From positions 1 to 64,000 of the forward strand of contig JAILNS010000025.1 in NCBI GenBank assembly GCA_024691305.1: a DNA stretch of 64,000 nucleotides, read 5' to 3'. Positions 1 through 64,000 of the stretch are shown one piece after another. The first letter of the stretch is position 1. Each line of letters opens with the position of its first letter. A program made the translations under genes and the position numbers. The DNA comes from Lachnospiraceae bacterium (lineage in GTDB: Bacteria > Bacillota > Clostridia > Lachnospirales > Lachnospiraceae). Under the pieces are notes generated by a model. That model saw only the letters and a list, made by a program, of their open reading frames with translations, was not told where the DNA came from and did no database searches.

Positions 1-1588
1 TGTCGGTTACGCTCGTTACGGTCTCTGTTCCGGATGCATCCACGCTCTTGGTTACCTTGTACGTGTTGGTTCCGGTTACTACTACGTCCTCGTGCCCTGC
101 CAGATGGTAGGTCACTGCCACGGTAGTGTTACCAAGAATCGCATCATAAAGATCCTTATCCTTGACCGGATCAACTGTTCCATAGACATCGCCGGTCACG
201 GTAACGGTCTCTACTCCGGCTGCATTCACGCTCTTGCTTACATGGTATGTATCTGTTCCATCTACTACTACAGCTGTCTTTCCCGTGCCTTCGCCTGTTC
301 CTTCAAGATAGAAAGTCACTGCTGCGTTTGTATTACCTAAAATTGTCTGACCAAGGATACCATTGACATCTACAGGTTTATTATTCTTATCAACGATAGT
401 TTCTGTCTCTTTGCCTGTTCCGTCTACTTTCCTCGTAACAGTATAATTGTTTTCGCCATCGACTGTTACATCTTCGGTGATATGATATGTCTTCTTAACA
501 TCAGAAGAGCCACAGGCCTGTTTTATCAGTTCAAATAAAGATCCGGAAGTGTAATCTTGCTTATCTCCATTTGCGTCAATTTTGGTGACTGTATACTGAT
601 CCTCTTTAACAGCATTTCCTTTTTCGTCGAGTACGGGTTGCCCTTGTTCGTCAACCTTGTCAGCCTTTTCGATTTTTACTTCGAAAGTATCACCCTCATT
701 TATTCCAAGGTTGTTGGCATCTAATTTGGTTGTATTGCCATTTTCATCAGTATAATTAATGAAAGTATCGGTTATTTCTATATCGGAGAGAGTTATTATG
801 GTCATTTTAGTAACATGACCGTTAGAGTCGGTTTCCGTAGCTGTATTGGTATCATTGCTCTGAGAATCTGTTCCGGCTGTGCCACCGTTCTGAGCCATTT
901 CCTGCTCAAGAGCAGCCTCAGTAGCCTCAGCCACAGCCTTATCATCGGTTGTAACTACGGTCGTGGTGGTAGTGTTATTCTCATAGTAAGGATCCGCAGT
1001 GTTATCAGGATCACTGAGAGAATCATAATATCCACTGGTCTCAGTGTAATTATTTACATTAGCAGTGATAGGGTTTCCATCAGGGCCAAGTACGGGATTG
1101 TTGTTCTGGTCGACCTGAGTTGCTTCAGCTGTGGGGCCGTTTACAACTTCCTTTGTCTGAACATCTATTTCCTGATAATAGTTAGGATCTTCTACATGAT
1201 AGTTAGTCTCTGAATACTCTACCGTAGTAGTTGAAGTAGTAGTGGGAGCATTAGGGATTGTCTCATTGTAGACTTCTGTATAAGTAGTCTGATCATATTG
1301 ACCGTAATCCTGAGTTACGGGAGCAGTACTCTGACTCGCATCCAATTCTCCATAATCTGCCGTAGTGTCATGATCGGTCAGATCGGCAGCAACCTGATCA
1401 GCATCTGTACCACTACTGGATGAACTGTTAGGATCCGGGCCGGTAGTACCGGTAGTACCGGTAGTGCCAGTCATCTCGGTAGCTTCTTCAGCCTGTACTG
1501 TCATTGTGCTTCCTGCGAATACCAGGGCTCCTGTCATCAAACAAAAGATACCTTCACGGATACATTTAGGGACGTTTTTCTGCTTCAT
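1..1588 (-). CDS. Secreted surface protein with imperfect C-terminal tandem repeats; 3' end cut by window edge
   Basis: Absent from ORF track because it runs off the window. ATG at 1588 preceded by ggagaga RBS; signal peptide MKQKNVPKCIREGIFCLMTGALVFAGSTMTVQAEE; then TGTTGTTGTTGPDPNSSSSS; open to position 2 (...KSVDASGTETVTSVTD). Confidence 0.85.
   Translation of the reverse strand, partial: MKQKNVPKCIREGIFCLMTGALVFAGSTMTVQAEEATEMTGTTGTTGTTGPDPNSSSSSGTDADQVAADLTDHDTTADYGELDASQSTAPVTQDYGQYDQTTYTEVYNETIPNAPTTTSTTTVEYSETNYHVEDPNYYQEIDVQTKEVVNGPTAEATQVDQNNNPVLGPDGNPITANVNNYTETSGYYDSLSDPDNTADPYYENNTTTTTVVTTDDKAVAEATEAALEQEMAQNGGTAGTDSQSNDTNTATETDSNGHVTKMTIITLSDIEITDTFINYTDENGNTTKLDANNLGINEGDTFEVKIEKADKVDEQGQPVLDEKGNAVKEDQYTVTKIDANGDKQDYTSGSLFELIKQACGSSDVKKTYHITEDVTVDGENNYTVTRKVDGTGKETETIVDKNNKPVDVNGILGQTILGNTNAAVTFYLEGTGEGTGKTAVVVDGTDTYHVSKSVNAAGVETVTVTGDVYGTVDPVKDKDLYDAILGNTTVAVTYHLAGHEDVVVTGTNTYKVTKSVDASGTETVTSVTD
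2..380 (-). repeat. Imperfect protein-level tandem repeat, period about 68 aa, in the surface protein
   Basis: ILGNTNAAVTFYLEGTGEGTGKTAVVVDGTDTYHVSKSVNAAGVETVTVTGDV versus ILGNTTVAVTYHLAGHEDVVVTGTNTYKVTKSVDASGTETVTSV. Confidence 0.75.
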
Positions 1589-1785
1589 GGTTTCTCTCCT
1601 TATCTGATCAATTACCGAACCAATAAATAACAATTTTCCTTTTTCGAAATGCCACTCTACTTAATCTGAATTTACGAAATTTACGAAAACGTTTAAGTAA
1701 AAGTGTGCAATATAATGTCTTCTAATTATTAAGACAAATTATAAATGGCTTAAGGTCCAAAAGTTTATATGTACTTTTAGCCAAA

Positions 1786-1842
1786 AAATTATGGTCCTGA
1801 TTGTGCAAAATATCGAACAATTTGCAAGGTGGACCATAATTT
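1786..1842. promoter_or_regulatory. Perfect 12-bp inverted repeat with 33-nt spacer upstream of the surface protein gene
   Basis: AAATTATGGTCC (1786-1797) ... GGACCATAATTT (1831-1842), with partial inner pairing TTGTGCAAA/TTTGCAA. Confidence 0.6.
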
Positions 1843-1980
1843 GTGTAAGTACCGTTTATAGTACACAATATGTGGTTTTATACCCGGTTTCCTTGCTATA
1901 TTACATTAGCATCAAAAAAGAAAGAATTACCGGGTTGTGCACGAAATGTTAAAATTAGTACACGAGTTGTAAAAAATCTT

Positions 1981-3666
1981 CTAAAGTAATGCTTTAACCT
2001 CATCATAATGGCGATATAGAGCGATATATGCACCGCAAAAATGCTGAACATCATCAATCCTGACCCTGTATCCGTCATGACGAACGAAGAATGATCCTTT
2101 ATATTTGGAAGGTTTGGAGAAATACATAACATACTCCGGATATCCGTATCCATTTAACATATGATGTGCTCTGTGCATTATTGTTTCCGCAAACCTGTGT
2201 GCGTTAAAATTCTTTAAGTAAGCGACCTCTGCTTTTTCATCAATGATCCGCTTATAGGTTTCAAAACCTGCCATGAGCATCTCAAGATAAGTATGATATG
2301 TAGTCGGCTGCTTATATATTATCTCCAGATTCAATGCGATATTCCTAAGTGCGAACTCATAATACTTTTCTTCTTTTATATATAATGTAAGTTCATTGAC
2401 CGCATACGCTACCCAGTGGTCCATATGAGAAATATAGTTTGCTTCTATGAAATGATCCACGGCCCTGCGTGCGCCTTCGAGCCAAAGTTTAGAGCCGGTC
2501 ATGCTGTGAAGTCTGCAAAGTGCAAAGGTGGCTTCACCGTCATAATAAACCGTACGGAACTGGTCCTTTATAGTCCTGGTATCTGCATTGAGCACATGCA
2601 CATAAGTCCCATCGGGATTCATCATCTTAAGTATTCCACGACCGAGTTCCTCGCACAGATGTACATACTCATCCGTCTCGTATATGCGCATATACTGGCT
2701 GAGAGTAATGATCGCAACTCCGTTTCCGCCGAGCTTTATTTCGTTTGCATTTCTTTCTATAAGATATGCTGTACCGTCATCGAAGTGTTCGATCTGACTT
2801 ATCATATACTTGATAGCAGCCTGACAGGTCTTGTAGGTCTCGGGATTTCTCTCGATCTCGGCAGAGCAGACAAGACTCCATATAGTGGATGAATGACGCA
2901 TGATGTTATATCCGGGGATCAGTTTGTCGTAGATAGGATAAAAACCGTAATCGAAGCTTCCGTCCTTGTGGAGCTGATTAGAAAGATAACGCATCGCAGT
3001 GCCGACTATATACTTGATTTCTTTAGGTGTAACCTCATCAATCATGCGTCGTCCGCAATTTAATCCTTCTATATATAAAGTATAAGTACGATCCCTGTCG
3101 TCTATGAACCAGCTTGCACAATCAAACAGGATAAGTTTACGCGGTGTCTTAAGAATGACATCGTCATCCCTTTTCATAGTGTAATCGTTGAAAGTTCTAA
3201 GATCCAAAACCTTTTGCTTATAATTAAGAAGCCTGTTTCCGTTAAGTTCCGCTTCGGTATAGGCATAAACAAATTTTTTATCTAGGGATATTCCGCGTCT
3301 GAAGAACTCATTGTATGACGAGAACATATCATTAACCGCATCCTGGGGATCGACTTCCTCGGATTTAATGACTATCTGCAGTTCGACCCATTTAGGTTCT
3401 ATATCAAACTGTTTAACACCTGACTTTGCTTTTTCACAAGTGTTCTCTATCGCCTGAGACAGGCTTGTAGCTGATGCGTGGAATACATGCGCACGATCGT
3501 GCGTATTGCAGACTGCTATGAATGCAGCGAAATATTTTCCGTCATCCGAATCAAGCATTGCAGGGGATATCTCCTGCTCATACATATCAACCGGCTTTTC
3601 GAAAAAAGCATGATCCTTAAGCGTCTTAAGCTTAGCCGAAAGTTCCTTCTCGTAACTCTTCCCCAT
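1981..3666 (-). CDS. Conserved hypothetical protein, predicted alpha/alpha-toroid (six-hairpin-like) architecture
   Basis: 561 aa from internal ATG with gggggt RBS (track start 3696 is 10 codons upstream); repeated helical segments with GSFDYGFYP, RHSSTIWSL, YYDGEATFALCRL motifs. Confidence 0.6.
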   Translation of the reverse strand: MGKSYEKELSAKLKTLKDHAFFEKPVDMYEQEISPAMLDSDDGKYFAAFIAVCNTHDRAHVFHASATSLSQAIENTCEKAKSGVKQFDIEPKWVELQIVIKSEEVDPQDAVNDMFSSYNEFFRRGISLDKKFVYAYTEAELNGNRLLNYKQKVLDLRTFNDYTMKRDDDVILKTPRKLILFDCASWFIDDRDRTYTLYIEGLNCGRRMIDEVTPKEIKYIVGTAMRYLSNQLHKDGSFDYGFYPIYDKLIPGYNIMRHSSTIWSLVCSAEIERNPETYKTCQAAIKYMISQIEHFDDGTAYLIERNANEIKLGGNGVAIITLSQYMRIYETDEYVHLCEELGRGILKMMNPDGTYVHVLNADTRTIKDQFRTVYYDGEATFALCRLHSMTGSKLWLEGARRAVDHFIEANYISHMDHWVAYAVNELTLYIKEEKYYEFALRNIALNLEIIYKQPTTYHTYLEMLMAGFETYKRIIDEKAEVAYLKNFNAHRFAETIMHRAHHMLNGYGYPEYVMYFSKPSKYKGSFFVRHDGYRVRIDDVQHFCGAYIALYRHYDEVKALL

Positions 3667-3769
3667 ATTTACCCCCAATGTATCTGATTGATACACTACT
3701 ATAGTTTACCAAATACATCGTGAGAAAACAATGGAGTATATTTGAGATATAATTCCGAGATCGTGATTC

Positions 3770-4326
3770 TTACGTCTTATCTTTTTTCCTCTTTTGGGCC
3801 GCCTCTAAAACATCTGCTATATTTCCCCGTTTCAAAAGTACCGGGTATCTGTCATCTAATTCTTTAAGTATTATGTGATTATTTATCTCCGAAGATCTTG
3901 TACCTGTATACAGTTCTTCGATATCTTCACATGAAAAAATACTGTCAAGAAGTATTCGCGCTTCTTCAGGGTGTGACAGTCGATCAAACCCTCCGTATAA
4001 GTCGTTAACAGCTTTTTCGATCATTTCTTCGGAAATATTTTCTGACCAGATAAATCCTGGTTGATCCATCCGTTTGGCAGCTTATTGTTATCTCCAACAA
4101 TATTTATTGCATCTTTCATAACGGATGATGCCATTATTATCGCGTCGATATCTGTCGTAGATGGTCTGAAACCATACTGAGTAACTATAGCAGCACCGCC
4201 CACCAAAACTATTTCAGCCGGTATTTTTCTTCCGTTTAATTTCTTGAATTCTCTGGCAAGCTGTTCCAACAGAGTATCAATATTCTCTTTTGTAAACACA
4301 ATCTTATCCATCACAAAACCTCGCAC
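3770..4326 (-). pseudogene. DUF6036-type nucleotidyltransferase toxin-like gene, apparently internally deleted and frameshifted (ORFs 4021..4326 and 3770..4069)
   Basis: First ORF has the NTase N-terminus (LVGGAAIVTQYGFRPSTTDIDAI) and ends at INQDLSGQKIFPKK; overlapping second ORF resembles the C-terminal part only. The expected middle segment is missing. Confidence 0.55.
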
Positions 4327-4865
4327 TCTACAATGTTATATTCCAGAAATTCAGGAATAGCATGACTCAGTGCTTCTTTGTATGAATCTTTTGCAAGCAG
4401 TTTGTTGGAAAGTTCCGTATCCGCCGGATATATCTTCTTTTCCAACTTATATTTTCTGATCTCATTATATTCTTCACATAACGGAAGTTCGTTGCGTTTA
4501 CTCAGATAATCCAGCATAGCAAGCATATAAAAAGATTCTGCTCTCATATCAAGCTTCCAGTAATGTTCTATTACCCCCGATTCCAGTGTATTTATGACAT
4601 AATCGATCTCACCCATTCTTTTGACAAGATGGCACTGCTCGCTTCTAAACAGTGCAAACGAATAATTTTTATCACATAGTGTCATGAATTCATCAATGCT
4701 CAGATTAAGTGCATCCGATATTTTCTTGATCACTCCGAGTGCACAATTCAATATATCGACCTTGCCATTTACAATATTGAATACCGTAGGATATGCAACC
4801 TTGGCATCATTTGCCAGTTTGTATATTGATATGCCTTTATCTTCAAGATATTTCTTTATATACAT
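4311..4865 (-). CDS. XRE-family HTH protein, putative antitoxin partner of the NTase
   Basis: N-terminal HTH (KYLEDKGISIYKLANDAKVAYPTVFNIVNGKVDI); overlaps start of the NTase ORF by 16 nt. Confidence 0.7.
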   Translation of the reverse strand: MYIKKYLEDKGISIYKLANDAKVAYPTVFNIVNGKVDILNCALGVIKKISDALNLSIDEFMTLCDKNYSFALFRSEQCHLVKRMGEIDYVINTLESGVIEHYWKLDMRAESFYMLAMLDYLSKRNELPLCEEYNEIRKYKLEKKIYPADTELSNKLLAKDSYKEALSHAIPEFLEYNIVECEVL

Positions 4866-5005
4866 ATCTTCACCGCCTTAGGCAATATTGTATACGCAAA
4901 ATTATATATACGCAAGATTATATATAAATGAGGCGAGGCCCCCGCCTAAACGAGGGCCCCGCGAGGGAAATATGGTAAACAAATGAGGGGTTGTAAGCTT
5001 CTTAT

Positions 5006-6571
5006 TTAGTTTCCGAAGGGAAACGGTATGGTGATTGAAAATCCGTTACCGGACTCATCACTTTCAAAGCCCCATCCGTTTTGTGATTCATCATCAGGTC
5101 TGCCTTCTCCGGGTCTTCCCTGATCGGAATTCTGATCATGATTATCCTGTTGGTTTTCTTCCGTTGAAGGGCTGGGGCCTAAAACTACGTCTACATCTTT
5201 GGTCACATATTCGTTACCGTCTCTGGTTGAGATCGTGATCGTAACGGTTTCTCCGATACTGTATTTATCCAGATAGTCTGTCAGTTCACTGCTTGAGGTA
5301 ACGGTTTTGCCGTTGATACCTGTGATTATATCCTCTTTTTTAAGACCTGCCTTCTCAGCACCCGAGCCTGAAGCTACGTTCGAGATGTATACTCCCTGAG
5401 GCAGACCGTATGTCTGACTGATCTCTTCTGTTACATCGACTATGTTGATCCCAAGATATCCTCTTTCTTCTTCTGCCACATCTTCTCTGGTCTCCTGGTT
5501 CATCATGCTCTCTACTTCACCGGAGATCTCGGATATCGGTATCGCATAACCCATATTCTCAACTGTGGTACCGCCGATCATCGCGGTGTTGATACCGATC
5601 AGTTCGCCCTGCATATTGAAGAGTGCACCACCGGAGTTACCGGGATTTATGGCTGCATCTGTCTGGATGTATACATTGTTGTCTGTTGCTCCGCTCGTAT
5701 CTTCTATAGTACGGTTAAGTGCGGAAACAATACCTGTCGTAACCGACTGGCCATAGCCGAGTGCATTACCTATGGCAACAACCTGCTCACCAAGCATCAG
5801 ATCATCTGAACTGCCTACCGTAGCTACTGTGATCTTGGACAGGATATCTTCCGAAAGGTCATCAGTTTCGATAGCTATAACGGCGATGTCTCTTGCTGCA
5901 TCATAGTCTTTTACGGTTGCATAAATAACTTCGTTATTGTCTATCGAACCTGCACCTTCTTCCCAACTGAAAACTACCGAAAGTGACTGGTTGCCTTCTA
6001 CTACGTGGTAGTTGGTAAGTATCAGGAGTTCTTCGTCGGTTTGTCCTATGATGACACCGCTGCCTGCTCCCTCGGTGTCCTGAGTGAATGTTCCCCACAT
6101 GCTCTGGATCTCGGTCACACCGTAGTTGGTGATCGCAACAACACTTGATAAACAGTTCTGTGCTATCTGCGCGGGAGTCATCGTATCACTAGTCGCTGTC
6201 GTCGGAAGCATGGATTCGAGTTTGGATTCCTTGTCCTCGTCTGTCTTGGTAAGCTCGATCTTGTTGTCATCCTCTTTGTCAGCAAAAAGAGAATCTGCCG
6301 TCTCTTCTGTGGCTTCTTTACCGGAACCTGAGTTTCTTGCACTTAAGTATGCATAAGATACTCCCGAACCTACAAGTAAACCGACAAGTGTAAGAGCTAT
6401 GCATCCTGCTACTATTTTGCCTGTTTTCTTTTTGGGGGGCTGGCTGTTAACCATATCCGGGCCTGCTGTGTATCCTGTATAGTCTGTATAACTTCCGCTC
6501 GGCGGAGTAACATATGCGTTCTGCTGATTCTGCTGATCGCTGTTCATCTTTCCGTATTCATTCTCATACAT
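5006..6571 (-). CDS. htrA: HtrA/DegP-like membrane-anchored S1C serine protease with PDZ domain
   Basis: N-terminal TM segment; TNYHVV, GNSGGALFN catalytic motif, C-terminal PDZ (GAEKAGLKKEDIITGING). Confidence 0.93.
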   Translation of the reverse strand: MYENEYGKMNSDQQNQQNAYVTPPSGSYTDYTGYTAGPDMVNSQPPKKKTGKIVAGCIALTLVGLLVGSGVSYAYLSARNSGSGKEATEETADSLFADKEDDNKIELTKTDEDKESKLESMLPTTATSDTMTPAQIAQNCLSSVVAITNYGVTEIQSMWGTFTQDTEGAGSGVIIGQTDEELLILTNYHVVEGNQSLSVVFSWEEGAGSIDNNEVIYATVKDYDAARDIAVIAIETDDLSEDILSKITVATVGSSDDLMLGEQVVAIGNALGYGQSVTTGIVSALNRTIEDTSGATDNNVYIQTDAAINPGNSGGALFNMQGELIGINTAMIGGTTVENMGYAIPISEISGEVESMMNQETREDVAEEERGYLGINIVDVTEEISQTYGLPQGVYISNVASGSGAEKAGLKKEDIITGINGKTVTSSSELTDYLDKYSIGETVTITISTRDGNEYVTKDVDVVLGPSPSTEENQQDNHDQNSDQGRPGEGRPDDESQNGWGFESDESGNGFSITIPFPFGN

Positions 6572-6841
6572 GATCTTTTCCTCCTCACTTACTTGGGTTC
6601 CTGTGTGGCCTGCGTTCGTGTGGCCAGTTTGCCGGGCCGCCGCGTATTTTGGTGACCACGGGGCCTGCTTTCGTAGGTTGTATCGCCGGAACCTTTCGTT
6701 TGTATGACACGAATATAAATCTTCTTTTTGATAGAATTGTGGTGTAATTGTGAAAAAAGTGTGTCCTATAAAAAATACATCGAGGATAGTATATTCAGGC
6801 TACCTCGATGTACGTTCTAAAAAAAGATTATGATTTGATGT

Positions 6842-7156
6842 TTAATTCACTGAAATAAAGGACATCTCGCTTTCTTTTCCTTGTTCCAGCATATATATCA
6901 ACCTATACGCAGGACCTGTAGGATGTGTACGGCCTAATTCCCAAGCTTCTACAGTCTTTTTAGATACCCCCATATAGTTGGCAAATACCGATTGAGTCAT
7001 TCCTGCTCTATTGCGTATAGCTTTTATTTCCTCATTAGTATATTTCTTTACAGGTGCTATCATCAAAACTTGAGTTTTAGCTTTACCTATCCCTTTTTCA
7101 TTATCAATTGCTTCCTCTAAGCCTGCTTTTAAATCTTCAAACAATGTACTATTCAT
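6842..7156 (-). CDS. HigA-like HTH antitoxin
   Basis: AIRNRAGMTQSVFANYMGVSKKTVEAWELGRTHPTGPAYRLI; overlaps upstream toxin-like ORF by 8 nt. Confidence 0.8.
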   Translation of the reverse strand: MNSTLFEDLKAGLEEAIDNEKGIGKAKTQVLMIAPVKKYTNEEIKAIRNRAGMTQSVFANYMGVSKKTVEAWELGRTHPTGPAYRLIYMLEQGKESEMSFISVN

Positions 7157-7340
7157 TATTTTTCCCTCGGTTATTCTTAACTTCTTCCTTAAGAGCCTTA
7201 ACTAGTTTCGGATCTTTTAGAAGCATTATCTGTAAAGAAAGCAGTTCATCTTCTCCCAACCCAATTTCAGCCCATCTTTTAGAGAATATTGGCACTTCGA
7301 TAAATGTTCTTATTAAACCATCAGAATATAAATCTTTCAT
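7149..7340 (-). pseudogene. Truncated HigB/RelE-like toxin (apparent in-frame internal deletion)
   Basis: Typical N-terminus (LIRTFIEVPIFSKRWAEIGLGEDELLSLQIMLLKDPK) runs straight into the usual C-terminal helix (LVKALKEEVKNNRG). Likely start MKDLYSDG at 7340. Confidence 0.6.
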
Positions 7341-7353
7341 ACTCTTATGGTAT

Positions 7354-7370
7354 ACCCTACATTGTAGGGT
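7354..7370. promoter_or_regulatory. Perfect palindrome ACCCTACA-T-TGTAGGGT, putative HigA operator
   Basis: 8-bp perfect arms directly upstream of the toxin-like start. Confidence 0.6.
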
Positions 7371-7371
7371 G

Positions 7372-10300
7372 TCAAGTCCCAACCAATGGAGCGAAATCCT
7401 CTTTTATGAGTTTCTCGCACTGCATGAGAAGGTTACGTTCCTCGAGCTCGACAAGTTCTTCCGTATCGTAGCGGTAGTTAAACTCAGGTGTGCCTTTTGC
7501 GGAGAATGACAGACGCCCCTTTCCCGCAGCAAGTACGACGGGGATGTTCTCGACCCTGATCGGAGCATCGGTTCTCATGAGGACACGGATCCTGCCTGCG
7601 CCGCCTTTGATCTCATCGATCCCAAGCTTCTTGGCCGCAGCTTTAAGAAGAGCTATACGAAGAAGATTATCCGCACACTCAGGGACTGCGCCAAATCTGT
7701 CGATCAGTTCGTCCTGCATTTCCTTATACTCCGACTGATCGCTTATCGATGCTATGCGTTTGTATATATCGAGCTTTTGCATCTCATTCATGATGTAATC
7801 ATCGGGAATGTATGCATCTATATCAAGGTCTATCTGGGTTTCAAAATCCGGCGCTACTTCTTCGCCTTTTCTTACGCGGACCGCTTCTGCCAGAAGCTTG
7901 CAGTACATGTCATAACCGACGGACTGCATATGTCCGGACTGTCTGGAGCCAAGGAGATTCCCTGCGCCCCTGATCTCTAAGTCTTTCATCGCGATACGGT
8001 ATCCGCTGCCGAAATCCGTGAATTCACGGATGGCTTCGAGGCGCTTCTCCGCCACTTCCTTGAGCATCTTATCCCTGCGGTACATAAGGAATGCGTACGA
8101 AGTCCGATTGGACCTTCCGACACGGCCCCTTAACTGGTATAGCTGCGCAAGACCGAGTTTGTCGGAGTCGTGGACTATCATCGTATTAACGTTCGGGATA
8201 TCCATTCCGGTCTCGATGATCGTGGTGGAAACCAGCACATCGATATCCCCGTTTACGAAGTCATACATGATACGCTCAAGTTCCTGCTCATGCATCTGAC
8301 CGTGAGCAAACTCTACCCTCGCCTCGGGAACGAGCTTCTGAATAAAAGCAGTTACATCCGCGATGTTTGCAACCACGTTATAGACATAGTAAACCTGTCC
8401 CCCGCGCGATACTTCGCGGACGATGGCTTCCCTTACAAGTTCTTCATTATATTCACAGACAAAAGTCTGTATGGGTCTTCTTTCTTCCGGCGGTTCCTCT
8501 AAGATACTCATATCCCTGATACCGATGAGCGACATGTGCATGGTCCTCGGGATAGGGGTAGCGGTGAGCGTAAGTACATCAACGGTCTCTTTTAGTTTCT
8601 TGATCGTCTCTTTATGTGTGACTCCGAAGCGCTGTTCCTCATCAACGATAAGAAGCCCCAGATTTTTAAATCCCACATCTTTGGATAGAACGCGGTGTGT
8701 TCCGATGACTACATCCACGGTTCCGTTCTTTAACCCTGCGATCGTCTTTTTTTGCTCGGACGCAGTCTTAAAGCGGCTAAGCAGTTCGACCGTAACGGGG
8801 AAGTCCTTCATTCTGGATGCAAAAGTATTAAAGTGCTGCTGGGCAAGGATCGTTGTGGGAACCAGATATACCACCTGCTTGCCTTCCTGTATTGCTTTAA
8901 AAGCCGCACGGATCGCGATCTCTGTCTTACCGAATCCCACGTCTCCGCAGATAAGTCTGTCCATGATCTTGTCGGATTCCATGTCGGACTTGGTCTCTTC
9001 GATCGCACGTATCTGGTCTTCGGTCTCCTCGTAGGGGAACATTTCTTCAAATTCTTTTTGCCAGATCGTATCCGGTCCGTACTTAAATCCGTGCAGGCTC
9101 TGTCGTGCTGCATATAGCGCAACAAGGTCATCCGCCACCACGTCCACAGCTTCGCGGACCTTGGCCGTGGTCTTCGCCCATTCCTTGGTACCGAGTTTGT
9201 TAAGCTTGGGTGCTTTGGCTGTTCCGGATGCGTATTTTTGGATCACATCAAGGCCGGTCGCGGGAACATAGAGATTTCCTCCGTCGCGGTAGGCGATCTT
9301 GATATAGTCTTTTACGACATTATCCACGCTGACCTGCTCGATGCCCTTGTATACTCCGAGCCCGTGAGTCTCGTGAACGACGTAATCGCCGACTTTAAGT
9401 TCCGCAAAATCACGCACTGCCTTGGACGGATCGATATTGCTTTTTTTGCGCTTCCGTTTATGGTCCGCTCCGAAAATATCGCTCTCTGATATGACCGTAA
9501 AGTGCGCGGAAGGGTATTCGAACCCCTTCCTGATGTGACCATAGAAGCACTCGACTTCTCCGGGTGCAACAGGTCTCGACGCATCCTCTGTATATAATGC
9601 GGTCAGGCCCTCGCTTCTTAAGTCCTCCGCAAGGCGTCTCGCCCTGGTCCTTGATCCTGAGACCAAAAGAACACGGTATTTCTCCTTGCGGTATTTGTGC
9701 AGGTCCTTAACCAGCGCATCGAAACTGTTATTATATGAAGAAATGCTCTTAGAGTTAGCGTCATAAGCTTCGCCGGGTTTGACGAGCGGATTCGTGCATG
9801 TGATCGAAGCAAGCATCACTACGTCTCTGTCCGCAAGGTCGGCCGCAGTGACTTCGCTTCGGATGATCAGGTCTGCCTGCCCCGGAAGGATATACCCTTT
9901 TTCCAGGCGGTGTGCCATGCTCTGGATGAACTCCTCCTCGGTCGCATGCGCATGCTCTGCGCAGTGCACGGGTTCGTCCATGAAGACTATGCTTTTTTTC
10001 GCATCGAAAAAAGATAATATCGAAGCGGTTTCATTGTTCTTATAAAAATATCCGATATAGCTCTCAAGGTTTACGGCGTCTCTGCTCATGCCAAGTTCGA
10101 TGAGCTGTTCCTTAAGTTCTTCCGCACGCTTCCTGACCCGTGCGCCTTCTTCTGTCTTAAACTCGGAGCGAAGTGCCTCGGAATACTCTTTGGCCTCCTT
10201 AACTATAAGGTCAAGGCCGTCGTGCAGCTGCTTATCATCCAGTATGATCTCGGTCGCGGGATAGATCGAAACCTTATCGGTCTTGATGATCGAGCGCTGC

Positions 10301-10923
10301 GAGCCCACATCAAAACTCCTGATCGAATCGATATCATCGCCCCAGAGTTCTATTCTGAAAGGGTTGTCCTCCGTGATATCGTAAACATCAAGAATCCCTC
10401 CGTGCACGGAAAACTCACCCGGATTCTCAACCATGTCGCGTTTGGAATATCCGAGTTTAACGAGCTGTTTGCTTATCTGTTTTAAGTCAAGGGAATCTCT
10501 GACCGAAAGATGCACGACGTTGTCTCTTATGATGTCGGGGCTTACGCACGGCATCATGAGCGCACTCCAGGTCGTGATCATCGTGACGGGCCTGTTTTCG
10601 ATAAGACATCTTAAAACTTTGAGTCTCTGGCGCTCGATCTGATTGCCGGATACATCCGCCTCGTAAAAGATCATGTCTTTGGCCGGGAAGATGTATGTGT
10701 TTTTATCATAAAAAAGATAATCCTCATACATGTCCCGACAGCGCTGGTCAGAGTAAGTGATGATCAGCCTTGAGCGGTATCCTTCGCCGAATGCATAGAC
10801 CATGTTGAGCTTCTGGGATTCACTGCACCCCGTAACCGCAAGTGCCCCGGCGTGTCGCGCCAGGGTGGTCTGCATTTTATCATATTGTTCCATCTCCCTG
10901 ACGGGAGCAAGGAGAGCTCTCAT
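7372..10923 (-). CDS. mfd: Transcription-repair coupling factor
   Basis: CarD-like RNAP-interaction domain (KVGDYVVHETHGLGVYKGIE), helicase motifs (ICGDVGFGKTEIAIRAAF, DEEQRFGV, LTATPIPRT). Start at 10923 preferred over 11013: aggag RBS 7 nt upstream. Confidence 0.96.
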   Translation of the reverse strand: MRALLAPVREMEQYDKMQTTLARHAGALAVTGCSESQKLNMVYAFGEGYRSRLIITYSDQRCRDMYEDYLFYDKNTYIFPAKDMIFYEADVSGNQIERQRLKVLRCLIENRPVTMITTWSALMMPCVSPDIIRDNVVHLSVRDSLDLKQISKQLVKLGYSKRDMVENPGEFSVHGGILDVYDITEDNPFRIELWGDDIDSIRSFDVGSQRSIIKTDKVSIYPATEIILDDKQLHDGLDLIVKEAKEYSEALRSEFKTEEGARVRKRAEELKEQLIELGMSRDAVNLESYIGYFYKNNETASILSFFDAKKSIVFMDEPVHCAEHAHATEEEFIQSMAHRLEKGYILPGQADLIIRSEVTAADLADRDVVMLASITCTNPLVKPGEAYDANSKSISSYNNSFDALVKDLHKYRKEKYRVLLVSGSRTRARRLAEDLRSEGLTALYTEDASRPVAPGEVECFYGHIRKGFEYPSAHFTVISESDIFGADHKRKRKKSNIDPSKAVRDFAELKVGDYVVHETHGLGVYKGIEQVSVDNVVKDYIKIAYRDGGNLYVPATGLDVIQKYASGTAKAPKLNKLGTKEWAKTTAKVREAVDVVADDLVALYAARQSLHGFKYGPDTIWQKEFEEMFPYEETEDQIRAIEETKSDMESDKIMDRLICGDVGFGKTEIAIRAAFKAIQEGKQVVYLVPTTILAQQHFNTFASRMKDFPVTVELLSRFKTASEQKKTIAGLKNGTVDVVIGTHRVLSKDVGFKNLGLLIVDEEQRFGVTHKETIKKLKETVDVLTLTATPIPRTMHMSLIGIRDMSILEEPPEERRPIQTFVCEYNEELVREAIVREVSRGGQVYYVYNVVANIADVTAFIQKLVPEARVEFAHGQMHEQELERIMYDFVNGDIDVLVSTTIIETGMDIPNVNTMIVHDSDKLGLAQLYQLRGRVGRSNRTSYAFLMYRRDKMLKEVAEKRLEAIREFTDFGSGYRIAMKDLEIRGAGNLLGSRQSGHMQSVGYDMYCKLLAEAVRVRKGEEVAPDFETQIDLDIDAYIPDDYIMNEMQKLDIYKRIASISDQSEYKEMQDELIDRFGAVPECADNLLRIALLKAAAKKLGIDEIKGGAGRIRVLMRTDAPIRVENIPVVLAAGKGRLSFSAKGTPEFNYRYDTEELVELEERNLLMQCEKLIKEDFAPLVGT

Positions 10924-10948
10924 ATATGCACTCCTGTAGTATATGTGC

Positions 10949-10998
10949 GCTGCGAGACGAAAGCAGCGAGAGCGTGCCGACAATATACCGGCTCGCCC
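10949..10998. repeat. Interspersed hairpin-forming repeat, copy A
   Basis: gctgcgagacgaaagcagcgagagcgtgcc...ggctcgccc; near-identical core at 48159-48214. Confidence 0.55.
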
Positions 10999-11006
10999 GA
11001 CTTGAT

Positions 11007-11570
11007 TTAACAATTATATTTGGAAATAGCCTTATCCACTCCTTCGGACATGATCGCCGTAACCGTATCGGCCGCACGCTCACGAATCTCCGCAAGAGTC
11101 CCCGCATCTTCTCCGGTCACGCGGCTTAACACATGATCTGCAAGATCGGTTCCTGCTTTTTTGTCTCCGACTCCGATCTTGATCCGGATGAACTCATCGT
11201 TTCCGAGTCTTGAAATTATGCTCTTTAGTCCGTTGTGCCCTCCGGCGGATCCACTTTTTCTGGTGCGCAGGCGTCCGACATCCATGGATACATCATCGGA
11301 TATCACGATCAGATCGCTGGTCGTATCCACCTTGTAATGATGACACAGAGGCTGTATGCAATCGCCGGAACTGTTCATATAAGTCTGGGGTTTTAAGAGT
11401 ATGACTTTTTGGCCGTCGATCGTCCCCTTACCGTATAAACCTTTGAACCTCCGATGGCGCAAAGATATACCGTAACGTTTGGCCAACACATCTATCGTGT
11501 CAAAACCGGCGTTATGTCTGGTGTGCGCATATTTGGTTCCGGGATTTCCGAGTCCTGCTATAACATACAT
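11007..11570 (-). CDS. pth: Peptidyl-tRNA hydrolase
   Basis: MYVIAGLGNPGTKYAHTRHNAGFDTID; KPQTYMNSSG. Confidence 0.96.
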   Translation of the reverse strand: MYVIAGLGNPGTKYAHTRHNAGFDTIDVLAKRYGISLRHRRFKGLYGKGTIDGQKVILLKPQTYMNSSGDCIQPLCHHYKVDTTSDLIVISDDVSMDVGRLRTRKSGSAGGHNGLKSIISRLGNDEFIRIKIGVGDKKAGTDLADHVLSRVTGEDAGTLAEIRERAADTVTAIMSEGVDKAISKYNC

Positions 11571-11580
11571 AATAATCAGT

Positions 11581-11616
11581 AAAACCCCCGGGCACTTTAA
11601 GCACCCGGGGTTTTTG
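11581..11616 (-). terminator. Rho-independent terminator, probably downstream of spoVG
   Basis: aaaacccccgggcactttaagcacccggggttttt: GC-rich stem with T tract on either strand. Confidence 0.8.
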
Positions 11617-11649
11617 TGTTGTGTTGATCTTCGAGTTAATGATTAAATC

Positions 11650-11913
11650 TTATTCCGCATCGGGAGTCTTGCTGTAAGCATCAAGTATGAGCTCCTGAAG
11701 ACGTGCCCTGGTTTCGGAATTGATCGGATGAGCTATATCACGATATTCACCGTTAGCACCCTTCTTGCTGGGCATGGCGATGAATAATCCTCTGTCGCCC
11801 TCGATGATCTTGATGTCATGTACAACAAGTTCATCGTCGATAGTGATAGATGCAACCGCACGCATCTTGCCCTCATTATCGATCTTTCTCACTCTCACAT
11901 CTGTAACTGTCAT
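11650..11913 (-). CDS. spoVG: Septation regulator SpoVG
   Basis: [39 protein letters not shown]...FIAMPSKK; track start 11955 includes a spurious N-terminal extension. Confidence 0.95.
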
Positions 11914-11979
11914 GGTCTTCTCTCCTGTTCCTGAATATGCCCAGCTACCGGGCATATCCGATTTTAAACACGGGAGACA

Positions 11980-13098
11980 TCAGATCACATATCGGTCATT
12001 CTGTTCAGTCACTATCTGTATGCCGCCTTCTCCTTTATAGTACGAGTTAGCGCGTATTGTACTGTGACTTTCGACGATGCAGTTTTCTATGTGAGTATTG
12101 TCACCAATATATACGTCATTCAGTACTATAGAATTCTTAATATAACAGTTACTTCCGATGTAAGCCTTTTTGAATACCACCGAATCTTCAACCACACTGT
12201 TTATGATACATCCACTTGATATCAGCGAGTTGTGAACTGCTGCCCCGACATTGTATTTTGCCGGCGGATGATCATCAACCTTGGAGTAGATATCAGGATA
12301 CTCCCTGAAGAAGTAGTTGCGGATCTCGGGACGAAGGAAGTCCATATTGGTTCTGAAATAATCATCAACAGATGAGATGTTACTCCAGTAATCCGTCATC
12401 TTATATCCGCAGATATGCTTCATATCCTTATATCTTACAAGTACATCATTTACGAAATCGTATCTGTCTTCTTCAATACATCTTTCGATCATCTCTATCA
12501 GAAGACGACGTCTCATAACATATATACCGCAAGATACAGTATTGGATTTGGCTACTACCGGCTTCTCCTCAAATTCTTCGATCCTGTCGTCTTTGCCTAT
12601 CTTGACGGTTCCGAATCTTTCAAGATTGAAGTCGTTGGGCATATCCTTACATACAACTGTTATATCAGCTTTCTTGTCGATATGATACTCGAGAAGTTTG
12701 TTATAGTCAAGTTTATATACGCAGTCTCCCGAAGATATTACAACATAGGGTTCGTGACTGTTTTTCAAAAATGACATATTCTGAGCTATCGCATCTGCTG
12801 TTCCTCTGTACCATGCATTGCTTTCAGCCGTTACGGAAGGGGTTATAACAAATAGTCCGCCCTGCTTACGACCGAAGTCCCACCACTTGGAACTGCTCAA
12901 GTGCTCATTTAAACTTCCTGCATTGTACTGAGTAAATACCGCTACCTTATTAATATGAGCGTTAGACATGTTGCTAAGAGCAAAGTCTATGCTTCGGTAG
13001 CTTCCCGCTACGGGGAGCGCACAAGCTGCGCGCTTAGTCGTTAATTCCTTGATGCGGTGATTGTTACCGCCTGCTAAGATTATTCCTACCGCTCTCAA
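11980..13098 (-). CDS. glgD: Glucose-1-phosphate adenylyltransferase regulatory subunit GlgD
   Basis: NTP-transferase fold plus C-terminal hexapeptide repeats; ATGA-type overlap with glgC. Confidence 0.92.
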
Positions 13099-14369
13099 CG
13101 CTCATCACCTGCCTTAATCAAAGTCTTGCCGCTCGCAAGCGATCCGCCCGGATAATCCGATGCGTCCGTATTTCCGAATACGACAGAGTTTTTACCAATG
13201 CTCACACCCTGAGGGATAAATGTTCTTTCACCTATAGTTACCATTCCGTGGTTATAGATGTTAGGATCGGTCTCATTCTCAACTTCATCACCGATACCCA
13301 TCTTAACACCGTCGGATATAACGGTATTCTCGGCAACTATACCCTTGTAGATCTCACATCCGGTTCCTACGGTGGTGTTGTTCATTATAATGGAATCACG
13401 GATTATAGTATCTTTGCCAATCGTTACACCGCAACCGATAACGGAATTATATACTTTACCGAATATCTCACAGCCTTCGCCGATGATACTGCGCTCGGTA
13501 ACACTCTCACTAGAGAGGTACTGAGGAGGAAGGATCTCACTTCTTGTATAGATCTTCCAGTACTCTTCATAGAGGTTGAACTCGGGAACGATATCTATAA
13601 GTTCCATGTTGGCTTCCCAATAAGAACTTAATGTTCCAACATCCTTCCAATAGCCGTTGAACTCATATGCATAAAGCGGTGAGCCCTTCTGATGACAATA
13701 CGGGATCACATGCTTACCGAAGTCAAGAGCCGGCTGGCTGGCATTGGTCACGAGAGCTTCTTTAAGAGTTTTCCAGTTAAATATGTAGATACCCATACTA
13801 GCCAGATTACTTCTGGGATTAGCGGGCTTTTCTTCGAAATCCGTGATCCTTCCGTTACCGTCAGTGATCATGATACCGAAACGCTTGGCCTCTTCCATGG
13901 GTACGGGCATAACTGCGATCGTAACGTCTGCGTTGTTTTTCTTATGATAATCGAGCATAACCTCATAATCCATCTTATATATATGATCACCCGAAAGGAT
14001 CAATACATAATCCGGATTAAATGTCTCCATGAACTCAAGGTTCTGGTAGATAGCATTGGCCGTACCGGTATACCATTCACTGTTGGTGCTCTTCTCATAA
14101 GGAGGAAGAACCGTAACGCCACCGATGTTTCGGTCCAAGTCCCACGGAATACCGATACCAATATGCGTATTAAGTTTGAGCGGTCGATACTGCGTAAGCA
14201 CACCTACAGTGTCCACACCGGAATTGATACAGTTACTGAGCGGAAAGTCAATGATCCTGTACTTACTTCCGAAGGATACCGCAGGTTTAGCCATCTTGGA
14301 TGTAAGAACTCCAAGTCTGCTGCCCTGACCCCCGGCGAGCAGCATGGCGATCATTTCTTTTTTGATCAT
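13095..14369 (-). CDS. glgC: Glucose-1-phosphate adenylyltransferase
   Basis: [44 protein letters not shown]; 424 aa. Confidence 0.96.
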
Positions 14370-14571
14370 ATCGTCACCTCTGGTTCCCTGTCCGTTATAT
14401 TAGATACCCCACATTCAAAATATTGTATTTATGCTAAATGATTTTGAATTGTAAACAAAAATTATTAATTTCACGGACATTTTATGTGTATTTTACACAA
14501 TTATAACACCTTGCCCATAAAATGTGAATGATTTTTGCTCTGTTTTGCACGTATTGTGCTAAATTATAACT

Positions 14572-15975
14572 ATGTGCGAATTTAATCTTAATGACCCAAA
14601 ACATGTATATTTCATAGGTATCGGCGGAATCAGCATGAGCGGACTTGCAGAGCTCCTTTTATCAAAGGGCTTTACGGTATCCGGATCGGATATGAAATGT
14701 TCCGAACTGACCACGCGTCTTGAGGAGAAAGGCGCAACCATTTACTATGATCAGTCCGTGAGTCATATCGGTGAAGATATCCAGATCGTCGTTTATACGG
14801 CTGCTGTCCGGGCAGGAAATGCCGATCTCGACTATGCCACCGCAAACGGGATACCGACTCTTTCAAGAGCCGAACTGCTTGGACTCGTTATGAAAACATA
14901 CGAGTGTCCAATCGCAATAAGCGGTACACACGGTAAGACCACCACCACATCCATGGTTTCCGAGATCTTACTTAAAGCAGGCACGGATCCCACACTATCA
15001 ATAGGCGGTATGCTTCCTTCAATAGGAGGAAACTTCCGGATCGGCGGTGGTAAGCACTTCGTAACGGAAGCCTGCGAATATACCAACAGTTTCCTGCATT
15101 TTTATCCGCTCATAGGGATCATCCTAAACATCGATGCGGACCACCTGGATTTTTTCAAGGACCTGAACGATATCAGAAATTCCTTCCGTGAATTTGCCAA
15201 GCTTATTCCCGAAGAAGGACTTCTTATTATAAATGGAGATATTCCAAACCTTCACAAATTCATCCTGGACTTAAAGTGCAGGATCATCACCGTAGGTCAT
15301 GACGAATCCAGTGATTACTATGCAAAAGACGTGGTGCTTGACGAAAACGCCCATGCAACCTACACCGTAATGAAGCACGGTGAAGGAGAAGGCCGCAGAT
15401 GTTCACTCGGAGTTCCGGGTATGCACAATGTATATAATTCTCTTGCAGCCATCGCACTTTCGGATTATCTGGGCATCGATGATAATATCGTGATAAGTGC
15501 CCTAAAGGAATTCGGCGGTTCCAAAAGACGATTTGAATATAAGGGCGACAGACTCACCGCTGACAAAACCGGTCATTTCCATATATATGATGACTACGCT
15601 CATCATCCGACAGAAATTAAGGCAACGATACAGACCGCACTCAAGGTTCCGCACAATGAACTCTGGGTCATCTTCCAGCCACATACATACACCCGTACCA
15701 AGGCTCTTATGACCGATTTTGCCGAGGCTCTTGCTCCTGCGGATCATGTGATCCTGACGGACATATATGCGGCTCGCGAAACCGATGATCTGGGCATCAG
15801 TTCAGCAACCCTGGTCAAGCACGTGCGAAGTCACGGAACGGAATGTCATCATATTTCAGATTTTGGAGCGATCGAAAAATTCGTTTCGCAAAATTGCACA
15901 AACGATGACATGTTGATAACAATGGGAGCGGGAGATGTCGTAAAAATCGGAGATGCTCTTATAAAAGATACATAA
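14572..15975 (+). CDS. murC: UDP-N-acetylmuramate--L-alanine ligase
   Basis: HVYFIGIGGISMSGLAELL, AISGTHGKTTTTSMV, YDDYAHHPTEI. Confidence 0.97.
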   Translation: MCEFNLNDPKHVYFIGIGGISMSGLAELLLSKGFTVSGSDMKCSELTTRLEEKGATIYYDQSVSHIGEDIQIVVYTAAVRAGNADLDYATANGIPTLSRAELLGLVMKTYECPIAISGTHGKTTTTSMVSEILLKAGTDPTLSIGGMLPSIGGNFRIGGGKHFVTEACEYTNSFLHFYPLIGIILNIDADHLDFFKDLNDIRNSFREFAKLIPEEGLLIINGDIPNLHKFILDLKCRIITVGHDESSDYYAKDVVLDENAHATYTVMKHGEGEGRRCSLGVPGMHNVYNSLAAIALSDYLGIDDNIVISALKEFGGSKRRFEYKGDRLTADKTGHFHIYDDYAHHPTEIKATIQTALKVPHNELWVIFQPHTYTRTKALMTDFAEALAPADHVILTDIYAARETDDLGISSATLVKHVRSHGTECHHISDFGAIEKFVSQNCTNDDMLITMGAGDVVKIGDALIKDT

Positions 15976-16113
15976 TCCACATTATCCACATTCCGAAAGA
16001 GGGAGTTATCCCCAATCGGATGTGGATATTTTTTTGAGTAAAAAAGCATATTTACGGGGCTAAAAAAATCAGCTGAATGATTATCCACCGCTTCGGTAAT
16101 TTATTGTGGATAA
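15973..16113. promoter_or_regulatory. Cluster of DnaA-box-like sequences between murC and dnaD-like gene
   Basis: Perfect TTATCCACA at 15982-15990 and its complement TGTGGATAA at 16105-16113; one-mismatch sites at 15973, 16006, 16021, 16081. Confidence 0.7.
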
Positions 16114-16206
16114 ATCAATTTTTCGATTCGTTAGTTTTACCATTTTGGATATAGCGGCAGACATGTTATAATCACATCGCTAATCTAGGAAAATGGTGAA
16201 AAAATT

Positions 16207-17283
16207 ATGGGGAATTTTAGGATCTATCAGGATAACTATGCTGATTTTACCGTAGTATCCAATGTATTCATTGACGAATACATGGAGGATGCAAACGATG
16301 CACAGCTCAAGATATATCTGTATCTTATGCGTATGTTAAATGCCGATCTTGCTACCGGTGTGTCCGATATCGCAGACCGTTTTAATTACACTGAGAAGGA
16401 TGTAATGAGAGCGCTTCGCTATTGGGAGAAAAAGGGGATACTCAAATTAGACTATGACTCGTCTAAGACTCTCACCGGAGTCCATATGCTTTCTCTTTGT
16501 GAGAAGCAGACGGCTGAAAAAGACGAAGAAGAAGTTATGCCCGCAGAAGAGGATTATGCTAAGCCTGCGCCTGCAAGCGTGTCCATGACGATAGTCAGAC
16601 CGCAAAGTGCGACCGTAACCGACATAGCCGATTATTCGAAGCCGCAGTTTAGCAAAGATGATCTGATCAGTTTTAAGTCACGCGGATCACAGCTGGTTTT
16701 TATCGCTGAGCAGTATATGCACAAGACTCTTACTCCGGCAGACTTAACGACACTGCTCTTCCTTTCAGAAACATTGCATTTTTCGGATGACCTGATCGAC
16801 TATCTGCTTCAGTATTGTGTGGGACGCGGCAAGACCAGTCACAGATATATCGAGACCGTTGCGATCGACTGGGCGGAATCGGGTATCACAACTCCCGACG
16901 AGGCCAAAATATATACTTCAAAGTTTGATATCGCTTACGATATAATGAGAGCACTCGGCAAGAACAATACCGACCCTTCAACTGTAGAACTCGAGCTTAT
17001 CAACAAGTGGACCAAAGAATACGGATTCGGGATCGATGTTATAAAAGAAGCCTGCTCACGTACTGTCCTTGCCACAGACAGAGCCAGATTCAAATATGCC
17101 GATTCTATCCTTACCAGATGGTTCGAACTGGGCATACATGAACTTCCTGACATAGATAAGAAGGACCCTCCGCGAAAGAAAGCTTCCTCGGGATCCGGCA
17201 GCCAGGAGAAAAACCGTTTTAACCAGTTTGCACAAAATACCTATAATTTCAGCGAACTTGAAAAGAAGCTGATCAAGAATTAA
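16207..17283 (+). CDS. DnaD-domain replication/primosome protein
   Basis: N-terminal winged helix plus two DnaD-like domains (IDYLLQYCVGRGKTSHRYIETVAIDWAESGITT); followed by DnaC-like ATPase. Confidence 0.85.
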   Translation: MGNFRIYQDNYADFTVVSNVFIDEYMEDANDAQLKIYLYLMRMLNADLATGVSDIADRFNYTEKDVMRALRYWEKKGILKLDYDSSKTLTGVHMLSLCEKQTAEKDEEEVMPAEEDYAKPAPASVSMTIVRPQSATVTDIADYSKPQFSKDDLISFKSRGSQLVFIAEQYMHKTLTPADLTTLLFLSETLHFSDDLIDYLLQYCVGRGKTSHRYIETVAIDWAESGITTPDEAKIYTSKFDIAYDIMRALGKNNTDPSTVELELINKWTKEYGFGIDVIKEACSRTVLATDRARFKYADSILTRWFELGIHELPDIDKKDPPRKKASSGSGSQEKNRFNQFAQNTYNFSELEKKLIKN

Positions 17284-17284
17284 T

Positions 17285-18271
17285 ATGGCACTTACAAACG
17301 CTCAGTATGACAAAATCATAAAAGAATACGATGCGCGCAGGAGTAATGCTCTTAAGTCGCAGCAGGAACGTTTGGAGAAGATCAGGACATCCATACCCGA
17401 ATATGCCGCACTGGAAGATGAATTCAACGAGATGGCTTACGATTACAGTCGAAAAGTCATAGCTGATCCGTGCGCCGATATTTCCGGACTGAACGAAGCT
17501 GCCAAGCGTATTACAGGTCTTCAAAATGACCAGCTCATAAGTCATGGTTATGATCCGTCATATCTAGAGCCGCCTTATACATGCCCTTTATGCAAGGATA
17601 CGGGTTATGTAGACAATGAGAAATGTAAGTGTTTTAAAAAAGCCGAATTCGAATTGTTATGCAGCAATTCAAATATTAAAGAATTGACCGCAACCGATAA
17701 TTTTGCGTCGCTCAGAGAAGACCTGCACGAGGGCGAAGACCTTATGCATTTTAAGGAAGCTGTCAGACAGTGCAAGGACTTTGTCCGTAATTTTGATACC
17801 GACCATTCCAATCTCATGCTGGTGGGTACCGTCGGAACCGGAAAGTCTTTTCTGTCATCATGCATAGCCCATGAGCTATTGGTCAGCATGCATTCGGTTT
17901 TGTATTTTGCCGCATCTGATTTTTTTGATCTGTGTGCGGACAACACTTTTTCAAGAAGTAAGGATTTCGATGATCCGTCGGATGCTGCGATCTCCAGGGA
18001 GTTGTTCAATCATATATATGAATGTGATCTGCTCATATTGGATGATCTGGGTACGGAGCTCACCAATAATTTCGTATGTACCTGCCTGTTTAACTGCATA
18101 AACAACAGACATAACAGGAACAGATCCACGATCATCAGTACCAATCTGGAGTTGTCGGATATTCACGCAAGGTATTCTGACAGGATCTTTTCCAGGTTAA
18201 CCGGTAATTACAATATATTACGATTGACCGGACCCGATCTTAGAATGAAACTTAGAACCGCAAACATATAA
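17285..18271 (+). CDS. DnaC/DnaI-like helicase-loader ATPase
   Basis: CxxC...CKCFKK zinc-binding region, Walker A LVGTVGTGKSFLSSCIAHEL, Walker B LLILDDLGTE. Confidence 0.88.
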   Translation: MALTNAQYDKIIKEYDARRSNALKSQQERLEKIRTSIPEYAALEDEFNEMAYDYSRKVIADPCADISGLNEAAKRITGLQNDQLISHGYDPSYLEPPYTCPLCKDTGYVDNEKCKCFKKAEFELLCSNSNIKELTATDNFASLREDLHEGEDLMHFKEAVRQCKDFVRNFDTDHSNLMLVGTVGTGKSFLSSCIAHELLVSMHSVLYFAASDFFDLCADNTFSRSKDFDDPSDAAISRELFNHIYECDLLILDDLGTELTNNFVCTCLFNCINNRHNRNRSTIISTNLELSDIHARYSDRIFSRLTGNYNILRLTGPDLRMKLRTANI

Positions 18272-18289
18272 CATCGGAGGTTTACCTAA

Positions 18290-19498
18290 ATGCCCAAAAG
18301 AGAAGAAAAAAGAAATCTGCAAACAATCCCCGTCGGTGCGCTTGGACTTATCCCTTTGGAAGGATGCAAATCCCTGGGCGAAAAGGTGGACTATTACCTG
18401 GTTAAATGGCGTACGGAACGCGAGAATGAACACCACGATTCACTTGCTTTTTCCGGATATCAGAGAAGCAGTTATATCATAGGTGCCAAGGTCCCGAGAT
18501 TCGGCTCCGGTGAAGCCAAAGGTATGATAATGGAATCGGTACGAGGTTCCGATCTGTATATACTTGTTGATGTAGCCAATTATTCTCTTACCTATTCGCT
18601 GTGCGGACATGAAAACCACATGTCTCCCGATGATCATTATCAGGACTTAAAACGTATAATCGCAGCTGTCGGCGGTAAGGCCCGCAGGATAACCGTTATA
18701 ATGCCTTTCCTGTATGAGAGCAGACAGCACAAACGTACCGCAAGGGAATCTCTTGACTGTGCACTGGCCCTTCAGGAAATGGTCAACATGGGCGTCGACA
18801 ACATCATCACTTTTGATGCGCATGATGCCAGAGTTCAGAATGCCATTCCGTTAAACGGATTTGAAACAATTCAACCGGCTTATCAGTTCATCAAGGGACT
18901 GCTCAATTCCGTCAGTGACTTAAAGATCGATGCTGATCATATGATGGTGGTAAGCCCCGATGAAGGCGGTATGGGACGCGCAATCTATATAGCCAACGTA
19001 CTTGGTCTTGATATGGGTATGTTCTACAAAAGAAGAGATTTCACCCGGATAGTAAACGGCAGAAACCCTATCGTGGCACATGAGTTCCTCGGAACCAGCG
19101 TGGAAGGTAAAGACCTGATAATCATAGACGATATGATTTCATCCGGTGACAGCGTACTGGAAGTTGCAACAGAACTTAAGAAACGAGGAGCTGCAAGGAT
19201 CTTCATATTCGCGACATTCGGTCTTTTCACCGCAGGTCTTGAAAGATTCGATGAAGCATGTAAAGAAGGTTATATAACCAAGGTGCTTACAACGAACCTT
19301 ATATACCAGACTCCCGACCTTATGTCCCGCGACTGGTATATAAGCTGTGACTTAAGCAAGTATATCGCATATATAATCGATACCTTGAATCACGATTCTT
19401 CGATAAGCGATCTGCTTAACCCTGTCGAGCGTATACAGACCATTATCGCAAGATATAATAACGGTGAATTGCATTCGGAAAAAGCTGAGCAGGCATAA
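18290..19498 (+). CDS. Ribose-phosphate pyrophosphokinase-like protein (divergent, long form)
   Basis: PRPP-binding loop LIIIDDMISSGDSVLEVATELKKRGA; FDAHDARVQNAIP; 402 aa with N-terminal extension. Confidence 0.85.
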   Translation: MPKREEKRNLQTIPVGALGLIPLEGCKSLGEKVDYYLVKWRTERENEHHDSLAFSGYQRSSYIIGAKVPRFGSGEAKGMIMESVRGSDLYILVDVANYSLTYSLCGHENHMSPDDHYQDLKRIIAAVGGKARRITVIMPFLYESRQHKRTARESLDCALALQEMVNMGVDNIITFDAHDARVQNAIPLNGFETIQPAYQFIKGLLNSVSDLKIDADHMMVVSPDEGGMGRAIYIANVLGLDMGMFYKRRDFTRIVNGRNPIVAHEFLGTSVEGKDLIIIDDMISSGDSVLEVATELKKRGAARIFIFATFGLFTAGLERFDEACKEGYITKVLTTNLIYQTPDLMSRDWYISCDLSKYIAYIIDTLNHDSSISDLLNPVERIQTIIARYNNGELHSEKAEQA

Positions 19499-19515
19499 TT
19501 GTCATTGTCATATAC

Positions 19516-19548
19516 AAAAAACGACCGGCCGATGCCGATCGTTTTTTT
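19516..19548. terminator. Bidirectional Rho-independent terminator between convergent genes
   Basis: aaaaaacgaccggccgatgccgatcgttttttt. Confidence 0.8.
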
Positions 19549-19554
19549 ATGTCA

Positions 19555-22104
19555 TTATTTTATATATGTCAGGAACCTGTAACCGTTGGTCTTAAAATCA
19601 TTTTCCGCTTCGGTGATGCTGACCTTCCTAAGCTCTCCGTTTATAGGATCATACAATACTATCTGTGATTCATTAAAGCCCGTTATCAGATAAGCAGTCT
19701 GGTCATTCATCAGAGCAAGTACCGGAATGTCTTTATTTACGTAATACAATACGGAATCAAGATTGCATCCTGTAAGGTTAAATACCGTATATTCGGTAAG
19801 GAACCCGGTCAGTATATCCTGAACATTCTGGCCCTGCCCCAAAAGCAGTCTGGAGTTAGTGGTTATACCTTCAAACCTGAGCATCGCATCAACGCAGGAT
19901 GCCAGACTTTCTTCTTTTTCAACCTGTTCAGGCTCTGTTATTGCCATTATCTGATTGCGGCTGACCCTGTTCGTTCTGTACCATACGCACTGTCCTTTTC
20001 CGTTCATTACAACTCCGGAAAGTTCATATGCTTTATTTACGGCATTGGATACTTCAAGATAACTGCCCATATATCCTCGCAGCCCATATACATAGTAATG
20101 ATCTGATGTATCAATTTCTTCTTTTATCAGTTCCTTGGTGCCTTCATATGCAATGAGCTTAGGTGTAAGCAGAAGTATCTCTTCATCTGTCAGTGCTTCT
20201 TTCATACTTATCTGGATAACTGTTTCCAGATTTTCGGTAACCACCGGAACCACCTGATTATTAAGTCCTATACTCTCTATGGTGCTGACTATCTGATCGT
20301 CACTTATCGGAACATAAGTCCCGCTCGACTCATCAAACTCTGCTCTGGTCATATTCATCAGTTCACCTTCAAAAGAGCAGTCCATTACGAAGACACCATC
20401 CTGTTCATATGTCTTAAGGATCTCTCCCGAGGCGTTCCTGATAACGATCTTATACATGGGATAAACCGAAGAACCATCAATGTCGTATATGATATCTCTG
20501 GCTTTGGCCAAACCATATACCATATCTTCATTCATAAATCCAAGGGGCATTATATATTCACCATAACCGGCCTTGATATCCTCGCTAAGCCCCGTGGCCA
20601 GGTTCATAAGCCTTAATCTGGTAGAAGTATATACCTCTCCATCCGTCTGCCACAGAAGCATTTGGCCGCTTCCCGATACTCTATATGCATCATCGTCGAG
20701 GTTAGATGCGACCTGGGATATAACACCTTCAGCAGTATCTATTTCATATACATCCCTCTCCAGCATAAAATACACGCTTCCATTCCTGTCTATATATGCC
20801 AGTTCATCGATACTGTCCATTAGTATCGAAGCCGATCTGTCATAATCTACGTAAGCCAGTTCCTCATATGTATTTACCGAACTGTCATAGTTATAAACCG
20901 CTACTCCTACTCTTCCCTCATGTATGCCTCTGTTCATATACCCGTAGACCATGAACACAACATTTCCGTTTTCGTCAACGCTTAGCACACGGATGTCGTG
21001 GTCGCCATGGTTATATCTGATATCTGTTTTTTTATCTTCATCATAAAAACCAAAGATCCGTGTTACTCTTTGTTCGGGAATGTTTATGCTTATAAGTTTG
21101 CCCTCATTGCAAAAAGCAAATATGTTCCCTCCGTCACTTTCGATGATCTCTGTATCAGGATCGGCAAATCCCAGTTCAATCTGATCTCCTGCGAATATAT
21201 CCCTGGTTTCATCCGGAATCTGATAACAGTATCTTTCCCAGTTAAGCAGGTATACCCTGTCCTTGGTATAACGGATACGATAATATTCTCTCACATTACA
21301 TATCGCTTCTCCGGATTCTACTGATATCCCGACCTGATAATCGAGCCTGAAATATCCGGTAGCTGAAGTCAGTTCCGATACCGTTATACGCGGTTCGCCC
21401 AATCTGCGAATGTTTAAATTGCCCCATGTAACCTGTTTGAGTTTTGAATGGATGTCGGTATACATGAAACTTGAATTATCACCTGAAGAATCAGGTTCAA
21501 GATATTTAGAGAGATCCCCCGCATTATTTCTTTCAAACGTTGTCTTAGAAAAATCATACACATACGAAACTTTTTCCTCAAGGTACATATCCTCGGACCA
21601 TATAAGCCTGGTATAGTATCTGACAGTCCGATCGGAGTTTAGATTAAGCACAAAAATGAGCATATATTCTTCTCCGTCCTCTATCAGATCCTTGATCGTA
21701 AAATGCCCTTTCATAACGCCGGACGAGTCGGGGGTTCCCGCATGTATCTGCGTATCCTCCACAAGCCTGGAACCGTCGATACTTCTTACCTCAAAGAACA
21801 TTTCGTTTATATTCTGACCATAAGTGTCCACGCAGAAATTCACCTGTCTGTCTTCACCTACTACGGTAAGGGCATCACGCATATAAGCCGTGTTCATTTC
21901 GCCCGTGTATCCATACAGGTAATTTATGTCATGATCCCCTGCCTTTATATGTATCATAGGCAAAGAAGCATCAGCCATTTCGACTGTCATATCAACATTA
22001 CCCTGACTTAAGAAATGGCTGAAACACAAACAGGCCGCCACAAAAATGGCGGCCAGATATATTACTTTTATGATGTTTGTCAGTATTTTTTTACTGTGTA
22101 ACAT
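19555..22104 (-). CDS. Large membrane-anchored extracytoplasmic protein; possible beta-propeller body and degenerate C39-like domain
   Basis: 849 aa; N-terminal TM (IIKVIYLAAIFVAACLCFSHFL); C-terminal DIPVLALMNDQTAYLITGFNESQIVLYDPINGELRKVS. Confidence 0.6.
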   Translation of the reverse strand: MLHSKKILTNIIKVIYLAAIFVAACLCFSHFLSQGNVDMTVEMADASLPMIHIKAGDHDINYLYGYTGEMNTAYMRDALTVVGEDRQVNFCVDTYGQNINEMFFEVRSIDGSRLVEDTQIHAGTPDSSGVMKGHFTIKDLIEDGEEYMLIFVLNLNSDRTVRYYTRLIWSEDMYLEEKVSYVYDFSKTTFERNNAGDLSKYLEPDSSGDNSSFMYTDIHSKLKQVTWGNLNIRRLGEPRITVSELTSATGYFRLDYQVGISVESGEAICNVREYYRIRYTKDRVYLLNWERYCYQIPDETRDIFAGDQIELGFADPDTEIIESDGGNIFAFCNEGKLISINIPEQRVTRIFGFYDEDKKTDIRYNHGDHDIRVLSVDENGNVVFMVYGYMNRGIHEGRVGVAVYNYDSSVNTYEELAYVDYDRSASILMDSIDELAYIDRNGSVYFMLERDVYEIDTAEGVISQVASNLDDDAYRVSGSGQMLLWQTDGEVYTSTRLRLMNLATGLSEDIKAGYGEYIMPLGFMNEDMVYGLAKARDIIYDIDGSSVYPMYKIVIRNASGEILKTYEQDGVFVMDCSFEGELMNMTRAEFDESSGTYVPISDDQIVSTIESIGLNNQVVPVVTENLETVIQISMKEALTDEEILLLTPKLIAYEGTKELIKEEIDTSDHYYVYGLRGYMGSYLEVSNAVNKAYELSGVVMNGKGQCVWYRTNRVSRNQIMAITEPEQVEKEESLASCVDAMLRFEGITTNSRLLLGQGQNVQDILTGFLTEYTVFNLTGCNLDSVLYYVNKDIPVLALMNDQTAYLITGFNESQIVLYDPINGELRKVSITEAENDFKTNGYRFLTYIK

Positions 22105-22495
22105 TTATCCTTGTTATAGCACGTCTAAGAGCCAACTCTGCTCTTGCTATATCAGTACCTTCAAGAACGTCCCTTATTCGGGTTTCGGCTCTTTCTTTTG
22201 CTTCCTGTGCACGTTCCACATCGATCTCGGAAGGCCATTCTATGATCTCCGCAAGAATCGACACGCTGTCAGGAAGAACCTCAACAAATCCCGAATGAAG
22301 TGCAGCATTTTTGGACTCTCCGTTCACCGTGATCGTGAGCACTCCGGGAGCAATGATCATCGATATCGGTATATGACCTTTGTATATACCTACTTCGCCT
22401 TCTATGGTATTGAACTCTACCATATCCACATCGCCTTCATAGAATTCACGATCCGGAGTTATTATCTTTAAGTTAAACTTATTTCCTTCGGCCAT
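22091..22495 (-). CDS. atpC: F1 ATP synthase epsilon subunit
   Basis: NLKIITPDREFYEGDVDMVEFNTIEGEVGI; last gene of atp operon. Confidence 0.95.
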   Translation of the reverse strand: MAEGNKFNLKIITPDREFYEGDVDMVEFNTIEGEVGIYKGHIPISMIIAPGVLTITVNGESKNAALHSGFVEVLPDSVSILAEIIEWPSEIDVERAQEAKERAETRIRDVLEGTDIARAELALRRAITRINVTQ

Positions 22496-22523
22496 ATATC
22501 CTCCAAAGATATTGATGAACCAA

Positions 22524-23939
<1,416 letters not shown>

Positions 23940-23947
23940 CTATTCGA

Positions 23948-24823
23948 CTAAGATATAGCGTTGGCGCCTGCTATGATCTCTGTAAGTTCCTGAGTGATAG
24001 CGCCCTGCCTTGCACGGTTATACTGAAGTGACAGTTTGGATATCATCTCTTCGGCATTGTTGGTCGCCGAGTCCATAGCCTGCATTCTGGCACCGTTTTC
24101 ACTGGCTATTGCTTCTATCAGTGCACCGTATATAAGACTGTTAAGATACTTGGGCACGATGAGTTCCAGTGCTTCCTCCTCGTTGGGTTCAAAGTTCATG
24201 ACCGGTCCGATCTCTTTTTTCTCAGTTTCCGGATCATCCCATGTTGCTTCATCGGGTATCTCTACCGGCAGAAGCTTAAGGAGTCTGGGTTCATGCACCA
24301 CTGTATTCTTAAATCTCGTATAGGCAAGATAAACACATCCGATCTTACCTTCGGTATAATCTCTTAATACATCCGATCCGATCTTGTATGCATCGGCAAA
24401 TGCGGGAGACTCAATAGCTTCGGAATAATCCTCTACTATATCAAATCCGCCTCGTCTTAATCCGTCACGCCCCTTTTTTCCGACATTGTAAACATGTGTC
24501 TTTTGGGGATCGAGACCGGAGTCACGCACCATTCTTACGATATTGGAATTATATCCGCCCGCAAGTCCTCTGTTGGAAGTGATGACCACAATACCAATAT
24601 CATCGCTTCCGTTTCCGGTGATATAAGGATGTTCGATACCTGTCGTAAGTGACAATATCGAAGAGATCGTCTGATATACGGCATCAAAATATGGTTTTGC
24701 ATTTTCGGCGCGGCCTTTTGCACGTTGGAGTTTGACAGTAGATACAAGCTTCATGGCTTTGGTTATCTGCTGTGTACTCTGTATACTGCCCTTACGCCTT
24801 TTTATGTCTCTCATTGAGGCCAT
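23948..24823 (-). CDS. atpG: F1 ATP synthase gamma subunit
   Basis: MRDIKRRKGSIQSTQQITKAMKLVSTVKLQRA. Confidence 0.97.
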   Translation of the reverse strand: MASMRDIKRRKGSIQSTQQITKAMKLVSTVKLQRAKGRAENAKPYFDAVYQTISSILSLTTGIEHPYITGNGSDDIGIVVITSNRGLAGGYNSNIVRMVRDSGLDPQKTHVYNVGKKGRDGLRRGGFDIVEDYSEAIESPAFADAYKIGSDVLRDYTEGKIGCVYLAYTRFKNTVVHEPRLLKLLPVEIPDEATWDDPETEKKEIGPVMNFEPNEEEALELIVPKYLNSLIYGALIEAIASENGARMQAMDSATNNAEEMISKLSLQYNRARQGAITQELTEIIAGANAIS

Positions 24824-24901
24824 AACTGTTACCTGTTCCTTCCGGATAATTCTTTATCCTGAAACGTCCGTTACATCGTTTCCGGATTCATCCATTGAAC
24901 T

Positions 24902-26404
24902 TTACTTGAACTGCTCCTTGAAATCATCAACGGCTTTCTTGATCTTGGGTTCAAGTTCCTCGGATATAACCTTGGTATCTGCGATTTCCTGAGGAATCTC
25001 GGGATACTTGGTATCTATGAATGAGAAGAACTCTTCTTCAAATCTGGTGATATCCGCAGTAGGTACGTCAAGCAGCATCTTCTTGGTCGCAATATAAATG
25101 ATAAGTACCTGATACTGTACCGGCATCGGCTGATACTGAGGCTGCTTAAGGATTTCCTTGATCCTTTCACCCTGAGCCAGCTTCTCTCTGGTATCATCAT
25201 CAAGTTCTGAACCAAACTGAGCGAATGCCGCAAGTTCTCTGTACTGAGCAAGTTCAACACGGATAGGAGCTGCTATCTTCTTCATAGCCTTGATCTGAGC
25301 TGCACCGCCGACACGGGATACAGAAAGACCAGCATTGATAGCCGGACGGAAACCGGAGTTAAACATCTCACTCTCAAGATATATCTGTCCATCCGTTATG
25401 GATATAACATTTGTAGGAATATATGCAGAAACATCACCTGCCTGAGTTTCGATTATAGGAAGTGCGGTAAGTGATCCTCCGCCGTATTCTTCACTCATAC
25501 GTGCTGCTCTCTCAAGCAGTCTTGAATGGAGATAGAATACATCACCGGGATAAGCCTCACGTCCGGGCGGACGCTTAAGAAGCAATGAGAGTGTTCTGTA
25601 TGCAACGGCATGTTTACTCAAGTCATCATAGATGACCAGAACATCTTTGCCTTTTTCCATCCACTCTTCACCGATAGCACATCCCGAATAAGGAGCTATA
25701 TACTGAAGGGGAGCCATCTCGGATGCGGTAGCCGCAACTACTGTCGTATAGTCCATTGCTCCGTATTCCTCAAGAGTCTTAACTATACCTGCAACCGTTG
25801 AAGCCTTCTGGCCGATAGCTACATAAATACAGTTAACGTTCTGCCCCTTCTGATTGATTATTGTATCGATAGCAACAGCCGTTTTACCTGTCTGTCTGTC
25901 GCCGATTATAAGCTCACGCTGTCCTCTTCCTATCGGAACCATCGAGTCGATAGCCTTGATACCGGTCTGAAGAGGTGTATCTACAGACTTACGGGTGATA
26001 ACGCCCGAAGCAACTCTCTCTATCTTACGATATGTGTCTGTCTGGATCGGTCCTTTGCCGTCTATAGGCTGACCGAGAGCATTTACAACACGCCCCAAAA
26101 GAGCATCTCCGGCAGGAACCTCAACGACTCTTCCGGTAGTTTTAACCGTGTCGCCTTCGCTGATATCGCCGCTACCGAGCAAAACCGCACCGACGTTATC
26201 TTCCTCGAGGTTCATGACCATGCCGTAAACTTCGCCGGGGAACTCAAGAAGTTCTCCCTGCATTGCTTTTTCCAGTCCATGCACACGTGCGATACCATCA
26301 GCCACCTGTATAACGGTACCGACCTCGGATACCTCCAGTGTAGCTGCGTATCTGCTTATCTGTTCCTTGATAACAGAACTTATTTCTTCTGGTCTCAAAT
26401 TCAT
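24902..26404 (-). CDS. atpA: F1 ATP synthase alpha subunit
   Basis: [29 protein letters not shown]. Confidence 0.98.
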
Positions 26405-26443
26405 AGATCCGTACGCACCTTTCTTATATTAATCGTGTCTCAC

Positions 26444-26989
26444 TTATACCTGTGCCTGCAAAAGATTCCTCGTCAGTCCGTTAAGTCTGGTACGGACCGT
26501 AGAGTCGACCACTCTGTCTCCTATACGGATGATCATTCCTGCTATAACATCCTCATCGATGTCATAATTTACTTCCATGGCCTTATAATCCGTAGTATCA
26601 AGCAGTTTCTTTTCAACTGCCTGTTTCTGTGCGGCACTTAATTCTTTTGCGGTAGTAACCCATGCTGTTCCGATTCCTTCACGTTCCTTTACAAGGTTTA
26701 TGAATTCATCAAAAATAGCTTCTATCTGAGTATATCTGTCCTTTTCGATAACGATACGGATCAGACCTACTATCTCGGGATCTGCTTTTCCTGCAAAGGC
26801 TTCTTCCGCCAGTTTGAGTTTCTCTTCCTTAAGGATCCTGGGATGAACCATAAGTTCATTAAACTGGGGATTTTCCTGAAGGATAGCCTTGACAGCTTCT
26901 ATCTCTTCTTTCCACTCGCCGGTCTTGTTCTTCTCGATGGCAAGCTCGAACAGAGCATCGGCATATGTCGAAGAAACTAATTTAGCCAT
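26444..26989 (-). CDS. atpH: F1 ATP synthase delta subunit
   Basis: OSCP-like; overlaps atpF end by 13 nt. Confidence 0.93.
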   Translation of the reverse strand: MAKLVSSTYADALFELAIEKNKTGEWKEEIEAVKAILQENPQFNELMVHPRILKEEKLKLAEEAFAGKADPEIVGLIRIVIEKDRYTQIEAIFDEFINLVKEREGIGTAWVTTAKELSAAQKQAVEKKLLDTTDYKAMEVNYDIDEDVIAGMIIRIGDRVVDSTVRTRLNGLTRNLLQAQV

Positions 26990-27492
26990 GTGGACTGTCC
27001 CATCTGCTCAAGGGTATCTTCGATGATCTGATCCTGAACTGTCGTATCAATATTCTGACTAACGACTTTTCCTGCCATCATGGATGCCAGAACGACCATC
27101 TCTTTCTTAACGTCATCGGCTGCTTTCTTCTTTTCAAGTTCCGCTTCGTTGCGGGCCCTGTCTATGATAGCAGCAGCTTCAACGCGAGCCTCGTCAAGAA
27201 TTTTCTTTTCATTATCAAGAGCCTTCTTACGTGCCTCGGCAAGTATCCCTTCAGCTTCTTTGTCGACCTTCGCAAGCTTCTCCTCGTACTCGGCTTTCAT
27301 TGCACTTGCCTGCTCCTTGTCCGAAGCAGCATCGTCCAGCTCGCCCTGTATCTTTTCCTGACGTTTCTGTAACATATTGCGCACAGGATTAAAGAACAGA
27401 TAGCTGGCAAGCAAAAACAATACGAAGACAGCTATGATCATCAGACCCGCATCAGCGATAAGCTGAAGATCCAGATCGAATAATCTTGTCAT
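26977..27492 (-). CDS. atpF: Fo ATP synthase b subunit
   Basis: N-terminal TM plus long charged coiled coil. Confidence 0.94.
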   Translation of the reverse strand: MTRLFDLDLQLIADAGLMIIAVFVLFLLASYLFFNPVRNMLQKRQEKIQGELDDAASDKEQASAMKAEYEEKLAKVDKEAEGILAEARKKALDNEKKILDEARVEAAAIIDRARNEAELEKKKAADDVKKEMVVLASMMAGKVVSQNIDTTVQDQIIEDTLEQMGQSTWLN

Positions 27493-27531
27493 AGGGTACC
27501 TCCTCCTTTCATAAATTTAGTAGAGGCTCCC

Positions 27532-27810
<279 letters not shown>

Positions 27811-27818
27811 TTAAACCA

Positions 27819-28535
27819 TCAATCGGTATTACAAGCATTAGTGATATAGGTCATGGTCAGCATACAGAATACATATGTCTGGATGGCTCCGGAGAACAGA
27901 TCCAGATATACATGCAATGCTGCGGGCCAGATAAGTGCTATCTTGCCAAGAAGTCCGTATATGAGAGTGGTCATTACAAGACCTGAAAGGACGTTGGCAA
28001 AAAGACGAAGCGAAAGCGATACGGGAACCGCAAGCTCGCCGATTATATTGATAGGTGCCCATACCGGCCAGGGATCGCATAATCCTGCGATAACGCCTTT
28101 GACCTTCTGATACTTGAACTGGTTATAGTGTATCAGCGTAAATGTGATAAGACCGAGTGCAAGCGTAGTTCCGTAATCCGCTGTCGGAGCCCTGAGTCCG
28201 AAAAGTCCGGATATGTTGCTAAGCAGAATAAACAGGAATATCGTGCCGATATAGTTACGGAATTTCGGCGACCATTTGCCCATAACTCCGCCTACCATTC
28301 CGTCAAGTTTCTCCACTATGAGCTCACATATGTTCTGGAAAGTTCCCGGAACTTCAGTGGCATGTTTCATCGTAATATTGGCTGCGATAAAGAATCCTAT
28401 CAAAACCAGAAAAACAATGAGAATACAAACATGTGATGTTGTGATCCATACCGTCTGTCCGAATAGCGTATAAGAAAATACGCCGTGGATCATGAAATCA
28501 AGATTGTCTGCCGAGAGTAATACCCCCTGCCCCAT
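27819..28535 (-). CDS. atpB: Fo ATP synthase a subunit
   Basis: GELAVPVSLSLRLFANVLSGLV with conserved Arg. Confidence 0.96.
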   Translation of the reverse strand: MGQGVLLSADNLDFMIHGVFSYTLFGQTVWITTSHVCILIVFLVLIGFFIAANITMKHATEVPGTFQNICELIVEKLDGMVGGVMGKWSPKFRNYIGTIFLFILLSNISGLFGLRAPTADYGTTLALGLITFTLIHYNQFKYQKVKGVIAGLCDPWPVWAPINIIGELAVPVSLSLRLFANVLSGLVMTTLIYGLLGKIALIWPAALHVYLDLFSGAIQTYVFCMLTMTYITNACNTD

Positions 28536-28539
28536 ACTT

Positions 28540-28959
28540 TCACCTCCGTTTTAATTTATCAGTAAGTCTGTGTATGGCCGGTTGCATATAAGCTGCCGGT
28601 TTCATTCCTATATATCCGAGAAAGGCGGCAAACGGATTGCCGAACCCCGTAAAATACAAAACCACAACAAGAACGATAAATAATAAATATCTTATGATAT
28701 ATCCGCCGCCGACCATTCTTGCTGCTCTTTTTTCATCATCCGATCCAAGCGACTTATCAAGCGTGGCCCACAGATGATATGTGCAAAAACATGAAAGAGC
28801 CGCCCCAAGTACTATACCCAGGGTATATCCTGCGGGGTCCTTTACAAGCCAGACTCCTATAAGTTCGCAGATACATGCAAAAAGGATGATACCGACCCAC
28901 ATTTCCATTACCATGGCCGGCGGAGCCGGAAGATAAGCCTTGATCTTATTCTTCATCAT
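28540..28959 (-). CDS. ATP synthase subunit I-like membrane protein
   Basis: Multi-TM protein at operon start; probable start MMKNKIKAYL. Confidence 0.7.
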   Translation of the reverse strand: MMKNKIKAYLPAPPAMVMEMWVGIILFACICELIGVWLVKDPAGYTLGIVLGAALSCFCTYHLWATLDKSLGSDDEKRAARMVGGGYIIRYLLFIVLVVVLYFTGFGNPFAAFLGYIGMKPAAYMQPAIHRLTDKLKRR

Positions 28960-29269
28960 CGGACTCCTCTGAATATGAAGCATCTTCCATATCGATCATA
29001 CGTTTATAGTCCGTCTCATCCAAAGTGCCGGTAGGTTCTATAGGTCCCGTTGCGAGATCTCTGTTGCGTACGCTCTTCGTATCTTTCATGATCCTTTTGG
29101 CCATACGGTAAACGTTGCTTGCGCCTGCTGCCGCTCCGATGAAGAACATTACGATAAAGATCCAGGAAGTCCCGAACTTACCGTCGAGCCATCTTCCCAA
29201 CATGGAACATAGGAAAATGGGGACTATCATATCCAAACCAAACTCTGTGATCGTTATAATTGCTTTCAT
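28946..29269 (-). CDS. AtpZ/AtpI family protein
   Basis: GLDMIVPIFLCSMLGRWLDGKFGTSWIFIVMFFIGAAAGASNVYRM; first gene of atp operon. Confidence 0.8.
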   Translation of the reverse strand: MKAIITITEFGLDMIVPIFLCSMLGRWLDGKFGTSWIFIVMFFIGAAAGASNVYRMAKRIMKDTKSVRNRDLATGPIEPTGTLDETDYKRMIDMEDASYSEESDDEE

Positions 29270-29382
29270 AATAACTATTTAATTATACATTCTTTGCGTT
29301 CCAATGTCTATGCTTGACTTAAACGATACATAAGGGTAACTTTATATAAAATGGCTCGCATTTATTATTCCCGGAGGTGCAC

Positions 29383-29856
29383 ATGTCTTATTCCAGTTTA
29401 TACAGAAAACGTCTGATTCCTTCCGAATGTATTCTGCTAGGAGATGACGTGATCTTACACTGCGATGAAGACATTATCGTAACCTCATGGAATACCATCC
29501 GTCCCAAGAAGGAACTCCACCACGGAACTTCCTGTTTTTATTTAAAAAAAGGATGGAAAGTAAGCCGTTTCTTACGCGAAGACGGGTCTTTAATGTATGT
29601 CTACTGTGATATCGTATCCTACTCATATGATGAAAAAACAGATTCCCTTACCGTTACAGATCTTCTGGCCGATGTCATCGTCTATCCCGACGGATTTGTC
29701 AAGGTTGTCGATCTTGATGAGTTATCGGAGGCCGTAAAAGAAGGTCTGATAACCTCAGAGGATCTGTGTTCATGCCTCGTCAAACTAAATTCTCTTCTTT
29801 CCATAATATATGAAGGCAAGCTCAGTGAGCTCACCTCCCCCTTAGACCAGTATTAA
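29383..29856 (+). CDS. DUF402-like protein
   Basis: YVYCDIVSYSYDEKTDSLTVTDLLADVIVYPDGFVKVVDLDEL; ggagg RBS 5 nt upstream of ATG at 29383. Confidence 0.7.
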   Translation: MSYSSLYRKRLIPSECILLGDDVILHCDEDIIVTSWNTIRPKKELHHGTSCFYLKKGWKVSRFLREDGSLMYVYCDIVSYSYDEKTDSLTVTDLLADVIVYPDGFVKVVDLDELSEAVKEGLITSEDLCSCLVKLNSLLSIIYEGKLSELTSPLDQY

Positions 29857-31079
29857 TAGAAATAATGGCCGCCTATGACATATTTAGGCGAAACCGCGCT
29901 TGTGGGAGTTCTGAAATACAGACAGTTCCCTATATTGTTGACTCCGCTCATGGCAGCATCAGCCGCTCTGTAGCAGCTTTCCGATGCGCTGTCCAAAGAC
30001 AGTGCAAGCGCAAGGCGTCCGCTCGATGCGGGCGAAAACTGTTTGCGCTGATAGATAACTCCGACTATGGTATCGGGAAATACGCTGCTCATGACCCTGT
30101 TCATTACAACGGCACCAACCGCAACCTGCCCTATATAAGGTTCGTTGCCTGCCTCACACCAGATAAGATTGGCAAGAAGTTTTCTGTCTCCGTCCGAATA
30201 CTGGGCGGTGGACAGATCACGCCACTCAGAATTTGCAGCCTGTTCGGTTATCTTTTTTTCTTCTTCGAGTTTGGCCTGAAGGGCTTCGATATCATCTTCC
30301 TGTGCACTTAGCTTTGCTTCGTATTCTTTGAGTTTAGCCTCTGTGCTTTCTATCTCATCGCTGTATTTTTTAACCTTTTTTGACGCTTCTTCGACGGTCT
30401 GCTTTATCTCTTCCTGCTTAGCCAATACTGCCTGTTCATATTCATCGAGATCTGCTTTTTCTTCCTCAAGGACAATGAGCTGTTTTTCATACTCTGCCTT
30501 TTTCTCCTTGAGCAGACCGCTTGTCTCTACCAGATTGTCGATATTGTTCTGGTTGTACTCGGTGAACATTTCCAGATAACTGCTGCGGTTTATATAATCC
30601 GAATATGTTCCGCCGCCCATCATCATCGCGGTATATAGGATGTCGCCGCTTTCATATATATATTTTATCTGTGCCTTTACGAGTTCATACTGCTCGTCAG
30701 CCTTGGATTCAAGCGCAGATACCTGAGTCGCGATCTCTTCTATAGTCCCCCAGGTCATGTCGATCTGTGCCTTTTTTTCGGTTATGCTTTTTTCAAGTTC
30801 TTCAAGGATACCGCCGGCCTCCTCAAGTTTGGAATTAAGATCGTCCAATGTGAGTTTAAGTTCCGCCTGCTCGCCCGTAAGATCATCGATGGTCTCATTG
30901 GCTTCTTCTATCATATCCTTGGTATCTTCATATGCATCGCGGGCATCATCCAGCTGACTCTGTGTAGTCATGAGTTTGACGGCAGTCCCGGGAGCCGCAT
31001 ACGCACAATCACCCCACGCCGCGCCAAGCAAGGCGGCCGTCGTAATGATATATACGATTATGCGACGGGGCATTTTCAT
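29853..31079 (-). CDS. Secreted coiled-coil protein with C-terminal SleB-type cell-wall hydrolase domain
   Basis: Signal peptide, long coiled coil, then LLANLIWCEAGNEPYIGQVAVGAVVMNRV. Stop codon overlaps that of the convergent DUF402 gene. Confidence 0.85.
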   Translation of the reverse strand: MKMPRRIIVYIITTAALLGAAWGDCAYAAPGTAVKLMTTQSQLDDARDAYEDTKDMIEEANETIDDLTGEQAELKLTLDDLNSKLEEAGGILEELEKSITEKKAQIDMTWGTIEEIATQVSALESKADEQYELVKAQIKYIYESGDILYTAMMMGGGTYSDYINRSSYLEMFTEYNQNNIDNLVETSGLLKEKKAEYEKQLIVLEEEKADLDEYEQAVLAKQEEIKQTVEEASKKVKKYSDEIESTEAKLKEYEAKLSAQEDDIEALQAKLEEEKKITEQAANSEWRDLSTAQYSDGDRKLLANLIWCEAGNEPYIGQVAVGAVVMNRVMSSVFPDTIVGVIYQRKQFSPASSGRLALALSLDSASESCYRAADAAMSGVNNIGNCLYFRTPTSAVSPKYVIGGHYFY

Positions 31080-31082
31080 CTT

Positions 31083-31529
31083 TTACAGATATTTCTCCTC
31101 TATCTTAGATATCTTATTTATCCTTCGCACATGTTTTTCTTCGCCGGAAAACTCTGTATTTAAGAACATATCTACTATATCCATTGCAAGGCCCGTACCG
31201 ATATCGCTTGCACCGAGAGCCAGCACATTTGCATCATTATGAAGTCTGGTCATCCTGGCAAGGTATGTGTCCGTACACAGAGCACACCTTATACCCTTTA
31301 TCTTATTTGCGGTTATTGATATTCCGATACCCGTTGTGCAGATAACTATTCCTTTTTCACATTCGCCCGAAGCTACCGCCTCCGCTGCAGCCTCTCCGAA
31401 ATCCGGATAATCGCAGGAGTTCTTATCAAAACATCCGAAGTCCTTGACCTCGTATCCGTTCTCTTTTAAATGTTCTACTACCTTAACCTTAAGGTCGTAT
31501 CCACCGTGATCGCTTCCTATTGATATCAT
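31083..31529 (-). CDS. rpiB: Ribose-5-phosphate isomerase B
   Basis: ISIGSDHGGYDLK, GIVICTTGIGISITANKIKGIRCALC. Confidence 0.95.
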   Translation of the reverse strand: MISIGSDHGGYDLKVKVVEHLKENGYEVKDFGCFDKNSCDYPDFGEAAAEAVASGECEKGIVICTTGIGISITANKIKGIRCALCTDTYLARMTRLHNDANVLALGASDIGTGLAMDIVDMFLNTEFSGEEKHVRRINKISKIEEKYL

Positions 31530-31578
31530 GTTCCTGTCCTTTCTTGTTAAAAAAAATATATATTTCCATAGGCCATAT

Positions 31579-32628
31579 CTAAATATGAACTATATTGTGT
31601 CCCGCAGCCTTAAGCAGCCTGTTCATGATCGCGGTTCCTATCCCGTCATCTTCAAAGCTTTCGGAATATATCGAATCTATCTCATCATCATCGGCCTGTC
31701 TTAATATCCCAAACAGGTTGTGTGCCACAGCCTGTTCATCGCCCGCATCTCCCGTGGTATATACTCTGTCTGCCAGATACGATCCTGCGGTCGCAGAGGA
31801 CACTATAACTCCGGTTCGTTTTCCTTTTGCCTTATCTTCGTTTAATCTGTTATTTATATAAGAAACAACTGCCTTGGGCTCACCCTCAACTATCACAAGA
31901 CTGCCTTTGGGCGCATAGTGTCTGTACTTCATTCCCGGTGCCTTGGGATGAGCGTCTTTGGAAACACTCGTAAGCGCCGGATCAAATATAATATCCGGAA
32001 GGATTTTTCGTACCATATCCGCCGTAACAAATCCCGGTCTTAAGATCATCGGTTTGTCGCCGGTCAGATCAACTATCGTGGACTCAAGCCCGATAAGAGA
32101 ATCATCCCCGTAAAGGATCATATCTATCCTGCCGTCCATATCCTCAACAACATGCTTTCCGCTCGTCGGCGAAGGTCTTCCGGAAATATTGGCGCTGGGT
32201 GCTGCTATATAACCTCCGCTTTCTTTAATAAAGGCCCGGGCGACCGGATCGGACGGAAACCGGACAGCTACCGTATCAAGGCCTCCCGTAGTTTTATACG
32301 GGACCAGTTTTGATTTGTTCATTATCACAGTAAGCGGTCCCGGCCAAAAAGCGTCCGCCAGTTTAAGCGCATCTTCCGGTATTTCACTGACGATCGGTCC
32401 AAGATCTGCCATATCCGATATATGAACTATAAGAGGATTGTCGCTCGGTCTCCCTTTGGCTGCATAGATTTTTTCGGAAGACTCAGCCTTTAGCGCATCT
32501 CCTCCGAGCCCGTATACCGTTTCCGTCGGAAAAGCCACAAGCCCGCCGTTTTTTATTATCTCGCCGGCGCGGCTTATTATTTCTGTGTTGATATTGTTCG
32601 GATCGATCCGTTCTATTATCGTTTTCAT
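31579..32628 (-). CDS. L-threonylcarbamoyladenylate synthase (Sua5/YrdC, with C-terminal Sua5 domain)
   Basis: GGLVAFPTETVYGLGGDAL, KGRPSDNPLIVHI. Confidence 0.95.
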   Translation of the reverse strand: MKTIIERIDPNNINTEIISRAGEIIKNGGLVAFPTETVYGLGGDALKAESSEKIYAAKGRPSDNPLIVHISDMADLGPIVSEIPEDALKLADAFWPGPLTVIMNKSKLVPYKTTGGLDTVAVRFPSDPVARAFIKESGGYIAAPSANISGRPSPTSGKHVVEDMDGRIDMILYGDDSLIGLESTIVDLTGDKPMILRPGFVTADMVRKILPDIIFDPALTSVSKDAHPKAPGMKYRHYAPKGSLVIVEGEPKAVVSYINNRLNEDKAKGKRTGVIVSSATAGSYLADRVYTTGDAGDEQAVAHNLFGILRQADDDEIDSIYSESFEDDGIGTAIMNRLLKAAGHNIVHI

Positions 32629-32677
32629 TATTTATATCGGCATTTGAATTCGGAATTTGTATCGCTTTTAAATCTGC

Positions 32678-34369
32678 TTATTTGTTGACATACTCTGCGA
32701 TCACATCCCATATGTCGGGAGTTTCCATTCCGAGTCTCCATGATGCCACTCCGGCTATATTGCAGGCATCCATTACACTAAGCTTAACTTTTATGGATTC
32801 CGCATCCTCCATCCATACCTGATGAATGATATCTCCGGATGTGTATTCTCCATAATTCTGGCAGGTCGTCTCATCCCACACAAGGCTTATATTATGATCT
32901 GCGATATATGAGTTTGCCGTTGCCATATCCACAGCCTGAGATGAAACCTCTGCTCCGTTTGTTTCCCATATCCTGGTATAAAACGGTATGCCGTTTATCA
33001 CCTTGGCAGGATCTACTTCCTTAATGGTATTTTCCAGTCCCTGTTTTACAAACCCAATACTTGCAACGGACCCTGCCACCTCAGAGCTGGCATAATGCTC
33101 ATCGTATCCCATGATGATCACGTAATCGGCATACACGCCCTGTTCTGCCCTGTTATAAAAATCCGTATTTCCTATAGGAACGTAATTATCCACCGAAAGG
33201 ATCGTACCGTTCTTTCTGCATTCTACAGAGAGTTCCCTGATAAACTGTATGAAATGGACTCCGCATTCGGTATTTAAACCTTCAAAATCGACATTGATAC
33301 CATCCAGATTGTACGCCGAGACCGCATTCATCAGGTTCGTGATGAGCGTCCTTCTGCTTGTAGTCGAACTGAGTACCGTATATGTATCTATATCGGTAGT
33401 CACAAAGTTGCTCACGAGTCCCCACACCTGGATCCCCTTATCATGAAGCGACTGAACATATTCCGCAGAACCGAAATCGGATATATTTCCGTAGTTATCG
33501 GATAAGCCGAACCATGTGGGGGAAACCACATTAATGTCATGTGTATTGGCCATAAACTCCCAGATTGTATCATTTCCGGATGGGCCGGCTACCGAATGCC
33601 ATGCAAGATTAACTTTTCCATCAAATGATATGGACGTGAACTCGGGTTCCTTGTAATCGGTAACCGGGATCAGTTCCTCGGTTTCGTACCTGTCCAGTCT
33701 CTTGTTCTCCACATATCCGATAAAGCCGTCGGCCGTTCTTATCCCTGACCACGTCTCCATGGTGTCCAGAACATAAACCTTATCGCCTTCACTTACATCC
33801 GTTAAGATAGGGCTTTTATTTCCGCCTCTGTATCTGACCTGGGTATCCTTGGTTATATATGCGATATCTCTCGCGGACCAGTCGTTATATACCTGCATAC
33901 GTTTTGGTTCTTCATAAAAAGAATATTCGTAATTGGTATACATTTTGACAAAATCACAGGCTATATAAAGAGTCTCCCCTTCGTATAAAGCGGGAACATA
34001 AGGAGTATCAAATGTTGTTCCGTCCTTGGAATAGCCTTTTTCGGAAATATGAGCCGTCGTTATCGAAAGAGGTTCCACATATATGATAAGACCTTCATTA
34101 TTATCCACGTAGAATCTCTGATTATAGTTTTCATACACAGTATCGGCATCAAAATAACAAAATCCGTCGATATACTTCGCTTTATAAGCCTGAATCTCAT
34201 CACCCACTATCACTGCCACTTCATCGTCCGAAGCAATCGAGAAGTATTCATTAAGATCCATTCTCTCGTGCGAGTATGAGAGTCTTTCTTTGATGATGGT
34301 TCCTCCGTAAATACCTCCTATAATGAGTATCAGTAAGATCGCAACTATTGCAGGTATCGCTTTTTTCAT
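32678..34369 (-). CDS. Membrane-anchored GH18-family glycoside hydrolase with SH3-like segment
   Basis: LDGINVDFEGLN (DxxDxDxE-type motif); N-terminal TM; aaagga RBS before MKKAIPAI at 34369. Confidence 0.87.
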   Translation of the reverse strand: MKKAIPAIVAILLILIIGGIYGGTIIKERLSYSHERMDLNEYFSIASDDEVAVIVGDEIQAYKAKYIDGFCYFDADTVYENYNQRFYVDNNEGLIIYVEPLSITTAHISEKGYSKDGTTFDTPYVPALYEGETLYIACDFVKMYTNYEYSFYEEPKRMQVYNDWSARDIAYITKDTQVRYRGGNKSPILTDVSEGDKVYVLDTMETWSGIRTADGFIGYVENKRLDRYETEELIPVTDYKEPEFTSISFDGKVNLAWHSVAGPSGNDTIWEFMANTHDINVVSPTWFGLSDNYGNISDFGSAEYVQSLHDKGIQVWGLVSNFVTTDIDTYTVLSSTTSRRTLITNLMNAVSAYNLDGINVDFEGLNTECGVHFIQFIRELSVECRKNGTILSVDNYVPIGNTDFYNRAEQGVYADYVIIMGYDEHYASSEVAGSVASIGFVKQGLENTIKEVDPAKVINGIPFYTRIWETNGAEVSSQAVDMATANSYIADHNISLVWDETTCQNYGEYTSGDIIHQVWMEDAESIKVKLSVMDACNIAGVASWRLGMETPDIWDVIAEYVNK

Positions 34370-34928
34370 AATCCTTTTGATTTCCTTTATATGATATAGG
34401 GCATGCAAAGTTCCTGCACTTGGTCAGGGCTTTGCATAAATGCCCTAACTATCATAATACCAAACATTCTCATTATCGTCACGGACAAGATATAGTTTGC
34501 TCGCAGGGGGCTTCCCATCGACCGTTAAAATGCCCGGACGTATGTGATCCGATAGGAGTAACTGCAGTGCAGAGAAACGAGTCGTGATATAAAATCCCCA
34601 CTGCAATTTAGAGAAACGTCGGTAAGTACAGATGCTCCGGCTTGTATCTGTTGCATATAAACCTGTTGCATTAAAAATAAAAATGAATGTAAACAAAAAC
34701 TGCTAAAAAATGAATGTTTAAAAATTTAGGAAATTAAAATCCATTTAGGATAATTTCAGACAAGCACATACGAGCTTGAATGACACCCTGCTAAAATGCA
34801 GGATACGAGAGAAAGAACTCTCTCAAAATGCTAAACTGAAAAATGGTCGGCAAATTGCCTCAAAAAATTAAATGTGTTATCCAGCCTCCCTTCCGATACG
34901 GGTCTGACCGGATGCATCTGTAAAACGA

Positions 34929-34957
34929 ATGATACACATTCTGATAAATCAAGTCAA
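34929..34957 (-). promoter_or_regulatory. Candidate sigma-A promoter, minus strand
   Basis: TTGACT-17 nt-TATCAT read on the minus strand. Confidence 0.55.
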
Positions 34958-34979
34958 GCACTTTTTATCAAACGGGCGA

Positions 34980-35945
34980 TCATTCCTTCCACCATTTTCG
35001 AAGTACTTCCTCGGCTTTTTTCATATGAATATTAAAGCCCTTGTCCTTTGCTGCTTCCTCTTTGGTCTCATAGATCACCGAGCTCCAGTCCCACCAGAAA
35101 ATTCCGGCAAACCATGACTTGTCGGAGAAGGTTTCCAGGCATGATTCATAGAAGTTGGCCTGCTCGTCTTCATCCCTGGGGAACTCTTTTCGCATGAAGT
35201 CCCATGGCATGGTTGCGCATCCCCTGGCGCTTCGGCAACCGATCTCCATAAAGATCACAGGTTTTCCAAAACGGTCACAGGTTTTCTCCAGACGGTCCGC
35301 CACCTGATCCCATTCCTTTTTCATATCCGCAGCAGATGCTCCGCCTTCCCCGGCCACTTTGTAATAAGCAGATGTCCCTATGTAATCGAGAGCGTCATAC
35401 CAACCCGCCTGATCTTCTCTGCTGTGGTTGGTGTTATATGTAAGCTTTCCGGAGTAGACTTTTCGTACCTCTGCGATCAAGTCTCTCCAGTAACTTTCCT
35501 TACGCTCGGTCCCCAGCATTTCACATCCCAGACAAAGCATCTCGCAGTGAGAATACTCAGCGATCCGGGCATAGTGAAGGATATATGCCTGATAGTATTC
35601 AAACCATGTCTTCCAATAATAGTCCTGCTCGAACATGGTCTGATCCGGGAAATCGATAAGTGCCCGCCAGACACCGTCCTCGGAATCGATCATGGGCTTT
35701 AAGCAGACCTTGATTCCATTCCGATGAAAGTGATCCACCGTGGAAATGATTTCCAGATCCGGAACGGATTTCCGATAGTCAAAGTATATCTCCGTGGAAG
35801 AATAGCTTTTCTGCTTCACCGAAAAAGCCAGGCATACCCAGTTGATCCCCGTCTCCATCAAAGCCTCTCTGCTGCGAATCGCTTCCCTGCTTGGATAAAC
35901 TCCCTTTGTAGCCTGGTATCCGTATGTGAAACCTTTAATCTCCAT
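34980..35945 (-). CDS. GH113-like glycoside hydrolase (putative beta-mannanase family)
   Basis: MEIKGFTYGYQ...; LGCEMLGTERKESYWRDLI, VIFMEIGCRSARG, FWWDWS. Confidence 0.72.
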   Translation of the reverse strand: MEIKGFTYGYQATKGVYPSREAIRSREALMETGINWVCLAFSVKQKSYSSTEIYFDYRKSVPDLEIISTVDHFHRNGIKVCLKPMIDSEDGVWRALIDFPDQTMFEQDYYWKTWFEYYQAYILHYARIAEYSHCEMLCLGCEMLGTERKESYWRDLIAEVRKVYSGKLTYNTNHSREDQAGWYDALDYIGTSAYYKVAGEGGASAADMKKEWDQVADRLEKTCDRFGKPVIFMEIGCRSARGCATMPWDFMRKEFPRDEDEQANFYESCLETFSDKSWFAGIFWWDWSSVIYETKEEAAKDKGFNIHMKKAEEVLRKWWKE

Positions 35946-36114
35946 ATTGCCTCCCACTCGATATCCAATATAAAACTGTCCTTATCATATCACATTACGC
36001 TAAATTTATTGCTTTTTTACTTGATAAAAAAAACCGGGAGTGGTAAGATATAGGCTCGTGATATAAAAATCCTTGCTCCCGCAAGGGGGCCAGAGACCAA
36101 AAGGAGGAAGAAAA

Positions 36115-36405
36115 ATGCACAAGTATGAATTAGCCGTTGTGCTCAATGCGAAACTTGAAGAAGATGACAAAGTCGCTGCTCTTGACAAAGTTAAAGCATT
36201 GATCGAGAGATTCGGCGGACAGATCACTAATGTGGACGATTGGGGTAAGAAGAAACTTGCTTACGAGATCGAAAAGATGACTGAAGGATTCTACTATTTC
36301 ATTCAGTTTGATGCAGAAGCAACTGCTCCTGCAGAGATCGAAAGCCGTATCCGCATTATGGACAAAGTCATCAGATACTTGATCGTTAGAGCCGACGAGG
36401 AATAA
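36115..36405 (+). CDS. rpsF: 30S ribosomal protein S6
   Basis: MHKYELAVVLNAKLEEDD; aggagg RBS; track start 36073 is upstream of the real ATG. Confidence 0.96.
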   Translation: MHKYELAVVLNAKLEEDDKVAALDKVKALIERFGGQITNVDDWGKKKLAYEIEKMTEGFYYFIQFDAEATAPAEIESRIRIMDKVIRYLIVRADEE

Positions 36406-36419
36406 ACGAGAGGTATAAG

Positions 36420-36881
36420 ATGAACAGAGTAATTTTAATGGGACGTCTCACCAGAGATCCCGATGTCAGATATTCACAGGGCGAAGGCACTATTTCAAAT
36501 GCCAGATATACTCTTGCAGTAGACAGAAATGTAGCACGTAACAATGACAGTGATCAGCCTACCGCTGATTTCATCAGTTGCGTTGCGTTCGGCAGAACTG
36601 CAGAATTCGTTGAAAAGTATCTTAAAAAAGGCACTAAGATCGCAGTTGAAGGCCGCATTCAGACCGGTTCCTATACAAACAAGGAAGGTCAGCGCATTTA
36701 CACTACCGACGTAGTAGTTGACCGTCATGAGTTCTGTGAAAGCAGGGGAAACTCAGGTGACAATGCAGGCAGTTCCTATTCCGCTCCCGCACAGACCACT
36801 TCGAATGGCGGCGGAGCTGATCCGGGTAATGATTTCATGAATGTTCCCGACGGAATAGATGAGGCACTGCCGTTTAAGTAA
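36420..36881 (+). CDS. ssb: Single-stranded DNA-binding protein
   Basis: MNRVILMGRLTRDPDVRYSQGEG; between rpsF and rpsR; DEALPFK C-terminus. Confidence 0.96.
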   Translation: MNRVILMGRLTRDPDVRYSQGEGTISNARYTLAVDRNVARNNDSDQPTADFISCVAFGRTAEFVEKYLKKGTKIAVEGRIQTGSYTNKEGQRIYTTDVVVDRHEFCESRGNSGDNAGSSYSAPAQTTSNGGGADPGNDFMNVPDGIDEALPFK

Positions 36882-36911
36882 TTTTTATGTGATTCAGATA
36901 GGAGGCTTATA

Positions 36912-37175
36912 ATGGCTTACAATAAGACCGACAAGGCTGATGCTCCCATGAGAAGAAAGGGTGGCATCCGTCGCAGAAAAAAGGTTTGTGTATTCTGTGG
37001 TAAAGAGAGCGAGATCGATTACAAGGACGTAGCTAAACTCAAAAGATACGTATCAGAGCGCGGCAAGATCCTTCCCCGCAGGATCACAGGTAACTGTGCA
37101 AGACATCAGAGAGCACTTACAACAGCAATAAAGAGAGCTCGTCATATTGCACTTATGCCTTACATTCAGGAATAA
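36912..37175 (+). CDS. rpsR: 30S ribosomal protein S18
   Basis: [33 protein letters not shown]. Confidence 0.97.
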
Positions 37176-37191
37176 TTTTTGACCGACTCAT

Positions 37192-37228
37192 AAGACCGGC
37201 CGGGTTATAAACCCGACCGGTCTTTTTT
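37192..37228 (+). terminator. Rho-independent terminator after rpsR
   Basis: aagaccggccgggttataaacccgaccggtctttttt. Confidence 0.85.
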
Positions 37229-37261
37229 GACCTCATATACAAGGGGTGGTATAATCACAGT

Positions 37262-39334
37262 ATGTCAAATTTGAAAACCTTAAAACTGAAAGGCGGCCTG
37301 CGCAAGTTCTTCATCATCCTAAATATCCTCGCCGCACTTCTCGTTATAATCAATATAATCATAGCGTTTATTGACATACGCGCGGCACTTATCCTTCTGA
37401 TATTTACCGTGGCGTATATTCTGTCTGTTATATTTTTTACCGTACGAAACCGCAGCCTTATATTAAATGAACTCGTAAGCTTCGCAACTCAGTACGGTCA
37501 GGTTCAGCGCAGACTTTTGAGAGACTTAAAACTCCCTTATGCCCTGCTTGATGAGACCGGCAAAGTCGTATGGACCAATAACGCTTTTAAAGAAGCATTT
37601 TCAGTAGACAGAGATTTCAAAAAATCCCTTACTTCGCTATTTCCTAATGTAAATCCCGACAGTCTCCCGACAGACGATGATGAAAATGGCGAAACCACTG
37701 TTTCCGTTGAATATGACGGACGTAACTACCGCATAAATATGCGCAGGATCTCGATGTCGGATATGGTCTCATCCAGCGATGTGATAGAACCACAGGATAC
37801 ATATTCGGGATGTCTTACCGCATGTTTCTTCTATGATGATACCGCTCTTAAGATAGCCCTGCAGGAGATTGATGATCAGAGTATCGCTGTAGGACTTATT
37901 TACCTCGACAACTATGAAGAAGCGCTCGAGAGCGTGGAAGAAGTCAGAAGAAGTCTTCTTATAGCTCTTATAGACCGTAAGGTCAACAAATACATCTCAG
38001 CCCTCGATGGAATATGCAAGAAGATTGAAAAAGACAAGTTCCTTGTGATCATGAGAAAGAAAGCACTCGAGTCACTCAAGGAAAGCAAATTCGATCTGCT
38101 TCAGGATGTTAAGACCGTAAATATCGGAAACGAGATGGCAGTTACTCTTTCAATGGGTATCGGACTTGATGGTCTAAGTTATGCCCAGAACTATGAATTT
38201 GCCAGAAATGCGATAGACATGGCCCTTGGACGAGGCGGAGACCAGGCAGTGGTCAAGACCCCCGATGATCTGTCATACTACGGTGGAAAGAGTCAGCAGG
38301 TAGAGAAATCAACCAGAGTCAAGGCAAGAGTCAAAGCCCAGGCTCTTATGGAGATCATATCCGGTCGTGATGAAGTATATATAATGGGTCATCGTAACGG
38401 CGATGAGGATTCCTTCGGTGCAGCAGTCGGAATGTACAGGATAGTCCATAACATGGATAAACCCGCTCACATTGTATTAAATGATGTTGCTCCTTCTCTT
38501 CAGCCGCTCGTCGATCTGTTCATGCAAAATCCCGAGTACGAAGAAGGAACCATTATCTCAGGAAGCCATGCACTTGAATGGGTAGGATCAAATGCAGCAC
38601 TCATCATCGTAGATGTTAATAAACCTTCGATTACAGAGTGTCCAGATCTGATCAAATACTGCAAATCGATCGTTGTGCTCGACCACCACAGACAGGGACA
38701 GGAAACCGTTGAAAATGCAACTCTGTCATATGTTGAAGCATATGCCTCAAGTGCCTGCGAGCTTGTCTGCGAAATACTCCAGTATACTACTCCCAACGGA
38801 AATACACGTATAAGACCCGAAGAGGCCGACTGTATGTATGCCGGAATGGTCATAGACACCAACAACTTCACCTCCAAGACAGGTGTAAGAACCTTTGAAG
38901 CCGCAGCATATTTAAGACGTAACGGTGCAGATGTAGTAAGAGTAAGAAAGCTGTTCAGAGATGATGCGGCAGTTTACAAAGCCCGTGCAGATATAGTCAG
39001 CCAGGCCGAGATCTACCATGATTGTTTTGCGATCTCGAGTTTCTCGGATGAGGATGCCGTTAATCCTCTTGTCATAGGAGCACAGGCAGCAAACGAGCTT
39101 CTTAATATTCGCGGGATCAAAGCCAGTTTCGTACTGACTCAGGCCAACAATATGATAAATATCTCAGCACGAAGTATAGATGAGATCAACGTACAGGTCA
39201 TCATGGAAAAGATGGGCGGCGGCGGACATATGAATATGGCAGCATGCCAGCTTAATGTTCCGCTTGAAGAAGCCTACGGAGCACTTAAGGGTACTCTCGA
39301 TTCCATGATCGAAGATGGGGAGATAGAGTTATGA
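37262..39334 (+). CDS. gdpP: GdpP-like c-di-AMP phosphodiesterase (degenerate GGDEF + DHH/DHHA1)
   Basis: Two TM helices, [41 protein letters not shown]. Confidence 0.94.
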
Positions 39335-39780
39335 AAATAATACTTTTAAAGGATGTAAAAAGTCTCGGAAAAAAAGATGATATCGTAAATGTCAGTGACG
39401 GATATGCACGCAATAAGATCATTCCCGGAGGACTCGGAGTAGAAGCAACTCCCGCCAACATGAATACTCTTAAGCTGCAAAAAGCTAATCAGGAAAAGAT
39501 TGCGGCTGAAAATCTTGCAGATGCAAAGGCACTGGCTGAAAAAATCGAAAAGCTGGAAGTTGTTACTTCGATCAAAACAGGTGAAGGCGGAAGGAGCTTC
39601 GGATCGGTTTCCACCAAGGAGATCGCGGACGGTTTAAAGAGCCAGCACTCTCTTGAAATCGACAAAAAGAAGATAGTTCTTCCCGAACCGCTTAAGTCAC
39701 CCGGATATGCAGAAGTCACCATCAAGCTTCATCCCGAAGTACAGGCTAAATTAAAGGTTAAGATTAACGAGGTTAAGTAA
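39331..39780 (+). CDS. rplI: 50S ribosomal protein L9
   Basis: [34 protein letters not shown]. Confidence 0.97.
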
Positions 39781-39783
39781 TAC

Positions 39784-41148
39784 ATGGCCGATTTAGATGA
39801 AAATCTGTTAAAAAGAGTAATGCCCCACGATGATGAGACCGAAAGATCTCTTCTGGGCGCACTCATAATGGACCAGGAGGAGATTCCTGTGGCGTGCGAA
39901 TATGTTACACCACAGGATTTTTATAACAAACAATACGGTGCCGCATTTGAAGCAATAACCGCTCTTTATAACAGCGGTATGGACGTGGATCCGGTAACCC
40001 TGCATAACAAACTTTCTTCCATGGATGTACCGCCGGAAGCTGCAACAATGGAATTTATCTCATTGCTTGTTAACTCCGTTACGATCTCAGGTAACGCAAA
40101 GTATTATGCACAGGCAATCTCCGATAAGGCCATGAAGCGCAAACTCATACGTGTCTGTGAAGATATCGCTTCTACCTGCTATGCTGACAAGACCGATCTT
40201 CCCGAAGTACTTGAAAAGACCGAGAAAAATGTCTTTGACCTGTCGCAGTCCACAAGATCCTCGGACTTTGTTCCGATAAGAGATGTAGTTGCAAACACCA
40301 TGGCAATGATCGAGAAAGCTTCAAAGACCAAAGGCGGTATCACAGGTATACCTACCGGGTTTGTCGATCTCGACAACAAGCTCATGGGACTTCACCCTTC
40401 GGATCTTGTACTTATAGCTGCAAGACCTTCAATGGGAAAGACCGCACTCGTACTCAATATGGCTGAAAACATGGCTTTTCGTCAAAACAGGGCCATAGCT
40501 ATATTCAGTTTGGAAATGCCCAAGGAAATACTAGCCCAAAGACTCCTGTCCATGAATTCAAGAGTCGATTCGCAGAATATCAGAAGCGGACAGCTCGCCA
40601 AAAGTGAATGGCATGACATCATAGAATCAGCCGGCAACCTGGCTTCCTCCAAGCTTATCATAGATGATAATACCTCGAATATCTCCGTAGCGGAAATTCG
40701 AAGCCGCGCACGAAGATACAAACTTGAGTACAATATTGAAGCGATCATGATCGACTACCTGCAGCTTATGTCCGGATCCGGAAGCGGAAGAAATGACTCA
40801 AGACAACAGGAGATCTCAGAGATATCAAGAGGCCTTAAAGGCATTGCCAGGGAACTGAATATCCCTGTGATCGCTCTAAGCCAGCTCTCACGAGCCGTAG
40901 AACAAAGAAGTGACCACAGGCCCATGCTTTCCGATCTGCGTGAATCCGGAGCCATAGAGCAGGATGCAGACGTGGTTATGTTCATATATCGTGAGGACTA
41001 CTATAACGAGGATACAGACAGGAAAGGGATTTCCGAGATCATCATCGCCAAGCAAAGAAACGGCCCTATCGGAACCGTAGACCTTGCCTGGATACCAAGT
41101 CTTACCAAGTTTGCAAACCTTGACCATTCGGCCAAGCGTGAGGAATAA
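39784..41148 (+). CDS. dnaB: Replicative DNA helicase
   Basis: PHDDETERSLLGALIMD; LIAARPSMGKTALVLNMA. Confidence 0.97.
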   Translation: MADLDENLLKRVMPHDDETERSLLGALIMDQEEIPVACEYVTPQDFYNKQYGAAFEAITALYNSGMDVDPVTLHNKLSSMDVPPEAATMEFISLLVNSVTISGNAKYYAQAISDKAMKRKLIRVCEDIASTCYADKTDLPEVLEKTEKNVFDLSQSTRSSDFVPIRDVVANTMAMIEKASKTKGGITGIPTGFVDLDNKLMGLHPSDLVLIAARPSMGKTALVLNMAENMAFRQNRAIAIFSLEMPKEILAQRLLSMNSRVDSQNIRSGQLAKSEWHDIIESAGNLASSKLIIDDNTSNISVAEIRSRARRYKLEYNIEAIMIDYLQLMSGSGSGRNDSRQQEISEISRGLKGIARELNIPVIALSQLSRAVEQRSDHRPMLSDLRESGAIEQDADVVMFIYREDYYNEDTDRKGISEIIIAKQRNGPIGTVDLAWIPSLTKFANLDHSAKREE

Positions 41149-41175
41149 CCGGGAGGCCGGAATTGATGAAAAGCA

Positions 41176-41205
41176 AAAAAGACGAGGCATTTGCCTCGTC
41201 TTTTT
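41176..41205. terminator. Bidirectional terminator between dnaB and ferredoxin
   Basis: Perfect 14-bp arms aaaaagacgaggca/tgcctcgtcttttt. Confidence 0.85.
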
Positions 41206-41235
41206 ATAATCTGATCAGTTTAATGAAATTTCAGA

Positions 41236-41406
41236 TCATTCTTCTGCAATAGCGCCTACAGGGCACTGTCCTGCACATGCTCCACAAGAAATGCACTTCT
41301 CGGGATCGATCTCAAACTTACCGTCACCCATGCTTATAGCGCCTACAGGGCACTGAGCTTCACATGCACCACATGCAACACAAGCATCACCTATTACAAA
41401 TGCCAT
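41236..41406 (-). CDS. Clostridial-type 2[4Fe-4S] ferredoxin (56 aa, below track length cutoff)
   Basis: MAFVIGDACVACGACEAQCPVGAISMGDGKFEIDPEKCISCGACAGQCPVGAIAEE; two CxxCxxCxxxCP motifs. Confidence 0.95.
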   Translation of the reverse strand: MAFVIGDACVACGACEAQCPVGAISMGDGKFEIDPEKCISCGACAGQCPVGAIAEE

Positions 41407-41513
41407 AATAAAAATCCTCCTTTAAGCAAAAATCACTTATGTTTAGGTAAATATTACAACACCCATAATCAAAACACAATACGTTTGAAATCGCTAACTT
41501 TTGTTAGTATATT

Positions 41514-42314
41514 CTAACCTTCTGCAGTTGAATCAAGCATGACAGAATCGTCATGAGGTATGTTAAGTTCCGCTCTTCTGTCCTTGATGCCCTGAAGTAT
41601 GACCTTTTTCTTCTCGATCAGTTCCTTCTGACCCATTGCAGGTGTATCGGCCAGTTTATATTCCATTCCAAGCTTCTCATACTTTGCCTTGCCCATTGTG
41701 TGATAAGGAAGGGCGTCCAGTGCTTTAAGGTTATGGAACTGTCCGATGAAATATCCGAGCTTATACAGATACTCATCTTCATCGGTAAGGCCGGGAACTA
41801 TAACGTGTCTGATCCACATATCCACATTTTTGTCGCTTAAATACTTTACAAAAGCAAGTATGCCTTCGTTGGGCTGACTCGTAAGGGCCTTATGTTTCTC
41901 TGGATCGATATGCTTGATATCAAGCATCACCAGATCGGTAAGTTCCATAAGTTTATCAAGTTTCTCAACAAGCGGCTTATTGTCAGGATTAAATGCTATT
42001 CCCGATGTATCTATGTCTGTGTGGATACCATGCTCTTTTGCCAGAGTAAACAGGTCTATAAGAAAATCGATCTGCATGAGGGGCTCTCCGCCTGTAACGG
42101 TAATGCCTCCGTTGGTATAAAACGGACGGTTCCTCTCATAGTTGTCAATGATCTCCTGCGGCTCCATAAGCGTTCCGTCTGTCATGGGCCATGTATCAGG
42201 ATTATGACAATACAGGCATCTCATGGGGCAGCCCTGAACAAAAACGACATATCTGACTCCGGGGCCGTCTACAGTTCCGAAACTCTCAAGAGAATGTATT
42301 TTTCCTTTGGTCAT
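41514..42314 (-). CDS. pflA: Pyruvate formate-lyase activating enzyme (radical SAM)
   Basis: FVQGCPMRCLYCHNPDTW; GGITVTGGEPLMQ. Confidence 0.95.
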   Translation of the reverse strand: MTKGKIHSLESFGTVDGPGVRYVVFVQGCPMRCLYCHNPDTWPMTDGTLMEPQEIIDNYERNRPFYTNGGITVTGGEPLMQIDFLIDLFTLAKEHGIHTDIDTSGIAFNPDNKPLVEKLDKLMELTDLVMLDIKHIDPEKHKALTSQPNEGILAFVKYLSDKNVDMWIRHVIVPGLTDEDEYLYKLGYFIGQFHNLKALDALPYHTMGKAKYEKLGMEYKLADTPAMGQKELIEKKKVILQGIKDRRAELNIPHDDSVMLDSTAEG

Positions 42315-42324
42315 AGTGATCTCC

Positions 42325-42355
42325 TAAAAAAACGGGGCCCCTTAGGGACCCCGTT
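42325..42355 (-). terminator. Terminator/attenuator between glycyl-radical ORF and pflA
   Basis: Minus-strand AACGGGGTCCCTAAGGGGCCCCGTTTTTTT. Confidence 0.8.
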
Positions 42356-42374
42356 AACAGTTAAAACTGTGTAA

Positions 42375-42617
42375 TTAAATGCTCTCGTGGAATGTACGGC
42401 TGATAACGTCTGCCTGCTGTTCGGGAGTCAGCTTTATGAAGTTAACTGCATAACCCGAAACGCGGATAGTCAGCTGAGGATAGTTCTCGGGATGCTTCTG
42501 AGCATCTAACAGTGTCTCTCTGTTAAGAACATTTACGTTTAAATGATGGCCGCCTTTTACAGCATATCCATCAAGTAATGAAACCAGGTTATCTACCTGT
42601 GTAGCACTTGCTGCCAT
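42375..42617 (-). CDS. Stand-alone PFL glycyl-radical domain
   Basis: [30 protein letters not shown]...[35 protein letters not shown]; own ggaggt RBS. Confidence 0.92.
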
Positions 42618-42658
42618 AGTATTATACCTCCGTCAATTATTAGGGTTAAACCCTTATG

Positions 42659-42859
42659 TCAATGAAAATCGTCGAGGCCGTCCTGAAGTGTGGGAACCGA
42701 GCAGGCCAGGGGTGTACGGGAACAATCCGTACAACCCATGGTCTCAACATTCTTAAATCCTTCAACTTCGTCGCTGACATCAACATTTACATGACCGACT
42801 CCACCGGCCATACCGGCATCCAGCATCTTTACAAGATCATCAATCTGTTTTCCATCCAT
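42659..42859 (-). CDS. Small Cys-rich protein related to the N-terminal half of the glycyl-radical domain
   Basis: MDGKQIDDLVKMLDAGMAGGVGHVNVDVSDEVEGFKNVETMGCTDCSRTPLACSVPTLQDGLDDFH; gggagg RBS before ATG at 42859. Confidence 0.75.
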   Translation of the reverse strand: MDGKQIDDLVKMLDAGMAGGVGHVNVDVSDEVEGFKNVETMGCTDCSRTPLACSVPTLQDGLDDFH

Positions 42860-42899
42860 GTTTATGTCCTCCCGACTCATGGTCTCTCAAATGATCACA

Positions 42900-44936
42900 T
42901 TAGTTAAGATCTACGTTAATGTCGCCTGCGAATACCTTGTCTTCTTTACCAAGTGCTCCGGGGATGATTGAGAAGGTATTTGAAATACCATCCTGTGCAT
43001 ACTGGAACGGAAGCTTGGATACGGATGACAGTGAAGCAACAGCACCGTGAGAATCACGTCCGTGCATCGGGTTAGCACCGGGTGCGAAAGGCTGTCCTTT
43101 CTTACGTCCGTCAGGTGTGTTACCTGTAGCCTTACCATAAGTAACGTTAGATGTGATGGTAAGAACTGACATTGTCGGGAATCCGTCTCTGTATGTATGA
43201 TGTCTTCTAAGCATTACCATGAAGGTCTTAACAAGATCTCTTGCGATAACGTCAACACGATCATCATCATTACCATATTTAGGGAACTCACCGGTAGTCT
43301 CGAAGTCAACGATGATACCGTCTTCATCACGTACAACCTTAACCTGTGCATACTTGATAGCTGAAAGAGAATCGGCAACAACCGAAAGTCCTGCGATACC
43401 TGTAGCGAAGTAACGAAGTACGTCTCTGTCATGAAGAGCCATCTGAGCTCTCTCATAGCAATACTTGTCATGCATGTAGTGAATGATGTTCAGAGTATTT
43501 ACATATACATCTGCAAGCCATTCCATCATGTCTGTGAACTTAGCCATAACATCATCGTAGTCAAGGATATCACCCTCAACAGGACGATACTTAGGACCAA
43601 CCTGCTTGTGTGATACTTCATCAACACCACCGTTTAATGCGTAAAGCAGGCACTTAGCAAGGTTAGCACGAGCTCCGAAGAACTGCATCTGCTTACCGAT
43701 TACCATTGAAGATACGCAGCAAGCGATACCGTAATCATCACCGTGTGTAACTCTCATCAGGTCATCATTCTCATACTGGATAGAAGATGTTGTGATGGAG
43801 ATCTTAGCGCAATATTTCTTCCATGCTTCGGGAAGTCTTGTTGACCAAAGAACGGTCAGGTTAGGCTCAGGTGAAGCACCAAGGTTCTCAAGAGTATGCA
43901 GGAATCTGAAGCTCATCTTGGTAACCATGTGACGTCCGTCGATACCTACGCCACCAAGTGACTCGGTAACCCAAACGGGATCGCCGGCAAATATCTGATT
44001 GTACTCAGGAGTACGAGCGAATTTAACGCAACGCAACTTCATGATGAAGTGGTCAACGAATTCCTGGATCTGCTCCTCAGTAAATGTACCGTTCTTAAGG
44101 TCGCGCTGTGCATAGATGTCAAGGAATGTAGAAGTACGTCCAAGTGACATTGCAGCACCGTTCTGCTCCTTAACTGCTGAAAGATATCCGAAGTATGTAG
44201 CCTGGATAGCTTCCTGTACGTTCTGAGCGGGACGAGCGATATCGCAGCCATAAGAAGCTGCCATTTCCTTCATCATCTTAAGAGCAACGATCTGCTCTGA
44301 GATCTCTTCACGAAGACGGATAACATCATCTGTCATAACACGTCCTGTAGAAGCCTTCTGCTCTTCCTTATCCTCGATAAGTCTGTCGATACCGTAAAGA
44401 GCGATACGACGATAGTCGCCGATGATACGTCCACGACCGTATGCATCCGGAAGACCGGTGATAACGTGTGATGAACGGCAAGCTCTCATCTCAGGATTGT
44501 AAGCATCGAAGCAACCAGCGTTATGTGTTTTGCGGTGTACTGAGAAGAACTCTGATATCTCAGGATCTACTTCATAACCGTTGTCTGCGCAAGCCTTCTC
44601 TGCCATACGGATACCACCGTAAGGCTGAAGTGAACGCTTAAAAGGCTTATCTGTCTGGAAACCTACGATAGTCTCCTTGCTCTTGTCAAGATAGCCGGGG
44701 CCGTGTGATGTGATAGTAGATACAACCTTGGTATCCATATCAAGTACGCCGCCTGCCTCACGCTCCTGCTTCTGCAGATCAAGAACCTGATCCCACAGAT
44801 CTTTGGTGTTCTGGGTAGGGCCTGCAAGGAAGGACTCATCTCCGTCATAGGGAGTGTAGTTCTTCTGGATGAAATCACGTACGTTGATCTCGTGATCCCA
44901 TTTGCCGCCTACGAATTCATTCCATTCTGGTCTCAT
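42900..44936 (-). CDS. pflB: Pyruvate formate-lyase catalytic subunit lacking the C-terminal glycyl-radical domain
   Basis: GIACCVSSM active-site Cys pair; ends ...[19 protein letters not shown]-stop. Start MRPEWNEF at 44936. Confidence 0.93.
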
Positions 44937-45156
44937 GTAAATGCCTCCTATAAAATATTTTTTGACTATTTGATCTCTATGCGTAACTGCAAAAGAGAAA
45001 TTGGTCTCGTACCATTGATTATATGTAATCCATACAAAACATTCAAGGCAGATTGCCCCAACTTTATGCACTTTTTAGAGTACACTTGCGCATTTTATCA
45101 TTAAAGTATATAATCCTGTCGAAACATGATTCATTTTGTACGGGGAGATATACAAT

Positions 45157-45423
45157 ATGTTCGGATTTAATAAAGATAAAAAAGAAAATCATAGTGAAGA
45201 AAAAAAGGAGACCGCAATGACTGAGATCACCAAAGATATGACCATAGGAGAGATCCTTCAGACAGCACCCAATGTAGCACCGTTACTCATGGGCGTAGGA
45301 ATGCACTGTTTAGGATGCCCCGCTTCACAGGGAGAAAGCCTTGAAGAAGCAGCCATGGTTCATGGTATCGACATAGATGAGCTTATGCAGTACCTGGATG
45401 AAAAAAAGGATATGTGGGCATAA
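45157..45423 (+). CDS. DUF1858-domain protein
   Basis: [45 protein letters not shown]; gggaga RBS before ATG at 45157. Confidence 0.85.
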
Positions 45424-45477
45424 GCATAGAACTTACACAACATATCCTTAAGATTGTCTTTTATAAATATGATCTTC

Positions 45478-46197
45478 TCAGATCCCGGAAAGTTTCTGTA
45501 TTCCGTTACCGCTGATGATCACTTCACAATGCTCCTCGAGATACGCCTGTGTCGCGAGGACATTTTTTTCGCTCTCACCAAATTCCGACGTGATATTGCA
45601 TATACGGTTAAATGACATGATATCCATATCATCCTGGGAAATAAGAAGAAGATATCTTCCGGTCCTTACATCCTTATATACGGAATTGGTAGCGTCATAT
45701 TCCGAGCGGATCACATGAGCCAGAGAAATAAGTTCATCCATGGACTCAAACGAAAATGACCTTACGAGATTTACGGTCTCTTCAGTGTTAGGGAATGGTA
45801 TCTCTTTATTCTTAAATGCATTGAATATACTCTCGGGGTCTTCCGTTATCTCCGAGAACAAAGACATGGCATCGTCTTCATCATCTTCGTCATATTTATC
45901 TTCGATAAGATCGGGCGCAAATCTGGCAAACCTGGTATCAAGTTCTTCAGGATCTTCAACCTTGGTCACGGTCAGCACGATGCACTCTGAGTTGATCGGA
46001 GTCGCCTCTATCATAAGAGGATCGTCTCCGGCGTCAAAGTCGAGTTCGTCGGCTGCCTTTAACATCATGTCCTTAAAGAGCATGCGTGCCTTGTCTGTGC
46101 CGTACGCAAGCTCACTTATCTTGATGCTTCTGGCCTTTAAATCTTCACTTGTTATCGTGCAGCGGATCTGCTGCTCATTCATTCTTTCTAATTTCAT
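45478..46197 (-). CDS. mecA: MecA-family adaptor protein
   Basis: MKLERMNEQQIRCTITSEDLKARSIKISELAYGTDKARMLFKDMM. Confidence 0.85.
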   Translation of the reverse strand: MKLERMNEQQIRCTITSEDLKARSIKISELAYGTDKARMLFKDMMLKAADELDFDAGDDPLMIEATPINSECIVLTVTKVEDPEELDTRFARFAPDLIEDKYDEDDEDDAMSLFSEITEDPESIFNAFKNKEIPFPNTEETVNLVRSFSFESMDELISLAHVIRSEYDATNSVYKDVRTGRYLLLISQDDMDIMSFNRICNITSEFGESEKNVLATQAYLEEHCEVIISGNGIQKLSGI

Positions 46198-46414
46198 ACA
46201 TATATTTATATCCGCGAGCAGCATTTTCGTCAAGTAAACTGTGAGTTTATTTAAGATTTTTTTATAAACTTCCTCTATTTTTAATTTTACCCGAATACGG
46301 GTATTTTTCATTGACTTAAATCTACCTTATCCTTTATCATATTTATATACATATGCTTGTTTGTATTTATACTGTTTTAATGCTTATAAGAAATTTCTTG
46401 TACAAGGGGTTCGT

Positions 46415-47335
46415 ATGAACATATCAGATCTTAAGAAGAGAAAAAAAGAATTAAAACTGACCACAGCAGAACTCGCATATCTGGCCGAACTTCCGGTAAG
46501 TACGGTCAGTAAGATCATGACCGGTGAAACACGTACGCCTTCTTACGTAACTATCGAAAAGATCGATAAAGCACTCACCAAGGAAGAAATGCGCATACGC
46601 ATAGAAGCATATAAGAAGGCTATTGAAAAATACCTTTCCGATCATCCGGATGAAGACTTCGATGAATCGGTTTTTGAAACATATTACAGGAGGATAAATG
46701 ATCTTACTGATGCTCCGATCCCTTACGCCGTTAAAAAGAAAGCAACTACAGATAACAATCTCCGGTCCGGCAGCAACCTTGCGCTGAATCCTTCTACACC
46801 TTTAAATTCAGAAATACTGCATGATATAGGAGAAGACCGTTCCATAGAACTGCTGGACGGACACCTCATCATAAACGAAGCACCCGGAGTCAGGCACCAG
46901 CTTATAGTTCAAAATACCGGCAAGATAATAGACAAATATATATCCGATCATGGTGGAAAATGTATGGTATTTAACGTCGGAATAAATGTGTGCTTAGGTA
47001 ACAACAACGACACTGTACTGATACCCGACATTGCAGTTGTGTGTAATCCTGATCTGCTTGATGAATACGGAATACACGGAGCGCCTGACTGGGTTATAGA
47101 GGTTGTATCCAAAAGCACAAAGCACCGTGACTATAACGCAAAGATGCATAAATACATGTCCTGTGGTGTTCGTGAATACTGGATCGTAGATCCCGAAAAA
47201 GAAAAGGTCACCGTCTATATAGAAGGCGAGCCGATGCTCGCCTACGTATACGGATTTGATGACCTTATCCCTGTCTATATTTACGATTCGGATCTTAAGA
47301 TCCGGCCGTCCGGTACACTTTTAGGGCAGCTGTGA
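46415..47335 (+). CDS. HTH (XRE-like) domain fused to Uma2/DUF820 PD-(D/E)XK nuclease domain
   Basis: MNISDLKKRKKELKLTTAELAYLAELPVSTVSKIMTGE; PDWVIEVVSKSTKHRDYNAKMHKYMSCGVREYWIVDPEK. Confidence 0.85.
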   Translation: MNISDLKKRKKELKLTTAELAYLAELPVSTVSKIMTGETRTPSYVTIEKIDKALTKEEMRIRIEAYKKAIEKYLSDHPDEDFDESVFETYYRRINDLTDAPIPYAVKKKATTDNNLRSGSNLALNPSTPLNSEILHDIGEDRSIELLDGHLIINEAPGVRHQLIVQNTGKIIDKYISDHGGKCMVFNVGINVCLGNNNDTVLIPDIAVVCNPDLLDEYGIHGAPDWVIEVVSKSTKHRDYNAKMHKYMSCGVREYWIVDPEKEKVTVYIEGEPMLAYVYGFDDLIPVYIYDSDLKIRPSGTLLGQL

Positions 47336-48043
47336 AAATACCGCTCCGATAGAATCGTGGATGACTATATCCGCACGTGAGTCACGTGCAGTCTCAGACT
47401 TATTGACTAACACCAGTTTATTACCTCTGTAATAATCTATGAGTCCTGCAGCGGGATATACAACCAGACTCGTACCACCTATGATGAGTACATCCGCATC
47501 AGCGATCGCGTTAACCGCGCCGTTTATCACATCGTTATCAAGGCCTTCTTCGTACAATACCACATCAGGCTTCACAGGTCCGCCGCAAGCATCACACTTG
47601 GGTACACCTTCTGTATGCCTGATATAATCCGCATCAAAGAACTTACCGCAGTTCTCACAATAATTCCTAAGTACCGATCCGTGTAATTCATACACCTTCT
47701 TAGATCCTGCTGCCTGATGAAGACCATCTATGTTCTGGGTAACTATCGCTTTTAACTTACCCTCTGCCTCCCACTGCGCGAGTTTCAAGTGCGCCGCATT
47801 GGGCTTTGCTCCTTCAAGCAGAAGTTTGTCACGGTAGAACCTGAAAAACTCTTCGGGTTTTTGTCTGTAAAATGTATGACTGAGTATTGTTTCCGGAGGA
47901 TAATCATACTTCTGGTTATACAATCCGTCCACGCTTCTGAAATCCGGTATGCCGCTTTCCGTAGATACGCCGGCTCCGCCAAAAAAGACTATGTTGTCGG
48001 TTTCTTCAATGATCTTTTTTAACTGTTCAATCTGTGTACTCAT
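47321..48043 (-). CDS. Sir2-family NAD-dependent deacylase
   Basis: VFFGGAGVSTESGIPDFRS; TQNIDGLHQAAGSKKVYELHGS; CxxC zinc site. Confidence 0.95.
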   Translation of the reverse strand: MSTQIEQLKKIIEETDNIVFFGGAGVSTESGIPDFRSVDGLYNQKYDYPPETILSHTFYRQKPEEFFRFYRDKLLLEGAKPNAAHLKLAQWEAEGKLKAIVTQNIDGLHQAAGSKKVYELHGSVLRNYCENCGKFFDADYIRHTEGVPKCDACGGPVKPDVVLYEEGLDNDVINGAVNAIADADVLIIGGTSLVVYPAAGLIDYYRGNKLVLVNKSETARDSRADIVIHDSIGAVFSQLP

Positions 48044-48158
48044 ATGTGACCTCCGTTCATGATTTTTGTATGATTTAGGCGAGTCAGGCTATATATTCCT
48101 TAGCAGGTGCTTTCACGCCCGCCGGTGCTTGGCGAGGTATTTTCGAGCCACAGCATCC

Positions 48159-48214
48159 GCTGCGAGGCGTGAGCAGCGAGAGCGTGCCTGCGGGGAATGT
48201 GTAGCCTGCTCGCC
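48159..48214. repeat. Interspersed hairpin-forming repeat, copy B
   Basis: gctgcgaggcgtgagcagcgagagcgtgcctgcggggaatgtgtagcctgctcgcc; compare 10949-10998. Confidence 0.55.
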
Positions 48215-48229
48215 TTAACTATATATAAA

Positions 48230-48255
48230 AAGGGTGGCCCGTGAGGGTCACCCTT
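48230..48255 (-). terminator. Terminator of sugar ABC operon
   Basis: aagggtggcccgtgagggtcaccctt, with T tract on the minus strand. Confidence 0.75.
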
Positions 48256-48336
48256 ATTTTATCACATATTGTATATCTTATTATAGATATCGAATATATC
48301 GAATATCCCGATCATTGAGATCGATCAGTAATATAA

Positions 48337-49512
48337 TTACTTAGTTGCACTCTTCTTGCTTGCTACGATATCGAAGACAACCGCTGCAAGAAGTACGATA
48401 CCTTTAACGACCTTCTGCCAGTTAGCATCAACGCCGGTAAGTGACATACCAAGGTTTATAACACCGATAAGAGTAGCACCGATAACCATACCGAGAACCT
48501 TACCGGATCCACCGTAGGCAGATACACCGCCGACAACGCAGGCTGCGATCGCATCCATTTCGTAGTTGGTACCTGCAGTGGAGTTTGCTGACTGGAATCT
48601 TGCCATAACTATGTATGATGTGATAACAGTAAGTACTGCCATATTTAAGTATGCTACGAACATGATCATCTTGGTGTCTATACCCGAAAGTCTTGTTGCC
48701 TCGGAGTTACCACCTATAGTGTAGAAGTAACGTCCCATGATAGTCTTGGATGTTACGAAGCTGTATATAAGTACGATAACCGCAACCCATATAAGAGCTG
48801 TGGGGATACCACCTGCAAGTCCGAGCTTTACGGCAAAGAGCATGATAACTGCCGAAGCTATTATCGATCTTATAAGAACAGTTGCCATGGAATCTGCTTC
48901 ATATCCTTTTTTGACCTTATTTGCTCTGGACATAATACCTGTTGCAAATACGATCACACAGGCGATGATACCTACTACCAGACAGGGAATATTCATCTTG
49001 CCCATAGGAGTACTGAATACCTTACCCGAAAAAGTATTTAAGAAGCTGTCCGGAAGAGGTGCTATCGAACCTGTTGTCGAATTGGCTGAGAGAAGCTTGG
49101 TACCCCAGCCACGGAATGCAAGATAACCTGCCAGTGTAGCGATCCACGGGGGAACGTTTACATATGCGATCAGGAAACCTAAAATGCATCCGTAAATTAC
49201 ACCTACTACTAACATAAGCAGGATAGCTGCTATAGGATTCCATCCTTTGGTAACCATCATGATACCGCCTACAGCACCCATGAAGCACACGAACGAACCA
49301 CAGGAAAGATCGATGTTACCACCGGTAAGCATACATACCAGCATACCTGTTGCAAGAATGTAAACATATGCATTCTGAGTGATAAGTGCGTTAAAGTTAA
49401 GCGGCTGGAACATCTGACCGCCTGTCTGGATTGTGAAGTAAATATATACCAGGACAAGGACAATCAACATTGCATTTTTCTTTAAAACATCTGCGTATTT
49501 TTTCATGTTCAT
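48337..49512 (-). CDS. Sugar ABC transporter permease, second of two paralogues
   Basis: Multi-TM; MLTGGNIDLSCGSFVCFMGAVGG; GGNSEATRLSGI. Confidence 0.9.
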   Translation of the reverse strand: MNMKKYADVLKKNAMLIVLVLVYIYFTIQTGGQMFQPLNFNALITQNAYVYILATGMLVCMLTGGNIDLSCGSFVCFMGAVGGIMMVTKGWNPIAAILLMLVVGVIYGCILGFLIAYVNVPPWIATLAGYLAFRGWGTKLLSANSTTGSIAPLPDSFLNTFSGKVFSTPMGKMNIPCLVVGIIACVIVFATGIMSRANKVKKGYEADSMATVLIRSIIASAVIMLFAVKLGLAGGIPTALIWVAVIVLIYSFVTSKTIMGRYFYTIGGNSEATRLSGIDTKMIMFVAYLNMAVLTVITSYIVMARFQSANSTAGTNYEMDAIAACVVGGVSAYGGSGKVLGMVIGATLIGVINLGMSLTGVDANWQKVVKGIVLLAAVVFDIVASKKSATK

Positions 49513-49521
49513 CCTCCTCCC

Positions 49522-50691
49522 TTACTTTTTCTTCTTATTGGACATAACATCAAAGATTATCGCGATCAAAAGTACCAGACCTTTAACAACCTTTTGATAG
49601 TTGGCATCGGTTCCCATGATACTCATACCCTGGTTGATGACACCCATGAGTACGGCACCTATGATGACACCGAAGATGTTACCTTCACCACCATATGCGG
49701 AAGCCCCACCGATGAAGCAGGCTGCGATGGCATCCATTTCATATCCCTGACCGAATGTAGGCTGTGCCTGAGTTGCTCTCGCAACTGTAAGGATTCCGCC
49801 AAGACCTGCCATAAGGCCCATGTTGACATACGCAAACATGTACACCTTACGAGAATCGATACCGGAAAGGATTGTTGCTTTTTCGTTACCACCGACTGCA
49901 TACAGATAACGTCCCATTGTTGTTTTGGTAGTTATATAAGCATAGATCAGAAGTACAAGTGTGATCCAGATAAGTGATGTCGGGATACCTTTGTAATTTG
50001 CAAGCTTATAGAACAGCCATACTATAACAGCACAGATGATGATCGTCTTGATTATTACAGACGAAAGAGCATCAACTTCATAGCCGTTTGCTTTTGCGCT
50101 GATCCTGTTTCTCAAGATCATAATGACATATATTGCTGCGATAGCTATACCTGCTACCATACATGTAACATTGAATTCGGATCCGCCGATGAAATCGGGA
50201 ATATAACAATCAGCACCGCCACCGAATACATTAAGGAATGTAGTATTGTCAATACCAACCGTATAACCCTGCAGTACTACGTTAGAGAGACCTCTGAACG
50301 CATACATACCTGACAGTGTAGCTATAAACGGAGGAACCTTAAAATAAGCAATCCAAAAGCCCTGCCAAACACCTACCAAAGTACCGCAGATAAGCATTGC
50401 AATAACAGCGACCCATACGTTGATGTCCTTGTCCATCATAACTGCGCCCAGGCCACCGGCAAAGCAGACAACCGATCCGCAAGCCAGGTCAATGTTACCG
50501 CCTGTAAGGATACACAAAAGCATACCTGCTGCAAGAACAAACACATATGCGTTCTGTGATATAAGGTTATTTAAGTTCTGTGAATAAAGGATCTTGCCCC
50601 CTGTGGTTATATAGAAGAAAATGATCACAAGTACGAGGGCGATGACCATGGTATATTTCTTCAGTACATCTTTAAGGTTTATACTTTTCAT
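49522..50691 (-). CDS. Sugar ABC transporter permease, first of two paralogues
   Basis: ILTGGNIDLACGSVVCFAGGLGAVM; GGNEKATILSGI. Confidence 0.9.
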   Translation of the reverse strand: MKSINLKDVLKKYTMVIALVLVIIFFYITTGGKILYSQNLNNLISQNAYVFVLAAGMLLCILTGGNIDLACGSVVCFAGGLGAVMMDKDINVWVAVIAMLICGTLVGVWQGFWIAYFKVPPFIATLSGMYAFRGLSNVVLQGYTVGIDNTTFLNVFGGGADCYIPDFIGGSEFNVTCMVAGIAIAAIYVIMILRNRISAKANGYEVDALSSVIIKTIIICAVIVWLFYKLANYKGIPTSLIWITLVLLIYAYITTKTTMGRYLYAVGGNEKATILSGIDSRKVYMFAYVNMGLMAGLGGILTVARATQAQPTFGQGYEMDAIAACFIGGASAYGGEGNIFGVIIGAVLMGVINQGMSIMGTDANYQKVVKGLVLLIAIIFDVMSNKKKK

Positions 50692-50692
50692 A

Positions 50693-52231
50693 TTACTCGC
50701 CCTTTCCTGACTGTATGATACAAGCCATAATATTTTCCTGAGTTGCCTCAGATGCTTTCATTTCTCCCATGAATTTACCTTCGTTCATGATATAGATACG
50801 ATCGCTCATACCTATTACCTCGGGAAGTTCCGAAGATATCATGATAACCGATTTACCCATGGCAACAAGATCATTGATGATACAATAGATCTCATACTTC
50901 GCACCTACGTCGATACCTCTTGTAGGCTCATCAAGTATCAGTATATCGGGATCCGTGAACATCCATTTTGCAAGCAGTACCTTCTGCTGGTTACCACCTG
51001 ACAGATTTCCGACATTCTGTTCTACCGAAGGAGTCTTGGTCTTAAGTTTATCTTTGTACTCTACAGCGATCTGATATTCTTTATCCATATCGATGATGCC
51101 GTGCGAGCTTACTCCGGGAAGATTTGCCAGTGAGTTGTTCACTCTGATCGGATTTGATAATACAAGTCCGTTTCCTTTTCTGTCCTCTGTAACATATGCA
51201 AGTTTTGCATTGATTGCTTCACGAGGAGTCTTAAGATGTACTTCTTTGCCGCCGATCTTAAGTGTACCCTTGATATCCGATCCGTATGATTGTCCGAAGA
51301 TACTCATCGCAAGTTCCGTACGTCCGGCTCCCATAAGTCCGTATATACCAACAACCTCGCCCTTACGTACATTCATGCTGACGTTGTCAACAACCTTACG
51401 TTCGGTGTATACGGGATGGTTAACGGTCCAGTCCGTGACTTCCATATTGATATCGCCGATAGCCACATTCTCACGCTTCGGGAATCTGTCGGTGATCTCA
51501 CGACCAACCATACCCTTGATGATCCTGGCTTCGTCGATCTCGGTTGTATGTTTATCCAATGTCTCTATCGTGGAACCGTCACGCACAACAGTGATCTTAT
51601 CAGCAACATACACAACCTCGTTTAACTTGTGTGTGATGATGATCATCGTCATGCCCTGCTTCTTAAACTCAAGCATAAGGTCCAACAGGGCCTTGGAATC
51701 TGTTTCATTAAGAGATGATGTGGGTTCGTCCAGAATAAGCAGTTTGGCATTCTTTGCAAGTGCCTTTGCTATCTCGACAAGCTGCTGCTTACCTGTACCT
51801 ATGTCTTTAATAAGAACATGGGAGGACTCGGTAAGTCCTACCATCTTAAGATACTTATCAGCTTCTTTGTAAGTTTCGTTCCAGTTGATCGCGTTCTTTT
51901 TTCCGCGCTCATTTCCCAGGAACATATTCTCGCCTATAGACATCTGGGGAACAAGTGCAAGTTCCTGATGTATGATAACGATTCCTTTTTTCTCGGAATC
52001 TTTAATGGTTTGGAACTGACATACCTCACCATTGTAGATGATATCTCCTTCGTATGTACCGTAAGGATAGATACCGCTCAAAACATTCATAAGCGTAGAT
52101 TTACCGGCGCCGTTCTCTCCGACAAGAGCGTGTATCTCACCTTCTTCTACCTGGAGATTAACGTTGTCAAGAGCTTTAACGCCGGGGAATGTTTTGGTTA
52201 TGTTCTTCATTTCCAATAAAACGTTAGCCAA
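50693..52231 (-). CDS. Sugar ABC transporter ATP-binding protein (double ABC, MglA/XylG-like)
   Basis: Two ABC domains: [16 protein letters not shown] and [15 protein letters not shown]. Confidence 0.95.
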
Positions 52232-52266
52232 AAGAACCCCTCCTTGTCTGTTACTTTTTATAGCAA

Positions 52267-52290
52267 GCAGGCGGGTATAAACCCGCCTGC
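52267..52290 (-). promoter_or_regulatory. Intercistronic perfect hairpin between SBP and ATPase genes
   Basis: GCAGGCGGGT-ATAA-ACCCGCCTGC. Confidence 0.75.
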
Positions 52291-52312
52291 AAGATATACC
52301 CTTTCGGATGAA

Positions 52313-53440
52313 TTACTTAAGCTGATCCTCTGTGTAGTAACCGGAGTCGATAAGAAGCTCCTTGTAGTTATTTGCATCAGCGAATACAGGCTCGCAAAGG
52401 TATGAAGGTACAACCTTTGTTCCGTTGTCATAAGTAGTTGTATCGTTAACATCAACGGTCTCGCCCTTAAGGATCTGGCCAACCATCTTAACAACCTGGC
52501 TTGCAAGAGTACGTGTATCCTTGAATACTGACATTGACTGCTTTCCTGCGATCATGTTCTTGGTATTCTCAATATCACAGTCCTGACCGGTTATGATGGG
52601 ATATGTTCCGTTGTAGTTAGCTGCAAGAGCGTTCTCAACACCAAGTGCTGTAGAGTCATTTGAGCAAAGCCATACATCGATGTTGGTTCCGTCTGAGTAG
52701 TAAGAAGAAAGGATGTTTTCTGCTCTACTCTGTGCGGTCTCAGTTGCCCATGTAGGAGTTGCAACTTCTTCGAAGGTCTTCTGACCGGAAACTACGTTGA
52801 GCTTGCCTGACTCGATGTAAGGCTTAAGAACATCGTAAGCACCGTTGAAGAAGAAACCAGCGTTGTTGTCACCGGGATCACCGGCTGTGAACTCGATATT
52901 GAAGGGGCCGTCAGCGTTTTCAAGATCAAGAGTATCTTTTACATATGTACCCTGAACTGTACCAACCTTGTAGTTATCGAATGTTGCATAGTAACTAACT
53001 GCATCTGAGTTCATAAGAAGACGGTCATAAGCGATAACAGGGATGTTAGCTTCTTTAGCCATGTCAAGAGCCTCACCAAGTGATGAACCCTCGATTGCTG
53101 CGATAACGAGTACGTTAGCGCCACTGGAGATCATGTTCTCAACCTGAGAAACCTGTGTCTGAACATCGTTTGAAGCGTACTGAAGGTCAACTTCGAAACC
53201 TGCTGCCTTAAGTTCTGCTTCCATGTTAGCACCGTCCTGGTTCCATCTCTGGAGATCCTTGGTAGGCATTGAAACGCCAACCTTAGTACCGGCTGCTGCT
53301 GAACCTGCGTCTGATGACTCTGTTGCTGCTGCGTCTGATCCGCTGTCAGCTGCTGTGTCTGCTGCTGCTCCACCGCAACCTGCGAGAAGAGTTACAACCA
53401 TTGCACTTGAGAGAAGTGCTGCCAAAATTCTTTTCTTCAT
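52313..53440 (-). CDS. Sugar-binding lipoprotein of ABC transporter (ChvE-like)
   Basis: Lipoprotein signal MKKRILAALLSSAMVVTLLAGCGG; periplasmic-binding fold. Start at 53440 inferred from position of MKKRIL. Confidence 0.92.
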   Translation of the reverse strand: MKKRILAALLSSAMVVTLLAGCGGAAADTAADSGSDAAATESSDAGSAAAGTKVGVSMPTKDLQRWNQDGANMEAELKAAGFEVDLQYASNDVQTQVSQVENMISSGANVLVIAAIEGSSLGEALDMAKEANIPVIAYDRLLMNSDAVSYYATFDNYKVGTVQGTYVKDTLDLENADGPFNIEFTAGDPGDNNAGFFFNGAYDVLKPYIESGKLNVVSGQKTFEEVATPTWATETAQSRAENILSSYYSDGTNIDVWLCSNDSTALGVENALAANYNGTYPIITGQDCDIENTKNMIAGKQSMSVFKDTRTLASQVVKMVGQILKGETVDVNDTTTYDNGTKVVPSYLCEPVFADANNYKELLIDSGYYTEDQLK

Positions 53441-53640
53441 GTGAATTTGTCCTCCCTTTTTATTTTCGATGAACACTATGTCCATCGGTTCGACGATATC
53501 AATATACCACGAAGTAAATAGGACAAACTTGTCACATTCTTCAAATTTTGGTTAGTACAGACTTCCGGGAGGATGGATTTTATTAGCACAAAATTGCCAA
53601 TCCTATATATAGCGACAAAAATGTGCTAACTATACATTAT

Positions 53641-54705
53641 CTAGTGGTCTACATTAAGATATACTTCATTTCTTTGATGAAATGTTCCTATTATGACCTC
53701 ATCCATGTTCTCGGCGGTGACTTCTATGGGCTCCAGTTTCTCATACGGAACCTGATACGTACCGTCGTTCATCTTATCTTCGGTTTCGATATATCCCTTT
53801 TGTATCATCTCCACTGTCAGTTCTGCCGCTCTCGCAGCAAGTTTCTCAACGGGCTTATATACGGTCATATACTGAGTACCTTCCACTATCCTCTGACATG
53901 CGTCCAGATCCGCATCCTGCCCCGTGACCACAACCTGTCCTGCGAGCTTATGCTCAGCCAGAGCCTTGATCGTCTGCCCGGCTATGGAATCGTTTCCGCA
54001 CATTATCGCATCGGGTATCGTATCCGGATTCTCTGCAAGATATCTGTTCACATAGTCAAATGCATATTCAGGCCGCCAGCCGTTACAATAATATACATTC
54101 TCGATACTTGTACGGCCGGGGGTGAGCCTGTCTTTAAATCCCTTTATCACCGCGGGAACGTTGTTATCAGTAAGCGGTCCGTTGATCATAAGTATATTTC
54201 CGGTCTTACCGATCTGAGATATGATGGCACCGGCCATGAGATCACCGACTTTTTCATTATCAAAAGAAATATAGAGATCGCTGTTTGCATCACTTACCAT
54301 CCTGTCATATGAAATGACCTTGATCCCTGCACGATGTGCTTTAGCGATGACATTTGAAAGTGCCGTACAGTCAACTGCGACTATCACTATGGCATTTACT
54401 TTTTTATCTATAAAATATTCGATCTGGGATATCTGCTCGTCCACATCCCCGTTAGCGTTCTGCACATTGACTTCCGCTCCGAGTTCATGTGCCCTTGATA
54501 CAAACACGTCTCTGTCGCGCTCCCATCTTTCTATTATAAAAGAGTCAAATGTAAAGCCAATCTCTATAGTACCGTCATCAGCTTCCTCGACCTCGGCATC
54601 TTCCGTGTTCCCGCATGAAACCGATGTAAACATCATGAGCGCGCACATAATAAGACCGGTCAGCCTTTTTATATGATTTTTTTCAAAAAAAGATAATATC
54701 TTCAT
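53641..54705 (-). CDS. Sugar-binding lipoprotein (XylF-like) linked to two-component system
   Basis: LMMFTSVSCGN lipobox; periplasmic-binding fold; start overlaps response-regulator stop by 4 nt. Confidence 0.88.
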   Translation of the reverse strand: MKILSFFEKNHIKRLTGLIMCALMMFTSVSCGNTEDAEVEEADDGTIEIGFTFDSFIIERWERDRDVFVSRAHELGAEVNVQNANGDVDEQISQIEYFIDKKVNAIVIVAVDCTALSNVIAKAHRAGIKVISYDRMVSDANSDLYISFDNEKVGDLMAGAIISQIGKTGNILMINGPLTDNNVPAVIKGFKDRLTPGRTSIENVYYCNGWRPEYAFDYVNRYLAENPDTIPDAIMCGNDSIAGQTIKALAEHKLAGQVVVTGQDADLDACQRIVEGTQYMTVYKPVEKLAARAAELTVEMIQKGYIETEDKMNDGTYQVPYEKLEPIEVTAENMDEVIIGTFHQRNEVYLNVDH

Positions 54706-56300
54706 ACCTTTACCGTTTCCCTGTATTCAGTGGGCGGAACTCCCACCACCTTCTTAAATATGCGGCTGAAATAGTTAGGATCGCTGTAACCGACCTCGCT
54801 GCATATCTCTTTCATTGATTTATCAGGGATCTTCAACATCTCCTTGGCCTTGTCGATCCTTAAGCCTGTCAGAAACTCGACATAGTTTTCACCCGTTTTT
54901 TCCTTAAACAGCTTGCTGAAATAATAGGGACTGATATTCATGACTCTCGAGATATCGTCAAGGGAGATATCCTTATTATAGTTTTCATCTATGTATTTTT
55001 TGGCACTCTCGACTATATCGTTCGTCTTCTCACCGCGTTTTACCAAAACATTGTGACATGCTTCGCCCATCCTGTCCAAAAACCACTTCTGTATTTCTTC
55101 ATGGCTGCCTGCTTCCATGACCATGGGGAGGTAATTTTCACGGGACTCGAACCTGTATGTCATTCCGCCGCTTAAATATGCTTCCGACTCGGCTTTTAAT
55201 ACAAATTCAAGACACTTGAGCCTGATGTTGTTCATGTCTCCGCTGTATGTCTGCTGCATCCACTCAAAGAAATCCCTGCATGCCTGCACACATTCGTTTA
55301 AATGTCCGTCCTTAAGCTCGTCAAATATCTTTTTTTCAATAGCGATTGGATAATCCTCCTCATAATCGCACCCTACAGGCATGTCATCCACGTGACCTAT
55401 GCGTCCGGTCGAATTGATCAGTGCTTTGATCGCTCCCTGGTATGATTCCATCGCATCGATAAAAGGGACTATACCTCCGATCCCCACACGGAAACTTACG
55501 CCGGTCTCCTTATGAAGCCTGGTACTAAGTGCACGACAGGTATCTATAAGTTCGACTCTCTCCTCATAATCCATTGAGGATGCATCCGTAGGGACACATA
55601 CCGGGATCTTGTTTGACATTATATTTCCGACAAAACAGTTTAGAGTCTCCTTGATGATCTCGCAGATCAGATGATAATCCTCCGCAGCCTTTATACTCGA
55701 ACCCACGGCATTGGTCATGTAATTGCCTTCCTGCGTATCTCCGAAGACAAAAGCCATCATATAGCAGTTTGCGGTATTTATCTCAAGCAGTTCCTTATAG
55801 CGGATTATATCTTCTTCAAAGTACTCTCTGAACAGAATTGAAAAAATAAATCCGTTCTCGATGACAGGAATGACATTTTCCATTTTTTCTTTGATGATCA
55901 GATCGTTTCTGTGCTGCTCACGACGCTGGTCGATCTGACGGATCGCCTTATCGAGCACCTCGCTTATGCCCTGTTTGGTAAAAGGCTTATTGATGTATTC
56001 CATAACTCCGAGCGTGATCGCTTCCTTGGCATACATAAACCTGTCATAAGCACTTACGACTATAAAAATGATGGACGGGTTGTTTCGCTTGATCTCACGC
56101 ATTGCTTCTATTCCGTTTATCCCGGGCATCTGAATATCCATAAATGCGATGTCCGGCCTGAAACGCTCTGCAAGTTCTATGACCGAACGTCCGCTCTTGG
56201 CTGTCTCTATCTCAAACTGACCCGGATATCCCGACTCTATTATGAACTTAAGTGAATCGATGACTATTCCTTCGTCATCCGCAAGCATTATCCTGTACAT
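54702..56300 (-). CDS. YesN-like response regulator with AraC-type DNA-binding domain
   Basis: REC domain YRIMLADDEGIVIDSLK; C-terminal AraC HTH (ISPYYFSKLFKEKTGENYVEFLTGLRIDKA). Confidence 0.95.
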   Translation of the reverse strand: MYRIMLADDEGIVIDSLKFIIESGYPGQFEIETAKSGRSVIELAERFRPDIAFMDIQMPGINGIEAMREIKRNNPSIIFIVVSAYDRFMYAKEAITLGVMEYINKPFTKQGISEVLDKAIRQIDQRREQHRNDLIIKEKMENVIPVIENGFIFSILFREYFEEDIIRYKELLEINTANCYMMAFVFGDTQEGNYMTNAVGSSIKAAEDYHLICEIIKETLNCFVGNIMSNKIPVCVPTDASSMDYEERVELIDTCRALSTRLHKETGVSFRVGIGGIVPFIDAMESYQGAIKALINSTGRIGHVDDMPVGCDYEEDYPIAIEKKIFDELKDGHLNECVQACRDFFEWMQQTYSGDMNNIRLKCLEFVLKAESEAYLSGGMTYRFESRENYLPMVMEAGSHEEIQKWFLDRMGEACHNVLVKRGEKTNDIVESAKKYIDENYNKDISLDDISRVMNISPYYFSKLFKEKTGENYVEFLTGLRIDKAKEMLKIPDKSMKEICSEVGYSDPNYFSRIFKKVVGVPPTEYRETVKV

Positions 56301-56363
56301 ATTTACCCTCTTTTATCAAAAAATGACAGTTCCCCGTTCTCATAAGCACACCGGTCGATCGCC

Positions 56364-57875
56364 CTAACCTTCCGATATGGGAATCCTGATGATCACTTCC
56401 GTTCCCATGTCCTCACCTTCACATTTTATATCAAGCAGGTCGTTTTGGCCGAAATATATCTCAAGCCTGCTTATAACATTTCCGATTCCTATTCCGTTAG
56501 ATCCGCTTGGAACGGCTCCTGATATAGTCTTGTCAGGCGAATACTCACCGCCGAGAACTTCCTCTATCCGTTCTTTGGTCATGCCCTTTCCGTTATCCCA
56601 CACTGATATCTCATAGTGATCAGCCTTCTCTTCACAGGCGATCTCGATTATCTTTTCTCTGTCTATGTCACGTATTCCGTAATTGACCGAGTTCTCGACT
56701 ATGGGCTGCAAAATCATGCTGGGAACTCTTATGCCATACAGTCTCTCATCGACATTTTTGTGATAATGTATCTCTCCCGAAAAACGAACATTCAATATAT
56801 ATATGTAGTTGTCCACAAGCTTCAGTTCTTCGCCGAGCGTTGTGTCCTCGTCAAGCTTCTTAATATTATATCTGAAGAAACTCGCCATGTTATCAATGAA
56901 CACCGTGGTCTTATCTGCGCCTTCAAGCATGGCAAGCTGGGCACCCGCATTTAATGTATTAAAAAGAAAATGAGGATTGATCTGGGCCTGCAGATATTTA
57001 AGCTGCGCATCCTTGATCTGGGTCTCCATGATAAGTTCTTTTTCTTTCATGGCACTCTCGTTACGTATCGACTCGCCGAGTCTTGCAACATATTCCTTGA
57101 TAGATCTTAACATCTGTGTAAATGTCTTGGAAAGAATACCGATCTCATCTTCGCTCGAAACATCTTTGACAACGACATCAAAGTCTCCCTCCGAAACCTG
57201 CTTGGCTGCATCGGAAAGGTCTTTTAGCGGCTGTAAAATATTACCGGTAAGCACAGACATCAAGACTATATCGAGCAAGCTTGCGATAAACAGGATGATG
57301 ATATCCACACTCTCTATGTATTTAAGAGATGTGAGCAGCCTGCTGTAGTCACGGTTATTGGACCTAAACCTCACATTATTCAGACTGTATATAAAGGTCT
57401 CTATTACATTGTATTCTTCACATGCCTGCTCATAATACTGACTGTATTTTTCAACGTCTCTTCCTCGTTTGGCATTGATGGTATCTTCCACCACTTCCAG
57501 ATAATTAAGGGACAGGTTATATATGTTTTTTTCCGCGACCAGCATCTCATCGTCGGAAGGATCTGTGTTTAATATATCCAGATACTTCCTGTAGGATTGA
57601 TCCGCACGATAATACTTATCCAGAGAATCAGAACTCTTGGTATCAAGATATTCGGTCATAGAGCTGTGAAGATCTCCCAGAGATATCAACAGTTCATCCA
57701 GGTTTACGTTACTGGTATATATCCGTTCAAGGCTTCCCATCATCGTGTTGACATTCATGAACATCAAAACATTGACACCTATTATAAAAATAAGCGCCAC
57801 TGCAAAAATAGTTATCAGCTTATGCTGAAAACTCATGCTGTTCCATTTGAGTATCTTACTCAGTCTCTTCAACAT
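56364..57875 (-). CDS. YesM-like sensor histidine kinase
   Basis: HAMP, LKYLQAQINPHFLFNTLNAGAQLAM, HATPase motifs (ENSVNYGIRD, GKGMTKERIEEVL). Confidence 0.95.
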   Translation of the reverse strand: MLKRLSKILKWNSMSFQHKLITIFAVALIFIIGVNVLMFMNVNTMMGSLERIYTSNVNLDELLISLGDLHSSMTEYLDTKSSDSLDKYYRADQSYRKYLDILNTDPSDDEMLVAEKNIYNLSLNYLEVVEDTINAKRGRDVEKYSQYYEQACEEYNVIETFIYSLNNVRFRSNNRDYSRLLTSLKYIESVDIIILFIASLLDIVLMSVLTGNILQPLKDLSDAAKQVSEGDFDVVVKDVSSEDEIGILSKTFTQMLRSIKEYVARLGESIRNESAMKEKELIMETQIKDAQLKYLQAQINPHFLFNTLNAGAQLAMLEGADKTTVFIDNMASFFRYNIKKLDEDTTLGEELKLVDNYIYILNVRFSGEIHYHKNVDERLYGIRVPSMILQPIVENSVNYGIRDIDREKIIEIACEEKADHYEISVWDNGKGMTKERIEEVLGGEYSPDKTISGAVPSGSNGIGIGNVISRLEIYFGQNDLLDIKCEGEDMGTEVIIRIPISEG

Positions 57876-58887
57876 CGGTTTCTAACTTCGCCTTTGCATC
57901 ACCAATAAGTATAACTTCCGTATCCTGGGTGATGTAATCACTTACATACCCTGTGCTTATATATTCATCGAGTGCCGAAACGGCAGATGCGCCCATTCTG
58001 GTCGGATCCACCGAAACCGTTCCTTCGATCAGGCCTTTGCTTACAGCTTCAAGTATATCCTCGGAATCATCAAATCCGTATATCGATACATCGCCCATCT
58101 TGTTATAGTCGACTACCGCCTGGAAAAGACAACGGGTATAAACCGAGTTCATTGCTACCATAACGTCAGGCAGATCTCCGTTTAAGAAAATATCCCTGAT
58201 ATCCTCTTCTGCGGTGAAGGCGCTTTCATTATTTACATAAACGCCTTCTATTTCATATCCATCCAAAACGCCTTTTTCGGTAAAAACATCGGTTATGCCG
58301 GAGATGACAAGATTAGAATTTCCGCTTGCCTGCTCGTTATCCATCAAAACGCTTATTCGCACAGGCTCTTCGGTATTTATGGTTTTGAGAAGCTGCTCTC
58401 CGTACTGACGTCCTATGTTGTAATTACTAAAACCAACAAAACTGACTCTTGAAGATTCGGCGCAATCATTAAATACCGTAACCACGGGAATCCCTGCTTC
58501 AATCGCCTTATTTATGGCCGCGCTCTCCTCTTCATCGGTATCTCCCTCTACGATTATCCCGTCAACTTCTGCGCCCGCCGCTATTGCGATAAGCTCGTTT
58601 CTGTCATAGTCTACAGTGAGCCCCGCTCCGAAATCTTCTACATATATTCCGAGTTCTTCACCCTTGATCCTGGCGCCTTCATATATACTGTCCCACAGGT
58701 CTTCGTCGCTGCCGGTATGTATAAATGCATAGTGGCCTGTGTATTTTATACCCGTTCCTGCCTTGGAAGTACTCGAAAGATTCGTCGTAAGTCTGCGCAT
58801 GGAAATAAAGCTGCCGACCGTGACAAGGGCCATCAGCACTATGAATGCGATTATGAGTTTAAGTGTAAGGTTTCGTCTTTTGTCCAT
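57856..58887 (-). CDS. Membrane-anchored periplasmic-binding-type protein, putative sensory partner of the kinase
   Basis: Single N-terminal TM without lipobox; periplasmic-binding fold; overlaps kinase start by 20 nt. Confidence 0.88.
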   Translation of the reverse strand: MDKRRNLTLKLIIAFIVLMALVTVGSFISMRRLTTNLSSTSKAGTGIKYTGHYAFIHTGSDEDLWDSIYEGARIKGEELGIYVEDFGAGLTVDYDRNELIAIAAGAEVDGIIVEGDTDEEESAAINKAIEAGIPVVTVFNDCAESSRVSFVGFSNYNIGRQYGEQLLKTINTEEPVRISVLMDNEQASGNSNLVISGITDVFTEKGVLDGYEIEGVYVNNESAFTAEEDIRDIFLNGDLPDVMVAMNSVYTRCLFQAVVDYNKMGDVSIYGFDDSEDILEAVSKGLIEGTVSVDPTRMGASAVSALDEYISTGYVSDYITQDTEVILIGDAKAKLETDVEETE

Positions 58888-58929
58888 AAAAATAAATAAA
58901 ATCCCGAACCGTTATCGTGAATATATTAC

Positions 58930-59700
58930 CTACCAGCTGATCTCGGGGCTTCCCGTAAGGCTCTCTACAGTGCCTATCACAACCACACAGTCGGGATCGA
59001 CTTTCTGCATGACCAGTTTCATAATATTCTCCGGAAGTGAAACACAACCGCCCGTATAAGGCTTATACGATCCGAAGCAGTGCAAAAAGATCGCTGAGCC
59101 TCTGCCCGGAGTGCCTTCTTCATTGAAGCTGATATTTAAGCAGTACTGATACTGGTAACTGTAGTCTATGATATGCTCACTGTTTTCCATATCCAGATCA
59201 GGATAGTCTTTAAGATTGACCATTTCGTTGTAACGCATACCCTCTCTGTCATCTCCGGACCAATAGATATCATCGTTTACCTTGGTATACTTGATCGCGC
59301 ATCCGGGATCATCCGCTATACCAAAAGCTGCGTTAAATTTATATACTCCCATAGGTGTCTGGGCACAGCCTTCTACATGTGCCTCATCGGAACAAAGACC
59401 GTTCTTGCCAACATATCCCGGTGTGGAAAGGATCTGCTTCCAGTTTCCGTCCTTGTCTCTCTCGTGCATGGATATAGTAGCTGTAGTCTCGTCTTCTCCC
59501 ATTCCGGCCACAACAAACAACTGTTTAACCGTATCGTCTTTTGCAGAGTCCAGATTGGTTACCCACTCAGGTGAATCCGTCAGTTCATGGTTTGATGCAA
59601 ACAGCCCGTCTCCCTTTGATGCACACCCGATAAGACCTATAACCATACATAGTGCAAGGATGAATGACATGCTCTTTTTCATATTATTGGATCTTTTCAC
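58930..59700 (-). CDS. Secreted L,D-transpeptidase-like (YkuD-type) protein
   Basis: Lipobox LIGCASKG; IFLHCFGSYKPYTGGCVSLPENIMKLV. Confidence 0.8.
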   Translation of the reverse strand: MKRSNNMKKSMSFILALCMVIGLIGCASKGDGLFASNHELTDSPEWVTNLDSAKDDTVKQLFVVAGMGEDETTATISMHERDKDGNWKQILSTPGYVGKNGLCSDEAHVEGCAQTPMGVYKFNAAFGIADDPGCAIKYTKVNDDIYWSGDDREGMRYNEMVNLKDYPDLDMENSEHIIDYSYQYQYCLNISFNEEGTPGRGSAIFLHCFGSYKPYTGGCVSLPENIMKLVMQKVDPDCVVVIGTVESLTGSPEISW

Positions 59701-59746
59701 TGATTTATTCCTTTCTTAATCAGTTTTTACATTTTCGGAATCAACG

Positions 59747-61612
59747 TCATTTATACATGATCCTGTTTTGCATATCAAGTATGACAACTTTATAATCCAC
59801 GGGATCCTTAAGATAAACATAGAATCCCGGATCATTATAGTTCAGGTTATATATGGTCTGTACATCTTCTCTTTCTACCGGTTCCGTAATATGGATTCCC
59901 GAATCATCATATATAGCGATGCACATATTGTCTTCCAGGTATTCTGCATTTTTAAGGATTGCCCAGCCTTTTATCATTTTCAGTTCGTCTGCGTCCTCAA
60001 CACTGTCAATGCAGTACTCCACTTCATTTTCCACAGTTGTAAAATCAGATTCTGAAAGCAGACCCATTTCTGCATTTTCGACAAAGAGCTGTTTATCTAT
60101 CCAATCCGTTCTTGATTCAAACCACTCTACAGCCGTATTATATTGCTCATCAAACGACTCGATCTCATAATCCCATCTGCTTTCTTCAAGATGCCAGCTT
60201 TCATCAAGGGATTCTTTGTCCAACTTGTTAAGTGCACCGGAAATACTTTCAATAAGATCAGGCTTGATTAAATCCCATATTTTAATATAAAGAGCCCTAA
60301 ATTCTTCCTCCATCATCAAAGTTTCAAAATAAGTAACTCCTCTAGCTCTGTTTCCACACCAATCATCGCCGCTTCCACCCATGGTATCAAAGTCCCACAC
60401 AGGCCCCATTTTCAACTTGGTAGACGTAGGATTATCAGGATTAAAATCATACTTGTAATAATATACATTTGCTCCGACCGGGTCACCCTCTCCCATCACA
60501 TCTCTTACCAGGAGCCACTTGGCAAATGACACTTCATCTATATATTCCCGATATGTGTCATCACCGGAATATAAATAATCTTCAAACTCCTGAAGATAGT
60601 TTTGAATACCAAGAGCCAATGGATCATTTGGATCGGATATCTCAGGATATTTAAAAGTATATCCCATTCCTTCCATACAATCTTCGGTCTTAAAATATGC
60701 ACCGTCTTTACTCCAATAATAGACATCGTTCTCTATTATATAACCATTGGGTGCAACCTGATCTTTCATATTGGATCTGGTTACGGCGGGAGTCAGACAA
60801 TAACATCCCTTCCAGTCACCGTTCATCATCAGATTAACAAAAATCATTTCGTTATAATAATCCATGTTAACCATCCGTGAGATATGATCACCTATAAAAG
60901 TATTCAAAGAATTGCCCACACTGAGAAGTACCCAGTGTCTGGTATTGCCATTGCTTTTTTGAGGGAGTAATTCACATTTATGATCAAGTTTGAGTCTATA
61001 ACTCACCTTTCCGTTGTATGACGTATTAGATGCATTCCCACGGACTCTAACCTTGGAATACTCACTTATGGTTGTCGTTCCAATCCCGTATACATTGACT
61101 AACGCATCTAAACTTTCCTTATTCCTTAATGTGATTCCCATATTGGTATCATCAACATGCTCCGCAAATTCATACCCGGGATCCTGTCCGGTTGACGTCT
61201 GTATTTCTATTATGGGAAGTTTTGGCAGTTTTCTGTAATCTAAAAAAAGGCGGTCATAAGTATAACTTTCCGAGTTGCCTGAAACAATTATCTTATACTT
61301 TTGACTATGTGTACCACGTGTAAATGTTGTTCCTCCGGAATTAACAGTACAAGTCTCATCAAAAACTTTATTCTCGTTTTCATATATTTCCACATTAACA
61401 GTTTCATAGATATCCTTATCCAGTCCATTCCATGTGACCGATATCTTTCTGTCGTCTGATGAAACTCTGCATGCTGTAAAAAGATCGAAATCCCGATCCT
61501 GATAAGCTGCTGCATAATCCATTTCTTCAACAGCGGAACACCCACACAGTAACAAGAGAATGATAATAGGCAGTAAGATATTAACTTTTGTTTTTTTCAC
61601 AATATGACTCAT
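59747..61612 (-). CDS. CotH-kinase-like lipoprotein
   Basis: LLLCGCSAVEE lipobox; VRVRGNASNTSYNGKVSYRLKLD, GPVWDFDTMGG. Confidence 0.85.
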   Translation of the reverse strand: MSHIVKKTKVNILLPIIILLLLCGCSAVEEMDYAAAYQDRDFDLFTACRVSSDDRKISVTWNGLDKDIYETVNVEIYENENKVFDETCTVNSGGTTFTRGTHSQKYKIIVSGNSESYTYDRLFLDYRKLPKLPIIEIQTSTGQDPGYEFAEHVDDTNMGITLRNKESLDALVNVYGIGTTTISEYSKVRVRGNASNTSYNGKVSYRLKLDHKCELLPQKSNGNTRHWVLLSVGNSLNTFIGDHISRMVNMDYYNEMIFVNLMMNGDWKGCYCLTPAVTRSNMKDQVAPNGYIIENDVYYWSKDGAYFKTEDCMEGMGYTFKYPEISDPNDPLALGIQNYLQEFEDYLYSGDDTYREYIDEVSFAKWLLVRDVMGEGDPVGANVYYYKYDFNPDNPTSTKLKMGPVWDFDTMGGSGDDWCGNRARGVTYFETLMMEEEFRALYIKIWDLIKPDLIESISGALNKLDKESLDESWHLEESRWDYEIESFDEQYNTAVEWFESRTDWIDKQLFVENAEMGLLSESDFTTVENEVEYCIDSVEDADELKMIKGWAILKNAEYLEDNMCIAIYDDSGIHITEPVEREDVQTIYNLNYNDPGFYVYLKDPVDYKVVILDMQNRIMYK

Positions 61613-61714
61613 TTCCTAAATAGCTGATCATCACCCGATTTTAGCAAATATTATAACATACCTTATATACCGAGGCATATATGTCCCACTTCCCCGAATA
61701 TTCCCGCAAACAAT

Positions 61715-61743
61715 AAGCCCTGATCACATCGTGATCAGGGCTT
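61715..61743. terminator. Perfect 13-bp-arm hairpin, possible terminator of displaced tRNA gene
   Basis: AAGCCCTGATCAC-ATC-GTGATCAGGGCTT. Confidence 0.6.
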
Positions 61744-61748
61744 GATCT

Positions 61749-61779
61749 AAAGGTGCTGAACGGATTTGAACCATTATAT
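61749..61779 (-). other. tRNA 3'-end-like fragment (T-arm + acceptor strand), putative att-site remnant
   Basis: Minus strand aatGG-TTCAAAT-CCgtt-CAGCACC; no tRNA 5' half found upstream on that strand. Confidence 0.4.
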
Positions 61780-62003
61780 GATTCTATAAACGTGTATTAA
61801 TACGGGTTACGGACTTCCTTAAAATGTGTAACTCAAAAATAACTCAAAGAAATGCATCTAAATAGTTTTGATGGCTCCATTAAAGCAAATGCCTCTCTAA
61901 GCTTTGTCCCGTGGCCACGTGATTCTTTCACGCCTCCCCAAAATACCTAATAAAGAGAGCCTCGATGGCGGCTCTAAAGTAGGCTTCTGAACCATCCTTG
62001 ACA

Positions 62004-62108
62004 AGCCCCGTTTTTTTTCTTATATTTTAAGTAATATCGGGAAACCGATAGGGGCTGACCAAACGGTCTGGTCCACCGACAGGCGCTGGGAACCGGCGCC
62101 ATTTTTTT
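62004..62108 (+). ncRNA. Candidate structured RNA ending in a Rho-independent terminator
   Basis: AGCCCC/GGGGCT pairing, TATCGG-GAAA-CCGATA GNRA hairpin, GACC/GGTC alternatives, GGCGCTGG-GAA-CCGGCGCC followed by T7. Confidence 0.45.
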
Positions 62109-62138
62109 ATCAAAAACTCAATTAACAAGGACATAAAT

Positions 62139-62827
62139 ATGGCAAAAAAGAGTCTCGAATCCTGAGTTGCTTTGTAGACGAAACCGGAGATTTCGGAAAA
62201 TACGATCCTCATTGTCAGTATTACATGGTCTCTGTAGTTCTTCACGACCAAAGTAATTCCATCGAAAAACAACTTAATGGAATAGAACAATATCTCACCG
62301 ACCTCGGCTTTCCTCACCATGCGCTTCATGCCGGTCCCTTACTCAGAAGGGAATCAGATTATAAAGGCATGCAAATGGAGGACCGAAAGAAACTGTTTAA
62401 CATCCTATTCAACTTCACCAGAAAAATGCCAATCAAGTACTTCTGCGCTAAGGTCAAAAAATCCGAATGCAACGATTCTGATGAACTGGATGCAAAACTC
62501 ACAAAAGCGATCATAAATGAAATCATTAAGTCATTAGATTATTTGAACTCATTCGATAAAATCATAATATACTACGACAATGGTCAAAACGCGCTAAAAA
62601 GAGTTCTAAACATCACCTTTAACAGTCTGTTTCCGGATGTAGAAGTACGTAAAATTCAACCCGCGGATTATCGATTGTTTCAAGTCACCGATCTTATATG
62701 CACTTTGGAACTCACTAATGCTAAGATTGAACTTGGTCAGTTTTCTAAAACTGAAGATGAATTCTTTCACGGAGCCCATGAGTTTAAAAAAGAGTATTGG
62801 CGTAAAATCACAAAGCTACATATTTAG
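62139..62827 (+). CDS. DUF3800-family protein requiring a -1 shift at A_AAA_AAG (or a disrupted gene)
   Basis: aagga RBS, ATG GCA AAA AAG then TGA at 62063+100 (62163-62165) in frame 0; -1 frame gives MAKK-ESRILSCFVDETGDFGKYDPH... and joins track ORF 62225..62827. Confidence 0.65.
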
Positions 62828-62830
62828 TCT

Positions 62831-63466
62831 TTATACTACATTCTTTGAATTATAATAATCCTCAAATAGTTTCTTTGCAGCACTCATGGTCTCACTGCAT
62901 ATACTCGGAAGCTCCCTTCCCCAGGTTTTTGTTGCCTGTTTAAATCCCTTTTCCATAGCAGCTTGCATTTCTTTCATTTTTTCAACATCATCACCGGCCA
63001 GCGCACTTGCAAAATCGAACAGTCTTTGGGATGTCTGTTTTACTCCCCAATATCCATCCTCACTGATATCTTTTTGAGCCTGCGATCTTGTAGCATCATC
63101 TACTGTAAAGTTCCCGCTTGCCAGGGTATGCCATATATTGTCCCCACCAGCTTTGCCATATGCACCAACCTGACCGTTAAGAGTCTTTTGGACAATACTG
63201 ATCAACTGCTGCTGACGCTGATCCGCTGCTGCTTTTAACTGATTTGCTATAGCGGTCCGATCCGACTTACTCATTTTGTTGATCGAGTATGTTGAATTAT
63301 CTACCTTTTCGGTAGACTTTTCATATATCACACCAGTGCTGTCATCAGTTTTGTTTCCCGCAGATTTCTTCTCTTCGGACTCTTCCTTTTTTGCGATGGC
63401 ACTTACTGCATTGGCGGTTGAATAAACATTATTGTTTGCATAATCTGTTCCTATACTCATTGACAT
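62831..63466 (-). CDS. Hypothetical protein, helical/Gln-rich
   Basis: MSMSIGTDYANNNVYSTANAV...; aaggagg RBS before ATG at 63466. Confidence 0.65.
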   Translation of the reverse strand: MSMSIGTDYANNNVYSTANAVSAIAKKEESEEKKSAGNKTDDSTGVIYEKSTEKVDNSTYSINKMSKSDRTAIANQLKAAADQRQQQLISIVQKTLNGQVGAYGKAGGDNIWHTLASGNFTVDDATRSQAQKDISEDGYWGVKQTSQRLFDFASALAGDDVEKMKEMQAAMEKGFKQATKTWGRELPSICSETMSAAKKLFEDYYNSKNVV

Positions 63467-63502
63467 ATTGCTGATCCTCCTTAATCTTATGTTTTTTAAC
63501 AA

Positions 63503-64000
63503 TCACACACTGACATCCATTACTTCACCGAGATCCATATCTGTCATCTCAACTTCCGGCATACAGTCTATGACATAGGATACCGAGGAAGATCTCCCAG
63601 AAGACGCACTGCTGACACCGGAAGCAGCCTGTTTCTTTTCCTGCTCCAATCTGTCAAACAGAGCTTTCAGGTACTTAAGATCCGCACGGGTTATCTGCCT
63701 TTCTTCCTCATTACGGTGTTTTCTTTTGAGTTCTTCTATTTCTTCTTCCGACATGTCCCTGCCGGAGCAGGATATCATATCCTGCAACTCGGACATTGTT
63801 TCTTCGGATAGTTCTTCTTCCAGTTCCTCGATTTCCTCCATCATACGGCGCATCATTTCTTCAGATAATTCTTCATTTTCTTCAAGACTCTCCTGAAGTT
63901 CCTCTTTACCGTATATTTCTTCCTCTTCGCCGGGAACATTACCCATACCGGACCCATTCTCTGCTGCCTCTTCCTCCTCAAGGTGTCTAACCTTGCGTTT
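63503..64000 (-). CDS. Highly acidic hypothetical protein, 5' end beyond window edge
   Basis: Frame stays open to position 64000 (KRKVRHLEEEEAAENGSGMGNVPG...); Glu-rich coiled coil. Confidence 0.6.
   Translation of the reverse strand, partial: KRKVRHLEEEEAAENGSGMGNVPGEEEEIYGKEELQESLEENEELSEEMMRRMMEEIEELEEELSEETMSELQDMISCSGRDMSEEEIEELKRKHRNEEERQITRADLKYLKALFDRLEQEKKQAASGVSSASSGRSSSVSYVIDCMPEVEMTDMDLGEVMDVSV

Follow-up and report, generated by a model that had tools for sequence, protein, structure and literature searches.

The gene at 42659-42859 (minus strand) of the window, by which we mean the whole 64,000-nucleotide stretch analysed here, lies in an operon for a split pyruvate formate-lyase (PFL), and sequence comparison supports the view that its product, hereafter the third protein, descends from a glycyl radical domain (GRD) and is specifically associated with PFL. 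We propose, with a probability of about 0.5, that it is a dedicated accessory subunit of the split enzyme, whose GRD-like half docks on the core and whose thiol-bearing tail is thereby placed near the radical site. PFL holds a central place in the fermentation of gut anaerobes and is a textbook glycyl radical enzyme; in hundreds of species, most of them Lachnospiraceae, it is made as a core, a GRD and a third protein.

A small gene between the two parts of a split PFL

The PFL core (42900-44936, minus strand; start MRPEW, end DINVDLN) scores 1099 bits with the PFL equivalog model, aligning to its positions 2-665 of 744, and a stand-alone GRD carrying RVSGYAVNF (42375-42617, minus strand) separately matches the GrcA3 model (NF038360) with 160 bits, the cut-off being 158; PFL is therefore encoded by two genes in this window. 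Neither a Cys tail nor a glycyl-radical loop is present at the end of the window's core. The third-protein gene is located between the core and the GRD genes, and the GRD gene is followed by the gene for the radical SAM PFL-activating enzyme (PflA; 41514-42314, minus strand; PF04055, PF13353), with a 2[4Fe-4S] ferredoxin gene (41236-41406, minus strand) 3' of the activase gene. A ferredoxin behind the activase is also seen in several relatives (L007, L010, L018). Upstream of the operon lies a gene for a MecA-family ClpC adaptor (45478-46311, minus strand), and ORFs similar to it by sequence occur near PFL in L055 and L067; a DUF1858 protein with a CxxC-type motif, a possible redox partner, is encoded divergently from the operon (45136-45423, plus strand).

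The longest ORF at the third-protein site spans 42659-42880 (minus strand) and encodes 73 aa. The conserved start of the protein is, however, the internal ATG at 42859, which gives a product of 66 aa (MDGKQIDDLVKMLDAGMAGGVGHVNVDVSDEVEGFKNVETMGCTDCSRTPLACSVPTLQDGLDDFH) and is preceded, 8 nt upstream, by the Shine-Dalgarno sequence GGGAGG (42868-42873, minus strand); an SD-like motif was found in 72/80 homologues. The gene is thus supported by its ORF, its homologues, its own ribosome-binding site and purifying selection, and the bounds, the separate RBS and the position between the two PFL pieces, all proposed in a preliminary description of this DNA, were found to be correct. The gene was found in 16/61 relatives. 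Within the window's genus its synonymous sites differ by 39-50% and its non-synonymous sites by 2-5%, giving a pN/pS of ~0.05-0.12, which indicates strong purifying selection.

By homology, residues 4-28 (KQIDDLVKMLDAGMAGGVGHVNVDV; 42776-42850, minus strand) in the 66-aa protein, to which we attribute a docking role, correspond to the helix and the first strand in the GRD. The GrcA3 model matches residues 10-36 of the 73-aa ORF with an E value of 0.0019 and 18.2 bits (cut-off 158), and positions 1-35 of a third-protein profile match stand-alone GRDs and the C-termini of full-length PFLs in many genomes, at ~1e-6 to 1e-3. When the third protein was compared with the GRD by hhalign, a probability of 95.5% and an E value of 1.4e-8 were obtained over 34 columns, indicating that its N-terminal helix and strand share an ancestor with those of the GRD. 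The likeness to the adjacent radical domain, previously aligned by eye, is therefore confirmed, and so is the replacement of the Gly-radical half: the fingerprint RVSGYAVxF is absent in all third-protein homologues seen, and a conserved di-Cys tail is found in its place. Neither Pfam nor, at scores above cut-off, NCBIfam has a family that covers the third protein, in agreement with the earlier impression that it falls outside described families, and no PDB chain matches it at E values up to 1.

The Cys tail (VETMGCTDCSRTPLACSVPTLQDGLDDFH; 42662-42748, minus strand) was delimited by alignment of homologues, in which a variable linker precedes the consensus C-x(3-6)-A-C-x-[VI]-P-T-[LIM], often followed by G-x-D. 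The motif had been described as containing three Cys, of which C46 (42722-42724) and C53 (42701-42703) are broadly conserved, whereas C43 (42731-42733; 66-aa numbering, all on the minus strand) is variable and often another residue. The homologues L019 and L020 end directly after the first Cys pair, GCTDCAK or GCTTCSQ, and lack the AC-x-VPTL part, yet they are encoded within a split-PFL operon. A resemblance between ACSVPT of the tail and ACCVSS of the PFL active-site loop was considered as mimicry, which we do not claim, since the likeness is post hoc and has been lost from core tails of the kind ACNIPN.

Distribution of the third protein and of Cys tails on the core

Full-length third proteins were counted by profile search in a sample of 294 genomes of the order. 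The protein was found in 54 of them. All 54 belong to the 73 that have a stand-alone GRD, whereas 0/221 genomes without such a domain have it; outside the order it is rare. A profile scan of GTDB contigs retrieved about 477 relatives, and at the best 80 of these loci a core precedes the gene in 79 and a GRD is present in 78, the misses lying on short contigs. The commonest gene order is core, third protein, GRD, activase. Homologues occurring mostly without PFL would have spoken against a role in PFL function; instead, a stand-alone GRD accompanies the third protein in 54/54 genomes of the order sample. The statement that the gene is always beside a split PFL holds for 79 of the best 80 loci as regards the core, but is too strong: in G008, G278, G298 and G321, the last three of one genus, the gene lies elsewhere on the chromosome with a split PFL in the same genome, and in G012 (67% complete) the gene is present and no PFL was found. 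Relocated third-protein genes in genus g84 (L071, L073, L075) stand upstream of genes for a YitT-like membrane protein and for proline synthesis. The window's genome also carries a second stand-alone GRD far from any PFL core (G000 C33:140161-140391; L079), as do five relatives (L080, L083, L084, L085, L086), these being spare copies of the radical part.

A stand-alone GRD without a separate third-protein gene occurs in 19 genomes of the order sample. The core could be read in 18 of these, and in 17/18 it ends in a Cys motif of its own, for example DRIEECGNQACNIPNIMESIDNE, DLECGVDSACAIPNLMVAVDDWK, EPDCACCEPNIDLQ and NDDCLCCEPNIEIPEE. Cys tails were also seen on split cores in other families of the class (DLDCSNGACSTPTLFEGLDNDEE, DLDCDNGACSSPTLFEGLDTDEK, FDCASGACISPTLLQGLDTD, ENCQGGACSTPTLHKGIDEA and others), which form an independent set that was not picked for this trait; its members were collected through their similarity to a PFL fragment, so that it is a non-random sample. 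A core tail with at least two Cys is present in 26/30 split-PFL genomes without the gene versus 0/61 with it (Fisher p 7e-19, calculated over genomes that are related to one another), and no such tail was seen in six further cores, read by eye, from genomes with the third-protein gene. A profile built from the third-protein tail alone finds core tails in 9/16 cases, with E values of 1e-7 to 2e-3 (Z 1000), and in 11/16 the real core tail beats all 200 shuffles. Core tails of the CCEPN and CC types and the linker of G319 show no significant similarity to the third-protein tail, and so the CCEPN and CC types have only the presence of Cys in common with it.

Nearly every split PFL thus has a Cys tail, either on the third protein or at the end of the core, and since the tail is usual on the core when the third protein is absent, it appears to be a necessary, hitherto undescribed component of the split enzyme. 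The need is not absolute, as four split-PFL genomes, G193 (L068), G888 (L258), G535 (L259) and G808 (L260; 82% complete), have neither the gene nor a Cys tail.

In a FastTree phylogeny of the cores, the split PFLs form one group with a support of 100, which also contains two separate re-fusions, G319 on the one hand and G229 with G149 and G272 on the other. Separate gene and core tail are exchanged six times on the best tree; counting strongly supported branches, there are only three independent switch pairs, all in the expected direction, which is too few for significance. The re-fused, full-length PFL of G319 (L216) has TCGCEEVTC between core and GRD and ends in HCCM, and the lineage of G229, G149 and G272 has an ordinary short core-GRD junction with no Cys. 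Judging from these sequences, evolution seems to have retained the Cys tail rather than the GRD-like half, which fits a docking carrier that is needed if the tail is a separate protein and not needed if the tail is part of the core.

Proposed role of the third protein and alternative explanations

In E. coli, the spare-part protein YfiD stands in for the oxygen-cleaved GRD of PFL, and it cannot bind the cleaved enzyme without residues 696-733 of the latter, which include strand b10 (PMC8683613). The N-terminal half of the third protein is a copy of the start of the segment that matches these residues. We therefore hypothesize that this half docks on the core where the first helix and strand of the GRD would lie, which would bring the Cys tail to the mouth of the radical barrel. 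There the two thiols would act on the enzyme, most probably guarding it by taking up or quenching a glycyl or thiyl radical, or else by reversibly covering the active-site Cys pair, during periods in which the GRD is absent, is undergoing activation or has suffered oxygen damage. With the tail fused to the core, a docking half would be superfluous and could be dispensed with. For two conserved thiols close to such a radical, quenching or cover of the active-site Cys pair appears the likeliest chemistry, the main alternative to a thiol guard being a metal site shared across the dimer. AlphaFold2 models of the stop-read-through chains of L128 (core with third protein, and the same with the GRD; 72-82 rows) had pLDDT values of 45.7 and 47.3 and a pTM of 0.46 and were discarded. 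More tentatively, the splitting of PFL may itself have created the need for such a guard, the di-Cys tail controlling or quenching the radical at an exposed barrel, in cis from the core or in trans by means of a GRD-derived carrier.

The preliminary description had also suggested a place-holder for the empty radical site. Such a plug would fill the GRD groove of an empty core with its GRD-like half and keep the core folded and closed until displaced by a fresh GRD, its Cys merely stabilising it or forming a mixed disulfide with the active-site Cys pair. The homology of the N-terminal half to the GRD docking segment (hhalign) agrees with this, as does the finding that the matching E. coli segment is a recognition element for the spare part (PMC8683613), and additional GRD copies at other sites in several genomes point to an exchange of GRDs. 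We nevertheless consider the plug unlikely: where the gene has been lost, what persists is a Cys tail, carried by the core, and not the GRD-like half, and G319 has Cys between core and GRD in one chain, which suggests that evolution kept the tail rather than the plug. As the tail occurs on cores that take up a GRD, and Cys lie between core and GRD in G319, exclusion of the GRD cannot be the whole function. Among the roles suggested earlier, namely assembly factor, plug and thiol- or metal-based regulator, a plug purely excluding the GRD is thus disfavoured, and a thiol function beside the GRD site is favoured. A holder that pairs with the free GRD through the GRD-like strand, prevents its activation away from the enzyme and delivers it to the core would explain why the two genes adjoin, and would suit the observations that free YfiD is a poor activase substrate and that its first strand has been proposed as a safety lever (PMC8683613); we regard it as improbable, because in genomes without the gene the tail is on the core and was never seen on the GRD, and because the GRDs have no Cys partner.

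A metal or Fe-S accessory subunit, which would tune thiyl radical formation or serve as an electron sink, has precedents in the small Cys-rich subunits of benzylsuccinate synthase (BSS) and 4-hydroxyphenylacetate decarboxylase (HPAD), and the authors reporting on these state that others may be unidentified (PMC12590467). The 2[4Fe-4S] ferredoxin gene behind the operon would be in keeping with it. The third protein has, however, two broadly conserved Cys versus the four required for a cluster of its own, and this, together with the lack of a PDB match at E values up to 1, makes the Fe-S subunit unlikely. A partial GRD copy next to a GRD might finally be taken for a decaying, functionless duplicate, for which loss of the Cys motif would be expected. 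This explanation is refuted: C46 and C53 are conserved, the tail is conserved across families, the pN/pS of ~0.05-0.12 indicates purifying selection, and the gene has its own RBS and is kept even when relocated. If the more tentative reading of a thiol guard made necessary by the splitting of PFL is right, no accessory control subunit of PFL was known before this one, and glycyl radical enzymes would have a further, novel mode of control. The tail offers a short set of mutable residues for asking how a split radical enzyme stays oxygen-safe.

Comparison with known systems

Our literature search found no description of split PFL, of GrcA3 or of the third protein. Among solved structures, PDB entries 38la and 38lb (Formate acetyltransferase, 2026) are the nearest to the PFL core of the window. 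A GRD query matched neither chain; 38lb extends about 44 residues past the aligned core, and in the class sample no genome near-identical to it was found, the best reaching 74%.

Of the known small proteins that serve PFL, YfiD (GrcA; TIGR04365; PMC8683613) is similar in being derived from a GRD and in that the same PFL segment is involved; it differs in bearing the glycine and becoming the radical part, which the third protein cannot do. With GrcA3 (NF038360), whose gene adjoins its own, the third protein shares homology over its N-terminal 27-34 residues, but it lacks the RVSGYAVNF loop, scores 18.2 bits against a cut-off of 158 and has a Cys tail instead. PFL is regarded as a single-chain homodimer, and further accessory subunits of glycyl radical enzymes may be undiscovered (PMC12590467), a question to which the third protein would be a partial answer. 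BSS and HPAD have small [4Fe-4S] accessory subunits (PMC12590467), and the BSS beta and gamma and HPAD gamma subunits are, like the third protein, small Cys-containing proteins encoded beside their enzyme; theirs carry [4Fe-4S] clusters in a HiPIP-like fold, whereas the third protein has two conserved Cys and a GRD-derived half. Its two broadly conserved Cys fall short of the four ligands of a [4Fe-4S] cluster, and no PDB chain, including the solved BSS and HPAD small subunits, is related to it by sequence at E values up to 1. On present evidence, the third protein therefore lacks the features that define these subunits and lies outside the GrcA3 definition, and appears to resemble the accessory subunits of BSS and HPAD in spirit.
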